Of a stretch of DNA of 64,000 nucleotides, positions 1 through 64,000 are shown in pieces; positions within the stretch are counted from its first letter, which is position 1; the number at the start of each line of letters is the position of its first letter. The stretch covers positions 1-64,000 of the forward strand of contig NZ_LR027856.1 of assembly GCF_900607235.1 (NCBI RefSeq), read 5' to 3'. The DNA comes from Olivibacter jilunii. Lineage in GTDB: Bacteria > Bacteroidota > Bacteroidia > Sphingobacteriales > Sphingobacteriaceae. The position numbers and the translations under genes were made by a program. The notes beneath the pieces were generated by a model. It was not told the DNA's origin, ran no database searches, and worked only from the letters and a program-made list of their open reading frames with translations.

Positions 1-88
1 CCACCTCTTCCCATCCCGAACAGAGAAGTTAAGCCCGCCAGAGCCGATGGTACTGCAGTAACATGTGGGAGAGTAGGTCGGTGCCGAT
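1..88 (+). rRNA. rrf: 5S ribosomal RNA, 3' part (5' end outside window)
   Basis: The first ~88 bases match the conserved 3' two thirds of bacterial 5S rRNA: loop B/C sequence CCCGAACAGAGAAGTTAAGC, then GCCGATGGTACTGC and the closing GGGAGAGTAGGTCGGTGCC. The 5' end lies to the left of the window, so this is the tail of an rRNA operon transcribed rightward. The exact 3' end is approximate. A strong hairpin terminator follows within 10 bases. Confidence 0.95.
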
Positions 89-96
89 CTTTACAG

Positions 97-130
97 AAGG
101 CCGCCGTGCATTGCACGGCGGCCTTTCTTA
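97..130 (+). terminator. Rho-independent terminator of the rRNA operon
   Basis: A GC-rich inverted repeat of up to 14 bp (AAGGCCGCCGTG pairs with CACGGCGGCCTT around a very short loop) is followed by TTTCTT. Its place directly after 5S rRNA makes it the rrn operon terminator. No gene is evident in the following ~200 bases up to 327. Confidence 0.9.
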
Positions 131-327
131 TTATATCCCTTCCCAAAACAAAGCGTGCCGTCGAAAGCAAGACACGTATTCCTCCATACTGTATCATTAT
201 CGTAAAAAATATAGACCTTCCGTTCTATGTTCTAGGAAATGGCTATATGACTCTTATTAAGGAGCGCTAAGTGAAGGGGGGCAGACCGTTATAGCAGGTA
301 CAAATACAAGTTGTCATTACATGAAGC

Positions 328-711
328 TTATTCACCTTCGAAAAAGTCAATCAAAGAAGCCATATATACTTGTTGCCATCCTTCTACAATGTCTTGGTAA
401 TCTGTATCAGGAATATTTGTATGAAGAAGTTCGAGAGATGTTCCCTTTTTATGGGGATGAAGCTTGATCGTAACGATGGATGGCTCCATTTGATCACCAA
501 AATACCACTGTTGGACTAACTTTTTGTCCTTTTCCAAAATCAAATTTTTTCCGGTAATACTACCATCCCAAAGAGAAAATTCTGAGTTCGGCGTATTGGA
601 CATGCTTACTTCATCGCCAGTCCATAACCTAATAGCCTGTTCCATAGTCAATGCTAAATAAACCTCCTCAGGGTTTGCGGGAATAATAAAATACTGCTTG
701 AACTCTTTCAT
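328..711 (-). CDS. SRPBCC / AHSA1-type START-like domain protein
   Basis: A 127-residue protein with the layout of the Activator of Hsp90 ATPase homologue 1-like family. It opens with the first strand and helix (FKQYFIIPANPEEVYLALT), has the acidic GDEVSM and EFSLWDGSI stretch in the middle (residues 33-53), QQWYFGD, and ends with an amphipathic helix (EGWQQVYMASLIDFFEG). Length equals a single domain. Such proteins bind small hydrophobic ligands or act as co-chaperone-like factors; the specific role cannot be told here. The ATG at 711 is the only sensible start. No partner gene is evident. Confidence 0.75.
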   Translation of the reverse strand: MKEFKQYFIIPANPEEVYLALTMEQAIRLWTGDEVSMSNTPNSEFSLWDGSITGKNLILEKDKKLVQQWYFGDQMEPSIVTIKLHPHKKGTSLELLHTNIPDTDYQDIVEGWQQVYMASLIDFFEGE

Positions 712-773
712 TTCATGTTAAGTCTTCGATAATAACAAGATATTGACTAGGAAAAAAGAATATTATCAAGCAA

Positions 774-1394
774 CTAATTCGGTTGAATTGTACTCTCGAT
801 AAAATAAAGTAATTCCCTATTTGCTTCATTATAGGCTTCGAAAAGTGCTTTTTTTGCCGTAAGTGATCCGCCAATATTGGGTCTCGAAACAATGTTCGCA
901 ATATTCCGTGTAAGTGTTTTGCTAGTTTCTGTCCGATTGTCTTCGATAACAACATGAAATCCAGCGACGGAATTCCATTTGTTTTTGGGTAAGGCCCCCC
1001 AACTGAAATCACCTTCGCTATTACCAATAGCTGATGATGCATCAGTGCCTGAGGCCGAATGATATGCTGTTATAGCAATTCGGACAGTAATCTTATTCTT
1101 TTCTGCAGGTGAATGAAACTGGGTTGTATCTAATATATTAATAATTGCACTAGGGTAAGAAGTCATAATCCCTTGAGCTATATGATTTATTATGTCCTGT
1201 GATGAACATTCCACACGTGTTGTGTCGGTGATTTTTCTCAGATCAGAAAATACAATATTTAAATTAATTCCCCGTAACTTGTCGTTGCCAGTGCCAATTT
1301 CAGCTGTCGGTGGGCACCATACGAGTATTTTCTGTCCAAATGCATGGACTGAAAAGAGAAAAAAAACAAACATTAATAAAAATTTCTTAGTCAT
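774..1394 (-). CDS. Hypothetical secreted protein
   Basis: I do not recognise this 206-residue protein. It begins with a clear Sec signal peptide (KKFLLMFVFFLFSVHAFGQ, cleavage probably after AFG or GQ near residues 20-22), so it is exported. The mature part is mixed alpha/beta with no repeats. A central glycine/serine-rich stretch (SASGTDASSAIGNSEGDFSW) is followed by a helical C-terminus (KALFEAYNEANRELLYFIES). It has the same orientation as the downstream AHSA1 gene, 62 bases away, and as the upstream acetyltransferase. Periplasmic location is inferred from the signal peptide and the absence of a lipobox. Confidence 0.6.
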   Translation of the reverse strand: MTKKFLLMFVFFLFSVHAFGQKILVWCPPTAEIGTGNDKLRGINLNIVFSDLRKITDTTRVECSSQDIINHIAQGIMTSYPSAIINILDTTQFHSPAEKNKITVRIAITAYHSASGTDASSAIGNSEGDFSWGALPKNKWNSVAGFHVVIEDNRTETSKTLTRNIANIVSRPNIGGSLTAKKALFEAYNEANRELLYFIESTIQPN

Positions 1395-1433
1395 CTTCTA
1401 TACGGTTGATTATTACAAGCTTGTCGTAAACAA

Positions 1434-1850
1434 TTAATTCTCTGTCAGCGCTTTTTCCATTCTTAGGTATTCTATCTGTCCCTTTCTAAAAATTTCGCCA
1501 ATCTCAACAAAATGATGCTTTTTATAAAAGGGAACAGCCGAAATGCGTGCATTACACCAAATGATCTTCGATCCTTGTTGATAAGCATATTGAGAAATGT
1601 GATTTAATAGGGTCGACCCGTAGCCTTTATTTTGATATCTACTATCCGTTGCGAATTTTCGGAATTGCGCTTCCTCACCTCTCACAAATAACGATACGAC
1701 AGCGATAAGTTCGTTATTATCGTATAAACCAAAATGAATGCCCAGGTCATCTTCATCCAGAATGATCGATTCAATCGAACTTTCCGGATAGAGAACCGCT
1801 TGGCGTAATTGCATGGTTACTGTCGGGGCTATTTGTTCGATTTGTGTCAT
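1434..1850 (-). CDS. GNAT family N-acetyltransferase
   Basis: A 138-residue protein of single GNAT-domain length. The acetyl-CoA binding motif A is visible around residues 64-86 (FATDSRYQNKGYGSTLLNHI, the Q/RxxGxG/A pyrophosphate loop being YQNKGYG). It is followed by motif B (ISAVPFYKKHHFVEIGEIF, the usual A..FY.K.GF pattern). It transfers an acetyl group from acetyl-CoA to an unknown amine, probably a small molecule. It has its own start region about 200 bases from the divergent porin gene. The substrate cannot be inferred. Confidence 0.82.
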   Translation of the reverse strand: MTQIEQIAPTVTMQLRQAVLYPESSIESIILDEDDLGIHFGLYDNNELIAVVSLFVRGEEAQFRKFATDSRYQNKGYGSTLLNHISQYAYQQGSKIIWCNARISAVPFYKKHHFVEIGEIFRKGQIEYLRMEKALTEN

Positions 1851-2050
1851 GTCTACATCAAAAATTTACGCGAGCAAAAATACAGCTTTTTAAACCTTAT
1901 TCGTTATTTTCTTTCACTAATTACGGACTTGAGTAGTAATTTGTATATTACTTTGCTATTAATAAATCGGATTTTGCAAAATACTTAATCTATTGTTAAC
2001 GTTTTCTTAACATATAGTCTATATTTTCGTAACCATTATTTAATATAAAG

Positions 2051-3259
2051 ATGAAAATAATTCGGCTATCACGTATTGTGTGTTTTATGGTATTCTCTTT
2101 CTGTGTAGATGAAGTATTGGCACAGCGGGAGAGAGACGAGTTTCCTACATTAAAAAATTTTAAAGGATTGCAGTTTAAGTCTAGTGACTCTACAATCTAC
2201 ATGAATTTTCGCTTCAGAATGCAAAATCGATTAGGTGCATCAACAATTGATGGAGATAATCTTGGTATTCGGGAATTTGATGCCAGGGTTAGACGCCTCC
2301 GTATGCGAGTGGATGGATATTTATACTCACCTAAATTCTCTTACACCATTCAGCTTGCCTTTACTCGAGGAGATCAAGACTTCGATGATACAGGTGTTGC
2401 AAATATAGTTCGTGACGCGGTTGTCTTTTATAACTTTACCCCTAATTTTTATATAGCTTTTGGCTTAAATAAATTGCCTGGCAATCGGCAGCGAGTTAAT
2501 TCGTCAGGTCAGTTGCAATTTGCCGATCGGTCAATCGTAAATGCTGCGATGAATATCGATCGCGACTTCGGCATAAAGGCTTACTATAAAAATAAGATAG
2601 GTGAAACCGCAGTCTATCATTTAAAAGGTGCTATAACCACAGGCGAAGGTCGTGTTGCCAATAATACCGACAAGGGGCTTGCTTACACGGGGCGTGCGGA
2701 ACTATTACCTTTAGGGGCATTCACTGATGACGGCGACTATTCCGAAGGCGATTTGATGCGGGAAAGAACGCCAAAGGTTTCATTTGGCGGTGGCTATAGT
2801 AAAAATGTGGGTACAACGAGGAGTGGTGGGCAGATTGGGTATTATCTATATGAACCTGTTACCCTTCAAACCTATTTCGCAGATGCTATTTTTAAATATA
2901 ATGGTTGGGCATACCAGTTCGAGTACATAAAGCGTACCGTGGATAAAGCAATTACTTATAATGAAGCAGGCGAATCGGCTTATGCTTTTAACGGCCAAGG
3001 TATCAATCAACAAATATCCTATTTATTCAAGAGCAATTATGAGCTGGCTGGACGCTATTCATGGTTGGAACCCGGGGCAAGCATCGGGGATTACCAGCAA
3101 GAAACCGAAATTATTGAATTAGGCGCAACGAAATACTTACATCAACATCGGATCAAATTTCAACTGAATGTGAATTATCAGACTAAGCAGGGAGTCTTTG
3201 CGCTTGATGGTAAGGGAAATCGATGGGGAGGGGTTTTTCAGGTAGAATTAGGTATTTAA
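2051..3259 (+). CDS. Porin of the phosphate-selective OprO/OprP family
   Basis: A 402-residue outer-membrane beta-barrel. It begins with a signal peptide (residues ~1-24, ending VLAQ). The amphipathic strands are typical of the OprO/OprP family: FRMQNRLG near residue 55, RVRRLRMRVDGYLYSPKFSY near 78-97 and FNFTPNFY/FGLNKLPGNRQR near 130-150. The last residue is Ile rather than Phe but the terminal strand (FQVELGI) fits a barrel end. Family members form trimeric anion channels; many Bacteroidota annotations call them simply porin. It stands alone, followed by a terminator, so it is probably monocistronic. Substrate preference is unknown. Confidence 0.82.
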   Translation: MKIIRLSRIVCFMVFSFCVDEVLAQRERDEFPTLKNFKGLQFKSSDSTIYMNFRFRMQNRLGASTIDGDNLGIREFDARVRRLRMRVDGYLYSPKFSYTIQLAFTRGDQDFDDTGVANIVRDAVVFYNFTPNFYIAFGLNKLPGNRQRVNSSGQLQFADRSIVNAAMNIDRDFGIKAYYKNKIGETAVYHLKGAITTGEGRVANNTDKGLAYTGRAELLPLGAFTDDGDYSEGDLMRERTPKVSFGGGYSKNVGTTRSGGQIGYYLYEPVTLQTYFADAIFKYNGWAYQFEYIKRTVDKAITYNEAGESAYAFNGQGINQQISYLFKSNYELAGRYSWLEPGASIGDYQQETEIIELGATKYLHQHRIKFQLNVNYQTKQGVFALDGKGNRWGGVFQVELGI

Positions 3260-3277
3260 CTTTTTAGCATACAATAG

Positions 3278-3316
3278 GAAGAGATCACTTGCGCAAAGTG
3301 ATCCCTTCTTTTTTAG
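3278..3316 (+). terminator. Rho-independent terminator after the porin gene
   Basis: An 8-bp perfect stem (GATCACTT at 3283-3290, AAGTGATC at 3296-3303) with a 5-base loop is followed by CCTTCTTTTTTA. The T-run is on the plus strand, so it ends porin transcription. The convergent pruA gene ends just beyond it. Confidence 0.8.
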
Positions 3317-3317
3317 T

Positions 3318-4952
3318 TTACTCCTGTTCCAAAAACGGATAACGATAATCCGTTGGTGGGTTAAATGACTCTTTGATAGTGCGTGGAGAAACCCAACGTA
3401 ATAAATTGATCATTGAGCCTGCTTTGTCGTTCGTACCGGAACCTCTTGCACCTCCAAAAGGTTGTTGGCCAACCACAGCGCCCGTACATTTATCATTTAT
3501 ATAAAAGTTGCCTGCGGCATTTTTTAATGCATCAGAGGCTTGCGCTATGGCATAACGATCTTGTGCTATAACAGAACCGGTAAGGGCATAAATCGAAGTT
3601 TGATCTATTAATCGTAAGGTATCTTCCCATTTTTCGTCTTCATAGACGTAAACAGTAAGTACCGGGCCAAACAACTCTTCTTTTAAAGTTACATAATCCG
3701 GTGTTTTGGCAAGGATTACCGTAGGTTGAATGAAATAGCCAACGCTTTTATCGTACTCGCCACCGATAATTACCTCTGCATCTTCATCTGATTTTGCTTG
3801 ATCAATGTATCTTGTAAGCTTATCGAAAGACTTTTCGTCAATAACGGCGTTGATGAAATTTGAAAAATCTTCAGTAGGTCCTACCTTAAAGGAATTGATA
3901 TCTTTCGTCATTAATTCTTTAAGCGCAGGCCATAGTGACTGTGGAATATACACGCGTGACGCCGCTGAACATTTTTGGCCCTGATATTCGAAAGCCCCTC
4001 GAACAATGGCGGTGTTCGCCGCTTTTATATCAGCCGATCGATGAACTAAAATGAAATCTTTACCACCGGTTTCACCAACTATACGTGGATAACTTTTGTA
4101 TTTATGGATGTTTGTCCCAATCGTTTTCCATATTTCTTGGAAAACGGCAGTAGATCCGGTAAAGTGTATGCCGGCAAAGTCCGGATGATTAAAGACCACC
4201 TCACCTACATCCGGCCCATGTGCATAAATCAAATTGATAACGCCTGCCGGTACGCCTGCCTCGTGGAAAATTTCCATTAACAAATGAGCTGCATAGATTT
4301 GCGTGTCAGCAGGTTTCCATACAACCACATTTCCCATCATAGCAACACAGCTAGGTAAGTTTCCCGCTATTGCAGTAAAGTTAAAGGGAGTTAATGCGAA
4401 TACAAATCCCTCCAAAGGCCGTTGCTCTACGCGATTCCACACGCCATCAGAAGAAACAGGAGGTTGTTGCGAATAGATTTCGCTCATATATTTCACATTA
4501 AATCGGAGAAAGTCAACGATTTCGCAAGCTGAATCGATTTCTGCCTGATATGCATTTTTTGACTGCCCTAACATAGTGGCCGCATTTAGCTTGTAACGGT
4601 ATTTACCGGCTATTAAATCGGCGGCTTTTAAGAAGATACTAGCCCGATGTTCCCACGGCAAATCTTCCCAATTTTTCTTTGCTTCTAAAGCAGCGTTAAT
4701 GGCGTCGGTTACGTGGTTCTTGCCGCCTTTATGATAATATCCCAATAAGTGTTTGTGGTCATGCGGAGGTCTTAACTCGCCCTTATTTCCAGTCCTTATT
4801 TCTTGGCCACCTATAAACATGGGAATATCCGCCTCCTGCGATCTTGCAGTACGCAAGGCTTCTTGCAATAAAGCGCGTTCCTTACTTCCGGGAGCATAGG
4901 CATATACCGGCTCGTTTATAGGGGTAGGGACACTAAAAAATCCTTTTAACAT
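3318..4952 (-). CDS. pruA: L-glutamate gamma-semialdehyde (delta-1-pyrroline-5-carboxylate) dehydrogenase
   Basis: A 544-residue aldehyde dehydrogenase of the stand-alone P5CDH type. It oxidises glutamate semialdehyde, from proline or ornithine breakdown, to glutamate with NAD+. The N-terminal GSKERALLQEAL and the linker RTGNKGELRPPHDH are typical of this subfamily. The cofactor and active-site segments are GETGGKDFILVH (general-base glutamate) and YQGQKCSAASRVY, whose Cys near residue 328 is the nucleophile. EELFGPVLTVYVY and FGGARGSGTNDKAG follow. The proline dehydrogenase partner is not adjacent. It is transcribed divergently from lpxK with a clear Bacteroidota promoter upstream. Confidence 0.95.
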   Translation of the reverse strand: MLKGFFSVPTPINEPVYAYAPGSKERALLQEALRTARSQEADIPMFIGGQEIRTGNKGELRPPHDHKHLLGYYHKGGKNHVTDAINAALEAKKNWEDLPWEHRASIFLKAADLIAGKYRYKLNAATMLGQSKNAYQAEIDSACEIVDFLRFNVKYMSEIYSQQPPVSSDGVWNRVEQRPLEGFVFALTPFNFTAIAGNLPSCVAMMGNVVVWKPADTQIYAAHLLMEIFHEAGVPAGVINLIYAHGPDVGEVVFNHPDFAGIHFTGSTAVFQEIWKTIGTNIHKYKSYPRIVGETGGKDFILVHRSADIKAANTAIVRGAFEYQGQKCSAASRVYIPQSLWPALKELMTKDINSFKVGPTEDFSNFINAVIDEKSFDKLTRYIDQAKSDEDAEVIIGGEYDKSVGYFIQPTVILAKTPDYVTLKEELFGPVLTVYVYEDEKWEDTLRLIDQTSIYALTGSVIAQDRYAIAQASDALKNAAGNFYINDKCTGAVVGQQPFGGARGSGTNDKAGSMINLLRWVSPRTIKESFNPPTDYRYPFLEQE

Positions 4953-4981
4953 AATATATTTTTATTTTGTGTGATACTTGG

Positions 4982-5012
4982 CAAAGGTACCAAAAGCCCG
5001 ATAGCTCTGCAA
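4982..5012 (-). promoter_or_regulatory. Bacteroidota-type promoter for pruA
   Basis: On the minus strand a TTG element (5012-5010) is followed after 20 bases by TACCTTTG (4989-4982), a perfect match to the Bacteroidota -7 consensus TANNTTTG. The predicted start of transcription is about 25 bases before the pruA ATG. Confidence 0.7.
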
Positions 5013-5072
5013 TTGAAATCGGTATTTAACCGTTTGTTTATTACCTTTGTTACTTGGTATCGAAAAAAACAG

Positions 5073-6113
5073 ATGAAAAAACTGCGCCTTTTATTACTTC
5101 CGTTCTCTTGGCTATATGGCGCTATCTTATTTTTCAGACATTTTATTTACGACCGAGGTTTCGCAAATAGTTATGGTTTTGATAAACCGGTCATTGTTAT
5201 TGGCAATTTAGTACTTGGTGGGGCAGGTAAAAGCCCGATGACTGAATACCTTTTGCGTTTATTTGCCGGTGTAAGCATAGCGACGCTAAGTCGAGGTTAT
5301 GGAAGGAAAAGCACCGGGTACCTCGAAGTGCAGGGAGGCAGTACGGCTGAAAAAGTAGGGGATGAGCCGTTGCAATTTAAAAGAAAATTTCCATGCGTTA
5401 CAGTCGCTGTTTGCGAGGATAGAGTGGAGGGATTGAGACAGCTGATGCCAAGCCACGATATTTTTGTTTTAGACGATGCTTTTCAGCATAGAAGACTAAA
5501 GCCAGGCATTAGTATTTTACTGTTCGATTTTGAAAGCCTTCAGGAAAACAAATGGGTACTCCCCGCCGGAAATTATAGAGATTTATTTATGCGACGAAAT
5601 TTCGCTGATATTATCGTTATTACTAAGTCGCCGGAGGCACTTTCAAAAACGGATAGGCAGCGATGCCTACAATTACTAAAATTAGAAAGAGAACTCCCCA
5701 CATTTTTCTCTTATATTGAATATGGCGATTTAGTAAATTTGATGACGGATGAAAAAGAGTCTTTTCCAATAAACGCCCGCCTAATAGTAATGACGGGTAT
5801 TGCCAATCCAACACCGTTTTGCAATTATTTAACAACAAAAGGCAACGTATTGAAAATGATTGAATTTCCGGATCATCATCGTTATACAGCTGGTGATTTA
5901 CTTAAGATAAAAAGGTATTGGCAATCATTGGGCGATTGTTTAATCGTAACGACAGAGAAAGATGCCATGCGTTTGCGAGATCCGGAACTGCGCTCGCATA
6001 TTGAAGATTTGCCTTTACATTATATACCGATAGAAACGAAATTTCACCATAATGCGAGTGGACCAAGTTTCGACAACTTAATTAAAGATCAAGTATTTGG
6101 CAAGCAGGTGTAA
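5073..6113 (+). CDS. lpxK: Tetraacyldisaccharide 4'-kinase (lipid A synthesis)
   Basis: Phosphorylates the 4' position of the tetraacyl-disaccharide to make lipid IVA at the inner membrane. The 346-residue protein (ATG at 5073) has an N-terminal membrane-associated helix (LLLLPFSWLYGAILFFRHFIY) and the LpxK-type P-loop (NLVLGGAGKSPMTEYLL). LSRGYGRK and the VGDEPLQFKRKF segment follow, then FVLDDAFQHRRLKP and the C-terminal VTTEKDAMRL. The reading frame is open for 34 more codons upstream, but the ATG at 5073 gives the normal family length. A TACCTTTG element lies at 5042-5049. It is followed 31 bases later by the phosphorylase gene. Confidence 0.93.
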   Translation: MKKLRLLLLPFSWLYGAILFFRHFIYDRGFANSYGFDKPVIVIGNLVLGGAGKSPMTEYLLRLFAGVSIATLSRGYGRKSTGYLEVQGGSTAEKVGDEPLQFKRKFPCVTVAVCEDRVEGLRQLMPSHDIFVLDDAFQHRRLKPGISILLFDFESLQENKWVLPAGNYRDLFMRRNFADIIVITKSPEALSKTDRQRCLQLLKLERELPTFFSYIEYGDLVNLMTDEKESFPINARLIVMTGIANPTPFCNYLTTKGNVLKMIEFPDHHRYTAGDLLKIKRYWQSLGDCLIVTTEKDAMRLRDPELRSHIEDLPLHYIPIETKFHHNASGPSFDNLIKDQVFGKQV

Positions 6114-6144
6114 ATAACCCTTTTTAAAAGATAAAAGTGATTAT

Positions 6145-6963
6145 ATGTATAGATCATTAGGAGAAACCGTTACTTATATTGAACAAAGAATAGGAGATTT
6201 TAAACCCGAAGTGGGCATTATTTTAGGAACCGGTTTAGGTGGTCTCGTGAAAGATATAGCGGTTGAGCACCAACTTATGTATGCTCATATTCCGAACTTT
6301 CCTGTTTCTACCCTTGAATTCCATTCGGGTAAATTGATTTTCGGTACCTTAAGCGGTAAAAAGGTAGTAGCAATGCAGGGTAGACTTCATTATTATGAAG
6401 GTTATAATATGCAAGAGATTACATTCCCCGTACGTGTTCTAAAGCTGCTCGGTATACAAAAGTTGTTCGTATCGAATGCCTCAGGATCATTAAATCCAGC
6501 GATAAAGAAAGGTGATCTTGTCTTTATTGATGATCATATTAGCTTGTTGCCTGAAAGTCCATTACGTGGTCCGAATAACGATGATCTTGGCCCTCGCTTT
6601 CCGGATATGAGCGAACCCTATAACAGAGATTTTATACAAAAAGCGTTAAATATTGCGGCGGAAAGTAACATCCGAGTGCATAAAGGCGTTTATGTTTCTA
6701 CGGCTGGCCCTAATCTGGAAACTCGTGCTGAATATAAGTATATGCGCCTAATAGGTGGCGATATTGTAGGAATGAGTACAGTTCCGGAGGTTATTGTGGC
6801 TAATCACATGGGCTTACCGGTTTTTGCTGTATCGGTAGTTACGGATGAGGGTTTTCATGAAAATTTGGAAGTCGTATCAATCGAAGATATCATTGAGGTA
6901 GCTAAAACGGCAGAACCAAAGATGACGTTAATTTTAAAAGAATTACTAGCTTTGCCAGAATGA
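6145..6963 (+). CDS. punA: Purine-nucleoside phosphorylase (PNP, trimeric type)
   Basis: Cleaves inosine, guanosine and their deoxy forms with phosphate, for purine salvage in the cytoplasm. The 272-residue protein carries the trimeric PNP signatures: GIILGTGLGG (phosphate-binding loop near residue 25), EFHSGKL, MQGRLHYYEGY, VSNASGSLNP near residue 110, and TAGPNLETRAEY followed by GGDIVGMSTVPEVIVA. Length is normal. Its last four bases overlap the start of the following porin gene (ATGA), suggesting translational coupling, although the functional link to that porin is unclear. Confidence 0.93.
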   Translation: MYRSLGETVTYIEQRIGDFKPEVGIILGTGLGGLVKDIAVEHQLMYAHIPNFPVSTLEFHSGKLIFGTLSGKKVVAMQGRLHYYEGYNMQEITFPVRVLKLLGIQKLFVSNASGSLNPAIKKGDLVFIDDHISLLPESPLRGPNNDDLGPRFPDMSEPYNRDFIQKALNIAAESNIRVHKGVYVSTAGPNLETRAEYKYMRLIGGDIVGMSTVPEVIVANHMGLPVFAVSVVTDEGFHENLEVVSIEDIIEVAKTAEPKMTLILKELLALPE

Positions 6964-9029
6964 TTAAGCATTTGCGTGCCTGTTTTTTCCTTTTTGTTTT
7001 GTGTCTTTTCGCCGGTCATAGCTTTGCTCAAGAGCAAGAGGAGTGGGGCGCCGATTTGGATTCGCTTCGTCGAGCGGAAGAGGCACAACAGGACTCGATT
7101 ATTTACAATGCGTCTTATATACGGTATACAACTTTAGATCGTTTGAAACAGGGGACATTTACGGTTCCACTGGATACAACCTTAAAGGGGTTTCAATATT
7201 ACAATCCCCAAACGAAGCCTAAAAGTCCGACAATGAATCTTGGGAACTATGGGTTAGCTACGCGTGATTTACTGTTTTCTCCTACAACAGAAATTGGTTT
7301 CAGAACGGGGTTTACCGCTATGGATCGCTATCTTTTGACGCTTGATTCTATTCGCTTTTACAGGGCGCGATCACCCTTTTCCGAATTGTATTTTGTTACC
7401 GGAGATCAGGTTTTTAGTGCAAAAATAGGTCAGAATATCAAGCCAAATTGGAGTGTTGGCGCTAATTTTAACGCATCTTTAGCACGAGGATTTTATCAAA
7501 ATCAGCGTTACAACGATATACAGCCTGCAATTTATACTTGGTATGAGTCGCCTAACCTGCGGTACAACTTGCAATCAGCGTTGATATTTAATACGCTCGT
7601 CGCTACAGAGAATGGCTCAATTCTAAACGATAGCATATTCCGGGTACAGCCGGAAAATTCGAATCCTGAATCCTTTGAGGTACGCTTAAGTCAACAACGA
7701 GAACAACGTCCGAGAAATACCTGGACAGATCACAGCTTTTTTTTACGACAAAGCATGTTTATTGGTCGACTCGATACGCTTAATAAAGGAACGCAAGAAC
7801 AACAAGTATTGCCAACCATGTCAGTGGCACATAGTTTGAAACTCAATAGTAAGAAATACAAGTTCTTCAAGAACGAAGCTGATCCTAATGGAGCATTGCC
7901 TTTTAGTGAATCTGTTTTAACCAATGATTCGACCATGTTGACAACCATTACCAATGACTTTGTTTATAGTTTCTCGCTGCGTGGAAAGTCCGTTTCATTT
8001 ATTAAAAATGAGGTAAAACTCGATTTAGGGTTGCAACATGATCTTATGTTTTATAAACAAGGGCGAGACTCGTTAAGCGTTCAGGATACGCTTGCTTCCA
8101 ATCGGTACCGGGACATGTCTTTTCAAAACATTACTTTAAAAGCTGGATTGGGGTATCGCTTTAGTGATCGTGTAAATATTACGACAGACTTTAGACAGAT
8201 AATTACCGGGCGGAATTTTGGGGATTTCCATTATGGAGCACAAGCTAATCTTCTGTATAACAATACCGTTGGCCGACTCGTACTCGCAGGGTATTTTCAG
8301 AATCAATCACCGGAATACCTTGCAGAGTCTGTAAACTATACATACCACAAATGGGACAATAATGATCGATTAGATAAAATCAAAACAACCAACTTATCGG
8401 CTGCTTATGAAAATCCCCGTTTTCGTTTTTTAGCAAAAGCTGAGTACTTTTTAATAAACAACTATACGTATTACAAAGAAGTTGACAACCCGGATCATCG
8501 ATCCGAATTGTTACGGGTTATTGAAGTGGCTCAACACGAATCGCCCATCAATTTATTGAAGTTGACCTTAGGTAAGGATTTTACTTTTTTTGACAAATTG
8601 CATTTTGATAATTACGTTGTATACCAAAAATCAGATTACAACGATATATTGATGACACCGGAGTTTTATACTTGGCATAGCTTCTATTATAATACCATTT
8701 TGGTAAAAGTAATCAATCTTAATATTGGTTTTGACATCCGTTTTAACACCCCTTATGTTGCGCCTGCTTATGCAATCAACATAGGGCAATTTTATCGGCC
8801 CTATTATGGAGGTGTAGATGCAAACGGGAACGAGATTACACCAATTGAGTTTTCTAGCTATCCGATTGTGGATCCTTGGGTGACAGCAACCTTAAAAAGA
8901 ACAAATTTCTTTCTGAGATATGATAATGCCAGTCAGGGACTCTTCTCAAGAGGGTATTACACCGTAAGGCGCTATCCGATGGCTCCTGCCGGCATGCGGT
9001 TCGGCGTTAGCTGGAAGTTTTACGATTAG
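6960..9029 (+). CDS. Putative outer-membrane porin (Porin_10-like family)
   Basis: A 689-residue exported protein. The signal peptide (residues 1-23, ending FAQ) precedes a charged linker and a long series of amphipathic beta-strands (for example YFVTGDQVFSAKIGQNIKPNWSV read in parts, and LRYNLQSALIF). The last strand is RFGVSWKFYD, ending close to the aromatic C-terminus expected for barrels. The layout and size match the Bacteroidota putative porin family often called Porin_10. It probably forms a large outer-membrane channel. It starts within the stop codon of the PNP gene, so the two are co-transcribed, possibly linking nucleoside uptake and phosphorolysis; that link is inference. Confidence 0.75.
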   Translation: MIKHLRACFFLFVLCLFAGHSFAQEQEEWGADLDSLRRAEEAQQDSIIYNASYIRYTTLDRLKQGTFTVPLDTTLKGFQYYNPQTKPKSPTMNLGNYGLATRDLLFSPTTEIGFRTGFTAMDRYLLTLDSIRFYRARSPFSELYFVTGDQVFSAKIGQNIKPNWSVGANFNASLARGFYQNQRYNDIQPAIYTWYESPNLRYNLQSALIFNTLVATENGSILNDSIFRVQPENSNPESFEVRLSQQREQRPRNTWTDHSFFLRQSMFIGRLDTLNKGTQEQQVLPTMSVAHSLKLNSKKYKFFKNEADPNGALPFSESVLTNDSTMLTTITNDFVYSFSLRGKSVSFIKNEVKLDLGLQHDLMFYKQGRDSLSVQDTLASNRYRDMSFQNITLKAGLGYRFSDRVNITTDFRQIITGRNFGDFHYGAQANLLYNNTVGRLVLAGYFQNQSPEYLAESVNYTYHKWDNNDRLDKIKTTNLSAAYENPRFRFLAKAEYFLINNYTYYKEVDNPDHRSELLRVIEVAQHESPINLLKLTLGKDFTFFDKLHFDNYVVYQKSDYNDILMTPEFYTWHSFYYNTILVKVINLNIGFDIRFNTPYVAPAYAINIGQFYRPYYGGVDANGNEITPIEFSSYPIVDPWVTATLKRTNFFLRYDNASQGLFSRGYYTVRRYPMAPAGMRFGVSWKFYD

Positions 9030-9104
9030 TATATTATCGTCCCTATCTAATCCCTTCACAGCAATAAATAAATAAAATTACAGAAAGAGAAAGGATCAAA
9101 TGAT

Positions 9105-9112
9105 TACCTTTG
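9105..9112 (+). promoter_or_regulatory. -7 promoter element before the cyclophilin gene
   Basis: TACCTTTG matches the Bacteroidota -7 consensus TANNTTTG and lies 18 bases before the cyclophilin ATG. I saw no convincing -33 element. The transcript would have a very short leader of roughly 10 bases. Confidence 0.5.
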
Positions 9113-9130
9113 CCATTTAATAATACTGAT

Positions 9131-9568
9131 ATGAGTAAAGCAATTATAAAAACTGAGAAAGGTGATATGACGGTGCAATTTTATGATAAAGATGCACCTG
9201 GACATGTGGCAAATTTTATTAAACTCGCGAAATCCGGCTTTTATGATGGTACGGTATTTCATCGGGTGATTCCTGATTTTGTGATTCAGGGAGGAGACCC
9301 AACCGGTACGGGAGCAGGGGGGCCGGGATATACGATCGACTGTGAATTAGATGGAGAGAATCAATACCACGATCGCGGTGTATTATCGATGGCTCATCGC
9401 GGTAGAAATACAGGTGGATCGCAATTTTTTATTTGTCATAGCAGAAATAATACCGCTCACCTGGATCGCAATCATACCTGCTTTGGCAAGGTTGTCGAAA
9501 ATGTCGATGTTATTGATGACATCCGTCAGGGAGACAAAATTTTAAGTGTAGAAGTCATTGAGGAATAA
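9131..9568 (+). CDS. Peptidyl-prolyl cis-trans isomerase, cyclophilin type
   Basis: A 145-residue cyclophilin that catalyses proline isomerisation during protein folding. It shows the family signature FHRVIPDFVIQGGDPTGTG (catalytic Arg in FHR), then GVLSMAHRGRNTGGSQFFI and the substrate-pocket HLDRNHTCFGKVVE. No signal peptide is present, so it should be cytosolic, like PpiB. The frame is open a little further upstream from a TTG, but the ATG at 9131 gives MSKAIIKTEKGDM, the usual short N-terminus. DUF5606 follows 33 bases later in the same direction. Confidence 0.93.
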   Translation: MSKAIIKTEKGDMTVQFYDKDAPGHVANFIKLAKSGFYDGTVFHRVIPDFVIQGGDPTGTGAGGPGYTIDCELDGENQYHDRGVLSMAHRGRNTGGSQFFICHSRNNTAHLDRNHTCFGKVVENVDVIDDIRQGDKILSVEVIEE

Positions 9569-9601
9569 GTGATATTGTAAACGTTTTAAAAAGGGATATA
9601 G

Positions 9602-10057
9602 ATGAATTTAAGAGGAATAGTTTCCGTCACAGGACGTCCGGGTTTATTTAAGCTGATAGGACAAAACAAAACAGGTTTCATTTTGGAAAGCCTGGATGAA
9701 AAACGTGTGAAGATTGTTGTTAATATATCAACTGCAAAAATGGCTTCCTTGGAAGATATAACCATTTTTGGAACGGAAGACGATATTAAACTTATCGACA
9801 TTTTTGAAAAAATGAAAGGTCTATCGTCGTTGCCGGATGCAAAGAAAGATAGCGGTGACAAGTTGCGTGCGTTTTTTAATGAAGTTGCGCCGGATCACGA
9901 TGAAGAACGTGTATACTCTTCCGATATTAAGAAAATAATTAACTGGTTTGTCATTTTAAAGGGATTTCCTTTGTTTGATGAAGAAGCTCCTGCTCCGCTT
10001 GATGCTGAAGCTGTAGGGGAGGATAAAAAAGTAGAAAGAGAAGAGCTCGCGAAATAG
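9602..10057 (+). CDS. DUF5606 family protein
   Basis: A 151-residue protein of a small conserved Bacteroidota family. The N-terminus (NLRGIVSVTGRPGLFKLIGQ) and the SLDEKRVKIVVNISTAKMASLEDI segment form an SH3-like small-barrel pattern seen in DUF5606. The middle holds the conserved DIKKIINWFVIL helix, and the C-terminal ~25 residues are acidic and alanine-rich, so probably disordered. Function is unknown. It follows the cyclophilin gene, probably in one transcript, and ends at a strong hairpin. Confidence 0.8.
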   Translation: MNLRGIVSVTGRPGLFKLIGQNKTGFILESLDEKRVKIVVNISTAKMASLEDITIFGTEDDIKLIDIFEKMKGLSSLPDAKKDSGDKLRAFFNEVAPDHDEERVYSSDIKKIINWFVILKGFPLFDEEAPAPLDAEAVGEDKKVEREELAK

Positions 10058-10073
10058 CGATCTGCATCCAATA

Positions 10074-10109
10074 AACGGGGGTGTTCTTTTTAGGCCCCCG
10101 TTACGTTTT
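10074..10109 (+). terminator. Rho-independent terminator after DUF5606
   Basis: AACGGGGG (10074-10081) pairs with CCCCCGTT (10095-10102) around a 13-base loop, followed by a short T-run (GTTTTA). It separates the cyclophilin-DUF5606 unit from the convergent small gene. Confidence 0.7.
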
Positions 10110-10124
10110 AAAGGTAATCGCTGA

Positions 10125-10250
10125 TTAAAGAATGAAAATAATCAATGCGGCTAAAGCAATGCCAATTACAATCATTATCCACATATTTTGACTTTCTTTA
10201 CCGGTATTGATTCCCTTATAGTGATATTTTCTTGTGCTTGGTAATTTCAT
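10125..10250 (-). CDS. Small membrane protein of 41 residues
   Basis: A short open frame with an excellent ribosome-binding site (AAAGGAGGATCTC before ATG). The product starts with a basic, Tyr/His-rich segment (KLPSTRKYHYKGINTGKES) and ends with one hydrophobic helix (MWIMIVIGIALAALIIFIL, residues ~23-41). This is a typical single-span peptide with the N-terminus probably in the cytoplasm. I do not recognise it. The strong Shine-Dalgarno sequence and the hydrophobic tail support it being real. It lies upstream of the terminator hairpin shared with DUF5606. Confidence 0.6.
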   Translation of the reverse strand: MKLPSTRKYHYKGINTGKESQNMWIMIVIGIALAALIIFIL

Positions 10251-10373
10251 GAGATCCTCCTTTACAAAATGGTGAAAACCTGGTAGCTTTGTGATGGGTT
10301 ATTTTACTTAAGTGTTCTACTCCCTCATTTGTTTGATGAAAACTCATCAAAAATTCCATAAAAAAGTAAAAAA

Positions 10374-10850
10374 TTACTCGTGATGATAAGGTTCGCCTCG
10401 AAGAATGCTAAACGCCCTGTATAACTGCTCGACGAAAAATAGGCGAATCATTTGGTGAGAAAAAGTCATGTTGGACAGAGAAAGCTTGTTTTTCTGAGCA
10501 CGGACATATAGGCTGTTATCGAAGCCGTAGGGTCCGCCAATTATGAAGACTAAATGCTGGGTTCCATTCAACATGTGCCTTTCTAAATACTTAGCAAAAT
10601 CAATCGACCGGGGAGCCATTCCTTTCTCGTCTAAAAGGACAATCGTATCTGTTGCGTTCAGTTGTTTTGAAATTTGTTCAGCTTCCTTGGCTTTTTGCTG
10701 ATCAGGGGATAGATGCTTCGTATTCTTAATATCAGGGATAATAGTCATCGAGAAATTTATGTAATGCTTAAGTCTTTGCAGGTATTTGTCAATTCCTGTA
10801 TTTAGATATGACTCATCCGTTTTTCCTATACAAAGCAAGGTGATTTTCAT
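10374..10850 (-). CDS. rlmH: 23S rRNA (pseudouridine-1915 N3)-methyltransferase RlmH
   Basis: Methylates pseudouridine 1915 in helix 69 of 23S rRNA on the 70S ribosome with S-adenosylmethionine. The 158-residue protein has full family length. The SPOUT-type trefoil-knot motifs are present: IVLLDEKGMAPRSIDFA, FIIGGPYGFD and the C-terminal LSLSNMTFSHQMIRLFFVEQLYRAF, ending in RGEPYHHE, as in other RlmH proteins. The start MKITLLCIGKT is typical. It is a single-gene unit. Confidence 0.95.
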   Translation of the reverse strand: MKITLLCIGKTDESYLNTGIDKYLQRLKHYINFSMTIIPDIKNTKHLSPDQQKAKEAEQISKQLNATDTIVLLDEKGMAPRSIDFAKYLERHMLNGTQHLVFIIGGPYGFDNSLYVRAQKNKLSLSNMTFSHQMIRLFFVEQLYRAFSILRGEPYHHE

Positions 10851-11021
10851 TTGTATTCAAGTGTTGCGTGCAGTGCAGCGTTTTATATGCCGTTTTTTAC
10901 GATGTTAAATTTCGTACAATTGGAAATTAATACACAAAATAAAGGATATTAATACACAAATCCCTTTTTTATAAATAATAAATATATTTATTTTTTAATT
11001 TTGCGGAAAATTAATTAATGT

Positions 11022-11095
11022 GAAGGCTTAGGGGCGTTTGCTTCGGGCGTTTTTACAATTGTTAAACCATCGGTGCCAGTCTAAGCGCACCTAAA
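11022..11095 (+). promoter_or_regulatory. Structured 5' leader of the DUF3078 gene (pseudoknot potential)
   Basis: Upstream of DUF3078 a -7-like TAATTTTG (10996-11003) is followed by a GC-richer stretch that stands out from the AT-rich surroundings. GGTGC (11072-11076) can pair with GCACC (11087-11091). The loop between them contains CTAAGC (11081-11086), which is complementary to GCTTAG (11026-11031). The two helices together would make a pseudoknot-like fold. I recognise no known riboswitch; the fold is inferred by eye. Confidence 0.4.
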
Positions 11096-11106
11096 AATCA
11101 TTTCCG

Positions 11107-11997
11107 ATGAAAAAAGTCGTACTGTTAACATCTCTTTTTGTGTCACTTTTATGTTGTCTACATGCACAAGAAACAAATCCTGATTCTATTTGGAAAATTC
11201 ATGGTGAGAATACATTTCTAATCAATCAGAGCACGTTTTCCAACTGGGCTGCAGGAGGAATAAATTCCTTATCGGCCAACTTAGTGCTGAACTATGATTT
11301 CAACTATAAGAAAGATAAATGGAGCTGGGATAACAAAGTTTTAGCGGCATATGGTTTGACCAAACAAAAAGATTTAGGCTGGCGGAAGAATGATGACCGT
11401 ATTTTACTAAACAGCTTATTGGGATATCAGGCTGCGCCTAAGTGGCTATATACTTTCTTTATGAATTTCAACTCGCAGTTTGCAAATGGATACAATTATA
11501 ATGCGGATGGAAGCAGAGAAGCGTTAATTTCTGCCGGATTGGCACCTGCGTACCTGAGTTTTGGCCCTGGTATTGCCTATAAAGAATCGGATAATTTCCG
11601 TTTCAATTTATCACCTGCATCCCCTAGGTTTGTTTTTGTAACTAATCAGGAACTTGCAGATCAAGGGGCCTTTGGAGTTGATCCAGGTAAAAAAAGCCGC
11701 TTTGAATTTGGTGCCTCTTTTGACGCTTACTATCGTAAAAATATCATGGAAAATATCGGCATAGAAAATATCCTACGCTTATACTCTAACTATTTAGAAG
11801 ACCCAAAAAATGTGGATGTCGATTATACGCTCAATATTTTCATGAAGGTCAATCGATTTGTTTCCGTGAATGCCGGCGTTCAAATGATCTATGATGATAA
11901 TACGGATGTTCCAAAAGAAAGGGACGGTGTGAATTACAAAGGAAAAGGTTTACAGGTTAAGCAAATTTTTGGAGCTGGTTTTACCTATAAATTCTAG
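11107..11997 (+). CDS. DUF3078 family outer-membrane protein
   Basis: A 296-residue exported protein. The signal peptide covers residues 1-20 (ending CLHAQ). The mature part begins with WKIHGENTFLINQSTFSNWAAGGINSL (quoted here in part: NQSTFSNWAAGG), the hallmark of Bacteroidota DUF3078 proteins, followed by beta-barrel strands and a C-terminal GAGFTYKF ending in Phe, as outer-membrane barrels do. Function is unknown; members are thought to be outer-membrane proteins. It is preceded by a long leader and followed by its own terminator, so it is monocistronic. Confidence 0.85.
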   Translation: MKKVVLLTSLFVSLLCCLHAQETNPDSIWKIHGENTFLINQSTFSNWAAGGINSLSANLVLNYDFNYKKDKWSWDNKVLAAYGLTKQKDLGWRKNDDRILLNSLLGYQAAPKWLYTFFMNFNSQFANGYNYNADGSREALISAGLAPAYLSFGPGIAYKESDNFRFNLSPASPRFVFVTNQELADQGAFGVDPGKKSRFEFGASFDAYYRKNIMENIGIENILRLYSNYLEDPKNVDVDYTLNIFMKVNRFVSVNAGVQMIYDDNTDVPKERDGVNYKGKGLQVKQIFGAGFTYKF

Positions 11998-12028
11998 ACG
12001 TACATAGAGCCGATATTGGTTTTTTTAC

Positions 12029-12064
12029 ATCCCGAACCGTTAGCTGCAGTTCGGGATTTTTTTA
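12029..12064 (+). terminator. Rho-independent terminator after DUF3078
   Basis: ATCCCGAAC (12029-12037) pairs perfectly with GTTCGGGAT (12049-12057) and is followed by TTTTTTATT. It is a strong intrinsic terminator. Confidence 0.9.
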
Positions 12065-12109
12065 TTTCACCTATCGGTAATTCAATTTTAAGCCTTATCT
12101 TAGAAAGCT

Positions 12110-13927
12110 ATGAATACCCCTATTGTTGCATTTTACCAAGAAAAACGCCAGCTGACACAAGATAAAATCAAGCGCTTTAATCGTATTATTAATCGGCTAT
12201 CTTTCGCCCGATTAGCATTAATTCTAGGAGGAGGTGTAGTTTTATTTAAGGTGGTACAATCAGAAAGTGTCTGGTTGACGCTTATATCTTCTTTTCTGAT
12301 TCTCATTGTATTTATGTGGCTGGTAGCGAAGCAAAGTAAGTTGACCAAAGATAAGGAGGAAGCAGAAGATGATTTAACGATAGTAGAGAATGAGTTGAAT
12401 TGCCAAGCTGGGACGACGAGCATTTATAGTGATGGCGCCGAATTTATTAATGATAAACATGGATATACCAGTGATTTAGATGTTTTTGGAATCAATTCAA
12501 TTTATCACAGAATAAATCGGGCTGCGACAATAGACGGGAGAAGTATGCTAGCTCGTTGGTTGTCTGTCGCAGCAACTGATAAAGAGATTGCAGATCGCCA
12601 GCAAGCGGTGAAAGAACTCGAAGAAGATCCTTCTTGGGGGTTGAACTTTTTAGCTCGATTAGTTTTCGCCCTAAAAGAACAATCTAATTTCAAAGATACC
12701 CTGGTCAGCTATTTGAATAAACCCTATGCCGATTTTGGAAATAGCTTGTTGCGCTTTTATACAAAGGTAGCGCCTTATATTTTGTCAATAAATATTGCCT
12801 TGTCGTTCTTTTATGGGACTCCTTTTTCAAACATTGCCCTGCTTTTGTTTATATTTAATATTTTGCTTACGATGGCCTATGCCGGAAAGGTTTCACAGAT
12901 CGCCGCTGGTATTGGTCGGATGGGAAACTTACTGGAACGTTTTGGAAAGGTATATGAAAGCGTTGAACGTCGAGGATGGCAAGCCGATTTGCTAAAAGAC
13001 GGTTTGCTGTCTAAAGGACAAAAGGAAGGGGAGAAGACCATATCACAAAGCATTAGAGAGCTCGGATCGTTGATTAACAAACTGGACTACCGTTTAAACA
13101 TACTGGTAGCGACTTTTCTGAACGGTATTTTCCTTTGGGACTTTAGGCAAGTCTTCGCCATTTTGGATTGGCGTAAAACCCATCATTATGAGATGGCAAA
13201 GTTGTTTGATGAATTGGCTTGCTTAGAGGCCTTGGTAAGTTTTGCTTTTATAAGGATTAATGATCCTTCGTGGAATTATCCGCGTATTATACCAACCGAT
13301 GCTCATATCCTGCAGGCCGAAGGTCTAAGACATCCGCTCATTCCTACGGTCAGTTCTGTGCCAAATGACTATTCTTTAGATGGTCATCGTCTGGCTTTAA
13401 TCACCGGGTCTAATATGGCGGGGAAGAGCACCTTTCTTCGAACAGTAGGCGCCAATATGGTATTAGCGCTTAGCGGGGCACCCGTTTGTGCGCTGCATTT
13501 AGAGCTTTCAGTAATGCATATTATTACCTACATGCGTATCCGGGATTCATTGAATGAAAGTACTTCAACCTTTAAGGCAGAGCTAGATCGATTGGATATG
13601 ATTCTAAAAGTGGTTAATACGCAAAAGAACACTTTCTTTTTGGTGGACGAAATGTTACGAGGCACCAATTCAGTTGACAAATATTTAGGCTCTAAAGCAG
13701 TTATAGAAAAGCTAATAAAAGACCGGGGGGTTGGTATGGTTGCCACTCATGATCTTCAGTTAGCGAAATTAGAAGACACCAATCCCGGCTATTTGAAAAA
13801 TTATCATTTCGATATACAGGTGATAGAGGGGGAAATGGTTTTCGATTATAAGTTGAAAGAAGGCGCTTGTAAGATTTTCAATGCCTCTATGCTTCTCAAA
13901 AAGATTGGAATTGACATTTCACTTTAA
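12110..13927 (+). CDS. MutS-related ATPase with membrane segments
   Basis: A 605-residue protein with a MutS-type ABC ATPase at its C-terminus: Walker A GSNMAGKSTFLR near residue 432, Walker B FFLVDEMLRGTNS near 508, and the ATHD switch near 545. It lacks the mismatch-binding and connector domains of MutS1. Instead it has hydrophobic helices near residues 30-50, 54-72, 218-236 and 238-256, so it is probably attached to the inner membrane. A MutS core/lever-like region (residues ~120-200 and 265-380) joins the parts. Similar proteins occur widely in Bacteroidota and are annotated as DNA mismatch repair protein MutS, but a role in mismatch repair is doubtful. It is a single gene. Confidence 0.85.
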   Translation: MNTPIVAFYQEKRQLTQDKIKRFNRIINRLSFARLALILGGGVVLFKVVQSESVWLTLISSFLILIVFMWLVAKQSKLTKDKEEAEDDLTIVENELNCQAGTTSIYSDGAEFINDKHGYTSDLDVFGINSIYHRINRAATIDGRSMLARWLSVAATDKEIADRQQAVKELEEDPSWGLNFLARLVFALKEQSNFKDTLVSYLNKPYADFGNSLLRFYTKVAPYILSINIALSFFYGTPFSNIALLLFIFNILLTMAYAGKVSQIAAGIGRMGNLLERFGKVYESVERRGWQADLLKDGLLSKGQKEGEKTISQSIRELGSLINKLDYRLNILVATFLNGIFLWDFRQVFAILDWRKTHHYEMAKLFDELACLEALVSFAFIRINDPSWNYPRIIPTDAHILQAEGLRHPLIPTVSSVPNDYSLDGHRLALITGSNMAGKSTFLRTVGANMVLALSGAPVCALHLELSVMHIITYMRIRDSLNESTSTFKAELDRLDMILKVVNTQKNTFFLVDEMLRGTNSVDKYLGSKAVIEKLIKDRGVGMVATHDLQLAKLEDTNPGYLKNYHFDIQVIEGEMVFDYKLKEGACKIFNASMLLKKIGIDISL

Positions 13928-14261
13928 GTGTGTGAATAACTAACACATTGTGCAAAACTTCGATTAACGCTCGAAGCTTTCAAAGATTATCTTTGTTAGA
14001 AGATCAAGGATATGTTCTTTGAAATACTTAGTCAGCGATTATGTTGTTAATGAATTTCCAATAAAGCACGGGCTTGTAACCATTTTCTAAGCTGTTTCCC
14101 TGGTTTAAAAGCATTTCAAAAGCCGGTACAAGTACTAGATTTCCGCTGAATAAGTAATCATCGTTTCTATTAAATTTTAATTGACGGTTTCTTTGGGTAA
14201 AGGAGATTAGCCGTGAGGACGATTATCTTTTTATAAATGCCTATACATAAAACGTAAAACT
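13928..14261 (+). promoter_or_regulatory. Upstream region of nrdBA with -7 element and hairpins
   Basis: These 334 bases have no convincing gene. CTTCGA (13958-13963) and TCGAAG (13971-13976) form an inverted repeat just after the MutS-like gene. TATCTTTG at 13988-13995 matches the Bacteroidota -7 element, giving a leader of ~260 bases. In it CTTGTAACC near 14070 can pair with GGTACAAG near 14125. Near the end CGT-GAGG-ACG sits inside AGAT...ATCT followed by TTTTT at about 14229, resembling a weak attenuator about 30 bases before nrdB. Clear NrdR boxes were not seen. Confidence 0.35.
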
Positions 14262-15233
14262 ATGAGCCAAGAAAATGAAGTATTGTTAAGAGAAAATAAA
14301 GATCGATTTGTAATCCTTCCGATTAATTATCCGGCGATTTGGGATATGTACAAAAAGCACGAAGCGAGTTTCTGGACGGCTGAAGAAATTGATTTATCCG
14401 GCGACTTAAAGGATTGGGCAAACCTAAATGATGGAGAGCGCCATTTTATATCGCATGTTCTTGCTTTTTTTGCGGCGAGTGATGGGATTGTGAACGAAAA
14501 CCTGGCCATAAATTTTATGAGCGAGGTGCAACTGCCGGAGGCTAGGAGCTTTTATGGATTTCAGATCGCGATGGAGAATATTCATTCTGAAACTTATGCT
14601 CTACTGATCGATACTTATGTAAAAGATCCCGTTGAAAAAGATCGGTTATTCCATGCCATAGAAACGGTTGAATGTGTTAAGAAAAAGGCGGAATGGGCTT
14701 TACGTTGGATTGAAAATGGCTCTTTTGCTGAACGCCTAGTTGCTTTTGCAGCGGTGGAGGGCATTTTCTTCTCCGGTAGTTTTTGCGCTATTTTCTGGCT
14801 AAAAAAGAGAGGGTTGATGCCTGGTTTGACATTTAGTAATGAATTGATTTCACGTGACGAAGGTTTGCATTGCGAATTTGCATGCTTATTGTATAGTATG
14901 TTGGAAGCTAAGCTTCCGAAAGAACGCGTACAGGAGATCATTATTGATGCAGTAGAAATTGAAAAAGAGTTTATAACGGATGCCTTGCCTGTTAAACTTA
15001 TCGGAATGAACGCCGATTTGATGAAGCAGTATATCGAATTTGTGGCCGATAGGTGGTTGGTAGAACTTGGTAATAGCAAATACTATAACGCTACTAATCC
15101 ATTTGATTTTATGGAACTTATATCCCTGCAAGGCAAAACAAATTTCTTTGAGAAACGTGTAGGAGATTATCAGAAGAGCGGCGTTACCGGAGAAAAAGGA
15201 AAAGCCAGCTTTTCTTTGGATGAGGATTTTTAA
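14262..15233 (+). CDS. nrdB: Class I ribonucleotide reductase, small (beta) subunit
   Basis: Holds the di-iron/tyrosyl radical cofactor that starts ribonucleotide reduction. The 323-residue protein is strikingly like eukaryotic R2: [15 protein letters not shown] carries iron ligands and the radical tyrosine (HSETY). Then come [30 protein letters not shown] and [20 protein letters not shown]. The C-terminal FSLDEDF is the tail that docks on the large subunit and resembles the mouse FTLDADF. The presence of the tyrosine argues for a class Ia enzyme. nrdA lies 95 bases downstream. Confidence 0.95.
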
Positions 15234-15328
15234 TTAAAGCCATCAGCGATCGGAAGTCGGAAATCGGTTTCTGGAAAAAAGAAAATGTTCTAAATACTGA
15301 CAGCTAAAAGCTAATAAAGGAGAAAAAT

Positions 15329-17707
15329 ATGTATGTAATTAAGCGAGATGGACGTTCCGAGTCCGTAAAATTTGACAAGATAACGGCACGAATTGAAAAG
15401 CTGTGCTACGGTTTAAATCCTGATTTAGTGGATCCTATTGATGTTGCACGAAAGGTAATCGAGGGTTTATACGATGGGGTTACCACTTCAGAGCTGGATA
15501 ATTTGGCTGCTGAAACAGCTGCGTCTTTAACCACTAAACACCCGGATTATGCCTTATTGGCCTCTAGAATTGCCGTCTCCAACTTACATAAAAATACAGT
15601 TAAGTCTTTTTCGGAAACGATGAGCTTGCTCTATCATTACATCGACCCGAAAACAGGAAAGCCAGCTCCGTTAATAGCAGATGATGTTTACGAGGTGATT
15701 CAGGCGAATGCCATGGAGCTAGACAGCCATATTATTTACGATCGGGATTTCAGTTTCGATTATTTTGGATTTAAAACGCTGGAAAAGTCGTATCTGTTAA
15801 AGCTGAATGGGAAAATTGCCGAAAGACCACAGCATTTATTTATGCGTGTAGCAGTAGGTATTCATAAACATGATATCGAAAGTGTTATCAAAACCTACGA
15901 CTTGCTGAGTGAACGTTGGTTTACGCATGCAACACCCACACTGTTTAATGCGGGTACACCGAAGCCGCAAATGTCATCTTGTTTCCTGTTGACTATGAAA
16001 GATGATAGTATCGAGGGAATTTATGATACCTTGAAACAAACAGCGAAGATTTCCCAAAGTGCAGGTGGTATTGGATTAAGCATTCATAACGTACGCGCTA
16101 CGGGAGCCTATATCAGTGGTACGAATGGCACAAGTAATGGAATCATCCCCATGTTACGTGTTTTCAATGATACCGCTCGGTACGTTGACCAAGGTGGTGG
16201 TAAACGTAAAGGAGCCTTTGCTATATATCTTGAACCTTGGCACGCAGATGTTTATGATTTTATCGATTTGCGGAAGAACCACGGTAAGGAAGAATTAAGG
16301 GCACGCGATTTATTTTTAGCCCTATGGGTGCCGGATTTATTCATGAAACGCGTGGAAGAGAATGGCGAATGGAGTTTGTTTTCGCCTGATGAAGCTCCAG
16401 GCCTAGCAGAATGCCATGGAGAGGCTTTTGAAAAACTATATGAGCAGTATGAGCGTGAAGGAAGGGCTAGGAAAATAGTAAAGGCACAGGATCTCTGGTT
16501 TGCTATTTTGGATGCCCAGATTGAAACAGGAACCCCTTATCTCTTGTATAAAGATGCGGCTAACGGAAAATCGAATCAGCAAAATCTCGGTACCATCAAG
16601 AGTTCCAATCTATGTACTGAAATTATAGAATATACGTCGGCTGATGAAGTAGCTGTTTGTAACCTGGCTTCTCTTGCTTTACCGAGATATGTAGATAATG
16701 GTGAATTCGATCATCAAAAGTTGTTTGATATCACGTACCAAGTGACCATCAATCTCAACCGTATTATTGATAATAATTATTATCCGGTGGATGAGGCCCG
16801 TAATTCCAATCTTCGTCACCGCCCTGTCGGATTGGGCGTGCAGGGATTAGCAGATACCTTTATATTAATGCGTATGCCTTTTGAAAGCGAGGCTGCGAAG
16901 CAACTTAATAAGGATATTTTTGAGACGATTTACTTTGCAGCAATGACTGCCTCGAAAGATTTGGCAGTGAAAGAAGGCCCCTACGAGAGCTTCAAAGGTT
17001 CCCCACTTTCACAAGGTAAATTCCAGTTTGATTTGTGGAATGTTAAACCGGATAGTGGTAGATGGGACTGGGAAGGCTTACGTAAAGAAATTAAGAAACA
17101 CGGTGTAAGAAATTCGTTGCTGGTTGCACCGATGCCGACAGCATCGACTTCGCAAATATTAGGTAATAATGAGTGTTTTGAACCCTATACCTCTAATATA
17201 TATACCCGTCGGGTATTGAGTGGAGAATTTGTAATTGTTAACAAACATCTTTTACGTGATCTTGTGGAGCTCGGTTTGTGGAATAATGAGATGAAGAACC
17301 GTATTATTGCGGCCAATGGATCTATTCAGGACATCAACGAAATTCCTGCAGATATCAAGGAATTGTACAAGACTGTTTGGGAGATTAAAATGAGAAACAT
17401 CATTGATATGGCTGCCGATAGAGGTGCCTTTATCTGCCAGTCGCAATCACTTAATCTATTCGTTAATACACCTACGACGGCGAAATTAACCTCTATGCAT
17501 TTCTATGCATGGAAAAAGGGGCTTAAGACAGGTATGTATTATCTGCGCACTCAAGCGGCTACGCAAGCAGTTAAGTTTACAGTTGAAAATCAAGCAGGTA
17601 AGAATATGGAACCGGTTATTCCTGCAAAAATAGAATCAGTTCCGGACGATATTCCAACAGGAGCGGTATGCTCAATGGAAGAAGGCTGCATAACCTGCGG
17701 CTCTTAG
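15329..17707 (+). CDS. nrdA: Class I ribonucleotide reductase, large (alpha) subunit
   Basis: Reduces ribonucleoside diphosphates to deoxy forms. The 792-residue protein begins with an ATP-cone allosteric domain ([18 protein letters not shown], residues ~1-90). The barrel has the first redox cysteine (MSSCFLLT near residue 219), [15 protein letters not shown], the thiyl radical site NLCTEI near 429, the second redox cysteine in [10 protein letters not shown], and [15 protein letters not shown]. The mobile C-terminal tail ends with GCITCGS, the CxxC pair that re-reduces the active site. An AAAGGAG ribosome-binding site precedes the ATG. A terminator follows. Confidence 0.96.
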
Positions 17708-17751
17708 GGTCAGAAAGCGCTTATTCGTATATAGGTCTCTCAAAAAAATGG

Positions 17752-17786
17752 AAAAGCTCCTAAGAATCATCTTGGGAGCTTTTTTA
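17752..17786 (+). terminator. Rho-independent terminator after nrdA
   Basis: AAAAGCTCC (17752-17760) pairs with GGGAGCTTTT (from 17774) around a 13-base loop, with TTTTTT continuing the 3' side. It closes the nrdBA transcript. Confidence 0.85.
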
Positions 17787-17863
17787 GGTAAATTTTTCCC
17801 ATGATGAATAATCAATTTTATATACGGTATTCATCTTGCATATGAAATGCAATTTATCTAAGT

Positions 17864-18088
17864 TTGGAAACCTTGAAATCAACTTTCGTCAAACATGAAA
17901 TTATTCTCTGTGAACGTTGTGGCACCTCGATCGAATGTCGGGCAAACTCGTATTCCAAATGTCAATGCAGCGCCGTGGAGCTGTCTGTCAATGAGGTACA
18001 ATATATAAGTGAACGATACGATAATTGTCTCTGCGCAGCGTGCTTGCAAGCGTTGAAGCAAGAATATATAGAAACGAATGAACTATAA
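17864..18088 (+). CDS. Cysteine-rich CWC family protein
   Basis: A small 74-residue protein with eight cysteines. The order CERCG (residues ~16-20), IECRA, KCQCS and CLCAACLQAL (residues ~56-65) matches the cysteine-rich CWC family, which is found in many bacteria and probably binds metal; its function is unknown. No in-frame ATG exists, so it must start at a TTG (17864 or 17873). The 3' end overlaps the start of the thioesterase gene by 11 bases, which suggests co-transcription. Confidence 0.75.
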   Translation: METLKSTFVKHEIILCERCGTSIECRANSYSKCQCSAVELSVNEVQYISERYDNCLCAACLQALKQEYIETNEL

Positions 18089-18476
18089 AATGACCCTGGA
18101 AGAAAAAATAAAACAATCAGAGACAAGTATTTTTAAAGCTGTTTTTCCTAATACAACGAATCACTATGATACACTATACGGTGGAACGGCTATGGCTTTA
18201 ATGGATGAAGTTGCTTTCATTACCGGAACACGTTTTTGTAGAAAGCGATTGGTCACTGTTTCCTCTGACCGGATTGATTTTACAAAGCCAATACCGGCAG
18301 GTACCATTGTTGAACTCATTGGAAAAGTAGAAAAAGTAGGACGTACAAGTTTAAAAATAGGGGTGGAAATCTTTGTCGAGCAGATGTACGAAGAACATCG
18401 CGAAATCGCTATAAAAGGAACTTTCACTTTCGTAGCAATCGATCAAGATAAGAACCCAATACCTGTTCTAGACTAG
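18078..18476 (+). CDS. Acyl-CoA thioesterase, hotdog fold (YciA/BFIT type)
   Basis: A 132-residue single-hotdog-domain protein that hydrolyses acyl-CoA thioesters. The N-terminal ETSIFKAVFPNTTNHYDTLYGGTAMALMDEVAFI carries the conserved N/HxxxLYGGxxMxxMDE pattern of this family (quoted in parts: HYDTLYGGTAMALMDE). It is followed by VTVSSDRIDFTKPIPAGTIV and GRTSLKIGVEIF. The substrate chain length is not predictable. It overlaps the CWC gene upstream. Confidence 0.88.
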   Translation: MNYKMTLEEKIKQSETSIFKAVFPNTTNHYDTLYGGTAMALMDEVAFITGTRFCRKRLVTVSSDRIDFTKPIPAGTIVELIGKVEKVGRTSLKIGVEIFVEQMYEEHREIAIKGTFTFVAIDQDKNPIPVLD

Positions 18477-18618
18477 CTCCATTTTATATTAGCCATTCGC
18501 TAGGTTTTGCAAGTTCACGATTGCATGCAATCAGTCTCACAATAAATTAATGGCAGCTTATTCCAAAGTTGTCAGGAATATCTTATTTTTAGCGTCTAAA
18601 ATTTTAAGAATACAACGA

Positions 18619-19362
18619 ATGAAATTACTCGAAGGAAAAACGGCATTGGTGACCGGTGCGTCCAAAGGTATTGGTAGAAAAATAGCTGAGAAGTTTGCCG
18701 AACAGGGAGCCAATGTGGCTTTTACGTATCTGTCTTCAGTTGAAAAAGGGCAAGCGCTGGAAGAGGAGCTGCAATCCTTTGGTACGAAGGTTAAAGGATA
18801 TCGTTCAGATGCATCCAAGTTTGATGAAGCAGAGGAGCTTATAGGTAATGTTGTGAAGGAATTTGGTACTATAGACATTGTGGTGAACAATGCCGGTATA
18901 ACCAAAGATGGTTTGTTGATGCGTATGACAGAAGAAAATTGGGACGAGGTTATTGATGTTAATTTAAAGTCTGTTTTTAATATAACAAAGGCCGTTTCGA
19001 AGGTTATGATGAAGGCTAGAAAAGGTTCTATCATAAACATGAGTTCAGTAGTTGGTGTGCAGGGAAATGCAGGGCAAGCAAACTATGCGGCGTCCAAGGC
19101 CGGAATCATTGGTTTTTCCAAATCAATGGCAAAGGAATTGGGGTCGCGTAATATAAGAACCAATGTAATAGCTCCAGGATTTATCCGAACAGAAATGACC
19201 GATGTACTGGACCCGAAAGTTGTAGAAGGTTGGGAAGCAAATATACCGCTAAAGCGTGCAGGAGAAACAGAAGACGTCGCAAATGCTTGCTTATTTCTAG
19301 CTTCAGATTTATCTTCTTATATAAATGGTCAGGTAGTCTCCGTTTGCGGGGGTATGTTGTAA
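18619..19362 (+). CDS. fabG: 3-oxoacyl-[acyl-carrier-protein] reductase
   Basis: Reduces beta-ketoacyl-ACP with NADPH in fatty acid elongation. The product from the ATG at 18619 is 247 residues, the standard FabG length; the open frame runs 23 codons further upstream but that extension is not conserved-looking. Motifs: TGASKGIG cofactor loop (residues ~13-20), NNAGITKDGLLMRM, catalytic Ser in INMSSVVGVQGN, and YAASKAG with the catalytic Tyr and Lys. VIAPGFIRTEMTD and the C-terminal YINGQVVSVCGGML complete the fold. The gene is convergent with the DivIC-like gene. Confidence 0.93.
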   Translation: MKLLEGKTALVTGASKGIGRKIAEKFAEQGANVAFTYLSSVEKGQALEEELQSFGTKVKGYRSDASKFDEAEELIGNVVKEFGTIDIVVNNAGITKDGLLMRMTEENWDEVIDVNLKSVFNITKAVSKVMMKARKGSIINMSSVVGVQGNAGQANYAASKAGIIGFSKSMAKELGSRNIRTNVIAPGFIRTEMTDVLDPKVVEGWEANIPLKRAGETEDVANACLFLASDLSSYINGQVVSVCGGML

Positions 19363-19400
19363 GAAAGGTACAGTGACGAGAACGAGCACAAACAGTAAGC

Positions 19401-19700
19401 CTATTCGCTAGGCTTGCTATTTTCAATGATAAAGATGTCTTCGTTGTCTTTTTTCATCAAATATTTTTCTCGCGCAAATTTTTGAAGCCTTGTAAGATTG
19501 GAGGTAAGTTCCTCCAAGTCTTTTTTCACGATGGCTGTTTCCCGTATATAGAACTCTTTTTCATCCTTTAAGTTTTTTAACTGCGATTGATATTTGTACT
19601 GGGAAGTGATATCATTTCGGTCAAAGAAAAGCATCCAGACGATAAATGCGATAGTTGCAATGATGTATTTGTTTCTAGCAATGTTGATTAATTGTTTCAT
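19401..19700 (-). CDS. Septum formation initiator family protein (FtsB/DivIC-like)
   Basis: A 99-residue bitopic membrane protein. A short basic N-terminus is followed by one transmembrane helix (YIIATIAFIVWMLFF, residues ~11-27), and then an extracytoplasmic coiled coil (QYKYQSQLKNLKDEKEFYIRE) and LQKFAREKYLMKKDNEDIFII, the conserved end of the FtsB/DivIC family. It should act in the FtsQ-FtsB-FtsL divisome complex. The frame is open 11 codons upstream, but AAAGGAG lies just before the ATG at 19700. It is downstream of eno, separated by a terminator. Confidence 0.88.
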   Translation of the reverse strand: MKQLINIARNKYIIATIAFIVWMLFFDRNDITSQYKYQSQLKNLKDEKEFYIRETAIVKKDLEELTSNLTRLQKFAREKYLMKKDNEDIFIIENSKPSE

Positions 19701-19746
19701 GTCTGTGCTCCTTTCCTTCGCAAACCTAAGCATAAAATTTTACAAT

Positions 19747-19785
19747 AAAAAAGACCTGCAATCAATTTGATTACAGGTCTTTTAT
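19747..19785 (-). terminator. Rho-independent terminator after eno
   Basis: AAGACCTG and CAGGTCTT flank an inner AATC-AATTT-GATT pairing, giving a long stem with one mismatch. It has A-runs on the left (T-run for the minus strand) and TTTTATT on the right. It sits 18 bases after the eno stop and can work in both directions. Confidence 0.85.
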
Positions 19786-19802
19786 TAACTGCTAAAAGTT
19801 GT

Positions 19803-21107
<1,305 letters not shown>

Positions 21108-21126
21108 TTAATATGGGTTTGAGCTA

Positions 21127-21151
21127 GCTTCGTGTCTTTTTTACACGAAGC
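21127..21151 (-). promoter_or_regulatory. Perfect hairpin in the eno 5' leader
   Basis: GCTTCGTGT (21127-21135) and ACACGAAGC (21143-21151) form a perfect 9-bp stem with a 7-base loop. It falls between the predicted eno start of transcription and its ATG, so it is a leader hairpin. It has no T-run after the stem on either strand, so it is a poor terminator for carA. Confidence 0.55.
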
Positions 21152-21162
21152 GTATTCTATTT

Positions 21163-21193
21163 CAAATATATTCTTTTACAGCTTAATAACAAA
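21163..21193 (-). promoter_or_regulatory. Bacteroidota-type promoter for eno
   Basis: On the minus strand TTTG (21193-21190) is followed after 19 bases by TATATTTG (21170-21163), matching both elements of the Bacteroidota promoter. It predicts a leader of about 60 bases containing the hairpin. Confidence 0.7.
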
Positions 21194-21209
21194 ATTAAAC
21201 CACCTTAAT

Positions 21210-22310
21210 TTACGCTGTCAGCATGGCTGTGAAATCGTCAAAAAGATATCTTGAATCATGTGGGCCTGGCGACGATTCCGGGTGGTACTGAACAGAGAAT
21301 GCTTTTTTCCCCTTTACGCGAATCCCTTCAATCGATTTGTCGTTTAAGTTAACATGCGTAATTTCAACTGTATCCGAATTACGCACGTCATCGGCTACGA
21401 CCCCAAAGCCGTGGTTTTGGCTTGTGATTTCACATCGATCCGCGATGATGTTTTTGACAGGATGGTTGATGCCACGATGACCATTGAACATTTTTTCTGT
21501 TCTAATTCCATTAGCTAAAGCTAATAGTTGATGGCCTAAGCAGATGCCAAACATAGGTTTGTCGGCTTTTAGTATTTCTTTAACGGTTTCCAGTGCATAT
21601 GGCATTGCGGCAGGGTCTCCGGGACCGTTGGAAATGAAGTAGCCGTCAGGAGTCCAGCTTTCCATTTCGGCAAACGTAGTTTTAGCAGGAAACACTTTGA
21701 CATATACATCTCTATCGCAAAAATTGCGTAGTATATTTTTCTTTACGCCCAAATCAAGTACGGCAACCCGGTAACGAGCATTTTCATCCCCGAAGTGATA
21801 AGCTTGTTTAGTAGACACTTGTGTCGAAAGTTCCAGTCCCTCCATAGAAGGCACTTCTTTCAGTTTTGCTTTGAGTGCATCAATGTCTAGTATTTCAGAA
21901 GAAATAATAGCATTCATGGCTCCCTTATTTCTGATATGTCTTACGAGTGCGCGAGTGTCAACATCCGAAATTCCAACCAAATTTCCATCCTGGAAATAAC
22001 CCTGTATTGATTCCTTTGCAAGTTTACGACTAAAGGGCACACTGTAATTTTTACAAACAAGTCCTGCAATCTGTATTTGATTTGACTCGATCTCTTCCTC
22101 AGCGGTTCCGTAGTTACCAATGTGCGCATTTGTGGTTACCATGATTTGGCCAAAGTAAGAAGGATCCGTAAAAATTTCCTGGTAACCTGTCATACCGGTA
22201 TTAAAACAGATTTCTCCGGTAGTGGTGCCAATTTTTCCGGCAGCTTTACCATGGTAAACTGTGCCATCTTCTAAAAGTAAAATTGCAGGCAGTTTAGTGT
22301 AATTACTCAT
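21210..22310 (-). CDS. carA: Carbamoyl-phosphate synthase, small (glutaminase) subunit
   Basis: Hydrolyses glutamine and passes ammonia to CarB for carbamoyl phosphate, used for pyrimidines and arginine. The 366-residue protein has the CarA N-terminal domain (LLLEDGTVYHGKAAG, NTGMTGYQEIFTDPSYFGQI) and the class I amidotransferase domain. In the latter YFISNGPGDPAAM, the nucleophile Cys in MFGICLGHQLLALA and the His/Glu in VQYHPESSPGP are intact. carB is not adjacent. A terminator-like hairpin 49 bases upstream suggests an attenuated leader. Confidence 0.96.
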   Translation of the reverse strand: MSNYTKLPAILLLEDGTVYHGKAAGKIGTTTGEICFNTGMTGYQEIFTDPSYFGQIMVTTNAHIGNYGTAEEEIESNQIQIAGLVCKNYSVPFSRKLAKESIQGYFQDGNLVGISDVDTRALVRHIRNKGAMNAIISSEILDIDALKAKLKEVPSMEGLELSTQVSTKQAYHFGDENARYRVAVLDLGVKKNILRNFCDRDVYVKVFPAKTTFAEMESWTPDGYFISNGPGDPAAMPYALETVKEILKADKPMFGICLGHQLLALANGIRTEKMFNGHRGINHPVKNIIADRCEITSQNHGFGVVADDVRNSDTVEITHVNLNDKSIEGIRVKGKKAFSVQYHPESSPGPHDSRYLFDDFTAMLTA

Positions 22311-22358
22311 TTTTTATATACTGATTTATGTTCTTTGTTTCCTTCTGATCATCCATAC

Positions 22359-22382
22359 AAAAAAAACGGCCTTTAGAGGCCG
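22359..22382 (-). terminator. Intrinsic terminator / possible attenuator in front of carA
   Basis: On the minus strand CGGCCT-CTAA-AGGCCG (22382-22367) is followed by eight T. It is a near-ideal terminator placed between a -7 element (22483-22490) and the carA start. It may simply end the upstream Dabb transcript or may work as a carA attenuator. Confidence 0.75.
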
Positions 22383-22482
22383 ATAGACTTTTAATATGAA
22401 TAAAAAATAATGGGTGTGCCGGAATAAATCCGGTTAAAATCGATAAGGATATGAAGCCGCTTACTTCAATTTTCACGAGGGA

Positions 22483-22490
22483 CAAAGATA
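22483..22490 (-). promoter_or_regulatory. -7 promoter element upstream of the carA leader
   Basis: TATCTTTG on the minus strand fits TANNTTTG. No good -33 element lies 18-20 bases further. If used, the RNA would start near 22475 and reach the terminator hairpin after ~100 bases. It would pass a smaller hairpin (CCGGA-TTTAT-TCCGG, near 22420-22434) on the way. Confidence 0.4.
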
Positions 22491-22526
22491 CGCAAAATTT
22501 ATCATATCCGCGAAAAAAATAAAAAG

Positions 22527-22958
22527 CTATTTAAGAACCGAATCATGTACGACCACCTTTTCCCAATATTGACTGTATTGTTCAATTGCTTTCAAATGAA
22601 TTGGATGCGTTCCATAGGTCTCCAAATCTTCAAGCGAATTAAAATATACCAATAAATTATAGGTAAAGCTATTGTCCACTACATCTCGTGGTGTGCTATT
22701 TGCTGCTTTGCCATAGTGGAGCGATTTGATATTCGGCACTTTTCGCAGTTCTTCGAAAAATCCGGTGAAATCATTAATTTCTTTTTCAGATAGTCCTTTT
22801 TTTAACCAGAAAAGAACGTAGTGCGTAATAACTTCCTGTTTGTTTTTGCTCATGTTTTTACTGATATGGTTATTAATGCCGGCTTGTGTTAGCATAGGAG
22901 TCGCAGCTATGGCTGCTACTAAGCCCGATGATCGTTTAATAAAGAGACGCCTTTTCAT
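22527..22958 (-). CDS. Dabb (stress-responsive A/B barrel) domain protein with signal peptide
   Basis: A 143-residue protein. The N-terminus (MKRRLFIKRSSGLVAAIAAT) looks like a Sec or weak Tat signal. The rest is a Dabb ferredoxin-like domain: THYVLFWLKKGLSEKEINDF near residues 45-64, then LHYGKAANSTPRDVVDNSF and the end LKAIEQYSQYWEKVVVHDSV. Such domains form dimeric barrels; some bind small aromatics. It lies 22 bases downstream of aguA in the same direction and is probably co-transcribed, though the link to putrescine synthesis is unclear. Confidence 0.8.
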   Translation of the reverse strand: MKRRLFIKRSSGLVAAIAATPMLTQAGINNHISKNMSKNKQEVITHYVLFWLKKGLSEKEINDFTGFFEELRKVPNIKSLHYGKAANSTPRDVVDNSFTYNLLVYFNSLEDLETYGTHPIHLKAIEQYSQYWEKVVVHDSVLK

Positions 22959-22980
22959 TATTTATTTATTAGTTGCCATG

Positions 22981-24036
22981 TTATACTTCCGGTTCTTGTT
23001 GGCTAAGGCAATGCCAGCTACCAAGCCCCCATATTACATCCGTACTGTCAATACCGATTACATGATGGTGTGGGAAGCAATCAGCTAAGATATCCAGTGC
23101 CTTTTGATCATTCTTGTCACGGTAGGTAGGCACAACAACCGCTGCATTGCTGATATAAAAATTAGCATAGGACGCAGGCAAGCGCTGATCTTCATGAATG
23201 ACAGGAGCGGGCATAGGCAATTCGATGATATCCAACTGTTTTCCGTTGAGTAAACGCATCTCCTTCAAAAGATTTAAATTATCCTGCAAAAGAGCATAAT
23301 TCTCATCACTTTTGTTTTCTTCTATTACGGTAACAACGGTACTATCATTCACAAAACGGGTAATATCATCAATATGTCCGTCTGTATCGTCTCCAACGAT
23401 ACCATCTCCCAGCCAAAGGACTTGCTCCACACCGTAATACTGATAGAGATACGCTTCAATTTCATGTTGATTGAGATGCGGGTTTCTATTTGGGTTTAAC
23501 AAACAAGATGTAGTCGTTAATAAGGTCCCTGTACCATTAAAGTCTACTGAACCACCCTCCATGACGATTTGTGGATGAACTACGGGAAGGTTTAACGCTT
23601 TCCCAATAAGGGTAGGTATAACATCGTCTAAATCAAAAGGCGGATATTTGCCGCCCCAGGCATTGTATCCCCAATCTACAATGACTTTGGGTATGTCTGC
23701 ATGCGGGTTGATCAGGAACGCAGGCCCATGGTCGCGGCACCAAGCATCATTAGTGGGGTGGTCAAAAAACGAAATCTTACTTAGATCAACGCCTTCTTTT
23801 TCTAATTGTTCTGTAGCCTCTTGTTTTAGCTTTTCACTCCCGACATTGATGCATACCTGTTCTCCTGCTGATATCGCCTTGATGAATTTGCAGTAGGGGC
23901 TATATATAGTGTCTATTTTGCTCGGCCAGCTAGCTTCCTTATGCGGCCAGCTCAACCATGTTGCCCGATGTTTATGCCATTCGGCAGGAAAAAAATAGCC
24001 TTTATCTTTAGGGTAATTCATTTTACTCTTCGTCAA
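22981..24036 (-). CDS. aguA: Agmatine deiminase
   Basis: Converts agmatine to N-carbamoylputrescine and ammonia. The 351-residue protein belongs to the peptidyl-arginine deiminase-like family. Visible motifs are FPAEWHKHRATWLSWPH, WCRDHGPAFLI (substrate Asp), EGGSVDFNGTGTLLTT, GDDTDGHIDDITRFV (catalytic His) and the C-terminal GSWHCLSQQEP with the nucleophile Cys. Length is normal. The start overlaps the end of aguB by 14 bases, which is strong evidence of one putrescine-forming operon. Confidence 0.93.
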   Translation of the reverse strand: MTKSKMNYPKDKGYFFPAEWHKHRATWLSWPHKEASWPSKIDTIYSPYCKFIKAISAGEQVCINVGSEKLKQEATEQLEKEGVDLSKISFFDHPTNDAWCRDHGPAFLINPHADIPKVIVDWGYNAWGGKYPPFDLDDVIPTLIGKALNLPVVHPQIVMEGGSVDFNGTGTLLTTTSCLLNPNRNPHLNQHEIEAYLYQYYGVEQVLWLGDGIVGDDTDGHIDDITRFVNDSTVVTVIEENKSDENYALLQDNLNLLKEMRLLNGKQLDIIELPMPAPVIHEDQRLPASYANFYISNAAVVVPTYRDKNDQKALDILADCFPHHHVIGIDSTDVIWGLGSWHCLSQQEPEV

Positions 24037-24892
24037 TAAATCTTTTTGTTATCGATTCGTAGCTGTCAATCCTTCTGTCTCGCAAAAATGGCCAATGGGA
24101 TCGATAATAATCAGATTGGTTGAGGTCGACTTCCGTTACAACCGTCTCTTCATCTTCATGCGAGGCCTTATAAACTAAAGCACCGAAAGGGTTGGCAATA
24201 AAAGAACCTCCCCAAAAACGAACACCCGCCTCAATTCCAACGCGGTTAACGGAAACCACCGGGATGCCGTTTGCTATAGCGTGCGAGCGTTGTATCGTTT
24301 GCCACGCATTATATTGTTCTTCATTGGTCCCCGCATCCTGCGTAAGAGCCCAACCAATTGCCGTTGGATAAAAAAGTAATTCAGCACCCATCAGCGCAGT
24401 GATTCTAGCAGCCTCCGGATACCACTGATCCCAGCAAATTAAAATGCCTATTTTTGCAAATTTCGTTTTAAAAACTTTGTAGCCGAGGTCTCCGGGAGTA
24501 AAGTAAAATTTTTCGTAGAAACCCGGATCGTCCGGAATATGCATTTTGCGGTATTTGCCTAGATAGGTTCCATCTGCATCGATTACCGCGGTTGTGTTAT
24601 GGTAAAGACCCTGCGCTCTTTTTTCAAAGAGTGAAGCGATGATAACAACCTGATATTCGGCTGCTACTTTACTCAATGCATCGGTAGATGGTCCCGGGAT
24701 TGCTTCAGCCAAGACGAAGTTATCATAGTTTTCTTCATCACAAAAGTACAGTGATGTGAACAACTCCTGTAAACATATAATTTGTGCCCCTTTTTCCGCT
24801 GCCACTTTTACTTGTTCAATGGCTTTTGCCAAGTTGGTAGCTTTATCGGCTACACAGCTCATTTGAACAGTTCCTATTTTAACCTTAGACAT
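24023..24892 (-). CDS. aguB: N-carbamoylputrescine amidase
   Basis: Hydrolyses N-carbamoylputrescine to putrescine, CO2 and ammonia. The 289-residue carbon-nitrogen hydrolase shows the Glu-Lys-Cys triad: LQELFTSLYFC (Glu), GKYRKMHIPDDPGFYEKFYF (Lys) and ILICWDQWYPEAAR (Cys). The lengths and the DDPGFYEKFYFTPGD stretch are typical of AguB. It is transcribed first in the aguB-aguA-Dabb unit, so agmatine is turned into putrescine by adjacent enzymes. Arginine decarboxylase is not in this window. Confidence 0.93.
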   Translation of the reverse strand: MSKVKIGTVQMSCVADKATNLAKAIEQVKVAAEKGAQIICLQELFTSLYFCDEENYDNFVLAEAIPGPSTDALSKVAAEYQVVIIASLFEKRAQGLYHNTTAVIDADGTYLGKYRKMHIPDDPGFYEKFYFTPGDLGYKVFKTKFAKIGILICWDQWYPEAARITALMGAELLFYPTAIGWALTQDAGTNEEQYNAWQTIQRSHAIANGIPVVSVNRVGIEAGVRFWGGSFIANPFGALVYKASHEDEETVVTEVDLNQSDYYRSHWPFLRDRRIDSYESITKRFIDEE

Positions 24893-24981
24893 GTAATGAT
24901 ATTTTTTTGAATTCTAAATCGTGTTTAAAGCATGCTTTTAGTTTCCCGAAGCCAGTTTTTTTTCCTATGCCACGGGTGATT

Positions 24982-26454
24982 TTAAAGCTTTTTTCGCAAC
25001 CTAGCAACTGGAATATTCATTGCTTCGCGATATTTGGCTACTGTCCGGCGAGCAATTGTATAACCCTTTTCTTTCAAAATCTCCGTTAACTTTTCATCGG
25101 CTAAAGGTTTTCTTTTGTCTTCATTAGCTATGCACTCCTCGAGGATTTTCTTAACTTCCTTATTTGATACCTCTTCACCGCTATCCGTTTGAATGGCCTC
25201 TGAAAAGAACGACTTTAATAAAAAAGTGCCAAATTCTGTCTGAACATACTTTGAATTGGCTACTCTCGAAACCGTTGAAATATCCATGTCGATTTTATCA
25301 GCAATATCTTTCAAGATCATTGGCTTCAAGTTACGCTCGTCACCCGTCAGAAAATAGGTGTATTGATAATTCATAATCGCATTCATGGTTTTCAATAAGG
25401 TCTGTTGACGCTGCTTAATAGCATCAATGAACCATTTTGCAGAATCGAGCTTTTGTTTTACAAACTGAACAGCCTCCTTCATTTTTTTATCCTTTTGCGC
25501 TGCCTTGTCGTAGTGTTCGAACATTTCCTGATACGATCGGCTTACGCGCAGCTCGGGGGCATTTTGCGCGTTCAGCGTAAGAATCAGTATACCGTCATTG
25601 TTCGTAATATGAAAATCAGGTATAATATGCAGTTGCTTTTCAGAAGCAGATCCGGCGTCACCAGGTTTTGGGTTTAGCTTTAAAATTTCATCTACAATTT
25701 TTTTTAATTCGTCGGAATTGATGTTCAACGCTTTTTCAAGCTTATCATAGTGTTTTCTTGTAAACTCATCTAGATAATTCTCTACCACTAAAATAGCTTC
25801 CCGAATGACGGGGTTGTCCTGATCTTTTTTTCTGAGTTGGATTAGTAGACATTCTTGCAAATCACGGGCGCCTACACCGGCAGGATCAAATGTTTGAATG
25901 ATTTTTAGAATTTCTTCAACCTCCTCCTCTGTTGCCATGACGTTTTGTGAAAATGCCAAGTCATCTATTAAAGATAGTATAGGTCTCCGAAGATAACCGT
26001 CGTCGTCTAGGCTGCCGATTATCTGTTGGCCAATTAAAAAGTCTTTGTCGTTCAGTGCCAGCAAATCAAGTTGTTGTTGCAGATTTTCAAAAAAAGAATT
26101 TTGAATAGCAATGGGCATTTCTTTTCGGTCTTCCTCATCATCGCTGCTATTGTTAAGATTATTTCCATAATCGTTAACATCTTCTTCTTGCAGGTAATCA
26201 TCTACGTTAAACTCGTCCCCTTCACTTCCTTGTTCTTCTTCATTATAATTGTCCTCGGGATCTTTGTCGGGGTATTCTTCTGCCGGTTCGTTCATGTTCG
26301 TTAAGCTCATGTCTTCCAGTGCAGGATTTTCCTCAAGCTCTTCCTTAATACGGGCGTCCAATGATACCGTTGGTACCTGCAGCAGCTTAATGAACTGGAT
26401 TTGCTGCGGTGATAATTTTTGAAGTAATTTTTGCTGTAAACTTTGTTTTAGCAT
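24982..26454 (-). CDS. rpoN: RNA polymerase sigma-54 factor
   Basis: The alternative sigma factor that needs AAA+ activators. The 490-residue protein has the Gln/Leu-rich activator region at the N-terminus (MLKQSLQQKLLQKLSPQQIQ, in part), an acidic linker (residues ~55-110) and the core-binding domain (FDPAGVGARDLQECLLIQL). The DNA-binding domain (MDISTVSRVANSKYVQTEFG) follows, with the diagnostic RpoN box ARRTVAKYRE near the C-terminus. It is a stand-alone gene with a minus-strand -7 element (TACTTTTG, 26510-26503) about 50 bases upstream. Confidence 0.96.
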   Translation of the reverse strand: MLKQSLQQKLLQKLSPQQIQFIKLLQVPTVSLDARIKEELEENPALEDMSLTNMNEPAEEYPDKDPEDNYNEEEQGSEGDEFNVDDYLQEEDVNDYGNNLNNSSDDEEDRKEMPIAIQNSFFENLQQQLDLLALNDKDFLIGQQIIGSLDDDGYLRRPILSLIDDLAFSQNVMATEEEVEEILKIIQTFDPAGVGARDLQECLLIQLRKKDQDNPVIREAILVVENYLDEFTRKHYDKLEKALNINSDELKKIVDEILKLNPKPGDAGSASEKQLHIIPDFHITNNDGILILTLNAQNAPELRVSRSYQEMFEHYDKAAQKDKKMKEAVQFVKQKLDSAKWFIDAIKQRQQTLLKTMNAIMNYQYTYFLTGDERNLKPMILKDIADKIDMDISTVSRVANSKYVQTEFGTFLLKSFFSEAIQTDSGEEVSNKEVKKILEECIANEDKRKPLADEKLTEILKEKGYTIARRTVAKYREAMNIPVARLRKKL

Positions 26455-26637
26455 ATCAAATTAATGGGTACATTATTGCTTTATGATCAGCACCCTTTGG
26501 TGCAAAAGTACAGATTTTTTAAACGATAAGGCGATCCCTTTGGTATTAAAATACTATTTATTTGCTTAAATTTTTATTTGAATAAACAAAAATATTTACT
26601 TTAGTGTTACAGAAATGTTGAACTAAAAACACGAAAT

Positions 26638-27027
26638 ATGGGTTTCGCAAAAGAATTTAAAGAATTTGCCATGCGTGGCAATGTGGTTGATTTAGCTGTC
26701 GGTGTTATCATCGGAGGAGCATTTGGAAAAATCGTAAGTTCCCTGGTGGAAGATATCATTACACCCGCTATTCTTACCCCGGCTTTGGAGGCCGCCAATT
26801 TGAAAAATTTGTCTGAACTGGTGATTCCGGGGACGGCAATTAAATATGGCAACTTTTTGTCGCAGGTAATTTCCTTTATTATTGTTGCTTTTGCCCTTTT
26901 CCTAATCATAAAGGGAATTAATTCGTTGAAGAAGAAGGAAGAAGCTGCCCCGTCCGCACCGCCTGTACCTAGCAAGGAGGAAGTTCTTTTGGCAGAAATC
27001 AGGGATATATTAAAAACTAAGAATTGA
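26638..27027 (+). CDS. mscL: Large-conductance mechanosensitive channel
   Basis: Opens under membrane tension to release solutes after osmotic downshock. The 129-residue protein has the amphipathic N-terminus ([14 protein letters not shown]), TM1 ([22 protein letters not shown]) and TM2 ([21 protein letters not shown]). It ends with the basic/proline linker and a short C-terminal helix ([13 protein letters not shown]). The [14 protein letters not shown] motif is diagnostic. A possible promoter (TTTG at 26577, TACTTTAG at 26597) precedes it. A 147-codon open frame on the opposite strand is its shadow. Confidence 0.96.
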
Positions 27028-27208
27028 TGTTTTTTATACTTTGAAGCACCCAAGACGCATAGTGGACTGATAAAAGCCCATCATTGCCCGCCGGCTCCAG
27101 CCTGGTAGATAATGATGACGGTGTAAGATCCTGCTCGGCGCTTAAGATAATATAAATAAAGCAGGCAAGATAATTTGATGACGGATCGACCGGGTATTTT
27201 TCGCTCAC
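27017..27208 (-). CDS. Small unrecognised ORF of 63 residues
   Basis: An open frame on the minus strand, ending inside the last 11 bases of mscL. The product (starts [20 protein letters not shown], ends [15 protein letters not shown]) has a balanced composition and lies outside other genes, so it may be a genuine small gene or the tail of a decayed one. No clear ribosome-binding site was seen before the ATG. I do not recognise it. Confidence 0.25.
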
Positions 27209-27264
27209 ATATTTCAGCTCGACAGGTATGGATAGCCAGTATAGGAATCTATTTTAATAATATA

Positions 27265-27298
27265 TTTCCGCTATAAAATAGCCTTCAAATAGCGGAAA
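27265..27298. repeat. 10-bp perfect inverted repeat between mscL and rpmH
   Basis: TTTCCGCTAT (27265-27274) and ATAGCGGAAA (27289-27298) are separated by 14 bases. There is no T-run after it, so it is not a standard terminator; it could be an operator or an RNA hairpin. The rest of the 27209-27364 stretch is AT-rich and has no other visible feature. Confidence 0.5.
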
Positions 27299-27364
27299 AG
27301 AGCAAAATAAATTCATTTTCTATGTAGAAGCCATTGTTTTGCATGAAAAATAAATTTATTTAGG

Positions 27365-27395
27365 TTTGAATATTAAGGAATAAGCCTTACCTTTG
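27365..27395 (+). promoter_or_regulatory. Bacteroidota-type promoter for rpmH-rnpA-yidD
   Basis: TTTG (27365-27368), 19 bases, then TACCTTTG (27388-27395): a full match to the Bacteroidota -33/-7 promoter. The predicted leader before rpmH is about 75 bases. Confidence 0.75.
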
Positions 27396-27479
27396 CGATC
27401 TTGTTTTAAGAACAGAAAGATGTATAGGGTGCTACTCCTCATAATACAGGGGCAGCTTAAAAATATAAAATTAATAGTA

Positions 27480-27638
27480 ATGAAAAGAACATTTCAACCT
27501 TCGCAACGTAAAAGAAGAAATAAGCACGGTTTTAGGGAGCGTATGGCCACTGCTAATGGTCGTAGAGTATTAGCTTCCAGAAGAGCAAAAGGCAGAAAAA
27601 AATTGACTGTTTCTGACGAACGTCGTCACAAAGCATAA
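27480..27638 (+). CDS. rpmH: 50S ribosomal protein L34
   Basis: A 52-residue, very basic protein with the L34 signature: [20 protein letters not shown] and [20 protein letters not shown] (split quotation), ending VSDERRHKA. It binds 23S rRNA. The frame is open upstream for 29 codons, but the ATG at 27480 is the standard start. It is the first gene of the usual rpmH-rnpA-yidD cluster. Confidence 0.97.
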
Positions 27639-27717
27639 GTTTATTTCTCCGGTACCTTGCTTTTTTACGCCGAAGCCAGCGCCGGTTTCGCTGTATAATA
27701 AATAGCATTTGGTATTT

Positions 27718-28122
27718 ATGGTGAGATACACATTCAAAAAGGAAGAACGACTTTGTAACAAAAAACTTCTAACGAAGCTTTTTCAAAGTGGTTCTTCCTT
27801 TATTTTATACCCATACAGAATTTCTTTTTTACCAAGCCAACACCTTCCACATCCTATTCAAATTGTTGTTTCCGTTCCAAAGCGTCGTTTTAAACGAGCG
27901 GTTGACCGAAATCTTTTAAAGCGACGTACCAGGGAGGCGTATAGGCTACAAAAGCATATTCTGCATACTTTTATCACGCACCATGAGGAGGAACTATTGC
28001 TTGCTTTCCAATATATAGGCAAGGAAATCCTCGATTATCAAACTATTCATAAGCGAATGGGGATTGCATTAGCGAAAATTCAGCATGAATATAATACGCA
28101 TCATATGGCAAAGGGGAATTAA
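27718..28122 (+). CDS. rnpA: Ribonuclease P protein component
   Basis: Protein subunit of RNase P, which matures the 5' ends of tRNAs. The 134-residue product from ATG 27718 begins [20 protein letters not shown] and carries the RNR motif region [20 protein letters not shown]. An alternative TTG start three codons upstream exists but is less likely. It follows rpmH and overlaps yidD by 38 bases. Confidence 0.93.
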
Positions 28123-28339
28123 AAGCATAATAGGTTTCATTTTTTTAATGTTAATCAAAGCGTACCGATTATTTATTTCTCCTTTATTTCCCGGAACTTG
28201 TAGGTATACACCCACCTGTTCTCAGTATGGTATAGATGCAATTAAAAAACATGGCCCATTTAAAGGTGGGTGGTTGACATTAAAACGTATTGGCCGATGT
28301 CATCCTTGGGGTGGGCATGGACATGATCCTGTACCTTGA
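28085..28339 (+). CDS. yidD: Membrane protein insertion efficiency factor YidD
   Basis: An 84-residue protein that helps YidC-dependent membrane insertion. It shows the family signature [39 protein letters not shown], and [17 protein letters not shown] with the conserved cysteines. An N-terminal amphipathic helix (residues ~10-30) precedes. The start overlaps rnpA by 38 bases, typical of this cluster. Confidence 0.95.
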
Positions 28340-28366
28340 CGGAATAGCTTGAATGTTTTTTAGAAA

Positions 28367-29074
28367 ATGAATATTTTACATATTGAAACGGCAACATCGG
28401 TTTGCTCTGTAGCGCTAAGCACTGATGGGGTAGTGCGAGCCTCTATAGACCGGCATGAACCTAATATTCATGCTTCGAAATTAACGGTTTTTATTCACCA
28501 GGTTTTAAACCAAGCGAATTGTAAAATTAACGATTTGGATGCTGTGGCAATCAGTAAGGGCCCAGGATCTTATACGGGTTTGCGTATTGGCGTGTCCACG
28601 GCAAAGGGCATTTGTTTTGCCTTAGACATCCCGCTAATTGCTGTTGATACCTTGGAAGCGATGTTTAAAGGATTCAGCTCAACGGTTGCTAAAACGAGCG
28701 GACAATCGGATCTTTTCTTTTGTCCAATGATTGATGCACGAAGGATGGAAGTTTACTCAGCCATCTACAGTGGGCAAGGGAATCAAATCCGACCTGTTGA
28801 GGCTCGGATTATTGGCGCGGATTCTTTTGAGGAGTTCTCGGAGCGACAACAAAAGATTGTTCTTTTTGGTGATGGCGCTAACAAATTTTCATCGCTGTTT
28901 GAAGGAAACGAAACGGTCGTAGTGTCCGGTAATTTTCTGAACTCGGCAAAATATCTTGTTGATGAATCTTGTCGAAAGTGGCACTGTGAGGCATTCGAAG
29001 ATGTCGCGTATTTTGAACCTTTTTACTTAAAAGATTTTATTCCGACCACGCCAAAAAAGCACTTAAAGTCTTAG
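28367..29074 (+). CDS. tsaB: tRNA threonylcarbamoyladenosine biosynthesis protein TsaB
   Basis: Partner of TsaD in making the t6A37 modification of ANN-decoding tRNAs. The 235-residue ASKHA-fold protein has ILHIETATSVCSVALS at the N-terminus, LTVFIHQVLNQA, then AVAISKGPGSYTGLRIGVSTAKGICFA (diagnostic GPGSYTGLRIG near residue 67) and MIDARRMEVYSA. Length is normal. Its stop overlaps the stop of the convergent beta-propeller gene by four bases. Confidence 0.93.
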   Translation: MNILHIETATSVCSVALSTDGVVRASIDRHEPNIHASKLTVFIHQVLNQANCKINDLDAVAISKGPGSYTGLRIGVSTAKGICFALDIPLIAVDTLEAMFKGFSSTVAKTSGQSDLFFCPMIDARRMEVYSAIYSGQGNQIRPVEARIIGADSFEEFSERQQKIVLFGDGANKFSSLFEGNETVVVSGNFLNSAKYLVDESCRKWHCEAFEDVAYFEPFYLKDFIPTTPKKHLKS

Positions 29075-31725
29075 TCTAACTTATAAGCTGCTAATTTACG
29101 GCCATCCTTACTGATTAGCGCGTACCTATGTCCATCGTTCTTCAATCCGCCAAAATAGAACGGAGCATACCCTTCCAACGGAAAGCCCTTAGCGATTGAG
29201 CCATCGTCTTCAAATACGTACAAAAGCTTGGCATTAGTGGTTATACCAATGGTATGCGTTTTGTTGGCTGACGGAAAAAATAAGGGAGGTCCTGCAATTT
29301 CGGTATTGAAATTATGACTGAATAAGAGCGTACTGTCTTTACTTGAGTAGGCATAAAGCTGTCGATCATCAGCAAATATAAGCTCAGGAATGCTGTCGCC
29401 CTGTATGTTTTCAGTAGCAAAATGAAAGTTTTCCGTCCATTTTCCGAGGCTCGTTTTGGTTTGTCTTTTATCGAAGTAAAAACTTACTAGCATGCCGCTT
29501 GTATCGGTTGTAACAATTCGTGATTCAGATTGGTCGCTTGGGTTTGTTTCTACGCCAAAGTTATTCCGAAAAACATCGTTGCCGGTGCTTTCAAGTAACG
29601 AAACTAAATTGCCGTTATGATTGAATAAGTAGACCTGGCCACTGCTTGTCAGCGCTATTACATAATTGAAGTCTTCTAAAAGTGCCGTTTTCAAGTTAAA
29701 TAAAATATGACCCTTAACAGTTTTGTTCTTCCATTCGGGTAATTCTTTTCCATTACTGTCATAGCCAAGAATCCGTTGCTCGGCTGGAATGAATATTTTT
29801 TCATAATCCTTATTGACACGAAATAGGGTCATACCAGCCGTTGCGGGATGGTTTAGCACAATGGGGAAGCCAAACATAGGAGAGCCATTGGGAGCAAATC
29901 TATACAGTCGTTCCGCTGTGTTGAAAACCAAACTTTTATCAGGAAGCTGGGAAATAGGCCCAAGGATCGGTCCTGACAAAGCAGTTCTCCACAACTCTTT
30001 ACCTTCGGTTGAGAAGGCGTACAATCTATTGCTTTTATCCTGCGTAACAATAAAGTTCGTACTGTCGGTATAAGTCCAAACGCTGGGGGGATAGGCAATT
30101 TCACTGCTCAAATCGGCAACCCACTCCGCTTGTAAATTCGACTTATCAGCAGAAAGATATTTTGCGCTTAAATTGCTGTAGAAATTCCCATTGTATCCGC
30201 TCAGTTGAAAAGAAAATGCCTGAAAATCTTTAAAATTGAAATTTGCCGTATCGTTGTACACCTTCTCAAATGCCGGCTTTAAAAGTCGCTTGATATTCAG
30301 TTTTGCGTTTTCGTTATGAATAAAGAACGTGACATTAGATTTGTTTGCCTGCAGTCGGCTGAATTCTATAAAGGGAATGGTATTTATTAAGAGTTGCTTT
30401 TCTTCGTATTGTTTTCTGAGTTGCTGAAGCGTGCTAATGGTGTTCGCACAAATTAAATAATTATTGATTAAGGTGAAGTATGGCCGTTGAAAGGGAAGCA
30501 TCGGATCACCAAACGAATAATACAATAGATTGGAATTGTCGAACCTGCGTATATCTTCTGTAACGGCAGTGGTGAGTTTTTCCATATTTCTTTCGAAAAT
30601 AAGTGAGTCCTTCACTTTAATAATTCCTAAAGTTTCCCTTGTGGTTAACTCAATCGATGCGAATTCATTGCCCCACTGATTTAATAAGGCTGTATCGAGA
30701 TCGATTTTTTTAGACGACTTTATCAGTGCTAGTTGGTCATTGATTCGATTTAATTGATTGCGTTTTTTTAGCAGTTCAGTCAATTCTTGATGGAAGCCCT
30801 TATAGTTAGAAAGGGCAAAGGCGGCATAAGCTGCGGTGTTTGCCGGGAGCACTCGCTTCAGCTCGCCTTCTACAGCCGACTGCTTGGCGTAGATCGATAG
30901 GTAATTACCCTTCGCCATGGCATGGTCCATACTACTCAACCCGCTAAACATGAGGGCATCACTTTTGAAATTCATATTCAGCGATGACATGCCCTTCAGT
31001 CCTTCCAATAATTGTATGTTATTGCCCGGTTTTGTTCTTATTAAGTTATTAACGAACTTAAACACTTCGCTATGGTTCAAATGAAGGTTAAGTATGGAAT
31101 TGTCGTTCTTATGCCCATTTTTGGCTAATTCTTGAAGAAAATCGGCCGATAGATGTGTCGCTTTATCGTCTGTGGCCCGAGCAATTAAATCACGTTGATG
31201 GCTGAAAAACGCTACTCCTGATCTAAAGGCGACGTAAAAGGAATTGTCAAGCGCTCGTATTTTAATGCTATAGAGATAAGAAGATGTTGAATCGGCTGTA
31301 ATTGTTCCCACACCTTCCAGGTTTTTCTGCAACATTGAGGCGGCGTTTTCGGGCGTCAATTTTGTTTTAAAAGGAATCGTCAATAGCCAGTTGATGCGGT
31401 CCTTTGTGGGATGAAAAGAAAAATAGAGCGTTTGCTTCGTCGTAGGTTCCGAAAAGTCAGGACTCTTTAAAAACTGTTTATGTAGATAGCTAAGTTCATG
31501 TTGTGTTTCCTTGCCAAGGATTGCTTCAAAGATTTTAAAATCGTTGAAGATGTTATAGAAAGACTTATCGTTTTGGAAAGATACCAAAAAAGCGGCATCT
31601 GCCGGGATATAGGCCAAAGCGTTGTTTTGATTGCGACTATTACTTTGTAAACTTGTAAAATATAGTATGGCCGCTGCAATTACTGCAACGAATAATATGC
31701 TGGTAATTATTATTAGCTTTCTCAT
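29071..31725 (-). CDS. Membrane-anchored hypothetical protein with C-terminal beta-propeller
   Basis: An 884-residue protein. An uncleaved N-terminal anchor (LIIITSILFVAVIAAAILYF, residues 4-23) is followed by a ~530-residue extracytoplasmic part that starts NNALAYIPADAAFLVSF, in the style of DUF3352-like proteins. The last ~330 residues contain repeated WD/PQQ-like blades: DKSNRLYAFSTEGKELWRTA, SGQVYLFNHNGNLVSL, KLLYVFEDDGSIAKGFPLEG and DGRKLAAYKLD. A scaffold or binding role in the periplasm is inferred; no catalytic motif was seen. It is monocistronic and convergent with tsaB. Confidence 0.7.
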   Translation of the reverse strand: MRKLIIITSILFVAVIAAAILYFTSLQSNSRNQNNALAYIPADAAFLVSFQNDKSFYNIFNDFKIFEAILGKETQHELSYLHKQFLKSPDFSEPTTKQTLYFSFHPTKDRINWLLTIPFKTKLTPENAASMLQKNLEGVGTITADSTSSYLYSIKIRALDNSFYVAFRSGVAFFSHQRDLIARATDDKATHLSADFLQELAKNGHKNDNSILNLHLNHSEVFKFVNNLIRTKPGNNIQLLEGLKGMSSLNMNFKSDALMFSGLSSMDHAMAKGNYLSIYAKQSAVEGELKRVLPANTAAYAAFALSNYKGFHQELTELLKKRNQLNRINDQLALIKSSKKIDLDTALLNQWGNEFASIELTTRETLGIIKVKDSLIFERNMEKLTTAVTEDIRRFDNSNLLYYSFGDPMLPFQRPYFTLINNYLICANTISTLQQLRKQYEEKQLLINTIPFIEFSRLQANKSNVTFFIHNENAKLNIKRLLKPAFEKVYNDTANFNFKDFQAFSFQLSGYNGNFYSNLSAKYLSADKSNLQAEWVADLSSEIAYPPSVWTYTDSTNFIVTQDKSNRLYAFSTEGKELWRTALSGPILGPISQLPDKSLVFNTAERLYRFAPNGSPMFGFPIVLNHPATAGMTLFRVNKDYEKIFIPAEQRILGYDSNGKELPEWKNKTVKGHILFNLKTALLEDFNYVIALTSSGQVYLFNHNGNLVSLLESTGNDVFRNNFGVETNPSDQSESRIVTTDTSGMLVSFYFDKRQTKTSLGKWTENFHFATENIQGDSIPELIFADDRQLYAYSSKDSTLLFSHNFNTEIAGPPLFFPSANKTHTIGITTNAKLLYVFEDDGSIAKGFPLEGYAPFYFGGLKNDGHRYALISKDGRKLAAYKLD

Positions 31726-31814
31726 GGGATATAAGCAAAGTTAAAAAATTAACATCGCACCAAGCGAATATGTAATAGGTTTATTAAATTAGCGGATAAA
31801 ACTGAACTGACTAC

Positions 31815-32201
31815 ATGAACAAACGTATTATACTTACAGCTGCTTTTTTTGGGATGATAGCGGTTGTTTTGGGGGCATTTGGTGCACATGGTCTTTCGGG
31901 TCGAATAAGCGACCAGAGCCTGGATAATTGGCATACGGCCGTTAACTATCAATTTTACCATACGTTAGCCCTTCTCTTTTTAGCTACTTTTTCGCGCGCA
32001 AAGAACATATTGATCAATCTTTCCTATATTGCTTTTACAATCGGTATATTTTTCTTCTCGGGCTCATTGTATTTGTTATCTACACGTGAGCTAACAGGAA
32101 TCAGTGCCACACATATTTTGGGGCCTATAACACCCTTGGGAGGATTGGCCTTCATCTTAGGTTGGGCCAGTTTGTTTTTAGCTACCCTGAAAGGGAGGTA
32201 G
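31815..32201 (+). CDS. DUF423 family membrane protein
   Basis: A 128-residue integral membrane protein with four predicted helices. It starts with IILTAAFFGMIAVVLGAFGAHG and ends with GGLAFILGWASLFLATL. The conserved GAFGAHGL and the NYQFYHTLALLFLA segment identify the DUF423 (YgdD/YwdK-like) family. Function is unknown. priA begins 31 bases downstream, so the two may share a transcript. Confidence 0.9.
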   Translation: MNKRIILTAAFFGMIAVVLGAFGAHGLSGRISDQSLDNWHTAVNYQFYHTLALLFLATFSRAKNILINLSYIAFTIGIFFFSGSLYLLSTRELTGISATHILGPITPLGGLAFILGWASLFLATLKGR

Positions 32202-32232
32202 TTGGCTCCACATTTTTATAATCTTATTATTT

Positions 32233-34722
32233 ATGTTAGAACTTCAGGCGGAAGGACATCAACAGGAAAGAACTACAAAGTTTGTTGATGTTATACTGCC
32301 ATTAGCTATTTCGAAAACTTACACTTATCGTGTACCTTATGAACTGACGTCGTCGGTGGCTGTTGGGAAAAGGGTTATCGTACAATTTGGAAAAAGTAAG
32401 ATATACGCTGCAATTGTCTATGCTATATCATCAAAAGCACCCGAACGCTATGAGGCGAAATATATATTGGATGTTTTAGATGATTCACCGGTCGTTACTG
32501 CAGATCAGTTGAAGCTTTGGGATTGGGTGAGCGACTATTACATGTGTCATATAGGCGAGGTCATGCAGGCTGCCATGCCGGCCGTTTTCAAACTGGCCTC
32601 CGAGACGAAAGTAATGGCATCCGATCGATTGGCTTTGGTAGACAGAACTTCCCTCAATGATAAAGAATTTCTAATATTGGATGCTCTTGATTTGGCCGGC
32701 GAGCTGAAGGTGAGCGACATCATGAAGTTGTTAGGACAAAAAACGGTGTTCCCTATATTAAAAAGCCTGTTTAATAAAGATGCCATTGTCATATCTGAAG
32801 AGCTGCGGGAACGTTACAAGCCAAAGAAAAAGGCGTTCGTCGTTCTCAGCTCCTTTTTTGATCAGGGCGAGGAGCGGCATCTGCTTTTGGATAGTTTAGA
32901 GCGTGCCCCTAAACAGCAAGATGCCGTATTAGCTTATTTACAGTTGCGTAAAAGACAAGAACACATAGCAAAGAGTGAATTATTGGAAGCAAGCGGCTGT
33001 GGGCAGTCGGCCTTAAAGGCTTTGATAGATAAAGGCGTTTTTATCATTGAGGAGCGCGTTGTAAGCCGGTTATATGGTGAAGATGTTTTCGTGGAGTCCG
33101 GTTTTGATTTAAGTGCAGCGCAGCAAGAGGCGATTGAATCAATACAGCGTCAATTTTTAGAAAAAGACGTCGTGTTACTTCACGGTATTACCGCTTCCGG
33201 TAAGACCCAGCTATATATTCGCCTTATTGAAGCGGCGCTTACACAAGGAAACACGATCCTGTATCTTCTACCCGAAATCGCTTTAACTTCACAAATAGTA
33301 GAACGTCTCCGGATATACTTCGGACAGGAAGTGGGGGTCTATCATTCCCGTTTTAATGATAATGAGCGGGCAGAAGTATGGCAAAAAGTTTTAAAGGGCG
33401 AGATTAGAGTAATTTTAGGTGCTCGATCGGCCGTCTTTTTACCTTTTCAAAACCTGGGCTTGATCATTATAGACGAAGAACACGAAATTTCTTTTAAGCA
33501 ATTCGATCCCGCCCCTCGTTATCATGCCAGGGACACAGCGGTCTATCTTGGACATTTACATCATGCAAAAGTGCTGTTAGGGTCAGCTACACCTTCTATT
33601 GAGACCTATTACAATGCCAAGTCAAACAAATATGGATTAGTGACCTTGTCGCAACGATATGGTGAATCTAAGCTTCCGACGATCCGTATTGTGAGCTTAA
33701 AGGAAGAAGGTCGTGATAAGCGACTGCAGTCTTATTTCAGTGAAGTGTTATTAAATGAGATTAAGCAGGCAATAAATAATAAAGAGCAGGTAATTCTTTT
33801 CCAGAATAGAAGAGGGTATACCCCGATGCTGTTGTGCCGCACTTGTGGATACACTCCGAAATGTACAAACTGTGATGTTAGTTTAACTTTTCATAAGAGT
33901 ACAGGTAAATTACATTGTCATTACTGTGGATTTAAAGAAGAGCAGATCCAGGTATGTCCTGCTTGCGGATCCACGCACTTAGAGAATAAAGGTTTTGGCA
34001 CGGAGCGGATTGAAGAGGAACTGTCCATGTTGATTCCGGAAGCCAAAATCGGCCGTCTAGATTTGGATTCCACAAGGGGGAAGGATAGCTTCGAACGGAT
34101 AATTACCGACTTCGATGAGCAGCAGTTCAATGTGCTTGTTGGTACCCAAATGGTAGCAAAAGGATTGGACTTTGGTAAGGTTACCGTTATTGGAATTATC
34201 AATGCAGACGCCTTGATTAATTATCCCGACTTCAGAGCTTTTGAAAGAAGCTTTTCTTTGTTGTCGCAAGTAAGCGGTCGTGCCGGAAGGAGAAGTTCCG
34301 CAGGAAATGTTATTATACAGGCTTACGCAACCCAGCATCGCGTACTCGAGCAGGTCGTACATCATGATTATGAAGGGATGTTTATGACTGAGGTTCAAGA
34401 GCGGAAACATTATGCTTACCCACCTTTTTATCGATTGATTAAGATTGACGTAAAACACAAAGATCAAAACGAGGCGTATAATGCTGCCCAACGTTTGGGT
34501 ACCTTACTGAAGGAGGCCTTCGGTAATCGGGTTTTAGGTCCCGAAACGCCACTCATTTCGCGCATCAGAAATTATTTTATTAATACCCTGCTGATTAAAG
34601 TCGAACGTGATGGAACCAGTATACAAAAAGTAAAGACGGCTCTTCGCCAGCTACTCATCACTTTTGAAAGTAACAAGGCAAATAAAGGAGTTTTTGTGCA
34701 ACTGGATGTGGATCCTTATTAA
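32233..34722 (+). CDS. priA: Primosomal protein N' (PriA), replication restart helicase
   Basis: A 3'-5' helicase that reloads the replisome at stalled forks. The 829-residue protein has the PriA 3' DNA-binding domain (FVDVILPLAISKTYTYRVP) and a winged-helix part. The helicase core follows, with Walker A GITASGKTQLY (near residue 318) and DEEH box IIDEEHEISFKQ. The zinc-binding insert CRTCGYTPKCTNCDV, CHYCG and CPACGS has eight cysteines. Then come GTQMVAKGLDFG and RAGRRSSAGNVIIQ. Its last four bases overlap the stop of the convergent gene. Confidence 0.96.
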   Translation: MLELQAEGHQQERTTKFVDVILPLAISKTYTYRVPYELTSSVAVGKRVIVQFGKSKIYAAIVYAISSKAPERYEAKYILDVLDDSPVVTADQLKLWDWVSDYYMCHIGEVMQAAMPAVFKLASETKVMASDRLALVDRTSLNDKEFLILDALDLAGELKVSDIMKLLGQKTVFPILKSLFNKDAIVISEELRERYKPKKKAFVVLSSFFDQGEERHLLLDSLERAPKQQDAVLAYLQLRKRQEHIAKSELLEASGCGQSALKALIDKGVFIIEERVVSRLYGEDVFVESGFDLSAAQQEAIESIQRQFLEKDVVLLHGITASGKTQLYIRLIEAALTQGNTILYLLPEIALTSQIVERLRIYFGQEVGVYHSRFNDNERAEVWQKVLKGEIRVILGARSAVFLPFQNLGLIIIDEEHEISFKQFDPAPRYHARDTAVYLGHLHHAKVLLGSATPSIETYYNAKSNKYGLVTLSQRYGESKLPTIRIVSLKEEGRDKRLQSYFSEVLLNEIKQAINNKEQVILFQNRRGYTPMLLCRTCGYTPKCTNCDVSLTFHKSTGKLHCHYCGFKEEQIQVCPACGSTHLENKGFGTERIEEELSMLIPEAKIGRLDLDSTRGKDSFERIITDFDEQQFNVLVGTQMVAKGLDFGKVTVIGIINADALINYPDFRAFERSFSLLSQVSGRAGRRSSAGNVIIQAYATQHRVLEQVVHHDYEGMFMTEVQERKHYAYPPFYRLIKIDVKHKDQNEAYNAAQRLGTLLKEAFGNRVLGPETPLISRIRNYFINTLLIKVERDGTSIQKVKTALRQLLITFESNKANKGVFVQLDVDPY

Positions 34723-35450
34723 TATAGATTGCCAAAATTAAATTGTACACTCAGGATGCCAACAGGGCCGAAATAATACTCCCAACCTTTTTCAGTTGGT
34801 CTTTTTTCAGTCGTTTCATCGTGGGCAATTTCTATCTTTTGAAAACTGTAAGCAACGGTTAGGTTGCTCTCGGCGGCTATGGTCACTGTAGGGATAATAT
34901 TAAATTTTAGGCCGATAAAGGGAGATGCCAATATCGCATCTTTCCGATCGATAACAGCATCATTTGTAACGTTTATATCGCTGCCATTCATGTATGAGCC
35001 TTTGTATTTCTGGTATGTATAACCGAGATCCAGACCAAAGTAAGGCTGTAAACGCGTATAGGTTATATTTTTTTCAAACCCAATCTTGATGGTTGTGTTT
35101 TTTAAGTTTCCGTTGCCACTGCAATTGATGCAATTGCCATTGAGCGAAACATCTTTGTCGAAATACGAGCCGGCGATTCGGTAGCTTATTTGGTTGTCAT
35201 TAAACTTGAAAAATAAACCATTAAATGCCGATGAATAAAAATGTTCACGTGTAGTTTGGTCCAGTATTTTGGGGAATTGTTCGTAGGCGAAGGCTCGTAA
35301 TCCAACTGAATATAAAAACTCGGAAAAACGAGGTCCTTGCTTTTGGGGGATATGAATCGGTTTGTATGCTAGCGTATCAATACGTGTAATTTGCGCACAC
35401 AATGGAAAACTTATACTAAAGAATACTAAGGCCAAAAGTACTTTCCTCAT
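34719..35450 (-). CDS. Hypothetical outer-membrane beta-barrel protein
   Basis: A 243-residue exported protein. The signal peptide (MRKVLLALVFFSISFPLCAQ, residues 1-20) is followed by amphipathic beta-strands (YFGLDLGYTYQKYKGSY, ASPFIGLKFNIIPTVTIAAE) typical of OmpW/OmpA-like 8-strand barrels. The last strand, VGILSVQFNFGNLY, ends in an aromatic residue. The specific family and role are not recognisable. Its stop overlaps that of priA by four bases. Confidence 0.7.
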   Translation of the reverse strand: MRKVLLALVFFSISFPLCAQITRIDTLAYKPIHIPQKQGPRFSEFLYSVGLRAFAYEQFPKILDQTTREHFYSSAFNGLFFKFNDNQISYRIAGSYFDKDVSLNGNCINCSGNGNLKNTTIKIGFEKNITYTRLQPYFGLDLGYTYQKYKGSYMNGSDINVTNDAVIDRKDAILASPFIGLKFNIIPTVTIAAESNLTVAYSFQKIEIAHDETTEKRPTEKGWEYYFGPVGILSVQFNFGNLY

Positions 35451-35610
35451 GTTATTACATTTAACGATCCAAAGACGCTAGAAAGATATGAAGATTTTGT
35501 CGAATGCGCCAAAAAAGTAAAAAATAATACCCAAGTCCTGAATTAATTAGGAGTAGACCATCCAAACGAGCTTCTTTTAATGCCAAAACAAACGTATTTT
35601 TGGAAGAGTA

Positions 35611-36267
35611 ATGGCTTATAAATTTGTAGACAACTATCGGGAAAAAGGTGCCAGAAAGCAACTGGTTGAAACATTAAGAAAAAGAGGTATTGCTGATGAG
35701 GCAGTATTGAGCGCTGTTGGAAAGGTGCCACGCCACTTTTTTTTTGATGAGACCTTTTGGACACAAGCGTACAAAGACATCGCTTTTCCTATAGGCGACG
35801 GACAGACAATCTCTCAACCTTACACGGTAGCCTATCAAACGGAGCTGTTGCATATTAGGAGAGGGGATAAGGTGCTTGAAATTGGAACGGGTTCAGGTTA
35901 CCAAACATGTATTTTACTCGAACTTGGAGCCGAAGTTTTTACCATTGAACGGCAAACTAATCTTTATAATAGGACTATTAAAGTGCTTCCCTACATGGGA
36001 TACCAAGCCCACTTTTTTTTAGGAGATGGTTCAAAAGGATTGCCTCAATATGCTCCTTATCACAAAATTATTGTAACAGCAGGTGCACCTTTTGTGCCCG
36101 AAATCATGTTAAAACAATTAGCCATTGGAGGTATATTGGTTATCCCGGTAGGTGATGCAAAGACACAAAAAATGGTGACGGTTATTCGTACAGGTGAACA
36201 AGATTTTGAGAAGATCGAACTTGATACCTTTCGATTCGTTCCGCTTGTAGGCGATCAGGCCTGGTAG
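35611..36267 (+). CDS. pcm: Protein-L-isoaspartate(D-aspartate) O-methyltransferase
   Basis: Repairs isoaspartyl residues in aged proteins by S-adenosylmethionine-dependent methylation. The 218-residue protein has the PCMT signature IGDGQTISQPYTVAYQTELL, motif I VLEIGTGSGYQTCILLEL, and the KIIVTAGAPFVPEIMLKQLA and GGILVIPVG segments. Length is normal. It is monocistronic and is followed by a 7-bp hairpin (CATCCTG at 36274-36280 with CAGGATG at 36289-36295) that lacks a T-run. Confidence 0.94.
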   Translation: MAYKFVDNYREKGARKQLVETLRKRGIADEAVLSAVGKVPRHFFFDETFWTQAYKDIAFPIGDGQTISQPYTVAYQTELLHIRRGDKVLEIGTGSGYQTCILLELGAEVFTIERQTNLYNRTIKVLPYMGYQAHFFLGDGSKGLPQYAPYHKIIVTAGAPFVPEIMLKQLAIGGILVIPVGDAKTQKMVTVIRTGEQDFEKIELDTFRFVPLVGDQAW

Positions 36268-36315
36268 GTTTTACATCCTGTGCGCCGTCAGGATGCAAAG
36301 GCGTGGTTGCCGATG

Positions 36316-36765
36316 TTACAGCTTATAAGTTCGTGACAATTCCCTTTTTGTATCCCGTTCTTTGATACTTTCCCTTTTGTCGTAATCTTTTTTCCCTTGA
36401 GCAAGTGCAATTTCGACTTTCGCATACCCCCGCTCATTTACGAAAATCTTTAGCGGAATTATCGTGAAGCCCTTTTCTTCCCCTTTAATTTTTAATTTAG
36501 CTAACTCTTTTTTGGTCAACAGAAGTTTTCTGTCGCGCTTTGATTCATGATTATAAAAGGAGCCATGTGAATACTCAGCTATATGCATATTCCGAATATA
36601 CAAGCCATCATTTAAGAACGCGCAAAACGCATCCCCTATATTCGCCTTGGACTGCCGGATCGATTTTATCTCGGTTCCCAATAATTGAATACCGGCAATA
36701 TACTTTTCAAGGATATGGTATTCATAATAAGCCTTTTTATTCCTTATATTAATGTCGTTAGACAT
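36316..36765 (-). CDS. smpB: SsrA (tmRNA)-binding protein
   Basis: Delivers tmRNA to stalled ribosomes for trans-translation. The 149-residue protein has the family motifs NKKAYYEYHILEKYIAGIQL, GTEIKSIRQSKANIGDAFC, MHIAEYSHGS, RKLLLTKKEL and the C-terminal KGKKDYDKRE-like segment (QGKKDYDKRESIKERDTKRE). It starts 16 bases after the DtxR-type regulator gene, so the two are co-transcribed. The tmRNA gene itself was not seen here. Confidence 0.96.
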   Translation of the reverse strand: MSNDINIRNKKAYYEYHILEKYIAGIQLLGTEIKSIRQSKANIGDAFCAFLNDGLYIRNMHIAEYSHGSFYNHESKRDRKLLLTKKELAKLKIKGEEKGFTIIPLKIFVNERGYAKVEIALAQGKKDYDKRESIKERDTKRELSRTYKL

Positions 36766-36781
36766 AACTCTTTATCTTAAT

Positions 36782-37438
36782 CTATTTAATAAAAATGTTC
36801 TCGGCAACCTTTTGCGAAATGGTAGTCGTTTTCCCATCTATTTCAATCTCCATTGATCCATCAAAAGCGAAGCGCTTCTTGATCAGGATGGGGTCACCAA
36901 TAGCTATGCCAAGTTGAGAGACATATTGTAAAAATTCAGGACTGTTATCTTTCACTGCATTTACCTTTTTCTTGCTTCCCAACGTGGCTTCTGCCAGGGT
37001 CTTTCTTTTTTCTGTAACCAGCACCCCTTTAGCAGAGGGAATTGCATCACCATGAGGATCAAATTGTGGACAACCGAGATACTTGTCCAATCGCTCAATC
37101 AGTTTTTCAGATTTGATATGTTCAAGTTGTTCAGCAACTTCATGTACTTCGTCCCAACTAAACCCTAATTTATCAAATAAAAACGTTTCCCAAAGGCGAT
37201 GTTTTCGCACCACGGCAATTGCATGAGCGCGTCCTTGATCCGTTAAGGAGATTTTGCCATATTTTTGGTAATCTACTAAGCCCTTTTCCTTTAATTTCTT
37301 TAGCATATCTGTGGCGGTAGCAGGTCGCACGTGAAGCTGTGAGGCAATTTGATTCGTGCCAGCTTCTTGTTGGCCATTGCTGTCCTCTGCAATATGCAAC
37401 AATACTTTCAGATAATTCTCTTCAGTAATCGATAACAT
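36782..37438 (-). CDS. DtxR/MntR-family metal-dependent transcriptional regulator
   Basis: A 218-residue regulator with three parts. The first is a winged helix-turn-helix (TNQIASQLHVRPATATDMLK, residues ~27-46). The second is the dimerisation/metal domain (KHRLWETFLFDKLGFSWDEVHEVAEQLEHI, quoted in part, with His and Glu ligands) and CPQFDPHGDAIP. The third is an SH3-like FeoA domain at the C-terminus (IGDPILIKKRF). The family represses metal uptake genes when Mn2+ or Fe2+ is bound; which metal is unknown. It sits upstream of smpB. A perfect -7 element lies only 5 bases before the ATG, implying a leaderless mRNA. Confidence 0.92.
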   Translation of the reverse strand: MLSITEENYLKVLLHIAEDSNGQQEAGTNQIASQLHVRPATATDMLKKLKEKGLVDYQKYGKISLTDQGRAHAIAVVRKHRLWETFLFDKLGFSWDEVHEVAEQLEHIKSEKLIERLDKYLGCPQFDPHGDAIPSAKGVLVTEKRKTLAEATLGSKKKVNAVKDNSPEFLQYVSQLGIAIGDPILIKKRFAFDGSMEIEIDGKTTTISQKVAENIFIK

Positions 37439-37443
37439 AGGGG

Positions 37444-37451
37444 CAAAGGTA
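37444..37451 (-). promoter_or_regulatory. -7 promoter element of the DtxR-type gene (leaderless)
   Basis: TACCTTTG on the minus strand matches TANNTTTG and ends 5 bases before the ATG (37438). With the usual ~5-7 bases between -7 and start of transcription, the RNA would begin at or next to the start codon. Confidence 0.6.
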
Positions 37452-37484
37452 AAGAAAAAGTGGTCAACTATACCTACCTATTAT

Positions 37485-37492
37485 TACCTTTG
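37485..37492 (+). promoter_or_regulatory. -7 promoter element of panB (leaderless)
   Basis: TACCTTTG on the plus strand matches TANNTTTG and ends 4 bases before the panB ATG (37497). It mirrors the element of the divergent regulator gene; the whole divergent promoter region is only 58 bases. Confidence 0.6.
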
Positions 37493-37496
37493 CTAT

Positions 37497-38312
37497 ATGT
37501 CGATACATAAAGAAGTTAGAAAAGTTACGGTAAATAGCATCTTAGAGATGAAAGCTACCGGTGAAAAAATTTCGGTATTAACGGCTTATGATTATACCAT
37601 GGCAAGTATTTTAGATGCAGCGGGTGTTGATATAATCTTAGTGGGTGACTCGGCTGCCAATGTAATGGCAGGTTACGATACCACGTTACCAATAACCTTA
37701 GATCAGATGATATACCATGCCGCCTCAGTTTCCCGGGCAATCAAACGAGCCATGCTGGTGGTTGATTTACCTTTTGGAAGCTACCAGGGAGACCCATATG
37801 ATGCTCTAAAAGCAGCCGTACGGGTTATGAAAGAAACGGGCGCCCATGCGCTGAAATTGGAAGGCGGGATAGAAATCAAAGAAGCTATCAAATTAATTAT
37901 CAATGCCGGTATACCGGTAATGGGACATCTCGGACTTATGCCTCAGTCGATAAACACGTATGGTGGTTACGGTTTAAGGGCGACCGGTGTACATGAAGCG
38001 CATAAATTGAATACAGATGCGCAACTTTTGCATGAGTTGGGTTGTTTTGCCGTTGTGTTAGAAAAAATTCCCGCCAAACTGGCGAAAGAAGTAACGGATC
38101 ATTTGCGTATACCAACCATTGGTATAGGCGCAGGTTCGGCAACGGATGGACAAGTGCTGGTTGTTCATGACTTATTAGGGTTGAATAAGCATTTTAAACC
38201 AAAATTCGTTCGCCAGTATTTGCAACTTGATCAACTGATTACCTCCGCGGTTCAACAATACATCGCAGATGTGAAGGCCGTAGAATTTCCGAATGATAGC
38301 GAGCAGTATTAA
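37497..38312 (+). CDS. panB: 3-methyl-2-oxobutanoate hydroxymethyltransferase
   Basis: First committed step of pantothenate synthesis: adds a hydroxymethyl group from methylene-tetrahydrofolate to alpha-ketoisovalerate. The 271-residue TIM-barrel protein has ISVLTAYDYTMASILDAAGV, the metal site LVGDSAANVMAGYDTTLPIT, MKETGAHALKLEGG, IPVMGHLGLMPQSIN and the catalytic AVVLEKIPAKLA. All are intact. It is divergent from the DtxR-type gene with a minimal promoter region. Confidence 0.96.
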   Translation: MSIHKEVRKVTVNSILEMKATGEKISVLTAYDYTMASILDAAGVDIILVGDSAANVMAGYDTTLPITLDQMIYHAASVSRAIKRAMLVVDLPFGSYQGDPYDALKAAVRVMKETGAHALKLEGGIEIKEAIKLIINAGIPVMGHLGLMPQSINTYGGYGLRATGVHEAHKLNTDAQLLHELGCFAVVLEKIPAKLAKEVTDHLRIPTIGIGAGSATDGQVLVVHDLLGLNKHFKPKFVRQYLQLDQLITSAVQQYIADVKAVEFPNDSEQY

Positions 38313-38425
38313 GTATGAATAAGCTGCTTCGTGACCAAAGGTGTTAAGATAGTTTGTAATATTGTTGTAGAACACACAGCCTTTTTGAACTAATCGCTAT
38401 TTTTATAGCAATCAAATCAGCTTAC

Positions 38426-39904
38426 ATGAAAAAAATCTGTCTACTTGCTTTATGCCTGTATCTATTTTTTAGTAAATCCTTTGCGCAACCGGATCCACCG
38501 GCCGATACGGTTATCTCCACGAAGCATACCACCGTCATTAAAGGGAGCAAAATTGCTTATAATACAAGCATCGGTATGCAGCCGATATGGAATGACGAAG
38601 GCAAAGCCATTGCAACGGTCAACTATACCTATTATGAACGATCGGACGTAAACGACAAAAAGCATCGACCCTTGGTGATCTCGTTTAACGGAGGGCCCGG
38701 TTCGGCGTCCTTATGGATGGAAATTGGTTATACAGGACCGCGGATTCTGACTTTGGATGATGAGGGCTATCCGGTGCAGCCATATGGAGAGATGCGCGAT
38801 AATCCCTATTCTATTTTAGATGTAGCCGATATCGTTTACATTAATCCTGTAAACACCGGCTATTCAAGAATTCTGGATAAAAAAACAGATAAGTCACTGT
38901 TTTTCGGAGTAAATGCCGATATCAAATACTTGGCTGCCTGGTTGAATACCTTTGTTACCAGAATCAATAGGTGGCAGTCTCCCAAATATCTAATTGGAGA
39001 GAGTTACGGAACAACGCGTGTATCGGGCTTGGCACTTGAGCTTCAGGATGCGCAATGGATGTATCTTAATGGAGTCGTTTTGGTGTCTCCAACCGACCTC
39101 GGATTAAAAAGAGAAGGGCCGGTAGACCTTGCCTTGCGGCTCCCTTATTTTGCGGCTACGGCTTGGTATCATAAGGCGCTTGGAAGCGATATGCAGCAAA
39201 AAGACTTGGATCAATTACTGCCTGAAGTTGAAGAATTCACCGTAAACGAATTGTTGCCCACGGTAACGCGAGGTGGTTCGGTACCGATGGCCGAGAAACA
39301 ACAAATTGCGTCGAAAATGGCGCGATATGCAGGGATATCGGAAAAGTTAATACTTCAGAATAATTTCGACATATCTACTCAGTTTTTTTGGAAAGAACTG
39401 TTGCGTGATAGAGGTTTAACCATTGGACGTTTGGATTCGCGCTATCTTGGTAAAGATAAAAAAGATGGGGGCGAGCGGCCGGACTATAATGCTGAGCTTA
39501 GCTCCTGGATGCACTCCTTTACTCCCGCAATCAACTATTATGTTCGCAACGAACTGAATTTCAAAACCGACGTAAAGTATAATGTCTTTGGTTCTGTATA
39601 TCCTTGGGATCGTAGTGATGATCATACAGGCAACGATCTACAACAAGCCATGGCAGAAAACCCTTATCTGCATGTCATGGTGCAATCCGGCTATTATGAC
39701 GGTGCTTGCGACTATTTTAATGCTAAATATAATTTGTGGCAAATGGATCCTGCCGGGAAGTTTCAGGATAGAATGTCTTTTAAGGGATATCGCACAGGGC
39801 ATATGATTTACATGCGGCAGGTGGATTTAGAAAAAGCAAATGATGATCTGCGGGAATTTATTGCTAAGTCGACCGTAAAGAGCGGCGTTCCTGCAAAATA
39901 TTAA
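38426..39904 (+). CDS. Serine carboxypeptidase-like S10 family peptidase
   Basis: A 492-residue exported hydrolase. The signal peptide (residues 1-20, ending SFAQ) leads into an alpha/beta-hydrolase fold. NGGPGSASLWMEIGYTGP forms the oxyanion region, YLIGESYGTTR holds the nucleophile Ser near residue 193, YYDGACDYF supplies Asp, and GYRTGHMIY supplies His. These are the S10 carboxypeptidase triad. It should remove C-terminal residues from peptides in the periplasm. It is monocistronic with its own terminator. Confidence 0.92.
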   Translation: MKKICLLALCLYLFFSKSFAQPDPPADTVISTKHTTVIKGSKIAYNTSIGMQPIWNDEGKAIATVNYTYYERSDVNDKKHRPLVISFNGGPGSASLWMEIGYTGPRILTLDDEGYPVQPYGEMRDNPYSILDVADIVYINPVNTGYSRILDKKTDKSLFFGVNADIKYLAAWLNTFVTRINRWQSPKYLIGESYGTTRVSGLALELQDAQWMYLNGVVLVSPTDLGLKREGPVDLALRLPYFAATAWYHKALGSDMQQKDLDQLLPEVEEFTVNELLPTVTRGGSVPMAEKQQIASKMARYAGISEKLILQNNFDISTQFFWKELLRDRGLTIGRLDSRYLGKDKKDGGERPDYNAELSSWMHSFTPAINYYVRNELNFKTDVKYNVFGSVYPWDRSDDHTGNDLQQAMAENPYLHVMVQSGYYDGACDYFNAKYNLWQMDPAGKFQDRMSFKGYRTGHMIYMRQVDLEKANDDLREFIAKSTVKSGVPAKY

Positions 39905-39926
39905 TAATATTATTAAAAATAATACA

Positions 39927-39960
39927 AACGCCTGAACATGCTGTTCAGGCGTTTTTTTTT
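39927..39960 (+). terminator. Rho-independent terminator after the S10 peptidase gene
   Basis: AACGCCTGAAC (39927-39937) pairs perfectly with GTTCAGGCGTT (39943-39953) around a 5-base loop and is followed by a long T-run. No gene is evident from 39961 to 40161. Confidence 0.93.
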
Positions 39961-40161
39961 GAAGGTGATATAGAATTGAACACCTTTCGGGAGTTGAAAA
40001 AAAAAGCGCCCCAGTAGTCCGTATTCCCTAAACAAAAGCCCGATACGCTTGTTCAATGAGAGTCGATATCTTAAGAAGTTCGTCACCACGGCAATTATTT
40101 GCAGGATATCGAAGAAGCTTACGCAGAATCCTTGTTACAGATATAATGAGATTTAAAAACT

Positions 40162-42288
40162 ATGGAACGAAAAGTCTACCCTGGTAGTCCCTATCCGCAA
40201 GGGGCCACCTATGATGGCAAAGGAACGAACTTCGCTTTATTTGCCAGACACGCAGAAGGCGTTGAACTTTGCCTCTTTGATTCAGATCAATCAGATGCCA
40301 ATGAAGAACGAATACCTATCAAAGAAAGAACCCATGATATTTGGCATATCTACCTTCCGGATGTGAAACCCGGACAGAAATACGGCTATCGGGTCCATGG
40401 CCCCTATAAACCGGATGAAGGACATCGCTTTAATCCAAATAAGCTTTTGATGGATCCCTACGCCAAGGCAATAGCCGGTGTTATCAAGTGGCACGAGTCT
40501 ATTTTTGGATACAATATCAAAGATGGTGAAAAAGACCTAAGTTTTAACGAACAAGATAGTGCCCCATATGTTCCCAAATCGGTTGTTATCGATGATTCCT
40601 TCGATTGGGGGAACGATCGAAAGCCTAATGTTATGTACCATCAGACCATCATCTATGAAGCACATGTTAAGGGGTTCACTTATACACATCCCGATATCCC
40701 GGATAATATCCGAGGTAGCTATGCAGCTATCGGTCATCCCACAACTGTTCAATATCTAAAAGATCTTGGAATTACTTCCATAGAACTCTTGCCCATTCAC
40801 CATTTTGTAAATGACTGGCATCTCCAGGATATTGGCCTAAGCAATTATTGGGGCTACAATACGATAGGTTTCTTTGCACCTGATGTAAAGTATAGCTCCA
40901 GTGGCATGAATGGTGAGCAGGTTACAGAGTTTAAACAGATGGTGAAAAATCTACATGAAGCAGGTATCGAAGTGATTTTAGATGTAGTATACAATCACAC
41001 GGCAGAGGGTAACGAATTAGGGCCAACGCTAAGTTTTCGTGGCATTGATAATAGCTCTTATTATCGGCTTACTGAAGATGGTCGTTATTACGTAGATTAT
41101 ACCGGTACCGGAAATACTTTGAATGCCAACCTGCCAAATGTGCTGCAACTGATTATGGATAGTCTTCGTTATTGGATTTTAGAAATGCGTGTTGACGGCT
41201 TCCGTTTTGATTTGGCATCAACGTTAGCGCGCGAGTTTCATGACGTAAATAAGCTGAGCGCATTTTTTGATATTATCCACCAAGATCCAATTATCTCGCA
41301 GGTAAAGTTGATTGCAGAGCCTTGGGATATCGGAGAAGGGGGGTACCAGGTAGGTAACTTTCCTGCAGGCTGGGTGGAATGGAATGGAAAATATCGTGAT
41401 TGTATACGCGATTACTGGCGCGGAGAGGAAAGTAAATTAGGTGAATTTGCCTCTCGATTTACCGGTAGCTCCGATTTGTATCGGGATGATTACAGAACAC
41501 CCACAGCCAGTGTAAACTTTATTACTGCGCACGACGGTTTTACTCTGAATGATTTGGTTTCTTATAACGAAAAACATAACGAAGCCAATGGCGAGGATAA
41601 CAACGATGGGGAGAGCCATAATCGCTCTTGGAACTGTGGAGAAGAAGGTCCGACTGATAATTTGGAAGTTTTGGCGTTGCGGTCTAAACAAAAACGGAAT
41701 TTTTTAACCACCTTGTTTTTATCTCAAGGTATTCCTATGTTATTGGGTGGCGATGAATTGGGACGTACACAACAAGGGAACAACAATGGCTATTGCCAGG
41801 ATAATGAAATATCATGGTATAATTGGAAAGAGGCAGATCAGGACTTGTTAGCCTTTACCAAAAAATTAATAAACTTAAGAAAAAGCCATCCAACCTTTTG
41901 CCGCCGAAAATGGTTCATGGGACAGAAGATAAAGGGTGCCGGTGTTGAAGATATCGTTTGGTTTTTGCCGGAAGGCAATATTATGCCGGACGAAGCATGG
42001 GATAATGATACTGCTAAATCGCTCGCGGTTTATCTAGATGGTAGAGGGATTAGGTCGGTAGACCCTAAAGGCAATAAAATTTACGACGATCATTTTTATG
42101 TAATCTTCAATGCTCATCATGAGCCGATTGATTATAAGCTTCCAAATGAAAAATATGGAAGTAAGTGGACTAAAGTATTAAATACCGACGATGCACAGGT
42201 AGAAGATGAGAATGGTTATCAACCGGGTGATGTCATCAAAGTGGCCGGGCGTTCCGTTGTTCTTTTTCATGCCCCTTTACAGGGTTAA
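40162..42288 (+). CDS. glgX: Glycogen debranching enzyme, isoamylase type (GlgX/TreX)
   Basis: Cleaves alpha-1,6 branches of glycogen or maltodextrins. The 708-residue protein has an N-terminal CBM48 domain (GSPYPQGATYDGKGTNFALF) and a GH13_11 catalytic barrel. The barrel shows LDVVYNHTAEGNELGP near residue 272, the nucleophile in GFRFDLAS near 348, the acid/base in IAEPWDIGEGGYQVG near 386 and FITAHDGFTLNDLVSYNEKH near 452. It is the first gene of a three-gene cluster with treZ (15 bases downstream) and treY-malQ, supplying linear chains for trehalose formation. Confidence 0.93.
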   Translation: MERKVYPGSPYPQGATYDGKGTNFALFARHAEGVELCLFDSDQSDANEERIPIKERTHDIWHIYLPDVKPGQKYGYRVHGPYKPDEGHRFNPNKLLMDPYAKAIAGVIKWHESIFGYNIKDGEKDLSFNEQDSAPYVPKSVVIDDSFDWGNDRKPNVMYHQTIIYEAHVKGFTYTHPDIPDNIRGSYAAIGHPTTVQYLKDLGITSIELLPIHHFVNDWHLQDIGLSNYWGYNTIGFFAPDVKYSSSGMNGEQVTEFKQMVKNLHEAGIEVILDVVYNHTAEGNELGPTLSFRGIDNSSYYRLTEDGRYYVDYTGTGNTLNANLPNVLQLIMDSLRYWILEMRVDGFRFDLASTLAREFHDVNKLSAFFDIIHQDPIISQVKLIAEPWDIGEGGYQVGNFPAGWVEWNGKYRDCIRDYWRGEESKLGEFASRFTGSSDLYRDDYRTPTASVNFITAHDGFTLNDLVSYNEKHNEANGEDNNDGESHNRSWNCGEEGPTDNLEVLALRSKQKRNFLTTLFLSQGIPMLLGGDELGRTQQGNNNGYCQDNEISWYNWKEADQDLLAFTKKLINLRKSHPTFCRRKWFMGQKIKGAGVEDIVWFLPEGNIMPDEAWDNDTAKSLAVYLDGRGIRSVDPKGNKIYDDHFYVIFNAHHEPIDYKLPNEKYGSKWTKVLNTDDAQVEDENGYQPGDVIKVAGRSVVLFHAPLQG

Positions 42289-42303
42289 CTTCACGATTAT
42301 ATT

Positions 42304-44133
42304 ATGAGCCGATCACTTAATTTTAATGCTTTTGGAGTAGATATTCATACCGGTCAAACCACAATAGGAGTATGGGCACCGAGTAGTAAGGAAGTCCGCG
42401 TACATGTCGAAAATGGTGACGTAATCGACCTGAAGGAGGCCGGCTTTGGTTTTTGGTCTGCCAATACCGAAAAAATAAAAGATGGTACCTTATACAAGGT
42501 AGCTTTAGATCAGGAATCCGCTTTGCCGGATCCTGCCTCTCGTTTTCAGCCTCAGGGCGTCCATGGGTATTCTCAGGCTATCGACCTAAGCAAACACAAT
42601 TGGTCAGACCAACAATGGCATAACCTGGCATTGGAAGACTATCTTATTTATGAGCTTCATGTGGGTACGTTTACTTCTGATGGAACTTTTGACGGGGTTG
42701 TCGGCAAGCTTGATCACTTAATTGAATTAGGTGTAAACGCGATTGAGATCATGCCGGTAGCCCAATTTCCCGGTGAAAGAAACTGGGGCTATGACGGTGT
42801 CTTTCCTTTTGCTGTCCAAGCAAGTTACGGTGGGCCGCGCGCTTTGCAACGCTTAGTTGACGCCTGTCATCGCAAAGGGATAGCCGTTATTCTAGACGTC
42901 GTTTATAACCATGTCGGACCGGAAGGGAATTATCTCGAATCATATGGGCCTTTTTTTACCGATAAATACCATACGCCATGGGGAAAAGCCATCAATGTGG
43001 ATGATGCTTATTGCGATGGCGTACGGCAATTTATTCTTGAGAATATGCGGATGTGGTTTCGCGATTTTCATATTGACGCACTTCGACTGGATGCCGTACA
43101 TGCTATCAAGGATTACGGAGCAAAGCATATTTTGGCAGCCATGCGTGAACAGCTGGATGAGCTTTCAGCCGTCAGTGGAAAGCCGTATTACCTTATCGGC
43201 GAGTGCGATTTAAATGATGTCCGTTATATAACTCCGGTAAACGAGGGCGGTTATGGACTGCATGCGCAATGGATCGATGAGTTTCATCATGCCTTGAGAG
43301 TTACCGTGGGCGAGCCCCGAAACGGATACTATGCCGATTTCGAACCGCTAATTCACTTGGCAAAGTCTTTTCGCGATGGGTATGTTTATGACGGGACGTA
43401 TTCACCTCATCGAAAAAAAACATTCGGCAATAAAGCGTCCGAAGCTAGTGGAAGTCAGTTTGTCGTTTTTTCTCAAAATCATGATCAAATTGGCAATCGT
43501 ATGTTGGGCGAACGCAGTAGTGCCTTATACAGTGAGGGATTGCAGAAGGTAATGGCTACTGCTGTGTTGGCGTCCCCTTATATTCCTATGTTATTTATGG
43601 GGGAAGAATATGGGGAGAAAAAACCTTTCCTATATTTCGTCAGTCATACCGATGAAGAACTTGCAGAGGCCGTAAGAAAGGGTAGACGTGCTGAATTTAA
43701 GGACTTTCATGGCGAAGAAGATGCTCCTGATCCAATGGCCGTGGCTACCTATGAACAGTCGAAGCTTAACTGGTCAGCCTTAGATGAATCGAACCATCGG
43801 GAAATTTTTACCTTTTATAAACGATTAATTCAATTAAGAAAGAAATACGAAGCATGGCATCGATTAGACCGTAAGCATATAAATGTTGAGGTCTGCAGCG
43901 ATTCAGGTGTTTTGCTGTTAAATCGATGGTCCGATCGGGAGTCGTTATTTTTTTATTTTAATTTCAGTGATAAGATCCAAGAAAGAAAGGATCACTTTCT
44001 GCAATATCCCAGTGCTAAAATTTTTGATACTTCTGATTCCCGGTTCTTCCAGAACGATTTTGTAATACCAAGCCCACCAATTTTGCACTTAGCTCCGCAG
44101 AGCGCATCTATTTATTACCAAACAAGCAAATAA
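42304..44133 (+). CDS. treZ: Malto-oligosyltrehalose trehalohydrolase
   Basis: Releases trehalose from maltooligosyl-trehalose ends. The 609-residue GH13_10 protein starts with a CBM48-like domain (TTIGVWAPSSKEVRVHVENG). The barrel then shows HVGTFTSDGTFDGV, NWGYDGVFPFAVQASYGGP, VILDVVYNHVGPEGNYL near residue 196, nucleophile in ALRLDAVHAI near 260, acid/base in LIGECDLND near 297, and SQNHDQIGNRM near 389. Length is normal. It begins 15 bases after glgX, and treY starts one base after its stop. Confidence 0.95.
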   Translation: MSRSLNFNAFGVDIHTGQTTIGVWAPSSKEVRVHVENGDVIDLKEAGFGFWSANTEKIKDGTLYKVALDQESALPDPASRFQPQGVHGYSQAIDLSKHNWSDQQWHNLALEDYLIYELHVGTFTSDGTFDGVVGKLDHLIELGVNAIEIMPVAQFPGERNWGYDGVFPFAVQASYGGPRALQRLVDACHRKGIAVILDVVYNHVGPEGNYLESYGPFFTDKYHTPWGKAINVDDAYCDGVRQFILENMRMWFRDFHIDALRLDAVHAIKDYGAKHILAAMREQLDELSAVSGKPYYLIGECDLNDVRYITPVNEGGYGLHAQWIDEFHHALRVTVGEPRNGYYADFEPLIHLAKSFRDGYVYDGTYSPHRKKTFGNKASEASGSQFVVFSQNHDQIGNRMLGERSSALYSEGLQKVMATAVLASPYIPMLFMGEEYGEKKPFLYFVSHTDEELAEAVRKGRRAEFKDFHGEEDAPDPMAVATYEQSKLNWSALDESNHREIFTFYKRLIQLRKKYEAWHRLDRKHINVEVCSDSGVLLLNRWSDRESLFFYFNFSDKIQERKDHFLQYPSAKIFDTSDSRFFQNDFVIPSPPILHLAPQSASIYYQTSK

Positions 44134-44134
44134 C

Positions 44135-47100
44135 ATGTATACTGTTTTTAATCCTGTAGCTACTTATCGTGTTCAGTTCCATAAAGGATTTACCTTCAAA
44201 GATGCACTGCAATTAGTTCCTTATTGGCAAGCTTTGGGTGTAAAAAGTCTTTATGCATCTCCCATTTTCGAAGCGGTGCCTGGAAGTACCCATGGATATG
44301 ATGTCATAAACCCGCTTACAGTAAATCCGGAAATAGGAACGCTCGATGAATTGCGAACACTCACGGCAAAATGTAAAGCGCATGGACTTGCGTGGATACA
44401 AGATATTGTTCCTAATCATATGGCTTTTCATGATGCAAACACTTGGCTAATGGATGTTATGGAAAAGGGGACTAACTCGCCCTTTGCCAATGTGTTTGAT
44501 ACCGGGCTCGGTAATGTTTTTTTTCAGGGAGCTATTATGGTGCCCTTCTTAGGGTCGACTTTAGAAAAAGCCATCGATCAAAAGGAAATTAAATTGGTAT
44601 GGAAGAAAAGCAAATTATGGTTAGCTTACTATGATCAGCTTTATCCTGTAAACTTGAATGCCTATCGAGCAATAATGGATCGTTTACTCAAACGCAGTCC
44701 AAATGAAGCAAAATCAGCGAAAAGTGCTTTGGATAAAGCAGAACAAACAAGAAAAGGGAGTGCGTCGGGGTTTGAAACATCATGGCTGAACTTTTTGGAT
44801 GAATGGAATAAATATACGCAAGCGCCGGGAGTGCAAAGCCGATTGAAACGTTTACTTGAGCAGATAAATCATGACCAGGAGGCACTCATCGCGGTATGTG
44901 AGCAGCAATACTACCGCCTGTGCAGCTGGGAGGAAACGGATTTAAAAATTAATTATCGTCGTTTTTTTACAGTTAATAGTTTGATCTGCACACAAGTGCA
45001 ACGAGATGATGTATTTACGCTAACACATCAATTCATAAAACAAATGGTTGACGAGGCCTGCTTTCAAGGCTTGCGTGTAGACCATATTGACGGACTTTTC
45101 GATCCGGAAAAGTATTTGTACGATTTAAGAAAGCTTGTAGGACCCGAGGTATACATTGTTGTTGAAAAGATTCTTGAAGATAAGGAGAAGCTTCCGGCCG
45201 TCTGGCCTATCCAAGGGACTTCCGGCTACGATTATTTAGCCCTTTCAAACAAACTTTTCACCGCAGACAGGGAACGTGCTTTCAATAAAATTTACAACCA
45301 AGTGGTTGGTCGTCATAACGATGATATTTGTCAACAGACGATAGAAAAGAAGTCTTATATTTTGCACCAACATATGCAGGGTGAGGCCGCCAATCTATTT
45401 GAATTTTTTCGACGGTCTAAGTTTTTATCGGATGTGGAACTCGAATCGCTTGATGTTACCCTGCTGAAAGAAGCGATCTCTTCCATCCTAATTTTTTGTC
45501 CAGTCTATAGATTTTATGGTAACAGCTTTCCATTAGAGTCAAGCGAAAGAAAGCAATTAAAAGCACTTTTTCAGGCTATTCGAGCTAACAAGCCAAATCT
45601 CATTGCTGCGCTTGACGTTTTGGAAGAACTCCTGTTGACAGTGCCGAAAAACAATAATAAACGTTTTAACGAGCGGCTATTATATTTTTATCAACGACTC
45701 ATGCAGTTTTCCGGCCCTTTGATGGCAAAAGGTGTGGAAGATACGCTGATGTATACGTATAACCGCTTTATCGGCCACAATGAAGTGGGGAGTTCGTTGT
45801 CAACTTTCGGGTTTTCAAAAAAAGCTTTCCATATGGAGATGGAAGAACGGCAGCGACATTGGCCGCTGGCCATGAACGGAACAGCCACGCATGATACCAA
45901 GCGCGGAGAGGATGCGCGGGCTAGACTGCAAGCATTGAGCTGTTTGCCCAAAAAATGGCAGACAACGGTATCGAATCTGGAGAATGCGGTAAAGTCAAGG
46001 CAGATCGTCGTTCCTGAAGTGAATGACCGCTATTTTATTTATCAAACGTTATTGGCGACTTATCCACTCATTGAAGAAGAACGTGAGGATTATCCTACAA
46101 GGTTATCAGCCTATCTGGAAAAGGCACTAAGAGAAGGGAAAGTGCATAGCGATTGGGCGGAACCAGATCAGGAATACGAAGAAAAGTGTATTAATTTTGC
46201 TCTTTCCATGCTCGATGAGGAAGCAGGTTTATGGCCGCTATGGGCATCGCTATTGGAAGAAGTGGATAGGTATGGAATGCTTAATTCACTGGGACAGGTA
46301 TTGTTAAAAACAACAGCTCCGGGAGTCCCGGATTTTTACCAAGGTGCGGAATACCAAGACCTTAGTTTTGTTGATCCCGACAACAGACGCAAGGTTGACT
46401 ACAAGCTACGCTACCGATTTTTAAAGTCGATTGAGAAGAAAGATATTGATTTGCTCACATATTGGCGCGAACATCCCAATGGCAATATAAAAATGGCGAT
46501 GATCGTAAAGCTGCTCCATTATCGATCACAGCACGCTAAGTTGTTTGAGCAAGGACTTTATTTGCCATTGAAGGTTAGAGGGCGGTATCGGAATCATATA
46601 CTAGCTTTTTGTCGTCGATTCGGCCAACAATGGAGTATTGCCATTATCCCTTTATATATCGCTGAGTTATGTATAGATCAAGCTTGTCCAATTGAGGATA
46701 TTAACTGGAAAGACACCAGGATCGACTGGCCTGAAGATATTCCCATCGATTTTGTTGATGTATTAAATAATGAAAATGGACAAGTAGAGCGGGCGCTGCA
46801 TTTGGCTGATCTGTTTAGGAACCGTTTGCCGCTAACAGTTTTGCATGTAAATGGAAGTGAGAAAACGCGAGCCGCTGGCATTTTGTTGTCGCTCACTTCT
46901 CTCCCCTCTGCGTTCGGTATAGGCGATTTAGGGCCAGAGGCTCAACGCTTTGCTTCACAGCTTTCGCGTGCGGGCCAACGCTTTTGGCAGTTACTTCCAT
47001 TAAATCCTACCGGAGCGAAGGAATATTATTCTCCTTACAGCGCTTATTCGGTATTTGCAGGGAACCCGATTTTAATCAGCCCGGAAGTATTGGTTCAAAA

Positions 47101-48361
47101 AGGCTTACTAACGGTTAAGGAATTGGCAGATGCAAGGCTACCTATGCATTCCCAAGTCTCGTATGATGAAGTTTCAGCAAGCAAACAAAAGCTGCTTCAT
47201 GCAGCATTTTTACGCTTTATTGAAGGGAAGCGAAATAGCTATCAGGAAGGCTTTGAGCGTTTCATGCGGACTGAGCGTGATTGGTTAGATGATTTTGCAA
47301 TGTATCTCTTACTGAAAAAACAGCAAGAGGGACAACCTTGGTATAAGTGGCCCGATAAATTGAAATTACGAGATAGACAAACCCTCGCTGATCTTGCAAA
47401 GAAGTATAAGGTGGACCTCTTGGAGCTGAAATGGCAACAATATGAATTTTTTAACGAGTGGAAAGTTCTGAAAGCACAATGCGAAGCATTGTCAATCCAA
47501 TTGTTGGGTGATCTTCCGATATATGTTAATTACGATTCAGTTGATGTTTGGACCAACCGGCACCTGTTTAATTTAGGCGAGAACGGAAACTTGCGCGGAG
47601 TTGCCGGCGTACCTCCCGATTACTTTAATGCCGAAGGACAGCTATGGGGAATGCCAACCTTTAACTGGAAAGCCCACGAGCAAGAGAAGTATGCTTGGTG
47701 GCTAACCAGATTTAAAAAAAATCTCGAGTGGTATCATTCCATTCGTTTAGATCATTTCAGAGCTTTCTATGATTATTGGGAAGTCCCGGCATCTAAAGAA
47801 AATGCCGTGGAGGGCACTTGGAAAATTGGGCCACGTGAGAAACTCTTTAAATTAGTGAAAGAAAAGCTTGGAGCCGTTGCGTTAATAGCTGAAGACTTGG
47901 GCGATATAAGTCCAGGCGTCTACAAACTGCGAGACCGGCTTGGTCTCCCGGGGATGCGGGTTTTACAGTTCGCTTTTGGAGAGGATGCGCCTTACTCGCT
48001 TCATATTCCTCATCAGTATTCGATAAACAGTGTTGTTTATACAGGCACACACGATAACAACACGGTCGTTGGCTGGTACCAGGAAGAGCTTGATCGAGCA
48101 GGAAAAGATCGCTTGCAGTATTATCAAGGTCATAAGGTTAAGGGCGCTAACATCCATGAAGAAATGATCAGAATGGCTTATGCCTCTGTCGCTAAGTTGG
48201 CTATTATCCCTATGCAAGATGTGCTTGGCTTGGGCAAAGAGGCAAGAATGAATACACCGGCAACAACAGGAATAAATTGGAAGTGGCGGCTTTTAGACAA
48301 TCAATTCCGCTTAAAGCATATTAAATGGCTCAGAGAACTTGCTAAAACATACGCCCGGTAA
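44135..48361 (+). CDS. treY-malQ: Fusion of malto-oligosyltrehalose synthase and 4-alpha-glucanotransferase
   Basis: A 1408-residue two-enzyme protein. Residues ~1-880 are TreY (GH13_26), which turns the reducing-end glucose of a maltodextrin into a trehalose unit: ATYRVQFHKGFTFKDA, YASPIFEAVPGSTHGYDV, GLRVDHIDGLFDPEKYL near residue 312, and the late GVPDFYQGAEYQDLSFVDPDNRR. Residues ~910-1408 are MalQ (GH77), which disproportionates maltodextrins: GILLSLTSLPSAFGIGDLGP, YYSPYSAYSVFAGNPILIS, SIRLDHFRAFYDYWEVP near 1203, IAEDLGDI near 1251 and YTGTHDNNTVVGW near 1303. No frameshift or stop separates them. Both active sites look complete. Confidence 0.94.
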   Translation: MYTVFNPVATYRVQFHKGFTFKDALQLVPYWQALGVKSLYASPIFEAVPGSTHGYDVINPLTVNPEIGTLDELRTLTAKCKAHGLAWIQDIVPNHMAFHDANTWLMDVMEKGTNSPFANVFDTGLGNVFFQGAIMVPFLGSTLEKAIDQKEIKLVWKKSKLWLAYYDQLYPVNLNAYRAIMDRLLKRSPNEAKSAKSALDKAEQTRKGSASGFETSWLNFLDEWNKYTQAPGVQSRLKRLLEQINHDQEALIAVCEQQYYRLCSWEETDLKINYRRFFTVNSLICTQVQRDDVFTLTHQFIKQMVDEACFQGLRVDHIDGLFDPEKYLYDLRKLVGPEVYIVVEKILEDKEKLPAVWPIQGTSGYDYLALSNKLFTADRERAFNKIYNQVVGRHNDDICQQTIEKKSYILHQHMQGEAANLFEFFRRSKFLSDVELESLDVTLLKEAISSILIFCPVYRFYGNSFPLESSERKQLKALFQAIRANKPNLIAALDVLEELLLTVPKNNNKRFNERLLYFYQRLMQFSGPLMAKGVEDTLMYTYNRFIGHNEVGSSLSTFGFSKKAFHMEMEERQRHWPLAMNGTATHDTKRGEDARARLQALSCLPKKWQTTVSNLENAVKSRQIVVPEVNDRYFIYQTLLATYPLIEEEREDYPTRLSAYLEKALREGKVHSDWAEPDQEYEEKCINFALSMLDEEAGLWPLWASLLEEVDRYGMLNSLGQVLLKTTAPGVPDFYQGAEYQDLSFVDPDNRRKVDYKLRYRFLKSIEKKDIDLLTYWREHPNGNIKMAMIVKLLHYRSQHAKLFEQGLYLPLKVRGRYRNHILAFCRRFGQQWSIAIIPLYIAELCIDQACPIEDINWKDTRIDWPEDIPIDFVDVLNNENGQVERALHLADLFRNRLPLTVLHVNGSEKTRAAGILLSLTSLPSAFGIGDLGPEAQRFASQLSRAGQRFWQLLPLNPTGAKEYYSPYSAYSVFAGNPILISPEVLVQKGLLTVKELADARLPMHSQVSYDEVSASKQKLLHAAFLRFIEGKRNSYQEGFERFMRTERDWLDDFAMYLLLKKQQEGQPWYKWPDKLKLRDRQTLADLAKKYKVDLLELKWQQYEFFNEWKVLKAQCEALSIQLLGDLPIYVNYDSVDVWTNRHLFNLGENGNLRGVAGVPPDYFNAEGQLWGMPTFNWKAHEQEKYAWWLTRFKKNLEWYHSIRLDHFRAFYDYWEVPASKENAVEGTWKIGPREKLFKLVKEKLGAVALIAEDLGDISPGVYKLRDRLGLPGMRVLQFAFGEDAPYSLHIPHQYSINSVVYTGTHDNNTVVGWYQEELDRAGKDRLQYYQGHKVKGANIHEEMIRMAYASVAKLAIIPMQDVLGLGKEARMNTPATTGINWKWRLLDNQFRLKHIKWLRELAKTYAR

Positions 48362-48445
48362 GCGTGCAAATATTAGGCAGGAGAAAAATAAATCGTTGAT
48401 AATAAGTGGGCTATTGCGAAGGTTTGGAAATAATTTAAATTTTTT

Positions 48446-48475
48446 TTTGAATTATAAATCTTAGATGTATTTTTG
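48446..48475 (+). promoter_or_regulatory. Promoter of the tRNA-Glu gene
   Basis: TTTG (48446-48449), 18 bases, then TATTTTTG (48468-48475) fits the Bacteroidota promoter. The tRNA starts 27 bases later. Confidence 0.6.
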
Positions 48476-48502
48476 CAGTCCCGAAACGGAGAAAGCAATG
48501 AT

Positions 48503-48574
48503 GGCCCGTTCGTCTAGGGGTTAGGACGCAAGATTTTCATTCTTGAAACAGGGGTTCGATTCCCCTACGGGCTA
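48503..48574 (+). tRNA. tRNA-Glu (anticodon TTC)
   Basis: A cloverleaf can be drawn: acceptor GGCCCGT with ACGGGCT (first pair G-T), D arm TCTAGGGGTTAGGA, anticodon stem CAAGA/TCTTG with loop TTTTCAT (anticodon TTC), and T arm CAGGGGTTCGATTCCCCTA, followed by ACC. It reads GAA/GAG codons. The 3' half is shared with the end of the recombinase gene on the opposite strand, so this tRNA is the insertion site of the mobile element and its 3' end is supplied by the element. Confidence 0.97.
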
Positions 48575-48576
48575 CC
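48537..48576. other. Probable left attachment site (attL) in the tRNA-Glu 3' half
   Basis: The recombinase coding frame enters the tRNA gene from the right and stops in the anticodon (TGA on the minus strand, 48539-48537), giving the C-terminal residues RRGIEPLFQE. This is the pattern of elements that restore a tRNA 3' end on integration. The exact core repeat cannot be set without the right end, which is outside the window. Confidence 0.55.
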
Positions 48577-50099
48577 TTAGGGGAAAGATTCAAATTCAAA
48601 GAATCTTTCCCCTTTTTTATGTCTTCTAATTTACTGTTAATCAGCAAAATAAGAGACAGTGCTTCGTTAAGCCGAGCGGTTCGATGCCCTGTTCCATCAA
48701 AACATAGATTTTCGGGGTACATCGAACCAATGATACGGCGCTTTTCCTCAATACCAGCATTTTTATAATGTATATCTATATTAGAATACTTTACTATAAC
48801 TATGTCAAGCAAGTTTTCAATAGTTCGAAGGTTTTCCGAGGATGTGGGTAGTTCGGTCAATTCCACTTCCAGTCTTTTTAGAATCTCATTGCATTCCGTT
48901 TTGATGATTTTGAAATCGGAATGGTCGATTTCATCTTTCATTAGCTTGCGCCTAGCATTAGCCAATATTTCTTCCTGTTCTTCTATTTTACTGTAAAGTA
49001 AAGTCCGTTCGTCAAGTTCTTCACGTCTTGAGCTTTTATATTCATCCATAACAACCATTTTAAACAGTTCTCCCGCTTCTGACGCAAGTTTGTACTGCAA
49101 TAAATGATTTTCAAAATAATCGTTCACATCCTCAGCTTTAAACCTGCTTCCGCAATCCGGTGACGAACAGTGATAATAGTAATAATGCTGATGCCGCCCC
49201 TTTGATGCACTGCCTGTCAACATTCTATGGCAGTTGGGACATTCAAGAAATCCTCTTAACGGTAACATATCCTTTGAGACAATTTTAACTGCCAAAGGTC
49301 TTTTGTTTCCGTTTAATATATCTTGGACTTTATAGAAAAGACTTTCAGAAATAATCGGCTGGTGTTGTCCCCGGACTAATTCCATTTCCTCATCTTTATG
49401 AGCAGGTACAACCACGTAACCACAGTAGACAGGATTCCGGATAATTTTCCAAAAATTGTTCCTTTCGCATTGAAGCCCCTTTTCATTAGCCATCTTACGT
49501 ACCTGTTCAGCAGCATAAACACCTTTAGAAAGTTCTTCAAAAATCCATTTCATAATATCTGCTTCAGGCAGTTTAGGCATAATATATTTCTTTCCATCAG
49601 GAGTAACCCTATTGATATAACCTTTAATCGCTGATCCCATCCAACGACCCTCTCTTCTAGCTTTTCTCATTCCATAAAACACGTTCAGGGCCCTTCTATC
49701 ATTTTCAACCTCTGGTACAGCAAGATATATAGCAAGCATCATTTTATTTTCCGGAATAGATACATCAACAGGTTGTTCGATAGCATTTATACTCGTATTT
49801 AGCGATCTTAACACACCGATCATTTCGTATGCGGCTTCTATACTCCTACTAAATCTGTCCCATTTGACACAAAGTATCTGAACAGCGGTTTTACGCATTT
49901 TCTTCAGTTGAACCAATAGCATTTGCCACTCTGGACGGTTGAATGTTTTGGCAGAATGGTCTTCACGGATAATGCCTAAAACTTCTATACCGTTTAGATG
50001 GCAATATTGCAAAAGTCTCTCTTCCTGTTCTCTTAAAGAATACCCCCTTCTGGCCTGTTCGTCTGTACTTACACGAATATAAAGATATGCTGAGATCAT
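48537..50099 (-). CDS. Large serine recombinase (integrase of the element)
   Basis: A 520-residue site-specific recombinase. The N-terminal resolvase domain has the nucleophile Ser11 in YIRVSTDEQARRGYSL and the conserved VKWDRFSRS near residue 79. The middle Recombinase domain (residues ~155-260) includes NPVYCGYVV. A zinc ribbon follows with CPNC (287-290) and CSSPDC (311-316). A coiled-coil stretch (residues ~350-420) precedes the C-terminus. The last residues are encoded by the tRNA-Glu sequence. It should catalyse integration and excision at that tRNA. Confidence 0.93.
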   Translation of the reverse strand: MISAYLYIRVSTDEQARRGYSLREQEERLLQYCHLNGIEVLGIIREDHSAKTFNRPEWQMLLVQLKKMRKTAVQILCVKWDRFSRSIEAAYEMIGVLRSLNTSINAIEQPVDVSIPENKMMLAIYLAVPEVENDRRALNVFYGMRKARREGRWMGSAIKGYINRVTPDGKKYIMPKLPEADIMKWIFEELSKGVYAAEQVRKMANEKGLQCERNNFWKIIRNPVYCGYVVVPAHKDEEMELVRGQHQPIISESLFYKVQDILNGNKRPLAVKIVSKDMLPLRGFLECPNCHRMLTGSASKGRHQHYYYYHCSSPDCGSRFKAEDVNDYFENHLLQYKLASEAGELFKMVVMDEYKSSRREELDERTLLYSKIEEQEEILANARRKLMKDEIDHSDFKIIKTECNEILKRLEVELTELPTSSENLRTIENLLDIVIVKYSNIDIHYKNAGIEEKRRIIGSMYPENLCFDGTGHRTARLNEALSLILLINSKLEDIKKGKDSLNLNLSPKVARRGIEPLFQE

Positions 50100-50128
50100 G
50101 ATAAAAATTTTTACAGTAAACGATTCTG

Positions 50129-50293
50129 CTAATATTTTTTAAAGTATTGATTTACTGTTAATTTAGCTAAAATATACATAAAATCCAAAATTATTTTTGC
50201 TTGGTCTTCATTAACTTGTATGCCGTTTTTACTCAAAATTTTCACTACTTGTTCGGGTGTAATATTTCTTTTTTCGATTAGTCTTTTAGCCAT
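50129..50293 (-). CDS. Small protein (54 residues) upstream of the serine recombinase
   Basis: An open frame that ends 29 bases before the recombinase start, in the same direction. The product (MAKRLIEKRNITPEQVVKIL, then NEDQAKIILDFMYILAKLTV, end NQYFKKY) is basic and helical. Its position directly before the integrase suggests a co-transcribed recombination accessory or regulator, but I cannot name the family. Start at ATG 50293; the ribosome-binding site is weak. The rest of the 50294-50407 stretch holds nothing else that I can see. Confidence 0.5.
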   Translation of the reverse strand: MAKRLIEKRNITPEQVVKILSKNGIQVNEDQAKIILDFMYILAKLTVNQYFKKY

Positions 50294-50407
50294 ATTATTT
50301 CATTGTCTTGAAAAACAATGGTGCCAAAAGTTTATACGAGTCATTGACAACTTTCAGGGTGGTACCTAAAAGTTTTGTCATCTGGGAAAGAAACTATTTT
50401 TCGTTAT

Positions 50408-51439
50408 TTATTTGTAATATTTCTTCTTCAACCATAAACTGGCCCTAACCAGTGCTATCAATACGGGAACTTCTACCAATGGGCCGATGACGCCCACAAA
50501 TGCCTGTGGGGAATGAATGCCGAACACAGCAATAGATACGGCTATTGCCAGTTCAAAATTATTACCCGTAGCTGTAAATGCCACGGATGCGTTTTTGTCA
50601 TAAGGAACGTTCAATAATTTGTTGACAAAGAAGCTCACAAAAAACATTAATACAAAATAGATGATTAAGGGAGTTGCTACTTTTATCACATCCATTGGTA
50701 ATTCTAATATTTTATGGCCTTTCAAACTGAACATCAACACTATAGTGAACAGCAAAGCGTACAATGTGATCGGTGATATTATCGGCACAAATTTCCGGTT
50801 AAACCATTCTATACCTTTTAATCTGGTCAGGAAGTAACGGCTTATAAAACCTGCAAAGAAAGGAATACCTAGATATATCAGTACACTCTCAGTCACGTCT
50901 TGCATGGACACGCTTACATTGAAACTGGCCAATCCTAATTTATTGGGCAGTACATTGATGAACAGCCAAACCAAAAAACTGTAAGTAAGAATCTGGAAGA
51001 TGCTGTTTAGTGCTACCAATAGGGCTGCATATTCCCTGTTGCCTTTTGCCAAGTCATTCCATACGATTACCATTGCGATACATCTTGCCAGCCCGATCAA
51101 TATCAGGCCGGTCATATAATCCGGTTCGTTCCTTAAAAACAAAACAGCCAAGCCGAACATCAGCACCGTACCGATTACCCAATTGAGCGATAAGGATATT
51201 GCGATTACTTTTTTATCCTTAACCGCTTTTGGAAGTAATGTGTAATCTACTTTTGCCAAAGGAGGGTACATCATCAGTATAAGCCCTATTGCCAGGGGAA
51301 TATTGGTAGTGCCTACGGATAAAGTATCTGTGAGATCGGAAATGTTCGGAAAAATATACCCTAACATAATTCCCAAAGCCATAGCAAGGAATATCCACAG
51401 GGTAAGGTAACGGTCAAGGAATTTAAGTTTTGGTTGCAT
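50408..51439 (-). CDS. acr3: ACR3 family arsenite efflux transporter
   Basis: Pumps arsenite out across the inner membrane. The 343-residue protein has ten hydrophobic helices, starting [20 protein letters not shown]. The conserved ACR3 segment [19 protein letters not shown] contains the essential cysteine near residue 120, and [19 protein letters not shown] and [20 protein letters not shown] are also diagnostic. It is the last gene of the ars operon, three bases after the arsenate reductase gene. Confidence 0.95.
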
Positions 51440-51442
51440 CGG

Positions 51443-52054
51443 CTATTTATTAATCTCCGAAAAAACATAGAACATTTCTGCTGCGATCTGTAAACTTCTT
51501 TCTGTATAAACCTCTTTCTGTTCCGGCGTATTGTCTGAAATTTTAGGGTCTTCATAGTTGATGGACACTCTTTTTTCCGCACCGGGAATAAAAGGACAAC
51601 CATTGTCTGCCTGTGAACAGGTCATAACAGCGGCAAATGTCGATACAGGATTGTAAGGGTTATCATATTTTTTGGAAAAACCGATTATAGGTAAAGCGTT
51701 GTCACTGTATTTAATGGCATATACAGGATTATTGATCTCTGTTATCCTGAAAATATTGAAGCCCTGATCGGTCAATGTTTCTGCCACTTTCGGGAACAGT
51801 GCCGTTTCATCTGTACCACCTGAATAACAATATACATTTGGAATGCTAAAATATGTGGCGGCTGTTTGGGCCCATACCTGTGATAAGTGGCTTCTACGTG
51901 AATTATGGGTACAGATGAAATTGATATTTATATCCTGCTGCCCGTTTGTTTTTTGTTGTACAAAATCAATCAACGGTTTTAATAGGGTTTTACGCTTTTC
52001 GCTGATTGTTTGTCGCCTCAATTTTTCTATTGTCTGTGATAAAGCTGAATACAT
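51443..52054 (-). CDS. Arsenate reductase-like LMW protein tyrosine phosphatase
   Basis: Reduces arsenate to arsenite for export, by family and context. The 203-residue protein has an N-terminal helical extension (~45 residues) and the LMW-PTP P-loop FICTHNSRRSHLSQVWAQTA near residues 47-66. The C-terminal cysteine pair needed for the disulfide relay is likely in MTCSQADNGCPFIPG near residue 144-158. NYEDPKISDNTPEQKEVY gives the general-acid DP loop. It lies between the acetyltransferase gene and acr3 in the ars operon. Confidence 0.88.
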   Translation of the reverse strand: MYSALSQTIEKLRRQTISEKRKTLLKPLIDFVQQKTNGQQDININFICTHNSRRSHLSQVWAQTAATYFSIPNVYCYSGGTDETALFPKVAETLTDQGFNIFRITEINNPVYAIKYSDNALPIIGFSKKYDNPYNPVSTFAAVMTCSQADNGCPFIPGAEKRVSINYEDPKISDNTPEQKEVYTERSLQIAAEMFYVFSEINK

Positions 52055-52079
52055 GATAATTTATTTGGTTTGATACCTG

Positions 52080-52571
52080 TTAATTTGTTCCAACGCTTTT
52101 GCTTCTACGCTCCATTAGTACATTGTCTTTCCAAACACCGTTTTTCTTTCCTATTTTCTCCCTGTAACCTACTAGCCTGAAACCGCACTTTTCGTGTAGT
52201 CTGATGCTGCTTTGATTTTCAGAGAAGATTGCCGATTGTAAAGTCCAGATGCCGTTTATTTCGCTCTGTGCGATCAATTCATGCAGTAATAGTTTACCGA
52301 AACCTTTTCCTCTTTCGTCTTGTCCTATGTAAATACTCACTTCTGCTACCCCTGCATAAACACATCTGCCTGAAACAGGTGTCAATGCTGCCCAACCGAT
52401 CATCTTGTTATGCTCATAAATACTGATCCTGCAAAAGCCGAGATGCCCTCTGTCCCATTCTTCCCATTGGGGCAGATCGTTTTGAAAAGTGGCTATATTG
52501 GTAGCTAACCCTTGCCTGTAGATTTCTGCCACTTCAGCAAAATTATCTATTGTAATTGGCCTTGTTTCCAT
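52080..52571 (-). CDS. GNAT acetyltransferase, ArsN / phosphinothricin-acetyltransferase-like
   Basis: A 163-residue acetyltransferase with ITIDNFAEVAEIYRQGLATNIATF at the N-terminus (quoted in parts: EIYRQGLATNIATF), VSIYIGQDERGKGFGKLLLHEL as the acetyl-CoA loop, and SIRLHEKCGFRLVGYREKIG. This is the ArsN/Pat layout. ArsN1-type enzymes acetylate organoarsenicals such as phosphinothricin-like arsinothricin and protect against them; here this is inferred from position in the ars operon. The start codon follows the DUF6428 stop with no gap. Confidence 0.82.
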   Translation of the reverse strand: METRPITIDNFAEVAEIYRQGLATNIATFQNDLPQWEEWDRGHLGFCRISIYEHNKMIGWAALTPVSGRCVYAGVAEVSIYIGQDERGKGFGKLLLHELIAQSEINGIWTLQSAIFSENQSSIRLHEKCGFRLVGYREKIGKKNGVWKDNVLMERRSKSVGTN

Positions 52572-53036
52572 TTAGCAACATCCTGAATTTGGTGTGCAGC
52601 AGGCACTGTTCAGGTTGGATAATTTAACTTTTTGCTTCTCCGCAGGAATGCCGCATGCATCACTAGCCAGGCAGGCCGTTTGTTTATTTTTTAACACAAA
52701 ATGGTTCCCGTTAAAACCAAGATCGTATTTACCGATCGTTTCGCGTTGATATTCTACCTCTATTTCTGCATCTTCAATCCCTAATTTTTCTTCGGATAAC
52801 CGGATGATGTTTAATAGTTTGGCAGGTTTCAGCCTGTGTTGGTAATCATGGGCATTCCACAATTGAAAATTGACGATCTTTTCATTTCTGATGGTTCCCC
52901 CGCAGTCAATAAAATGTTTTGTAACCATTCCAATTTCTGTGACGTGGAAATGTTCGGGAACAGGCGTCCCGTCTGTTAACTGAAATTCAACATTTTCCAA
53001 TGCCGGTAAGATTTCTTTGATTTTTGATAGCTTCAT
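52572..53036 (-). CDS. DUF6428-like protein with a Cys-rich tail
   Basis: A 154-residue protein often found in Bacteroidota ars operons; I recall it as DUF6428. The N-terminal ~105 residues contain KIKEILPALENVEFQL and PEHFHVTEIGMVTKHFIDCG and NEKIVNFQLWNAHDYQHRLK. The C-terminus is rich in cysteine (CLASDACGIPAEK, then NSACCTPNSGCC at the very end), suggesting arsenite or metal binding. Function is unproven. It starts after the inner operator and abuts the acetyltransferase gene. Confidence 0.75.
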   Translation of the reverse strand: MKLSKIKEILPALENVEFQLTDGTPVPEHFHVTEIGMVTKHFIDCGGTIRNEKIVNFQLWNAHDYQHRLKPAKLLNIIRLSEEKLGIEDAEIEVEYQRETIGKYDLGFNGNHFVLKNKQTACLASDACGIPAEKQKVKLSNLNSACCTPNSGCC

Positions 53037-53065
53037 GATACATAGATTAAAACTGAATATTTAGT

Positions 53066-53090
53066 GTTATATTGCAATATAACGATGTTA
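53066..53090. promoter_or_regulatory. ArsR operator-like palindrome inside the ars operon
   Basis: GTTATATTGCAATATAAC (53066-53083) is a perfect 18-bp palindrome in the 73-base gap between arsR and the DUF6428 gene. The stretch 53069-53090 matches the stretch 53052-53073-equivalent in front of arsR (53452-53473) at 19 of 22 positions, so it is very likely a second ArsR site. Confidence 0.7.
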
Positions 53091-53109
53091 TAAAGTACAA
53101 AAAATGCCG

Positions 53110-53439
53110 TTAACAGCATTGTCCAACTTTTACATCCTGTTCAAAGAAAAGGTTAAACAGATTTTGTATTTCTTTCCATTTCTTTTCCTCAATGCAGTAG
53201 CAAACGGACTTCCCCTCAATTGTTCCCTGAATGATGCCGATGTTTTTCAGCTCCTTTAAGTGTTGTGAAATGGTAGCCTGTGCCAGTCCCAATACATCAA
53301 CCAGATCATTACAGATACAGGCTTTCTGATTGATAATATATTGAAGTATGGCTATACGTGCCGGATGTCCCAAAACTTTAAACAGTGATGCCAGCCTGTT
53401 CTGTTCGTCTGTGAATATTTCTGATTTTGTAAGTCCCAT
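53110..53439 (-). CDS. arsR: ArsR family arsenite-responsive repressor
   Basis: A 109-residue winged helix-turn-helix repressor. The order LASLFKVLGHPARIAILQYI, ACICNDLVDVLGLAQATISQ and HLKELKNIGIIQGTIEGKSV is typical of ArsR. The cysteines at ACICNDLV (metal-binding helix alpha-3 region) and the C-terminal VGQCC are candidate arsenite ligands. It is the first gene of the ars operon. An operator-like repeat lies directly before its start, which implies autoregulation. Confidence 0.94.
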   Translation of the reverse strand: MGLTKSEIFTDEQNRLASLFKVLGHPARIAILQYIINQKACICNDLVDVLGLAQATISQHLKELKNIGIIQGTIEGKSVCYCIEEKKWKEIQNLFNLFFEQDVKVGQCC

Positions 53440-53447
53440 ATCTTCTA

Positions 53448-53475
53448 TTTAATATCGCAATATTACGATATTAAA
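53448..53475. promoter_or_regulatory. ArsR operator-like inverted repeat before arsR
   Basis: TTTAATATCG (53448-53457) and CGATATTAAA (53466-53475) form a perfect 10-bp inverted repeat with an 8-base AT-rich spacer, starting 9 bases before the arsR start codon. It shares ATAT[T/C]GCAATAT and ACGAT[G/A]TTA with the site at 53069-53090. Confidence 0.75.
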
Positions 53476-53810
53476 TCCAAATATCAAAAATTTATTTTAT
53501 TGCTGTTACGGTCATTACATCGTGAAAAGCAAAAGCTTTTAAAGCTCCAGATGATTTTTGGCATCTTTCGTTATCTAACTAGGTGATATAACCTATACAA
53601 ATTAATTAGCACGCAAAGTTACTTCGCCAGCCCGACAGTCCCCAATCCATAACCCCACCCACTTCAAAGAAAAACCTGCACAAAACGGGTATCCATCCGT
53701 TCCGGACGGAGCCTCGCCATTTTGCTTGCTTTTTCTTTTCTCAGTCGGGCTTAGGCTCGTAACCGCTTTGGCCTCAATTAATTTTTCTTTTCACTTCAAA
53801 TTAAATCATC
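53476..53810. other. Intergenic region between arsR and the RadC-like gene
   Basis: These ~335 bases contain no convincing gene. Visible are a GC-richer stretch with a small hairpin (TCCGT-TCCGG-ACGGA near 53697-53711) and pyrimidine-rich blocks ahead of the RadC-like gene. It divides two opposite transcription units. Confidence 0.5.
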
Positions 53811-54269
53811 ATGAAAAATCAATTCATCGCCAACGAACTTCGTCTTACCTATCACAAAAACGAATTACTCGATCCTTCGCATTTCAAAAATGTCAACTCA
53901 TCGGACAAACTTTGTCAGGCTTTTAGAGAGATATGGAATATAGATGAAATTGAAATCCGGGAAAGCTTTTACGCAATATATTTCAACAGTAGGCTGAATG
54001 CAATTGGATACAGAAAAATAGCAGACGGTGGGGTGGATATGGTCATTGTAGATCTACGATTGCTAATTTCACCCGCACTGCTTTCCAACGCAAAATTAAT
54101 AGCCATTGCTCATAACCACCCAACCGGACAATTGGAACCTAGTCAAAGTGATAGAATGCTAACAGGTAAAATTTCGGATGCTTGTGAACTGATGCAGATG
54201 AAGCTGATAGATCATATCATCCTTTCAAGTGAAGGCTATTATTCTTTTTCAGATGCAGGGGTCTTATGA
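53811..54269 (+). CDS. RadC-like JAB domain protein
   Basis: A 152-residue protein of the RadC/UPF0758 JAB-metalloprotease-fold family without the helix-hairpin-helix part. The metal motif is HNHPTGQLEPSQSD near residue 103-116 (HxHP...SxxD). ESFYAIYFNSRLNAIGYRKI and MKLIDHIILSSEGYYSFSD are typical of mobile-element RadC proteins. Such short forms are common on Bacteroidota mobile elements; their function is unclear. It stands alone. Confidence 0.9.
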   Translation: MKNQFIANELRLTYHKNELLDPSHFKNVNSSDKLCQAFREIWNIDEIEIRESFYAIYFNSRLNAIGYRKIADGGVDMVIVDLRLLISPALLSNAKLIAIAHNHPTGQLEPSQSDRMLTGKISDACELMQMKLIDHIILSSEGYYSFSDAGVL

Positions 54270-54513
54270 TCCCTATTTTTTGCTATTCAAGCTTAAAACA
54301 TCCTATAGGACTTAAAACTTTTCCTTAAATTTTTCTACAGTTTTATTTAGATCAATGCCTTTTCCTAAACCCCTTTGAACAGGTCTCCTGTTTCCTTTAA
54401 GCGATAATAAGCATTCCAATTAACCGCATTTTAGTTACGACACAAAAACAATGAAATAGTCAATGATAATAATGCTACTGCATGGAAGTAGGTCTAATTT
54501 GTTAAAATCAATT
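54270..54513. other. AT-rich intergenic region, no gene seen
   Basis: This 244-base stretch separates the RadC-like gene from the convergent YozE-like gene. It is AT-rich and I see no open frame with a ribosome-binding site, no clear terminator and no notable repeat. Confidence 0.5.
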
Positions 54514-55107
54514 TTAAATTTGGCTACGGAGGTATTCCATCATTTCTGAGAAATTAGGTTCTCTTGGTTGTCTATTATGGTCAAATATTAATGATTCCAG
54601 AGCTTCAATGGCTTCTTTTAGGGAAACTTCCTTGGTAAGCTCTCCTTTATAGATACGTGACACAGGTAATATTGAAAGTTCGTCTAAGTCTCGGGTTGTA
54701 TATATATCGAAACGTAGGGCTTGGGAGCATTTTGTATTAATTCCGAAAACCCTGTAAATTTGTCCGGGCTTACCTACAGTTATCGCCTTATCGGATGCGA
54801 AATGTTCCTTTAAGTAAGACCATTGTTCCGACTTCATGGGCTTAAAATTAATTTCGAGGTTTGTAGGGTCTGCAATGCTTTCTTTTTGATTCTTATAATC
54901 TCGCATCAATTCTTTAAACACACCAGTTGTTCCCCTAATACTAGTTTTATACTCTAAATAGGAAATTATTTCGTCTTCGGAAACCTTATGGGGTAACTCT
55001 CTGTCATTTATTGCATCTTTCGCCAAATCGCCTATTTGCGTGTTTTTGGATGCTTGTGATTTTAAATACTCAATCAAGGTCATAATATTAGGTAATTGTG
55101 ACCCCAA
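54514..55107 (-). CDS. Hypothetical protein with an N-terminal YozE-like (SAM-like) domain
   Basis: A 197-residue protein. Residues ~9-70 (TLIEYLKSQASKNTQIGDLA, then DRELPHKVSEDEIISYLEYK and FKELMRDYKNQ) fit the YozE sterile-alpha-motif-like helical domain. The remainder (SEQWSYLKEHFASDKAITVG, in part, and DIYTTRDLDELSILPVSRIY) is alpha/beta and unrecognised. The better start may be the ATG at 55083. A minus-strand TAGCTTTG (55169-55162) is a likely -7 element. It lies downstream of the WYL gene in the same direction, 100 bases away. Confidence 0.6.
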   Translation of the reverse strand: MGSQLPNIMTLIEYLKSQASKNTQIGDLAKDAINDRELPHKVSEDEIISYLEYKTSIRGTTGVFKELMRDYKNQKESIADPTNLEINFKPMKSEQWSYLKEHFASDKAITVGKPGQIYRVFGINTKCSQALRFDIYTTRDLDELSILPVSRIYKGELTKEVSLKEAIEALESLIFDHNRQPREPNFSEMMEYLRSQI

Positions 55108-55207
55108 TTTACCAATAATTTAATAAATAGTAACTATAAAGAAATGGTTAGTTTATTCTAACAAAGCTACACTTGAATTCTTCCGAAGCTGATATGGCGC
55201 ATCAAAG

Positions 55208-56344
55208 TTACTTAAAACTTAAATCCAAAGTTTGTACATTTTGGATACGATCTATTCGAAAACTCCTACGATCTTGTCTCAATAAGCAATATCCTATTAA
55301 ATAAACAACGTTCAAAGTACTTTCCGTCACTTCAACAATTTCGAATTGCTTAACTGTACGAAGGGACAACTGATCATTACGGTTCTTGTATTTAATCCTT
55401 ATAAAGGACGATGTAGAAGCAGCTTTTTTGATAACCTCAATTATCTCAAGGTTTATATACTGCGTTGTGGCGGCGGTTGGTGTTGTAACAATGTCGAATT
55501 GAGGAGCCTCTTCCAAAAAAGGAGTTTTTGAAACGGTAAAGGTATTAGAAGGGATAATTTCAAATTCTTCAACTTTATTTGATAGGTAATCATAAGCTCT
55601 AAGAAAGTAGTAGCCACCCCGAGAAGCGATGTTTCGAGGCTTACATACCGTTTTTGTATTAGTGCCTTTGACGGTTAGATATCCGGACCGTTTAATGCAA
55701 CGAGTCAATGTGGAGATTGTTTCTGGGTTAACTTCTTCGATTAATTCTAAAGCTTCTATCGGAAGAACATTACTTGAAACTTTATCACTTGTAGGATCAA
55801 AAAAATTAAATTTTATATCTAACGATGGTACATGCCGTATATCAGCGTCTTTTTTGTCTTTCAGTGCGTGTTTAGTTTTATGAGGCTGATGATCTACTAC
55901 CTGCAATATAGGAGGTAAAAAAGATAGCAACGAATTAATTACGGTGCTGCCAATCCCGTTATTTAAAGAATTATCGTCATAGGTTAAAAAGGATTTCTTT
56001 TTCCCAAGTTCTATAGAGGCTGTTTTAAATACGATTTTATCACCCCGACTTAATATGTTCTTGTTGATAGAAGAAGTACATTTGGCAATTAGTTTCAGAT
56101 CTTCTTCCTCTATTTCAGCGTATATAAATTTATAAGGCTTCGGAGAAAACCATGCACATCTATATTTGAAAGTGTCAACTTTCTTTCCGCCAAAACTTGG
56201 TTTAGCTTTGTAAATTTCCACTATTACCATTAAGGGAGGAAGCATTATGTGGTCGCCGCTAATGACGATTTCGCTACATTCAGGGATGTAAGGATGCGCT
56301 TTTAATGTTACAACATCACCTATGCTAAAAAGTCTAGATTCCAT
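55208..56344 (-). CDS. WYL-domain protein with tandem WYL-like segments
   Basis: A 378-residue protein from ATG 56344 (an earlier TTG is less likely). The N-terminal ~95 residues (LFSIGDVVTLKAHPYIPEC, PPLMVIVEIYKA, KYRCAWFSPKPYKFIYAEI) are a Bacteroidota module I cannot name. A first WYL-like segment is GYLTVKGTNTKTVCKPRNIA and GGYYFLRAYDYLSNKVEEFE. The C-terminal segment is a clear WYL domain: IRIKYKNRNDQLSLRTV, VVYLIGYCLLRQDRRSFRID, RIQNVQTLD. WYL proteins bind nucleic acid and regulate defence genes. It is divergent from the reverse transcriptase gene with ~460 bases between them. Confidence 0.65.
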   Translation of the reverse strand: MESRLFSIGDVVTLKAHPYIPECSEIVISGDHIMLPPLMVIVEIYKAKPSFGGKKVDTFKYRCAWFSPKPYKFIYAEIEEEDLKLIAKCTSSINKNILSRGDKIVFKTASIELGKKKSFLTYDDNSLNNGIGSTVINSLLSFLPPILQVVDHQPHKTKHALKDKKDADIRHVPSLDIKFNFFDPTSDKVSSNVLPIEALELIEEVNPETISTLTRCIKRSGYLTVKGTNTKTVCKPRNIASRGGYYFLRAYDYLSNKVEEFEIIPSNTFTVSKTPFLEEAPQFDIVTTPTAATTQYINLEIIEVIKKAASTSSFIRIKYKNRNDQLSLRTVKQFEIVEVTESTLNVVYLIGYCLLRQDRRSFRIDRIQNVQTLDLSFK

Positions 56345-56803
56345 AAGTAAAAATAACAATAAAAGCCATAAATTTATTATATTTGTAGATAGCCTTGCGG
56401 CATGAGGACGATAGACGTTTAGTTAGGCCGTAAAGTTTTTCAGAAGGAGTTATATTTTTTCTCTCGATGAAAAATTTACTGTTGTATGAAAAGGACAACA
56501 GGAACGAGATTGTCATGTATATGCTCTATTTGACCAGTTAGGGCTTTCAGGATATCAAGCACTCTCACGAGTAGCAGAATCACTGAATAAGCCGTAGGAT
56601 CTTCTATAGTGCTAATGCAGCAATTTACAAATATACATATAAATATGTTAACTATCATCATTATTGGTGTTATTAAGTGAAACATTGAACTGTGTATGAC
56701 ATTGGAAAAGTTAGTGTGACTCAGTTATTGGGTGCTGGCCTTACCGAGACGTAAGTTATGTTTATCAAAAAAATCCGTTACACCATGCTGCAAGGCTTAC
56801 TTT
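56345..56803 (+). ncRNA. Candidate non-coding leader RNA of the reverse transcriptase gene
   Basis: Between the divergent WYL and reverse transcriptase genes lie ~460 bases. TATATTTG (56378-56385) would start a plus-strand RNA near 56392. It can form a hairpin of TTGCGGC (56395-56401) with GCCGTAA (56427-56433), followed by AAGTTTTT. An open stretch of 35 codons without an ATG (56490-56597) may be a gene remnant. ACATAT-AA-ATATGT (56635-56648) is a perfect palindrome. Reverse transcriptase defence systems commonly carry a template or effector RNA just upstream, so an RNA here is plausible but unproven. Confidence 0.35.
56378..56385 (+). promoter_or_regulatory. -7 promoter element upstream of the reverse transcriptase leader
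   Basis: TATATTTG matches TANNTTTG; no good -33 element is visible. It is ~420 bases before the reverse transcriptase ATG, so it would give a long leader or a separate small RNA. Confidence 0.45.
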
Positions 56804-58402
56804 ATGATACCACCATTTGATAAGAGACCTTCTTGGCTAAAAAGCAGGGGCTACATCCATATTACACCTAAAATTGATGTTTACAGACGTTATCAGGAGA
56901 TATATTCGAAGGTTCATAGTGAAAAATTTGTGGCACGACATGGCTTTTTTCCTTTGATTCATTCTGTAATTAAAGAAAGAAAATATAAAAAAATCCCTGG
57001 TGGAGGACGAGCACATTCTTTCAAAAAAGGAAATGAGTATAAACAAACTGCTAAGCTTAGACCACTACATTATGCGACGCATATTGATGCTATGATCTTT
57101 GGTTGCTACGCTGAGAAACTTTTAAAGCTTTATGAAGATGAATTGAAGCTATATCCAGGACTTTCTGATTGTGTGATTGCGTACAGAAAAATAGAGGTCG
57201 AGGAGGCAGAAGAGGAAGATTTTGTGGAATACGATGATGAGAATTCGCATGGTAAAAGTACAATTCACTTTGCGTATGAGGCTTTTGAGGAAATAAAGCG
57301 AAGGGCTTCTGATGGATGTATTGTTCTTATGTTTGATATTAAAAGTTTCTTTAGCGAACTTAATCACAAAAGATTAAAAAAAGCATGGTGCGATTTGTTG
57401 AAAGTTGAAAGGTTGAATCAAGCACATTTCAACGTTTTCAACGCAGCTACTAATTTCAGGTATATATTAAAAGATGAATTAAGGGTGGAACCTCAGAAAA
57501 GAGGTAGACGTTCAGGTTTTGATGAAAAGAAATTAGCTTCGATACGGAAATATAATGGAGTGGAATCTTTTTTTTCTTCAATTGATGATTTCAAGAAAGC
57601 AATCGAAAATAGGGATTTGAAAGTCTATAAACAGCCGTTTATGAAAAAGAATAGACCTGTCGGTATACCGCAAGGATTGCCCATTAGTGCTGTCTTGGCT
57701 AACCTATATTTGTTGGAGTTTGATAAAGTAATATTGGAAAATATTGTCAATAAAGCGGGTGGATTTTACAGGAGGTATTCAGACGATATAATGATTATTT
57801 GTAAACCCGAAGAAGCAACAGAGATTGAAAAATTTGTTCTCGAAGAAATTCAAAAAAGCGATGTCGAAATCAGCACGGATAAAACAGAGAAGTTTTTATT
57901 CAGCATAAAGCAGATTAGTCCCCGAATTAACAGAATAACATCTACACTCATAGGCGACGATGGTAAGCATCCAGGCAAACCATTAACATACTTGGGATTC
58001 GAATTTTACGGCTATCGTACGTTAATAAAGTCCGCCAATTTAGCAAAGTATTACAGAAGGATGATTACCTCGCTAAAGCGCAAAGTGAATAGAGCTGACA
58101 AAAGGCGTTATAGCCATGACGGAGATCTAATTTTATTTCCCCGGCAACTAAAAAGAATTTATAATAATATTAACCTTAACAAGGAGAAAGTTCCTAAGAA
58201 AAAAAAGATTTTGGTTAAGAATGCACAAGGGTTTTACCATTTTAATTTCAAACCCTTGCCTTTAAAAGCCGGGAGTAACTATCTTTCATACACCAGAAGG
58301 GCGAGTAGAATAATGCAACAGCCTGAAATTCATAAACAAATCAGAAACCGTAGAAATATTTTTTATTCAGCTATGGCGAAGCACATAAAACAGAAAGTGT
58401 AA
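56804..58402 (+). CDS. Stand-alone reverse transcriptase, UG/DRT-like (probable phage defence)
   Basis: A 532-residue protein from ATG 56804 (a GTG 24 codons earlier is possible). RT motifs are in order: RPLHYATHIDAMIFGCYAEK (motif 1-2, residues ~86-104), CVIAYRKI, motif 3 LMFDIKSFFSEL with catalytic Asp178, motif 4 GIPQGLPISAVLANLYLLEF (287-306), motif 5 FYRRYSDDIMII with the YSDD pair at 325-328, motif 6 ISTDKTEKFLF and motif 7 YLGFEFYG. The C-terminal ~110 residues are basic and unassigned. There is no maturase HNH domain and no retron NAxxH/VTG signature, which points to the unknown-group (UG/DRT) reverse transcriptases known for phage defence. The exact subtype is not determined. Confidence 0.8.
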   Translation: MIPPFDKRPSWLKSRGYIHITPKIDVYRRYQEIYSKVHSEKFVARHGFFPLIHSVIKERKYKKIPGGGRAHSFKKGNEYKQTAKLRPLHYATHIDAMIFGCYAEKLLKLYEDELKLYPGLSDCVIAYRKIEVEEAEEEDFVEYDDENSHGKSTIHFAYEAFEEIKRRASDGCIVLMFDIKSFFSELNHKRLKKAWCDLLKVERLNQAHFNVFNAATNFRYILKDELRVEPQKRGRRSGFDEKKLASIRKYNGVESFFSSIDDFKKAIENRDLKVYKQPFMKKNRPVGIPQGLPISAVLANLYLLEFDKVILENIVNKAGGFYRRYSDDIMIICKPEEATEIEKFVLEEIQKSDVEISTDKTEKFLFSIKQISPRINRITSTLIGDDGKHPGKPLTYLGFEFYGYRTLIKSANLAKYYRRMITSLKRKVNRADKRRYSHDGDLILFPRQLKRIYNNINLNKEKVPKKKKILVKNAQGFYHFNFKPLPLKAGSNYLSYTRRASRIMQQPEIHKQIRNRRNIFYSAMAKHIKQKV

Positions 58403-58454
58403 TGGTATTGTGGCCCGAAAACATTTATGTAACGCCAAAAGAGCCATACCTATA

Positions 58455-58501
58455 ATATATATTCCTAAATACTGTTTTCTTTAAGAATGTATATTTTTTT
58501 T
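58455..58501 (+). terminator. Terminator after the reverse transcriptase gene
   Basis: ATATATATTC (58455-58464) pairs with GAATGTATAT (58485-58494) including one G-T pair, followed by seven T. It ends 100 bases past the reverse transcriptase stop. Confidence 0.6.
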
Positions 58502-58703
58502 AGGCTGCTGATAACTTGGAGCGTGTCCTACTTGTCGGCAGTCTTGGCTATTCCTTCTAAGTCCTCGCTTCGCTGTGGGCTTTCCACTGCTATATCTCAC
58601 GCACCACTTTCAAGATATAACCTAAATCTAATTGCACTCAACCCACTCAAAAATCTCTAACCACTACCCAACTGGTTGTCAAATAACCCAAAACGTTCAC
58701 CCC
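58502..58703. other. Intergenic region between the RT cluster and the mobilisation module
   Basis: About 200 bases with a moderately GC-rich block (GCTTCGCTGTGGGCTTTCC near 58570) and no gene I can support. GCGTG (near 58527) and CACGC (near 58599) could pair over a long distance. The position suggests the start of the transfer region. Confidence 0.4.
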
Positions 58704-58730
58704 AACTTTGACTGAATTAAAGTCAAAGTT
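58704..58730. repeat. Perfect 10-bp inverted repeat abutting a small gene
   Basis: AACTTTGACT (58704-58713) and AGTCAAAGTT (58721-58730) with a 7-base spacer end directly before the ATG at 58731. In that place it would act as an operator, or as a hairpin hiding the ribosome-binding site of the small gene. Confidence 0.7.
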
Positions 58731-58907
58731 ATGAAAAGGAACACATATAAAGAAAACATTAGGAGCGCAGATCTACCCAAAGACCTAAAGCCTATTATCA
58801 AGCCCGTAAGAAATACCCGTACTAAGATCAGGCAACTGCTCCGGTCTTTTATCCCACTCCATTCACCCGAAGATACCAGCGAAAATTATAGGCAATTCCC
58901 CAATTAG
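58731..58907 (+). CDS. Small basic protein of 58 residues before the mobilisation genes
   Basis: An open frame starting right after a perfect inverted repeat. The product (MKRNTYKENIRSADLPKDLK, then RNTRTKIRQLLRSFIPLHSP, end YRQFPN) is basic and hydrophilic. I do not recognise it. The inverted repeat touching the start codon and the position in front of the mob genes suggest a small regulatory or DNA-binding protein. No separate Shine-Dalgarno sequence is visible, as the repeat fills that place. Confidence 0.4.
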   Translation: MKRNTYKENIRSADLPKDLKPIIKPVRNTRTKIRQLLRSFIPLHSPEDTSENYRQFPN

Positions 58908-59006
58908 CTCAAGGTAAATCAGGATCAAAAACAATTCAATAACCAAAGTTTAGACTACGTTTGGGCAGGTCAATTATGGCCCACGAGGGTGGGCAGCAAA
59001 GATGTA

Positions 59007-59022
59007 TTTTCGTATACGAAAA
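59007..59022. repeat. Perfect 16-bp palindrome with flanking arms, oriT or operator candidate
   Basis: TTTTCGTATACGAAAA is a perfect palindrome. It is flanked by GCAAAGA on the left (from 58996) and TCTTTGC on the right (from 59025), so the repeat extends to more than 30 bases with short bulges. It lies 75 bases before the MobC-like gene. In this setting it may be the transfer origin or the operator of the mob operon. Confidence 0.5.
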
Positions 59023-59095
59023 CCTCTTTGCCGTCCTTAAGGCCGGGGACTTTACTCGGAACTCGTAAAGTCTGAACTTCTGATAGGTGTATGAT

Positions 59096-59506
59096 ATGCC
59101 CAGGAAGAAAGTCAAAGATCAAGAGCAGGTTTTAAGCCATCCAATTATTCTAAGGATCACAGAGAGTGAATTCAATAAGCTAGAGAAGATCCGGCAAGAA
59201 AGTGATTGCAAAAGCATAGGGGAAGTGGTGAGAAAAATCCTTGCCAAACGCAAGATTACTTACCTGCACAGAGACATTTCCATGAATGGCCCAATGGAGG
59301 AACTTGCCCTAATCCGCAAGGAAATTAAGGCAATCGGAATCAATATTAACCAACAGACACATCGCTTTCACACAAGTCAAAGCAATGGAGAACGGGCCTT
59401 CCATGCCCTGAAAACAGCAAGCATATATAAGCAACTGGAACCCAAGATAGATGAACTGTTAGATATCGTTTCAAAACTAGCTAAGAAATGGTTGCAAAGA
59501 TCATAA
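59096..59506 (+). CDS. Mobilisation accessory protein (MobC/MbpA-like)
   Basis: A 136-residue protein from ATG 59096. The first half carries a ribbon-helix-helix-like segment (LSHPIILRITESEFNKLEKI) and DCKSIGEVVRKILAKRKITY. The second half has the relaxosome motif EELALIRKEIKAIGININQQ found in Bacteroidota mobilisation proteins. It should bind oriT and help the relaxase nick. Its end overlaps the relaxase gene by 19 bases. Confidence 0.85.
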   Translation: MPRKKVKDQEQVLSHPIILRITESEFNKLEKIRQESDCKSIGEVVRKILAKRKITYLHRDISMNGPMEELALIRKEIKAIGININQQTHRFHTSQSNGERAFHALKTASIYKQLEPKIDELLDIVSKLAKKWLQRS

Positions 59507-60786
59507 TCGGCGAAAGTATCAAGGGAATACTGCATTATAACGAGCAAAAGGTTACAGAAGGCAGTGCGAGGCTCATTTTGGCAAACGGTTTCGCCACAGA
59601 GATCGAAGAACTCAATTTTCAAAACAAAGCTGAACGGTTTGAGCACCTAAACCGCCTAAGACCTAGCGTAAAAAAGAATGCCTTACATATTTCGCTGAAC
59701 TTCCATTCCAGTGAGAAAATGGACGATGCCAAAATGCAACGGATTGCCACTGCCTATATGGAACGGATCGGTTTTGGAGAGCAGCCCTTTTTGGTGTACA
59801 GACACAGCGATGCAGCGCACCATCATTTCCATATCGCAACTGTCAGCATCAAACGGGACGGCACACCGATCAATCTGAATAACATAGGAAAAATGGAATC
59901 CGAAAAGGCAAGAAAATCCATCGAAGAAGAGTTTGGGTTAATGCCTGCCGAAAGTAAAAAATATAGAGTAGATCAGTCCATAAAGCCTCTCGATACAAAT
60001 AAAGCAAAATACGGTGAACTGCCTACCAAACGGGCGATAGGTAATGTGGTCACTGCCGTGATGAACAGTTACAGGTTTACTTCTTTGGCAGAATATAATG
60101 CAGTCTTAGGTCAATTTAATGTGACAGCGGACAGAGGACATGAGGATAGCGAAATGTTCAAAAAGAAAGGGCTCCTCTATTCGATTTTGGATTCGCAGGG
60201 TAACAAAATCGGCGTCCCGATCAAGGCGAGTAGTTTTTACAATAAACCAATCCTGAACAAACTGGAAAAAAAGTTTGAGGAAAATGCTGAAAAAAGGAAG
60301 CCATATCGAAATGACCTCAAAAAACGGATAGATCAGGTACTAAACAGATACGAGCGGTTGACTAAGACAACCCTACTTTCGGAACTGAAAAAGAATGGAA
60401 TAGCCTTGATCTTCCGCCAGAATACAGAAGGATTTATATACGGTGCAACTTTCGTGGATCACCGCCATAAATGCGTTTTTAATGGCAGTAGCCTTGGAAA
60501 AGGTAGCCTTGGAAAAGATTACAGTGCCAAAAGGCTCAAAGAGCTATTGAGCGATACGGATAGAATAAGAACCTATCTAAAAGCTCCGGCTACATTGACC
60601 AATTACCTGAAGCCTAAACAAAAGTTAAAATTAATGTCAAGGGCAAAAAATACATTATCAGTACATCCGCTAATATCTACCTCAAAAGAGGTGCTCTTGG
60701 AACTGCTGAACCCCGAACATCCTCATTTTAATCCCTACCTAAAGCAGAAGAAAAGAAAACGGAAACCAAAACCAAGGCAATTATGA
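59488..60786 (+). CDS. Relaxase / mobilisation nuclease (MobA/VirD2-like domain)
   Basis: Nicks and covalently binds the element's DNA at oriT. The 432-residue protein starts VAKIIIGESIKGILHYNEQK and has ALHISLNFHSSEKMDDAKMQ. The metal-binding histidine motif HSDAAHHHFHIATVSIKRDG sits near residues 106-125, with candidate catalytic Tyr in the N-terminal part (HYNEQK). The C-terminal third is very basic. It overlaps the accessory gene upstream by 19 bases and the coupling protein gene by four (ATGA). Confidence 0.93.
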   Translation: MVAKIIIGESIKGILHYNEQKVTEGSARLILANGFATEIEELNFQNKAERFEHLNRLRPSVKKNALHISLNFHSSEKMDDAKMQRIATAYMERIGFGEQPFLVYRHSDAAHHHFHIATVSIKRDGTPINLNNIGKMESEKARKSIEEEFGLMPAESKKYRVDQSIKPLDTNKAKYGELPTKRAIGNVVTAVMNSYRFTSLAEYNAVLGQFNVTADRGHEDSEMFKKKGLLYSILDSQGNKIGVPIKASSFYNKPILNKLEKKFEENAEKRKPYRNDLKKRIDQVLNRYERLTKTTLLSELKKNGIALIFRQNTEGFIYGATFVDHRHKCVFNGSSLGKGSLGKDYSAKRLKELLSDTDRIRTYLKAPATLTNYLKPKQKLKLMSRAKNTLSVHPLISTSKEVLLELLNPEHPHFNPYLKQKKRKRKPKPRQL

Positions 60787-62801
60787 ACACAGGAGAAGAC
60801 ATACAAGGGCTGCGTAAGACCCTCGATTTTACACGTCTCATCAGCATTTTTATTCTAGCGATACATTTCTACCTAAGCTGTTATAAGGCATTCGGGCATT
60901 GGGGATGGACAACAGAGATCAGTGACCGGATCATTGCTGTTGTCTCAAGAACAGGACTGTTTTCCGGTATCCTGCTCCCAAAATTAGCGGCTTTAGCACT
61001 GCTTTTTATATTCCTATTGGGAGCAAAAGGGAAGAAAGATGAAAAGATGGAGGTTAGAACCATTGTAGCATATTTGATCACAGGACTGATTCTTTATTTC
61101 GTCAGTATTCTATGTTTTTTTATCCCGACCAGGATCGAAATAATAGCCATACTTTATATACTCGTGACTTCAATCGGATACCTTCTTATCCTTACAGGTG
61201 GAACCTATCTTTCAAGGATTATAAAGGAAAAGCTTAACAACGATGTGTTCAATACAGACAACGAAACCTTCCCACAGGAAGAGCGATTGTTAGAGAACGA
61301 GTATTCCATAAACCTTCCTGCTAAATACCATCTTAAAGATAAGATAAAGGACAGTTGGATCAATTTTATCAATCCTTTTCGTGGCCTGTTGGTGGCAGGT
61401 ACTCCGGGAGCAGGTAAAAGCTATTTCGTTATCAGGCATGTTATCGATCAGCATATCCGTAAAGGATTCAGTATGTTTCTTTACGATTTTAAGTTCGATG
61501 ATCTTACGAAAATAGCCTATAATAAGCTTCTACAGTACAGAAATAATTATACTGTAAAACCCACATTTTGGATTATTGACTTCGATACCATTTACCATAG
61601 ATGTAACCCCTTAGATCCCCAGAGCATGGAAGATGTAACGGATGCTACAGAGGCAAGCCGTACCATTATGCTTGGGCTGAACAGGGACTGGAAAGAGGGT
61701 GATTTTTTCGTAGAAAGTCCAATCAACTTCTTAACAGCCATTATCTGGTTTTTAAGGAAATATGAAGATGGCAAATATTGTACACTGCCGCATGCCATAG
61801 AATTAATGCAGCAGGATTATGATCCGTTGTTTGCAGTCCTGCAAACGGAAGAAGAAATAAAAGTGTTGATCAATCCTTTCATATCTGCGCTTCAAATGAA
61901 AGCACGAGAGCAACTTGAAGGACAGATCGCAAGTGCTAAAATAGGACTGGCAAGGCTGTCTTCACCACAATTGTACTATGTTTTAAGCGGCAACGATTTC
62001 ACCTTGGATGTTAACAACCCCAATGAACCCAAAATTGTAGCAATGGGCAACAATCCCCAAAAGGTACAGACCTACGGGGCGGTTCTTTCCCTTTACGTTA
62101 ACAGAATGATAAAGCTTGTTAACAGAAAGAAACAGTTGAAATGTTCCCTGATTTTCGATGAATTTCCCACGATTTATGTTGGCGGTTCAGCAGGCATGCC
62201 CCAACTTTTGGCCACAGCCAGATCCAATTTAGTGTCCACCACCCTAGCAGTGCAAAATTACGAGCAGTTAAAGAAGGATTATGGAGCGGAACAGGCTGAT
62301 GTGATTACAAGCATTGTTGGGAATATTATAAGCGGTCAGGTTACAGGAAATACGGCAAAGAAGTTGTCCGAAATTTTTGGGAAGATAGTACAGGATAGAC
62401 AAAGCCTTAGCATAAACAGTAGTGATACCTCGATATCCAAATCTACTCAATTGGACTTTGCCATTCCCGCCAGTAAAATAGCAACTTTGTCTTCCGGTGA
62501 ATTTGTTGGCGTAGTCTCTGATACTCCTGATTGTAAGATTCCACAGAAAATTTTTCACGTTGAAATCCAGAATGACCATGAAGCGATCAAAAATGAAGAA
62601 ATGAGCTACAAACCTATACCACGGGTAGAGCAGGTCAGTCTAAAGGATATTCAGGAAAACTATATAAGGATTAAAGAGGATGTCTTAAATCTGATGAATA
62701 CTGAACTGCAAAAACTCAATGCAGAATCCGAAAGCTCAAAAACTGAAAACAAAGAAAAAGGAGGCGAAGAAAGCAGTTCAGGCATGCCTATGTCCCTATA
62801 G
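60783..62801 (+). CDS. Type IV coupling protein (VirD4/TraG family)
   Basis: Connects the relaxosome to the secretion channel. The 672-residue protein has N-terminal membrane helices (LISIFILAIHFYLSC, LAALALLFIFLLGA, TIVAYLITGLILYFVSIL and a fourth near 120-140). Walker A GTPGAGKSYFVIRH is near residue 205. YDFKFDDLTKIAYN and Walker B LIFDEFPTIYVGG near residue 455 follow, as does LATARSNLVSTTLAVQNYEQ. In Bacteroidota it is often annotated MobC or TraG. Its start overlaps the relaxase stop. Confidence 0.92.
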   Translation: MNTGEDIQGLRKTLDFTRLISIFILAIHFYLSCYKAFGHWGWTTEISDRIIAVVSRTGLFSGILLPKLAALALLFIFLLGAKGKKDEKMEVRTIVAYLITGLILYFVSILCFFIPTRIEIIAILYILVTSIGYLLILTGGTYLSRIIKEKLNNDVFNTDNETFPQEERLLENEYSINLPAKYHLKDKIKDSWINFINPFRGLLVAGTPGAGKSYFVIRHVIDQHIRKGFSMFLYDFKFDDLTKIAYNKLLQYRNNYTVKPTFWIIDFDTIYHRCNPLDPQSMEDVTDATEASRTIMLGLNRDWKEGDFFVESPINFLTAIIWFLRKYEDGKYCTLPHAIELMQQDYDPLFAVLQTEEEIKVLINPFISALQMKAREQLEGQIASAKIGLARLSSPQLYYVLSGNDFTLDVNNPNEPKIVAMGNNPQKVQTYGAVLSLYVNRMIKLVNRKKQLKCSLIFDEFPTIYVGGSAGMPQLLATARSNLVSTTLAVQNYEQLKKDYGAEQADVITSIVGNIISGQVTGNTAKKLSEIFGKIVQDRQSLSINSSDTSISKSTQLDFAIPASKIATLSSGEFVGVVSDTPDCKIPQKIFHVEIQNDHEAIKNEEMSYKPIPRVEQVSLKDIQENYIRIKEDVLNLMNTELQKLNAESESSKTENKEKGGEESSSGMPMSL

Positions 62802-62879
62802 ATTTATTGCCGTGATTTTTTTGGGTGGCAAACATGAAAAATGTGCCACCCACTTTTATCAATAAATAATTTTTTCTTT

Positions 62880-63452
62880 ATGGAAATTTTATCAATGATG
62901 GAAGAACTAAGAAAAAAACTATTGACCTTAAAGTCAGCAGATGAAAAAACGATCAATCAATTGGAGTTTTTTTTTAATCGTGTTCACTTTAAACGAAACG
63001 GTATAATATATACTTCCGGTTATTCCGCTTCAATGCTCTATTATATATCCAGAGGTCTGTTAAAGGGTGTGGTCAGCGATGATGAAGAGGAACATTGCCT
63101 TTGGTTCATTGATTGCGGTTTCATTATTCCCGGAAATGGTTTCCTAACCGGAACTAAAACCGTAGAAAGTATAGAAGTACTTGCCAATACAACTGGATAT
63201 TCCTTAAATCTTGTGCGGGCAGATACTGTTGCACGGAACAACCCACAGATGTACCGTATGCTTTTGGAAATTTATGAAGAATCATGGTTGGAAGGTAGGA
63301 AAAGAGAGATCATGTTGCGAAAACAAACAGCTTCCGATCGGTACAGTTATTTTGTAAAAAATTTCCCCAGTTTATGGAGGAGGCTCACGCTAGAACAGCA
63401 GGCCGAATATCTCCATATCGGTCGAAAATATTTCTATAACATCAAAAAATAG
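62880..63452 (+). CDS. Crp/Fnr-type transcriptional regulator
   Basis: A 190-residue protein from ATG 62880. The cyclic-nucleotide-binding-like fold is visible (INQLEFFFNRVHFKRNGIIY, SMLYYISRGLLKGVV). It is followed by a long helix and a short C-terminal helix-turn-helix (LTLEQQAEYLHIGRKYFYNI). The ligand is unknown; the phosphate-binding Arg/Glu of cAMP binders is not evident. Bacteroidota members often lack cAMP binding. It sits between the mob genes and the LanKC-like gene, close to a palindromic site. Confidence 0.8.
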   Translation: MEILSMMEELRKKLLTLKSADEKTINQLEFFFNRVHFKRNGIIYTSGYSASMLYYISRGLLKGVVSDDEEEHCLWFIDCGFIIPGNGFLTGTKTVESIEVLANTTGYSLNLVRADTVARNNPQMYRMLLEIYEESWLEGRKREIMLRKQTASDRYSYFVKNFPSLWRRLTLEQQAEYLHIGRKYFYNIKK

Positions 63453-63518
63453 ATCCTATTCTAATCTCAATTGCTAGAGCCTAATACATTGCCTTCTCTT
63501 GGTTGCTATGCATGATTT

Positions 63519-63560
63519 TGTCTGAAATCAGACATAGTTCCTGTATGTTTTCAGACATAG
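63519..63560. promoter_or_regulatory. Palindromic operator candidate upstream of the LanKC-like gene
   Basis: TGTCTGA-AA-TCAGACA (63519-63534) is a perfect 16-bp palindrome with the TGT-N10-ACA spacing of Crp/Fnr-type boxes. The half-site TCAGACATAG occurs at 63528-63537 and again at 63551-63560. It lies between the Crp/Fnr-like gene and the next gene, so that regulator is the natural candidate to bind it. Confidence 0.55.
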
Positions 63561-63644
63561 AATTTGTCCGGTTTAGGGAAGAGATACTTCCGAAATGGAT
63601 AGCTAAAAAAGTTGTCCACTTCCCGAACTTTACTGTACAAAATC

Positions 63645-64000
63645 ATGAAGATGGAAGCAACCCAATTCATATCAAAAGTAGAAACGAAATTTAAGTCTTA
63701 CGGTTTCCTTTTGGATAAATGGGGAATCCCTTATCGTGAAGATGGTGTTTGGTTTGTTCACGGGAAACCGGATCATGATAATAAGTGGATGATATTTCTC
63801 TCTATTCCTTTAAAGAACGCTGAACAGATATTGGATGAAGTATTAGCCTACCTTGCCAAAAATGACTATGCCTTTGTTCTGATAAAAGACCAGCTTCAGC
63901 ATAACCGGATCAACAATAATGCTTTTCCGCTAACATTGTTTGGAAAAGCTTTGATGATTTTTATACTAAACCCTGAATTGTGTAATACCGTGGCAGGAGA
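63645..64000 (+). CDS. N-terminal part of a class III lanthionine synthetase-like (LanKC/RamC) protein
   Basis: An open frame of 118 codons that runs off the window. The product has GIPYREDGVWFVHGKPDHDN, WMIFLSIPLKNAEQILDEVL, NDYAFVLIKDQL, HNRINNN and FGKALMIFILNPEL. The order (a W/G-rich start, an hvS..p.NAe..L segment, F-hhK and a GK-hhh-iY-like strand) resembles the lyase-like N-terminal domain of LanKC/RamC enzymes, which install lanthionine or labionin bridges in peptides. The kinase and cyclase domains would lie outside the window, so the call is tentative. Start at ATG 63645 is likely; TTG 63612 is possible. Confidence 0.4.
   Translation, partial: MKMEATQFISKVETKFKSYGFLLDKWGIPYREDGVWFVHGKPDHDNKWMIFLSIPLKNAEQILDEVLAYLAKNDYAFVLIKDQLQHNRINNNAFPLTLFGKALMIFILNPELCNTVAG

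Follow-up and report, generated by a model that had tools for sequence, protein, structure and literature searches.

The gene cut by the end of the window (the whole 64,000-nucleotide stretch of Olivibacter jilunii DNA that was analysed) is, judged from its complete sequence, that of a LanKC-derived membrane kinase and not that of a lanthionine synthetase. We give about even weight to the fuller reading that the product is a single-pass membrane Ser/Thr kinase descended from class III LanKC, that it phosphorylates a peptide precursor which would acquire a disulfide rather than a lanthionine, and that the cassette encoding it is carried on a conjugative-type element. The locus probably does not serve to make an antibiotic and belongs instead to a peptide-handling system not described before.

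Domains and active-site residues of the edge-gene product

The cut gene was read to its end on the same contig (C9, 238,092 bp), where positions keep the numbering of the window. The features of the locus and of the element that carries it are:

48503-48576, plus strand: tRNA-Glu, probable left end of the element (position from the tRNA search)
48537-50099, minus strand: serine recombinase abutting the tRNA-Glu (domain match)
59488-60786, plus strand: relaxase of the element, in the region directly upstream
60783-62801, plus strand: type IV secretion system (T4SS) coupling protein of the element (MobC/TraG-like), just before the Crp-like gene
62880-63452, plus strand: Crp/Fnr-like regulator gene, 190 aa (open reading frame, weak domain match)
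63519-63534, no strand: palindrome TGTCTGA-AA-TCAGACA with perfect 7-bp arms around AA, candidate operator
63542-63557, no strand: imperfect second copy of the palindrome, TGTATGTTTTCAGACA, beginning 23 bp after the first
63645-64000, plus strand: portion of the LanKC-derived kinase gene inside the window, with the RamC_N-like lyase domain; the whole gene extends to 66098 (Pfam, contig reading)
66095-66538, plus strand: MauE-like gene (PF07291, 89.8 bits), overlapping the kinase gene by 4 nt
66617-66844 (6617-6844 in L004), plus strand: broken peptide copy, interrupted by one in-frame stop and lying just ahead of the intact copy (by eye)
66986-67216, plus strand: two-Cys peptide gene (open reading frame)
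67293-68660, minus strand: TlpA-like gene, facing the kinase, MauE and peptide genes
68647-70035, minus strand: SusD-like gene of the cassette
70042-72996, minus strand: SusC-like gene of the cassette

Translation of the edge gene from an ATG at 63651 gives a product of 815 aa and from an ATG at 63645 one of 817 aa, with the stop at 66098. The product consists, in order, of a RamC_N lyase-like domain (PF25816; residues 29-151, 32.5 bits against a Pfam cut-off of 27), a protein kinase domain (Pkinase; 72.1 bits, cut-off 31.7), a single membrane helix (residues 463-481, mean hydropathy 2.47) and a C-terminal domain of about 310 aa. The LANC_like cyclase domain of Pfam had no match in the complete 815-aa product and is present in 4 of 11 aligned relatives of the kinase. 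The NCBIfam synthetase models both scored far under cut-off (class IV, 149 of 650 bits; class III, 83 of 575). The top PDB match of the family profile was 8car, deposited as a Ser/Thr kinase and aligned across all three domains; the next three were chains that carry the name class III LanKC (8sao, 8sap and 8sam), and PknB kinase domains were also among the matches. The LanKC-like N-terminus claimed by the original prediction was therefore upheld, by the RamC_N score and by the LanKC chains among the best PDB matches. That prediction had asked for a reading past position 64000 for kinase and LanC-like domains, and had named the lack of kinase and cyclase domains as counting against its lanthipeptide reading; the kinase is there and the cyclase is not.

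Scans of viral contigs with the kinase protein and with profile A2 found no relative, and plasmid records searched with the kinase protein gave one match only at E ≤ 1e-15, from Haematobacter massiliensis (24% identity over half of the query). A search of genome contigs with generic kinase motifs returned 80 loci, mostly of unrelated kinases and from many phyla by title, and was set aside.

Residues were compared with those of ThurKC, for which the available part of PMC10604976 reports that mutating K65, K94, K108 or R163 abolishes dehydration, that H67 and D152 mutants are impaired, that the leader peptide is held between the lyase domain and the kinase N-lobe, and that a DFE motif is typical of LanKC. 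We equate chains 8sao, 8sap and 8sam with ThurKC, since the seven residue numbers given in that paper all fit them. At ThurKC K65, H67, K94, K108, K117, D152 and R163 the kinase product has M, F, V, N, K, C and A, so that one of the seven scored lyase residues is kept (K117; an eighth named residue, R191, lies outside the scoring). All five scored kinase residues (beta-3 Lys, HRD Asp, Asn, and the Asp and Glu of DFE) are intact.

The same pattern extends over the family, for which residues were counted in those 40 frames, out of 48, that reach 400 aa (the window kinase among them), 39 of them with the lyase part; the short or broken frames of L176 and L181-L186 were left out, the L186 row being without the lyase part. 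The beta-3 Lys is present in 39/39 proteins, and the HRD Asp, the Asn and the DFE residues in 40/40. Among the 39 proteins with the lyase part, K117 is Lys in 38 and Arg in one, K108 is found in none (the reference 8car itself has Ala there), and K65, K94, D152 and R163 each occur in one protein, all of these LanC-bearing; in some relatives Arg replaces K65 or K94. H67 is retained in 14 of 23 LanC-bearing proteins compared to 0 of 16 LanC-less ones. From these residues, the lyase is very probably dead in the window protein and in most of the family; we stop short of certainty because the LanY enzyme CaoY works without equivalents of K65 and H67, as stated in the available part of PMC9486802. 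CaoY keeps the Lys equivalent to K94 (same source), whereas the window kinase has lost it.

The product resembles LanKC (8sao/8sap/8sam, 8car) in having a lyase-like domain followed by a kinase, in the DFE motif and in homology over both domains. It differs in being without the LanC cyclase, in its lost lyase residues, in having a membrane helix and another C-terminal domain, and in the signal-like start of the accompanying peptide. Because there is no cyclase, six of the seven scored lyase residues are lost and the five scored kinase residues are intact, we do not regard it as a lanthionine synthetase. A LanKC subtype with a changed cyclase, of the noursin kind, was considered and rejected, since those enzymes have a cyclase according to the available part of PMC10206099.

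Elsewhere in the same genome, a LanC-bearing relative in another setting (L022, 6784-14113, contig C2) keeps H67, K94, K117, D152 and R163 and is, of the proteins in this genome, the strongest candidate for a genuine class III-like enzyme. Its neighbours are two small peptides and, as named by eye, a 1060-aa FAD-type and a thioredoxin-like protein. Caetano et al. reportedly described lanthipeptides of Pedobacter lusitanus in 2020, and that work may touch LanKC-like genes of this group.

The C-terminal domain gave no meaningful Pfam, NCBIfam or PDB match, whether nine members were searched singly or as a nine-sequence profile, and we therefore infer its fold and membrane side. A beta-propeller, our first guess, did not gain support: the family and PDB searches gave no propeller, and one weak internal repeat was seen (E 0.41). 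This membrane domain was found in 54 of 399 family genomes, where it occurs alone, fused to MauE (7 loci) or fused to the kinase. MauE was present in all 20 kinase-free membrane-domain loci that were fetched and was fused to the domain in 7, which is no rate, as the 20 were chosen by hand and all 7 with long frames were included on purpose; none of the 20 had a kinase at E ≤ 1e-4. The same cassette therefore exists without the kinase, which makes the kinase optional. In a tree of 39 of the 40 kinase proteins and 2 references, the fused kinases form one clade (support 99/93 for four rows; 100/99 for five rows with L023).

A cassette of MauE, a small peptide and SusCD

The conserved cassette runs in the order Crp-like gene, kinase, MauE, small two-Cys peptide and then convergent TlpA-SusD-SusC. 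Defined as MauE beside a two-Cys signal-like peptide together with convergent TlpA-SusD-SusC, it is present at the window locus. MauE (PF07291) is usually met in a methylamine context; its partners in this cassette are a small peptide and SusCD.

Locus counts cover the 43 loci whose kinase frame has 250 aa or more, the window's included, and are not independent, the sampled sequences being kin: MauE lies on the kinase strand in 38, at most 100 nt downstream or overlapping in 35, and the full convergent TlpA, SusD and SusC set is near the kinase (within 9 kb) in 34. After the kinase comes a LanC-like domain in 24 loci, the membrane domain in 4 and nothing more in 15. The last figure includes L023, scored as alone on account of a frame break before its C-terminal domain, L176 and L182, which are broken or short, and L178 and L179, in which the membrane-domain protein is a separate gene in the cluster. 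Beside one kinase-alone cluster (L025, 3645-6627), a gene encodes both a C39 peptidase and an ABC membrane domain, and a small open reading frame shows, by eye, a double-glycine-like motif; these may be a bacteriocin system of their own.

A profile of the lyase domain and kinase N-lobe detected the kinase in 37 of 399 family genomes and in 3 of 395 class genomes, and RamC_N (PF25816) was matched in 3 of 395 genomes across the phylum, the genome under study being included in each count. The Bacteroidota host named by the original prediction is borne out by the genes of this genome. On contig C12 the same genome has a sister cassette that contains no kinase and consists of relaxase, coupling protein, Crp-like gene, MauE, peptide and a membrane domain standing alone; on contig C7 it has a cassette remnant. 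MauE had no match in plasmid records at 1e-6, and no description of the cassette was found in the literature among the matches listed.

The predicted Crp-like gene at 62880-63452 is present, though its product matches the cNMP-binding domain weakly, at 22.8 bits against a Pfam cut-off of 27.5. Starting further upstream, from an ATG at 62841, would give 203 aa with the same stop at 63452, and the tail of the protein looks helix-turn-helix-like by eye. Two paralogues in the same genome (56.5% and 59.5% identity) each lie beside TlpA, SusD and SusC. The perfect palindrome was likewise found as described. A single palindrome with arms of at least 7 in the 198-bp gap appeared in 6.7% of 5000 dinucleotide shuffles and is not striking alone; a palindrome with a similarly close repeat nearby appeared in 0.04% of 5000 shuffles, a statistic picked after the pair had been seen. 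With up to one mismatch allowed, the 6.7-Mb genome has a single occurrence of the site. An operator common to the loci was rejected: among up to four best perfect inverted repeats per locus, a similar one (GTCT-N6-AGAC) was seen, by eye, only in L164. At this locus the Crp-like protein probably controls the operon through the paired palindromes.

In 28 peptides picked by hand and aligned, the second Cys is invariant, the first is present in at least 90%, and the start is hydrophobic and signal-like. DUF6520 (PF20130) was matched by 19 of the 28 at E ≤ 0.01; the window peptide scored 14 bits against a family cut-off of 25.4, and the DUF6520 model had no match in this genome. In a survey, 24 of 151 family genomes gave matches (15 above the cut-off), as did 0 of 14 control genomes and 0 of 5 genomes of the window's genus, its own included. 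The names DUF6520 and NVEALA were absent from the literature matches of the complete search. DUF6520 peptides beside MauE and TlpA-SusD-SusC share the cassette and the peptide type with the window locus, which is unlike them in having a LanKC-derived kinase fused to a membrane domain and a peptide under the family cut-off.

Automatic picking gave a two-Cys peptide at 51 of the 70 loci and none at 19; all four fused-kinase clusters have one, that of L164 having been missed by the open reading frame filter and found later. In these 51 automatic picks, the ten residues past the second Cys hold on average 4.8 Ser/Thr in LanC-bearing clusters (n = 22). The averages are lower elsewhere: 1.0 where the kinase is fused to the membrane domain (n = 3), 1.9 where it stands alone (n = 10), 2.0 where only the membrane domain is present (n = 11) and 2.2 where that domain is fused to MauE (n = 5). 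The sequences being related, this is a correlation. The pattern fits residual modification where LanC is kept and none on the tail where it is lost. Since the fused-kinase peptides are so poor in Ser/Thr past the second Cys, the tail is unlikely to be the phosphosite. Before the first Cys, Ser/Thr number 4.3 in fused-kinase (n = 3), 2.9 in kinase-alone, 1 in the one cluster with kinase and separate domain, and 1.8 and 2.4 in kinase-free clusters, with overlapping classes and no clear separation (the LanC class lies outside this count, and the doubtful L033 pick was omitted).

The carrying mobile element

The mobile element foreseen for this DNA was confirmed by the relaxase and coupling protein genes, the recombinase at the tRNA-Glu and Tra-type genes. 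The upstream mob region also holds a small Mob-like protein (named by eye). RteC, TraG, TraJ and TraM genes lie at 86.7-99 kb of C9, those of TraG, TraJ and TraM type from about 26 kb past 64000, and the stretch between about 48 and 77 kb has a G+C of 0.35-0.41, down from about 0.42. A right end was not found in the first 100 kb of the contig, which has no exact tRNA repeat of at least 14 nt and no match to the flanks of relatives. A second tRNA-Glu, on C12, has a related recombinase stretch (76% DNA identity); the sister cassette on that contig (L021; at about 78 kb), with mob genes of its own, lies roughly 20-30 kb from it. Across the 70 loci, a coupling protein was present anywhere in the fetched stretch in 8 and an RteC-like gene in 18. 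The plasmid records that matched the mob region (3-13% of it) were all, 10 of 10, from Hymenobacter, Bacteroides or Prevotella.

Other genes are carried along. At 55208-58402, a reverse transcriptase matching DRT2 (PADLOC, 427 bits) and a divergent WYL/YodC gene of the RT-associated kind (371 bits) are a DRT2-like defence pair on the same element. An SBF-family transporter and an ArsR-family regulator (both from Pfam) at 50408-53439, with genes between them named by eye and one of 203 aa having no Pfam match, make up a probable arsenic resistance cluster. Further on (13845-14702 in L004), one protein combines nucleotidyltransferase and HEPN domains in a toxin-antitoxin-like fusion.

Proposed role of the kinase

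In the scheme we favour, the lyase-like domain and the kinase N-lobe would still bind the precursor peptide, by analogy with ThurKC, and the kinase would phosphorylate it in the cytosol at the membrane. The peptide may then be exported through its signal-like start. The C-terminal half, predicted to be periplasmic, would act with MauE and TlpA on the cysteines to give a disulfide and not a lanthionine, and the outer-membrane SusCD pair would come after this step. Weighing against the scheme are the score of the window peptide under the DUF6520 cut-off, the 19 loci that yielded no peptide pick, the Ser/Thr-poor tails of the fused-kinase peptides and the cassettes that have no kinase.

The main rival, which we consider a real possibility although the less probable one, is a sensor: the periplasmic domain would sense the peptide or another ligand imported by SusCD, and the kinase would signal on, for example to the Crp-like regulator. 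PknB-type transmembrane Ser/Thr kinases consist of a cytosolic kinase, one helix and an extracytoplasmic domain, and the window protein resembles them in its kinase, single helix and presumably extracytoplasmic C-terminal domain; it is unlike them in its lyase-like N-terminal domain, its different C-terminal domain and its peptide cassette. Besides this topology, the paired palindromes ahead of the kinase gene speak for sensing, as does a Crp-like gene on the kinase strand in 24 of the 43 kinase loci, including all 4 fused ones, although the other 19 are without it. Most kinases of the family, however, are without the membrane domain (24 with LanC, 15 with neither), so that sensing across the membrane cannot be the family-wide role, and a sensor would leave the retention of the lyase-like domain unexplained. 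Phosphorylation of the peptide is ranked above sensing because the soluble and the membrane forms of the kinase share neighbouring MauE and peptide genes.

That the gene is a decaying remnant, a non-functional fusion left on the mobile element from a LanKC that lost its cyclase and lyase, appears very unlikely. The broken second peptide copy next to the intact one would agree with decay, as would the nearest relative found (L023, 46% identity), whose gene is split by a frame break, but the four intact fused genes form one supported clade with the kinase residues preserved, and cassette genes lie near all four (in L164, MauE is 1.2 kb off).

That a mobile element here encodes a working class III lanthionine synthetase and its lanthipeptide, as originally predicted, is highly improbable, despite the RamC_N and kinase matches, the DFE motif common to LanKC and the existence of LanC-bearing relatives in the same cassette. 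Besides the missing cyclase domain and the six lost lyase residues, the ABC transporter that the prediction called for did not appear, no ABC signature motif being present in open reading frames of at least 150 aa over 48.4-100 kb of the contig. Its small precursor was matched in part: a small peptide adjoins, but with a signal-like start, two Cys and few Ser/Thr past the second. Equally hard to credit is an anti-phage kinase on the element, as the PADLOC matches (MkoA, 84 bits; PD-T4-6, 81; mad6, 73) cover the kinase region from about residue 184, as in our judgement any Ser/Thr kinase would give, and the cassette context is one of peptide and SusCD, even with the DRT2-like pair about 5 kb upstream.

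The family bears on how such genes are annotated, as it could be mislabelled by genome mining in which a kinase together with a lyase-like domain is enough to call a class III lanthipeptide. It also presents a stepwise rebuilding of a natural-product enzyme, in which the kinase residues persist throughout, very few lyase residues survive and the cyclase has been retained, dropped or replaced by a membrane domain. We would tentatively, and with some doubt, extend the peptide-kinase reading to the whole family: lanthionine synthetases may have turned into peptide kinases that discarded the lyase and kept the cyclase, dropped it or swapped it for a membrane-anchored periplasmic domain, which would hand a phosphorylated, disulfide-bonded peptide to MauE/TlpA and SusCD, the whole being spread by conjugative elements. 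Should the kinase act on the peptide, the existence of secreted phosphopeptides in Bacteroidota could be put to the test.
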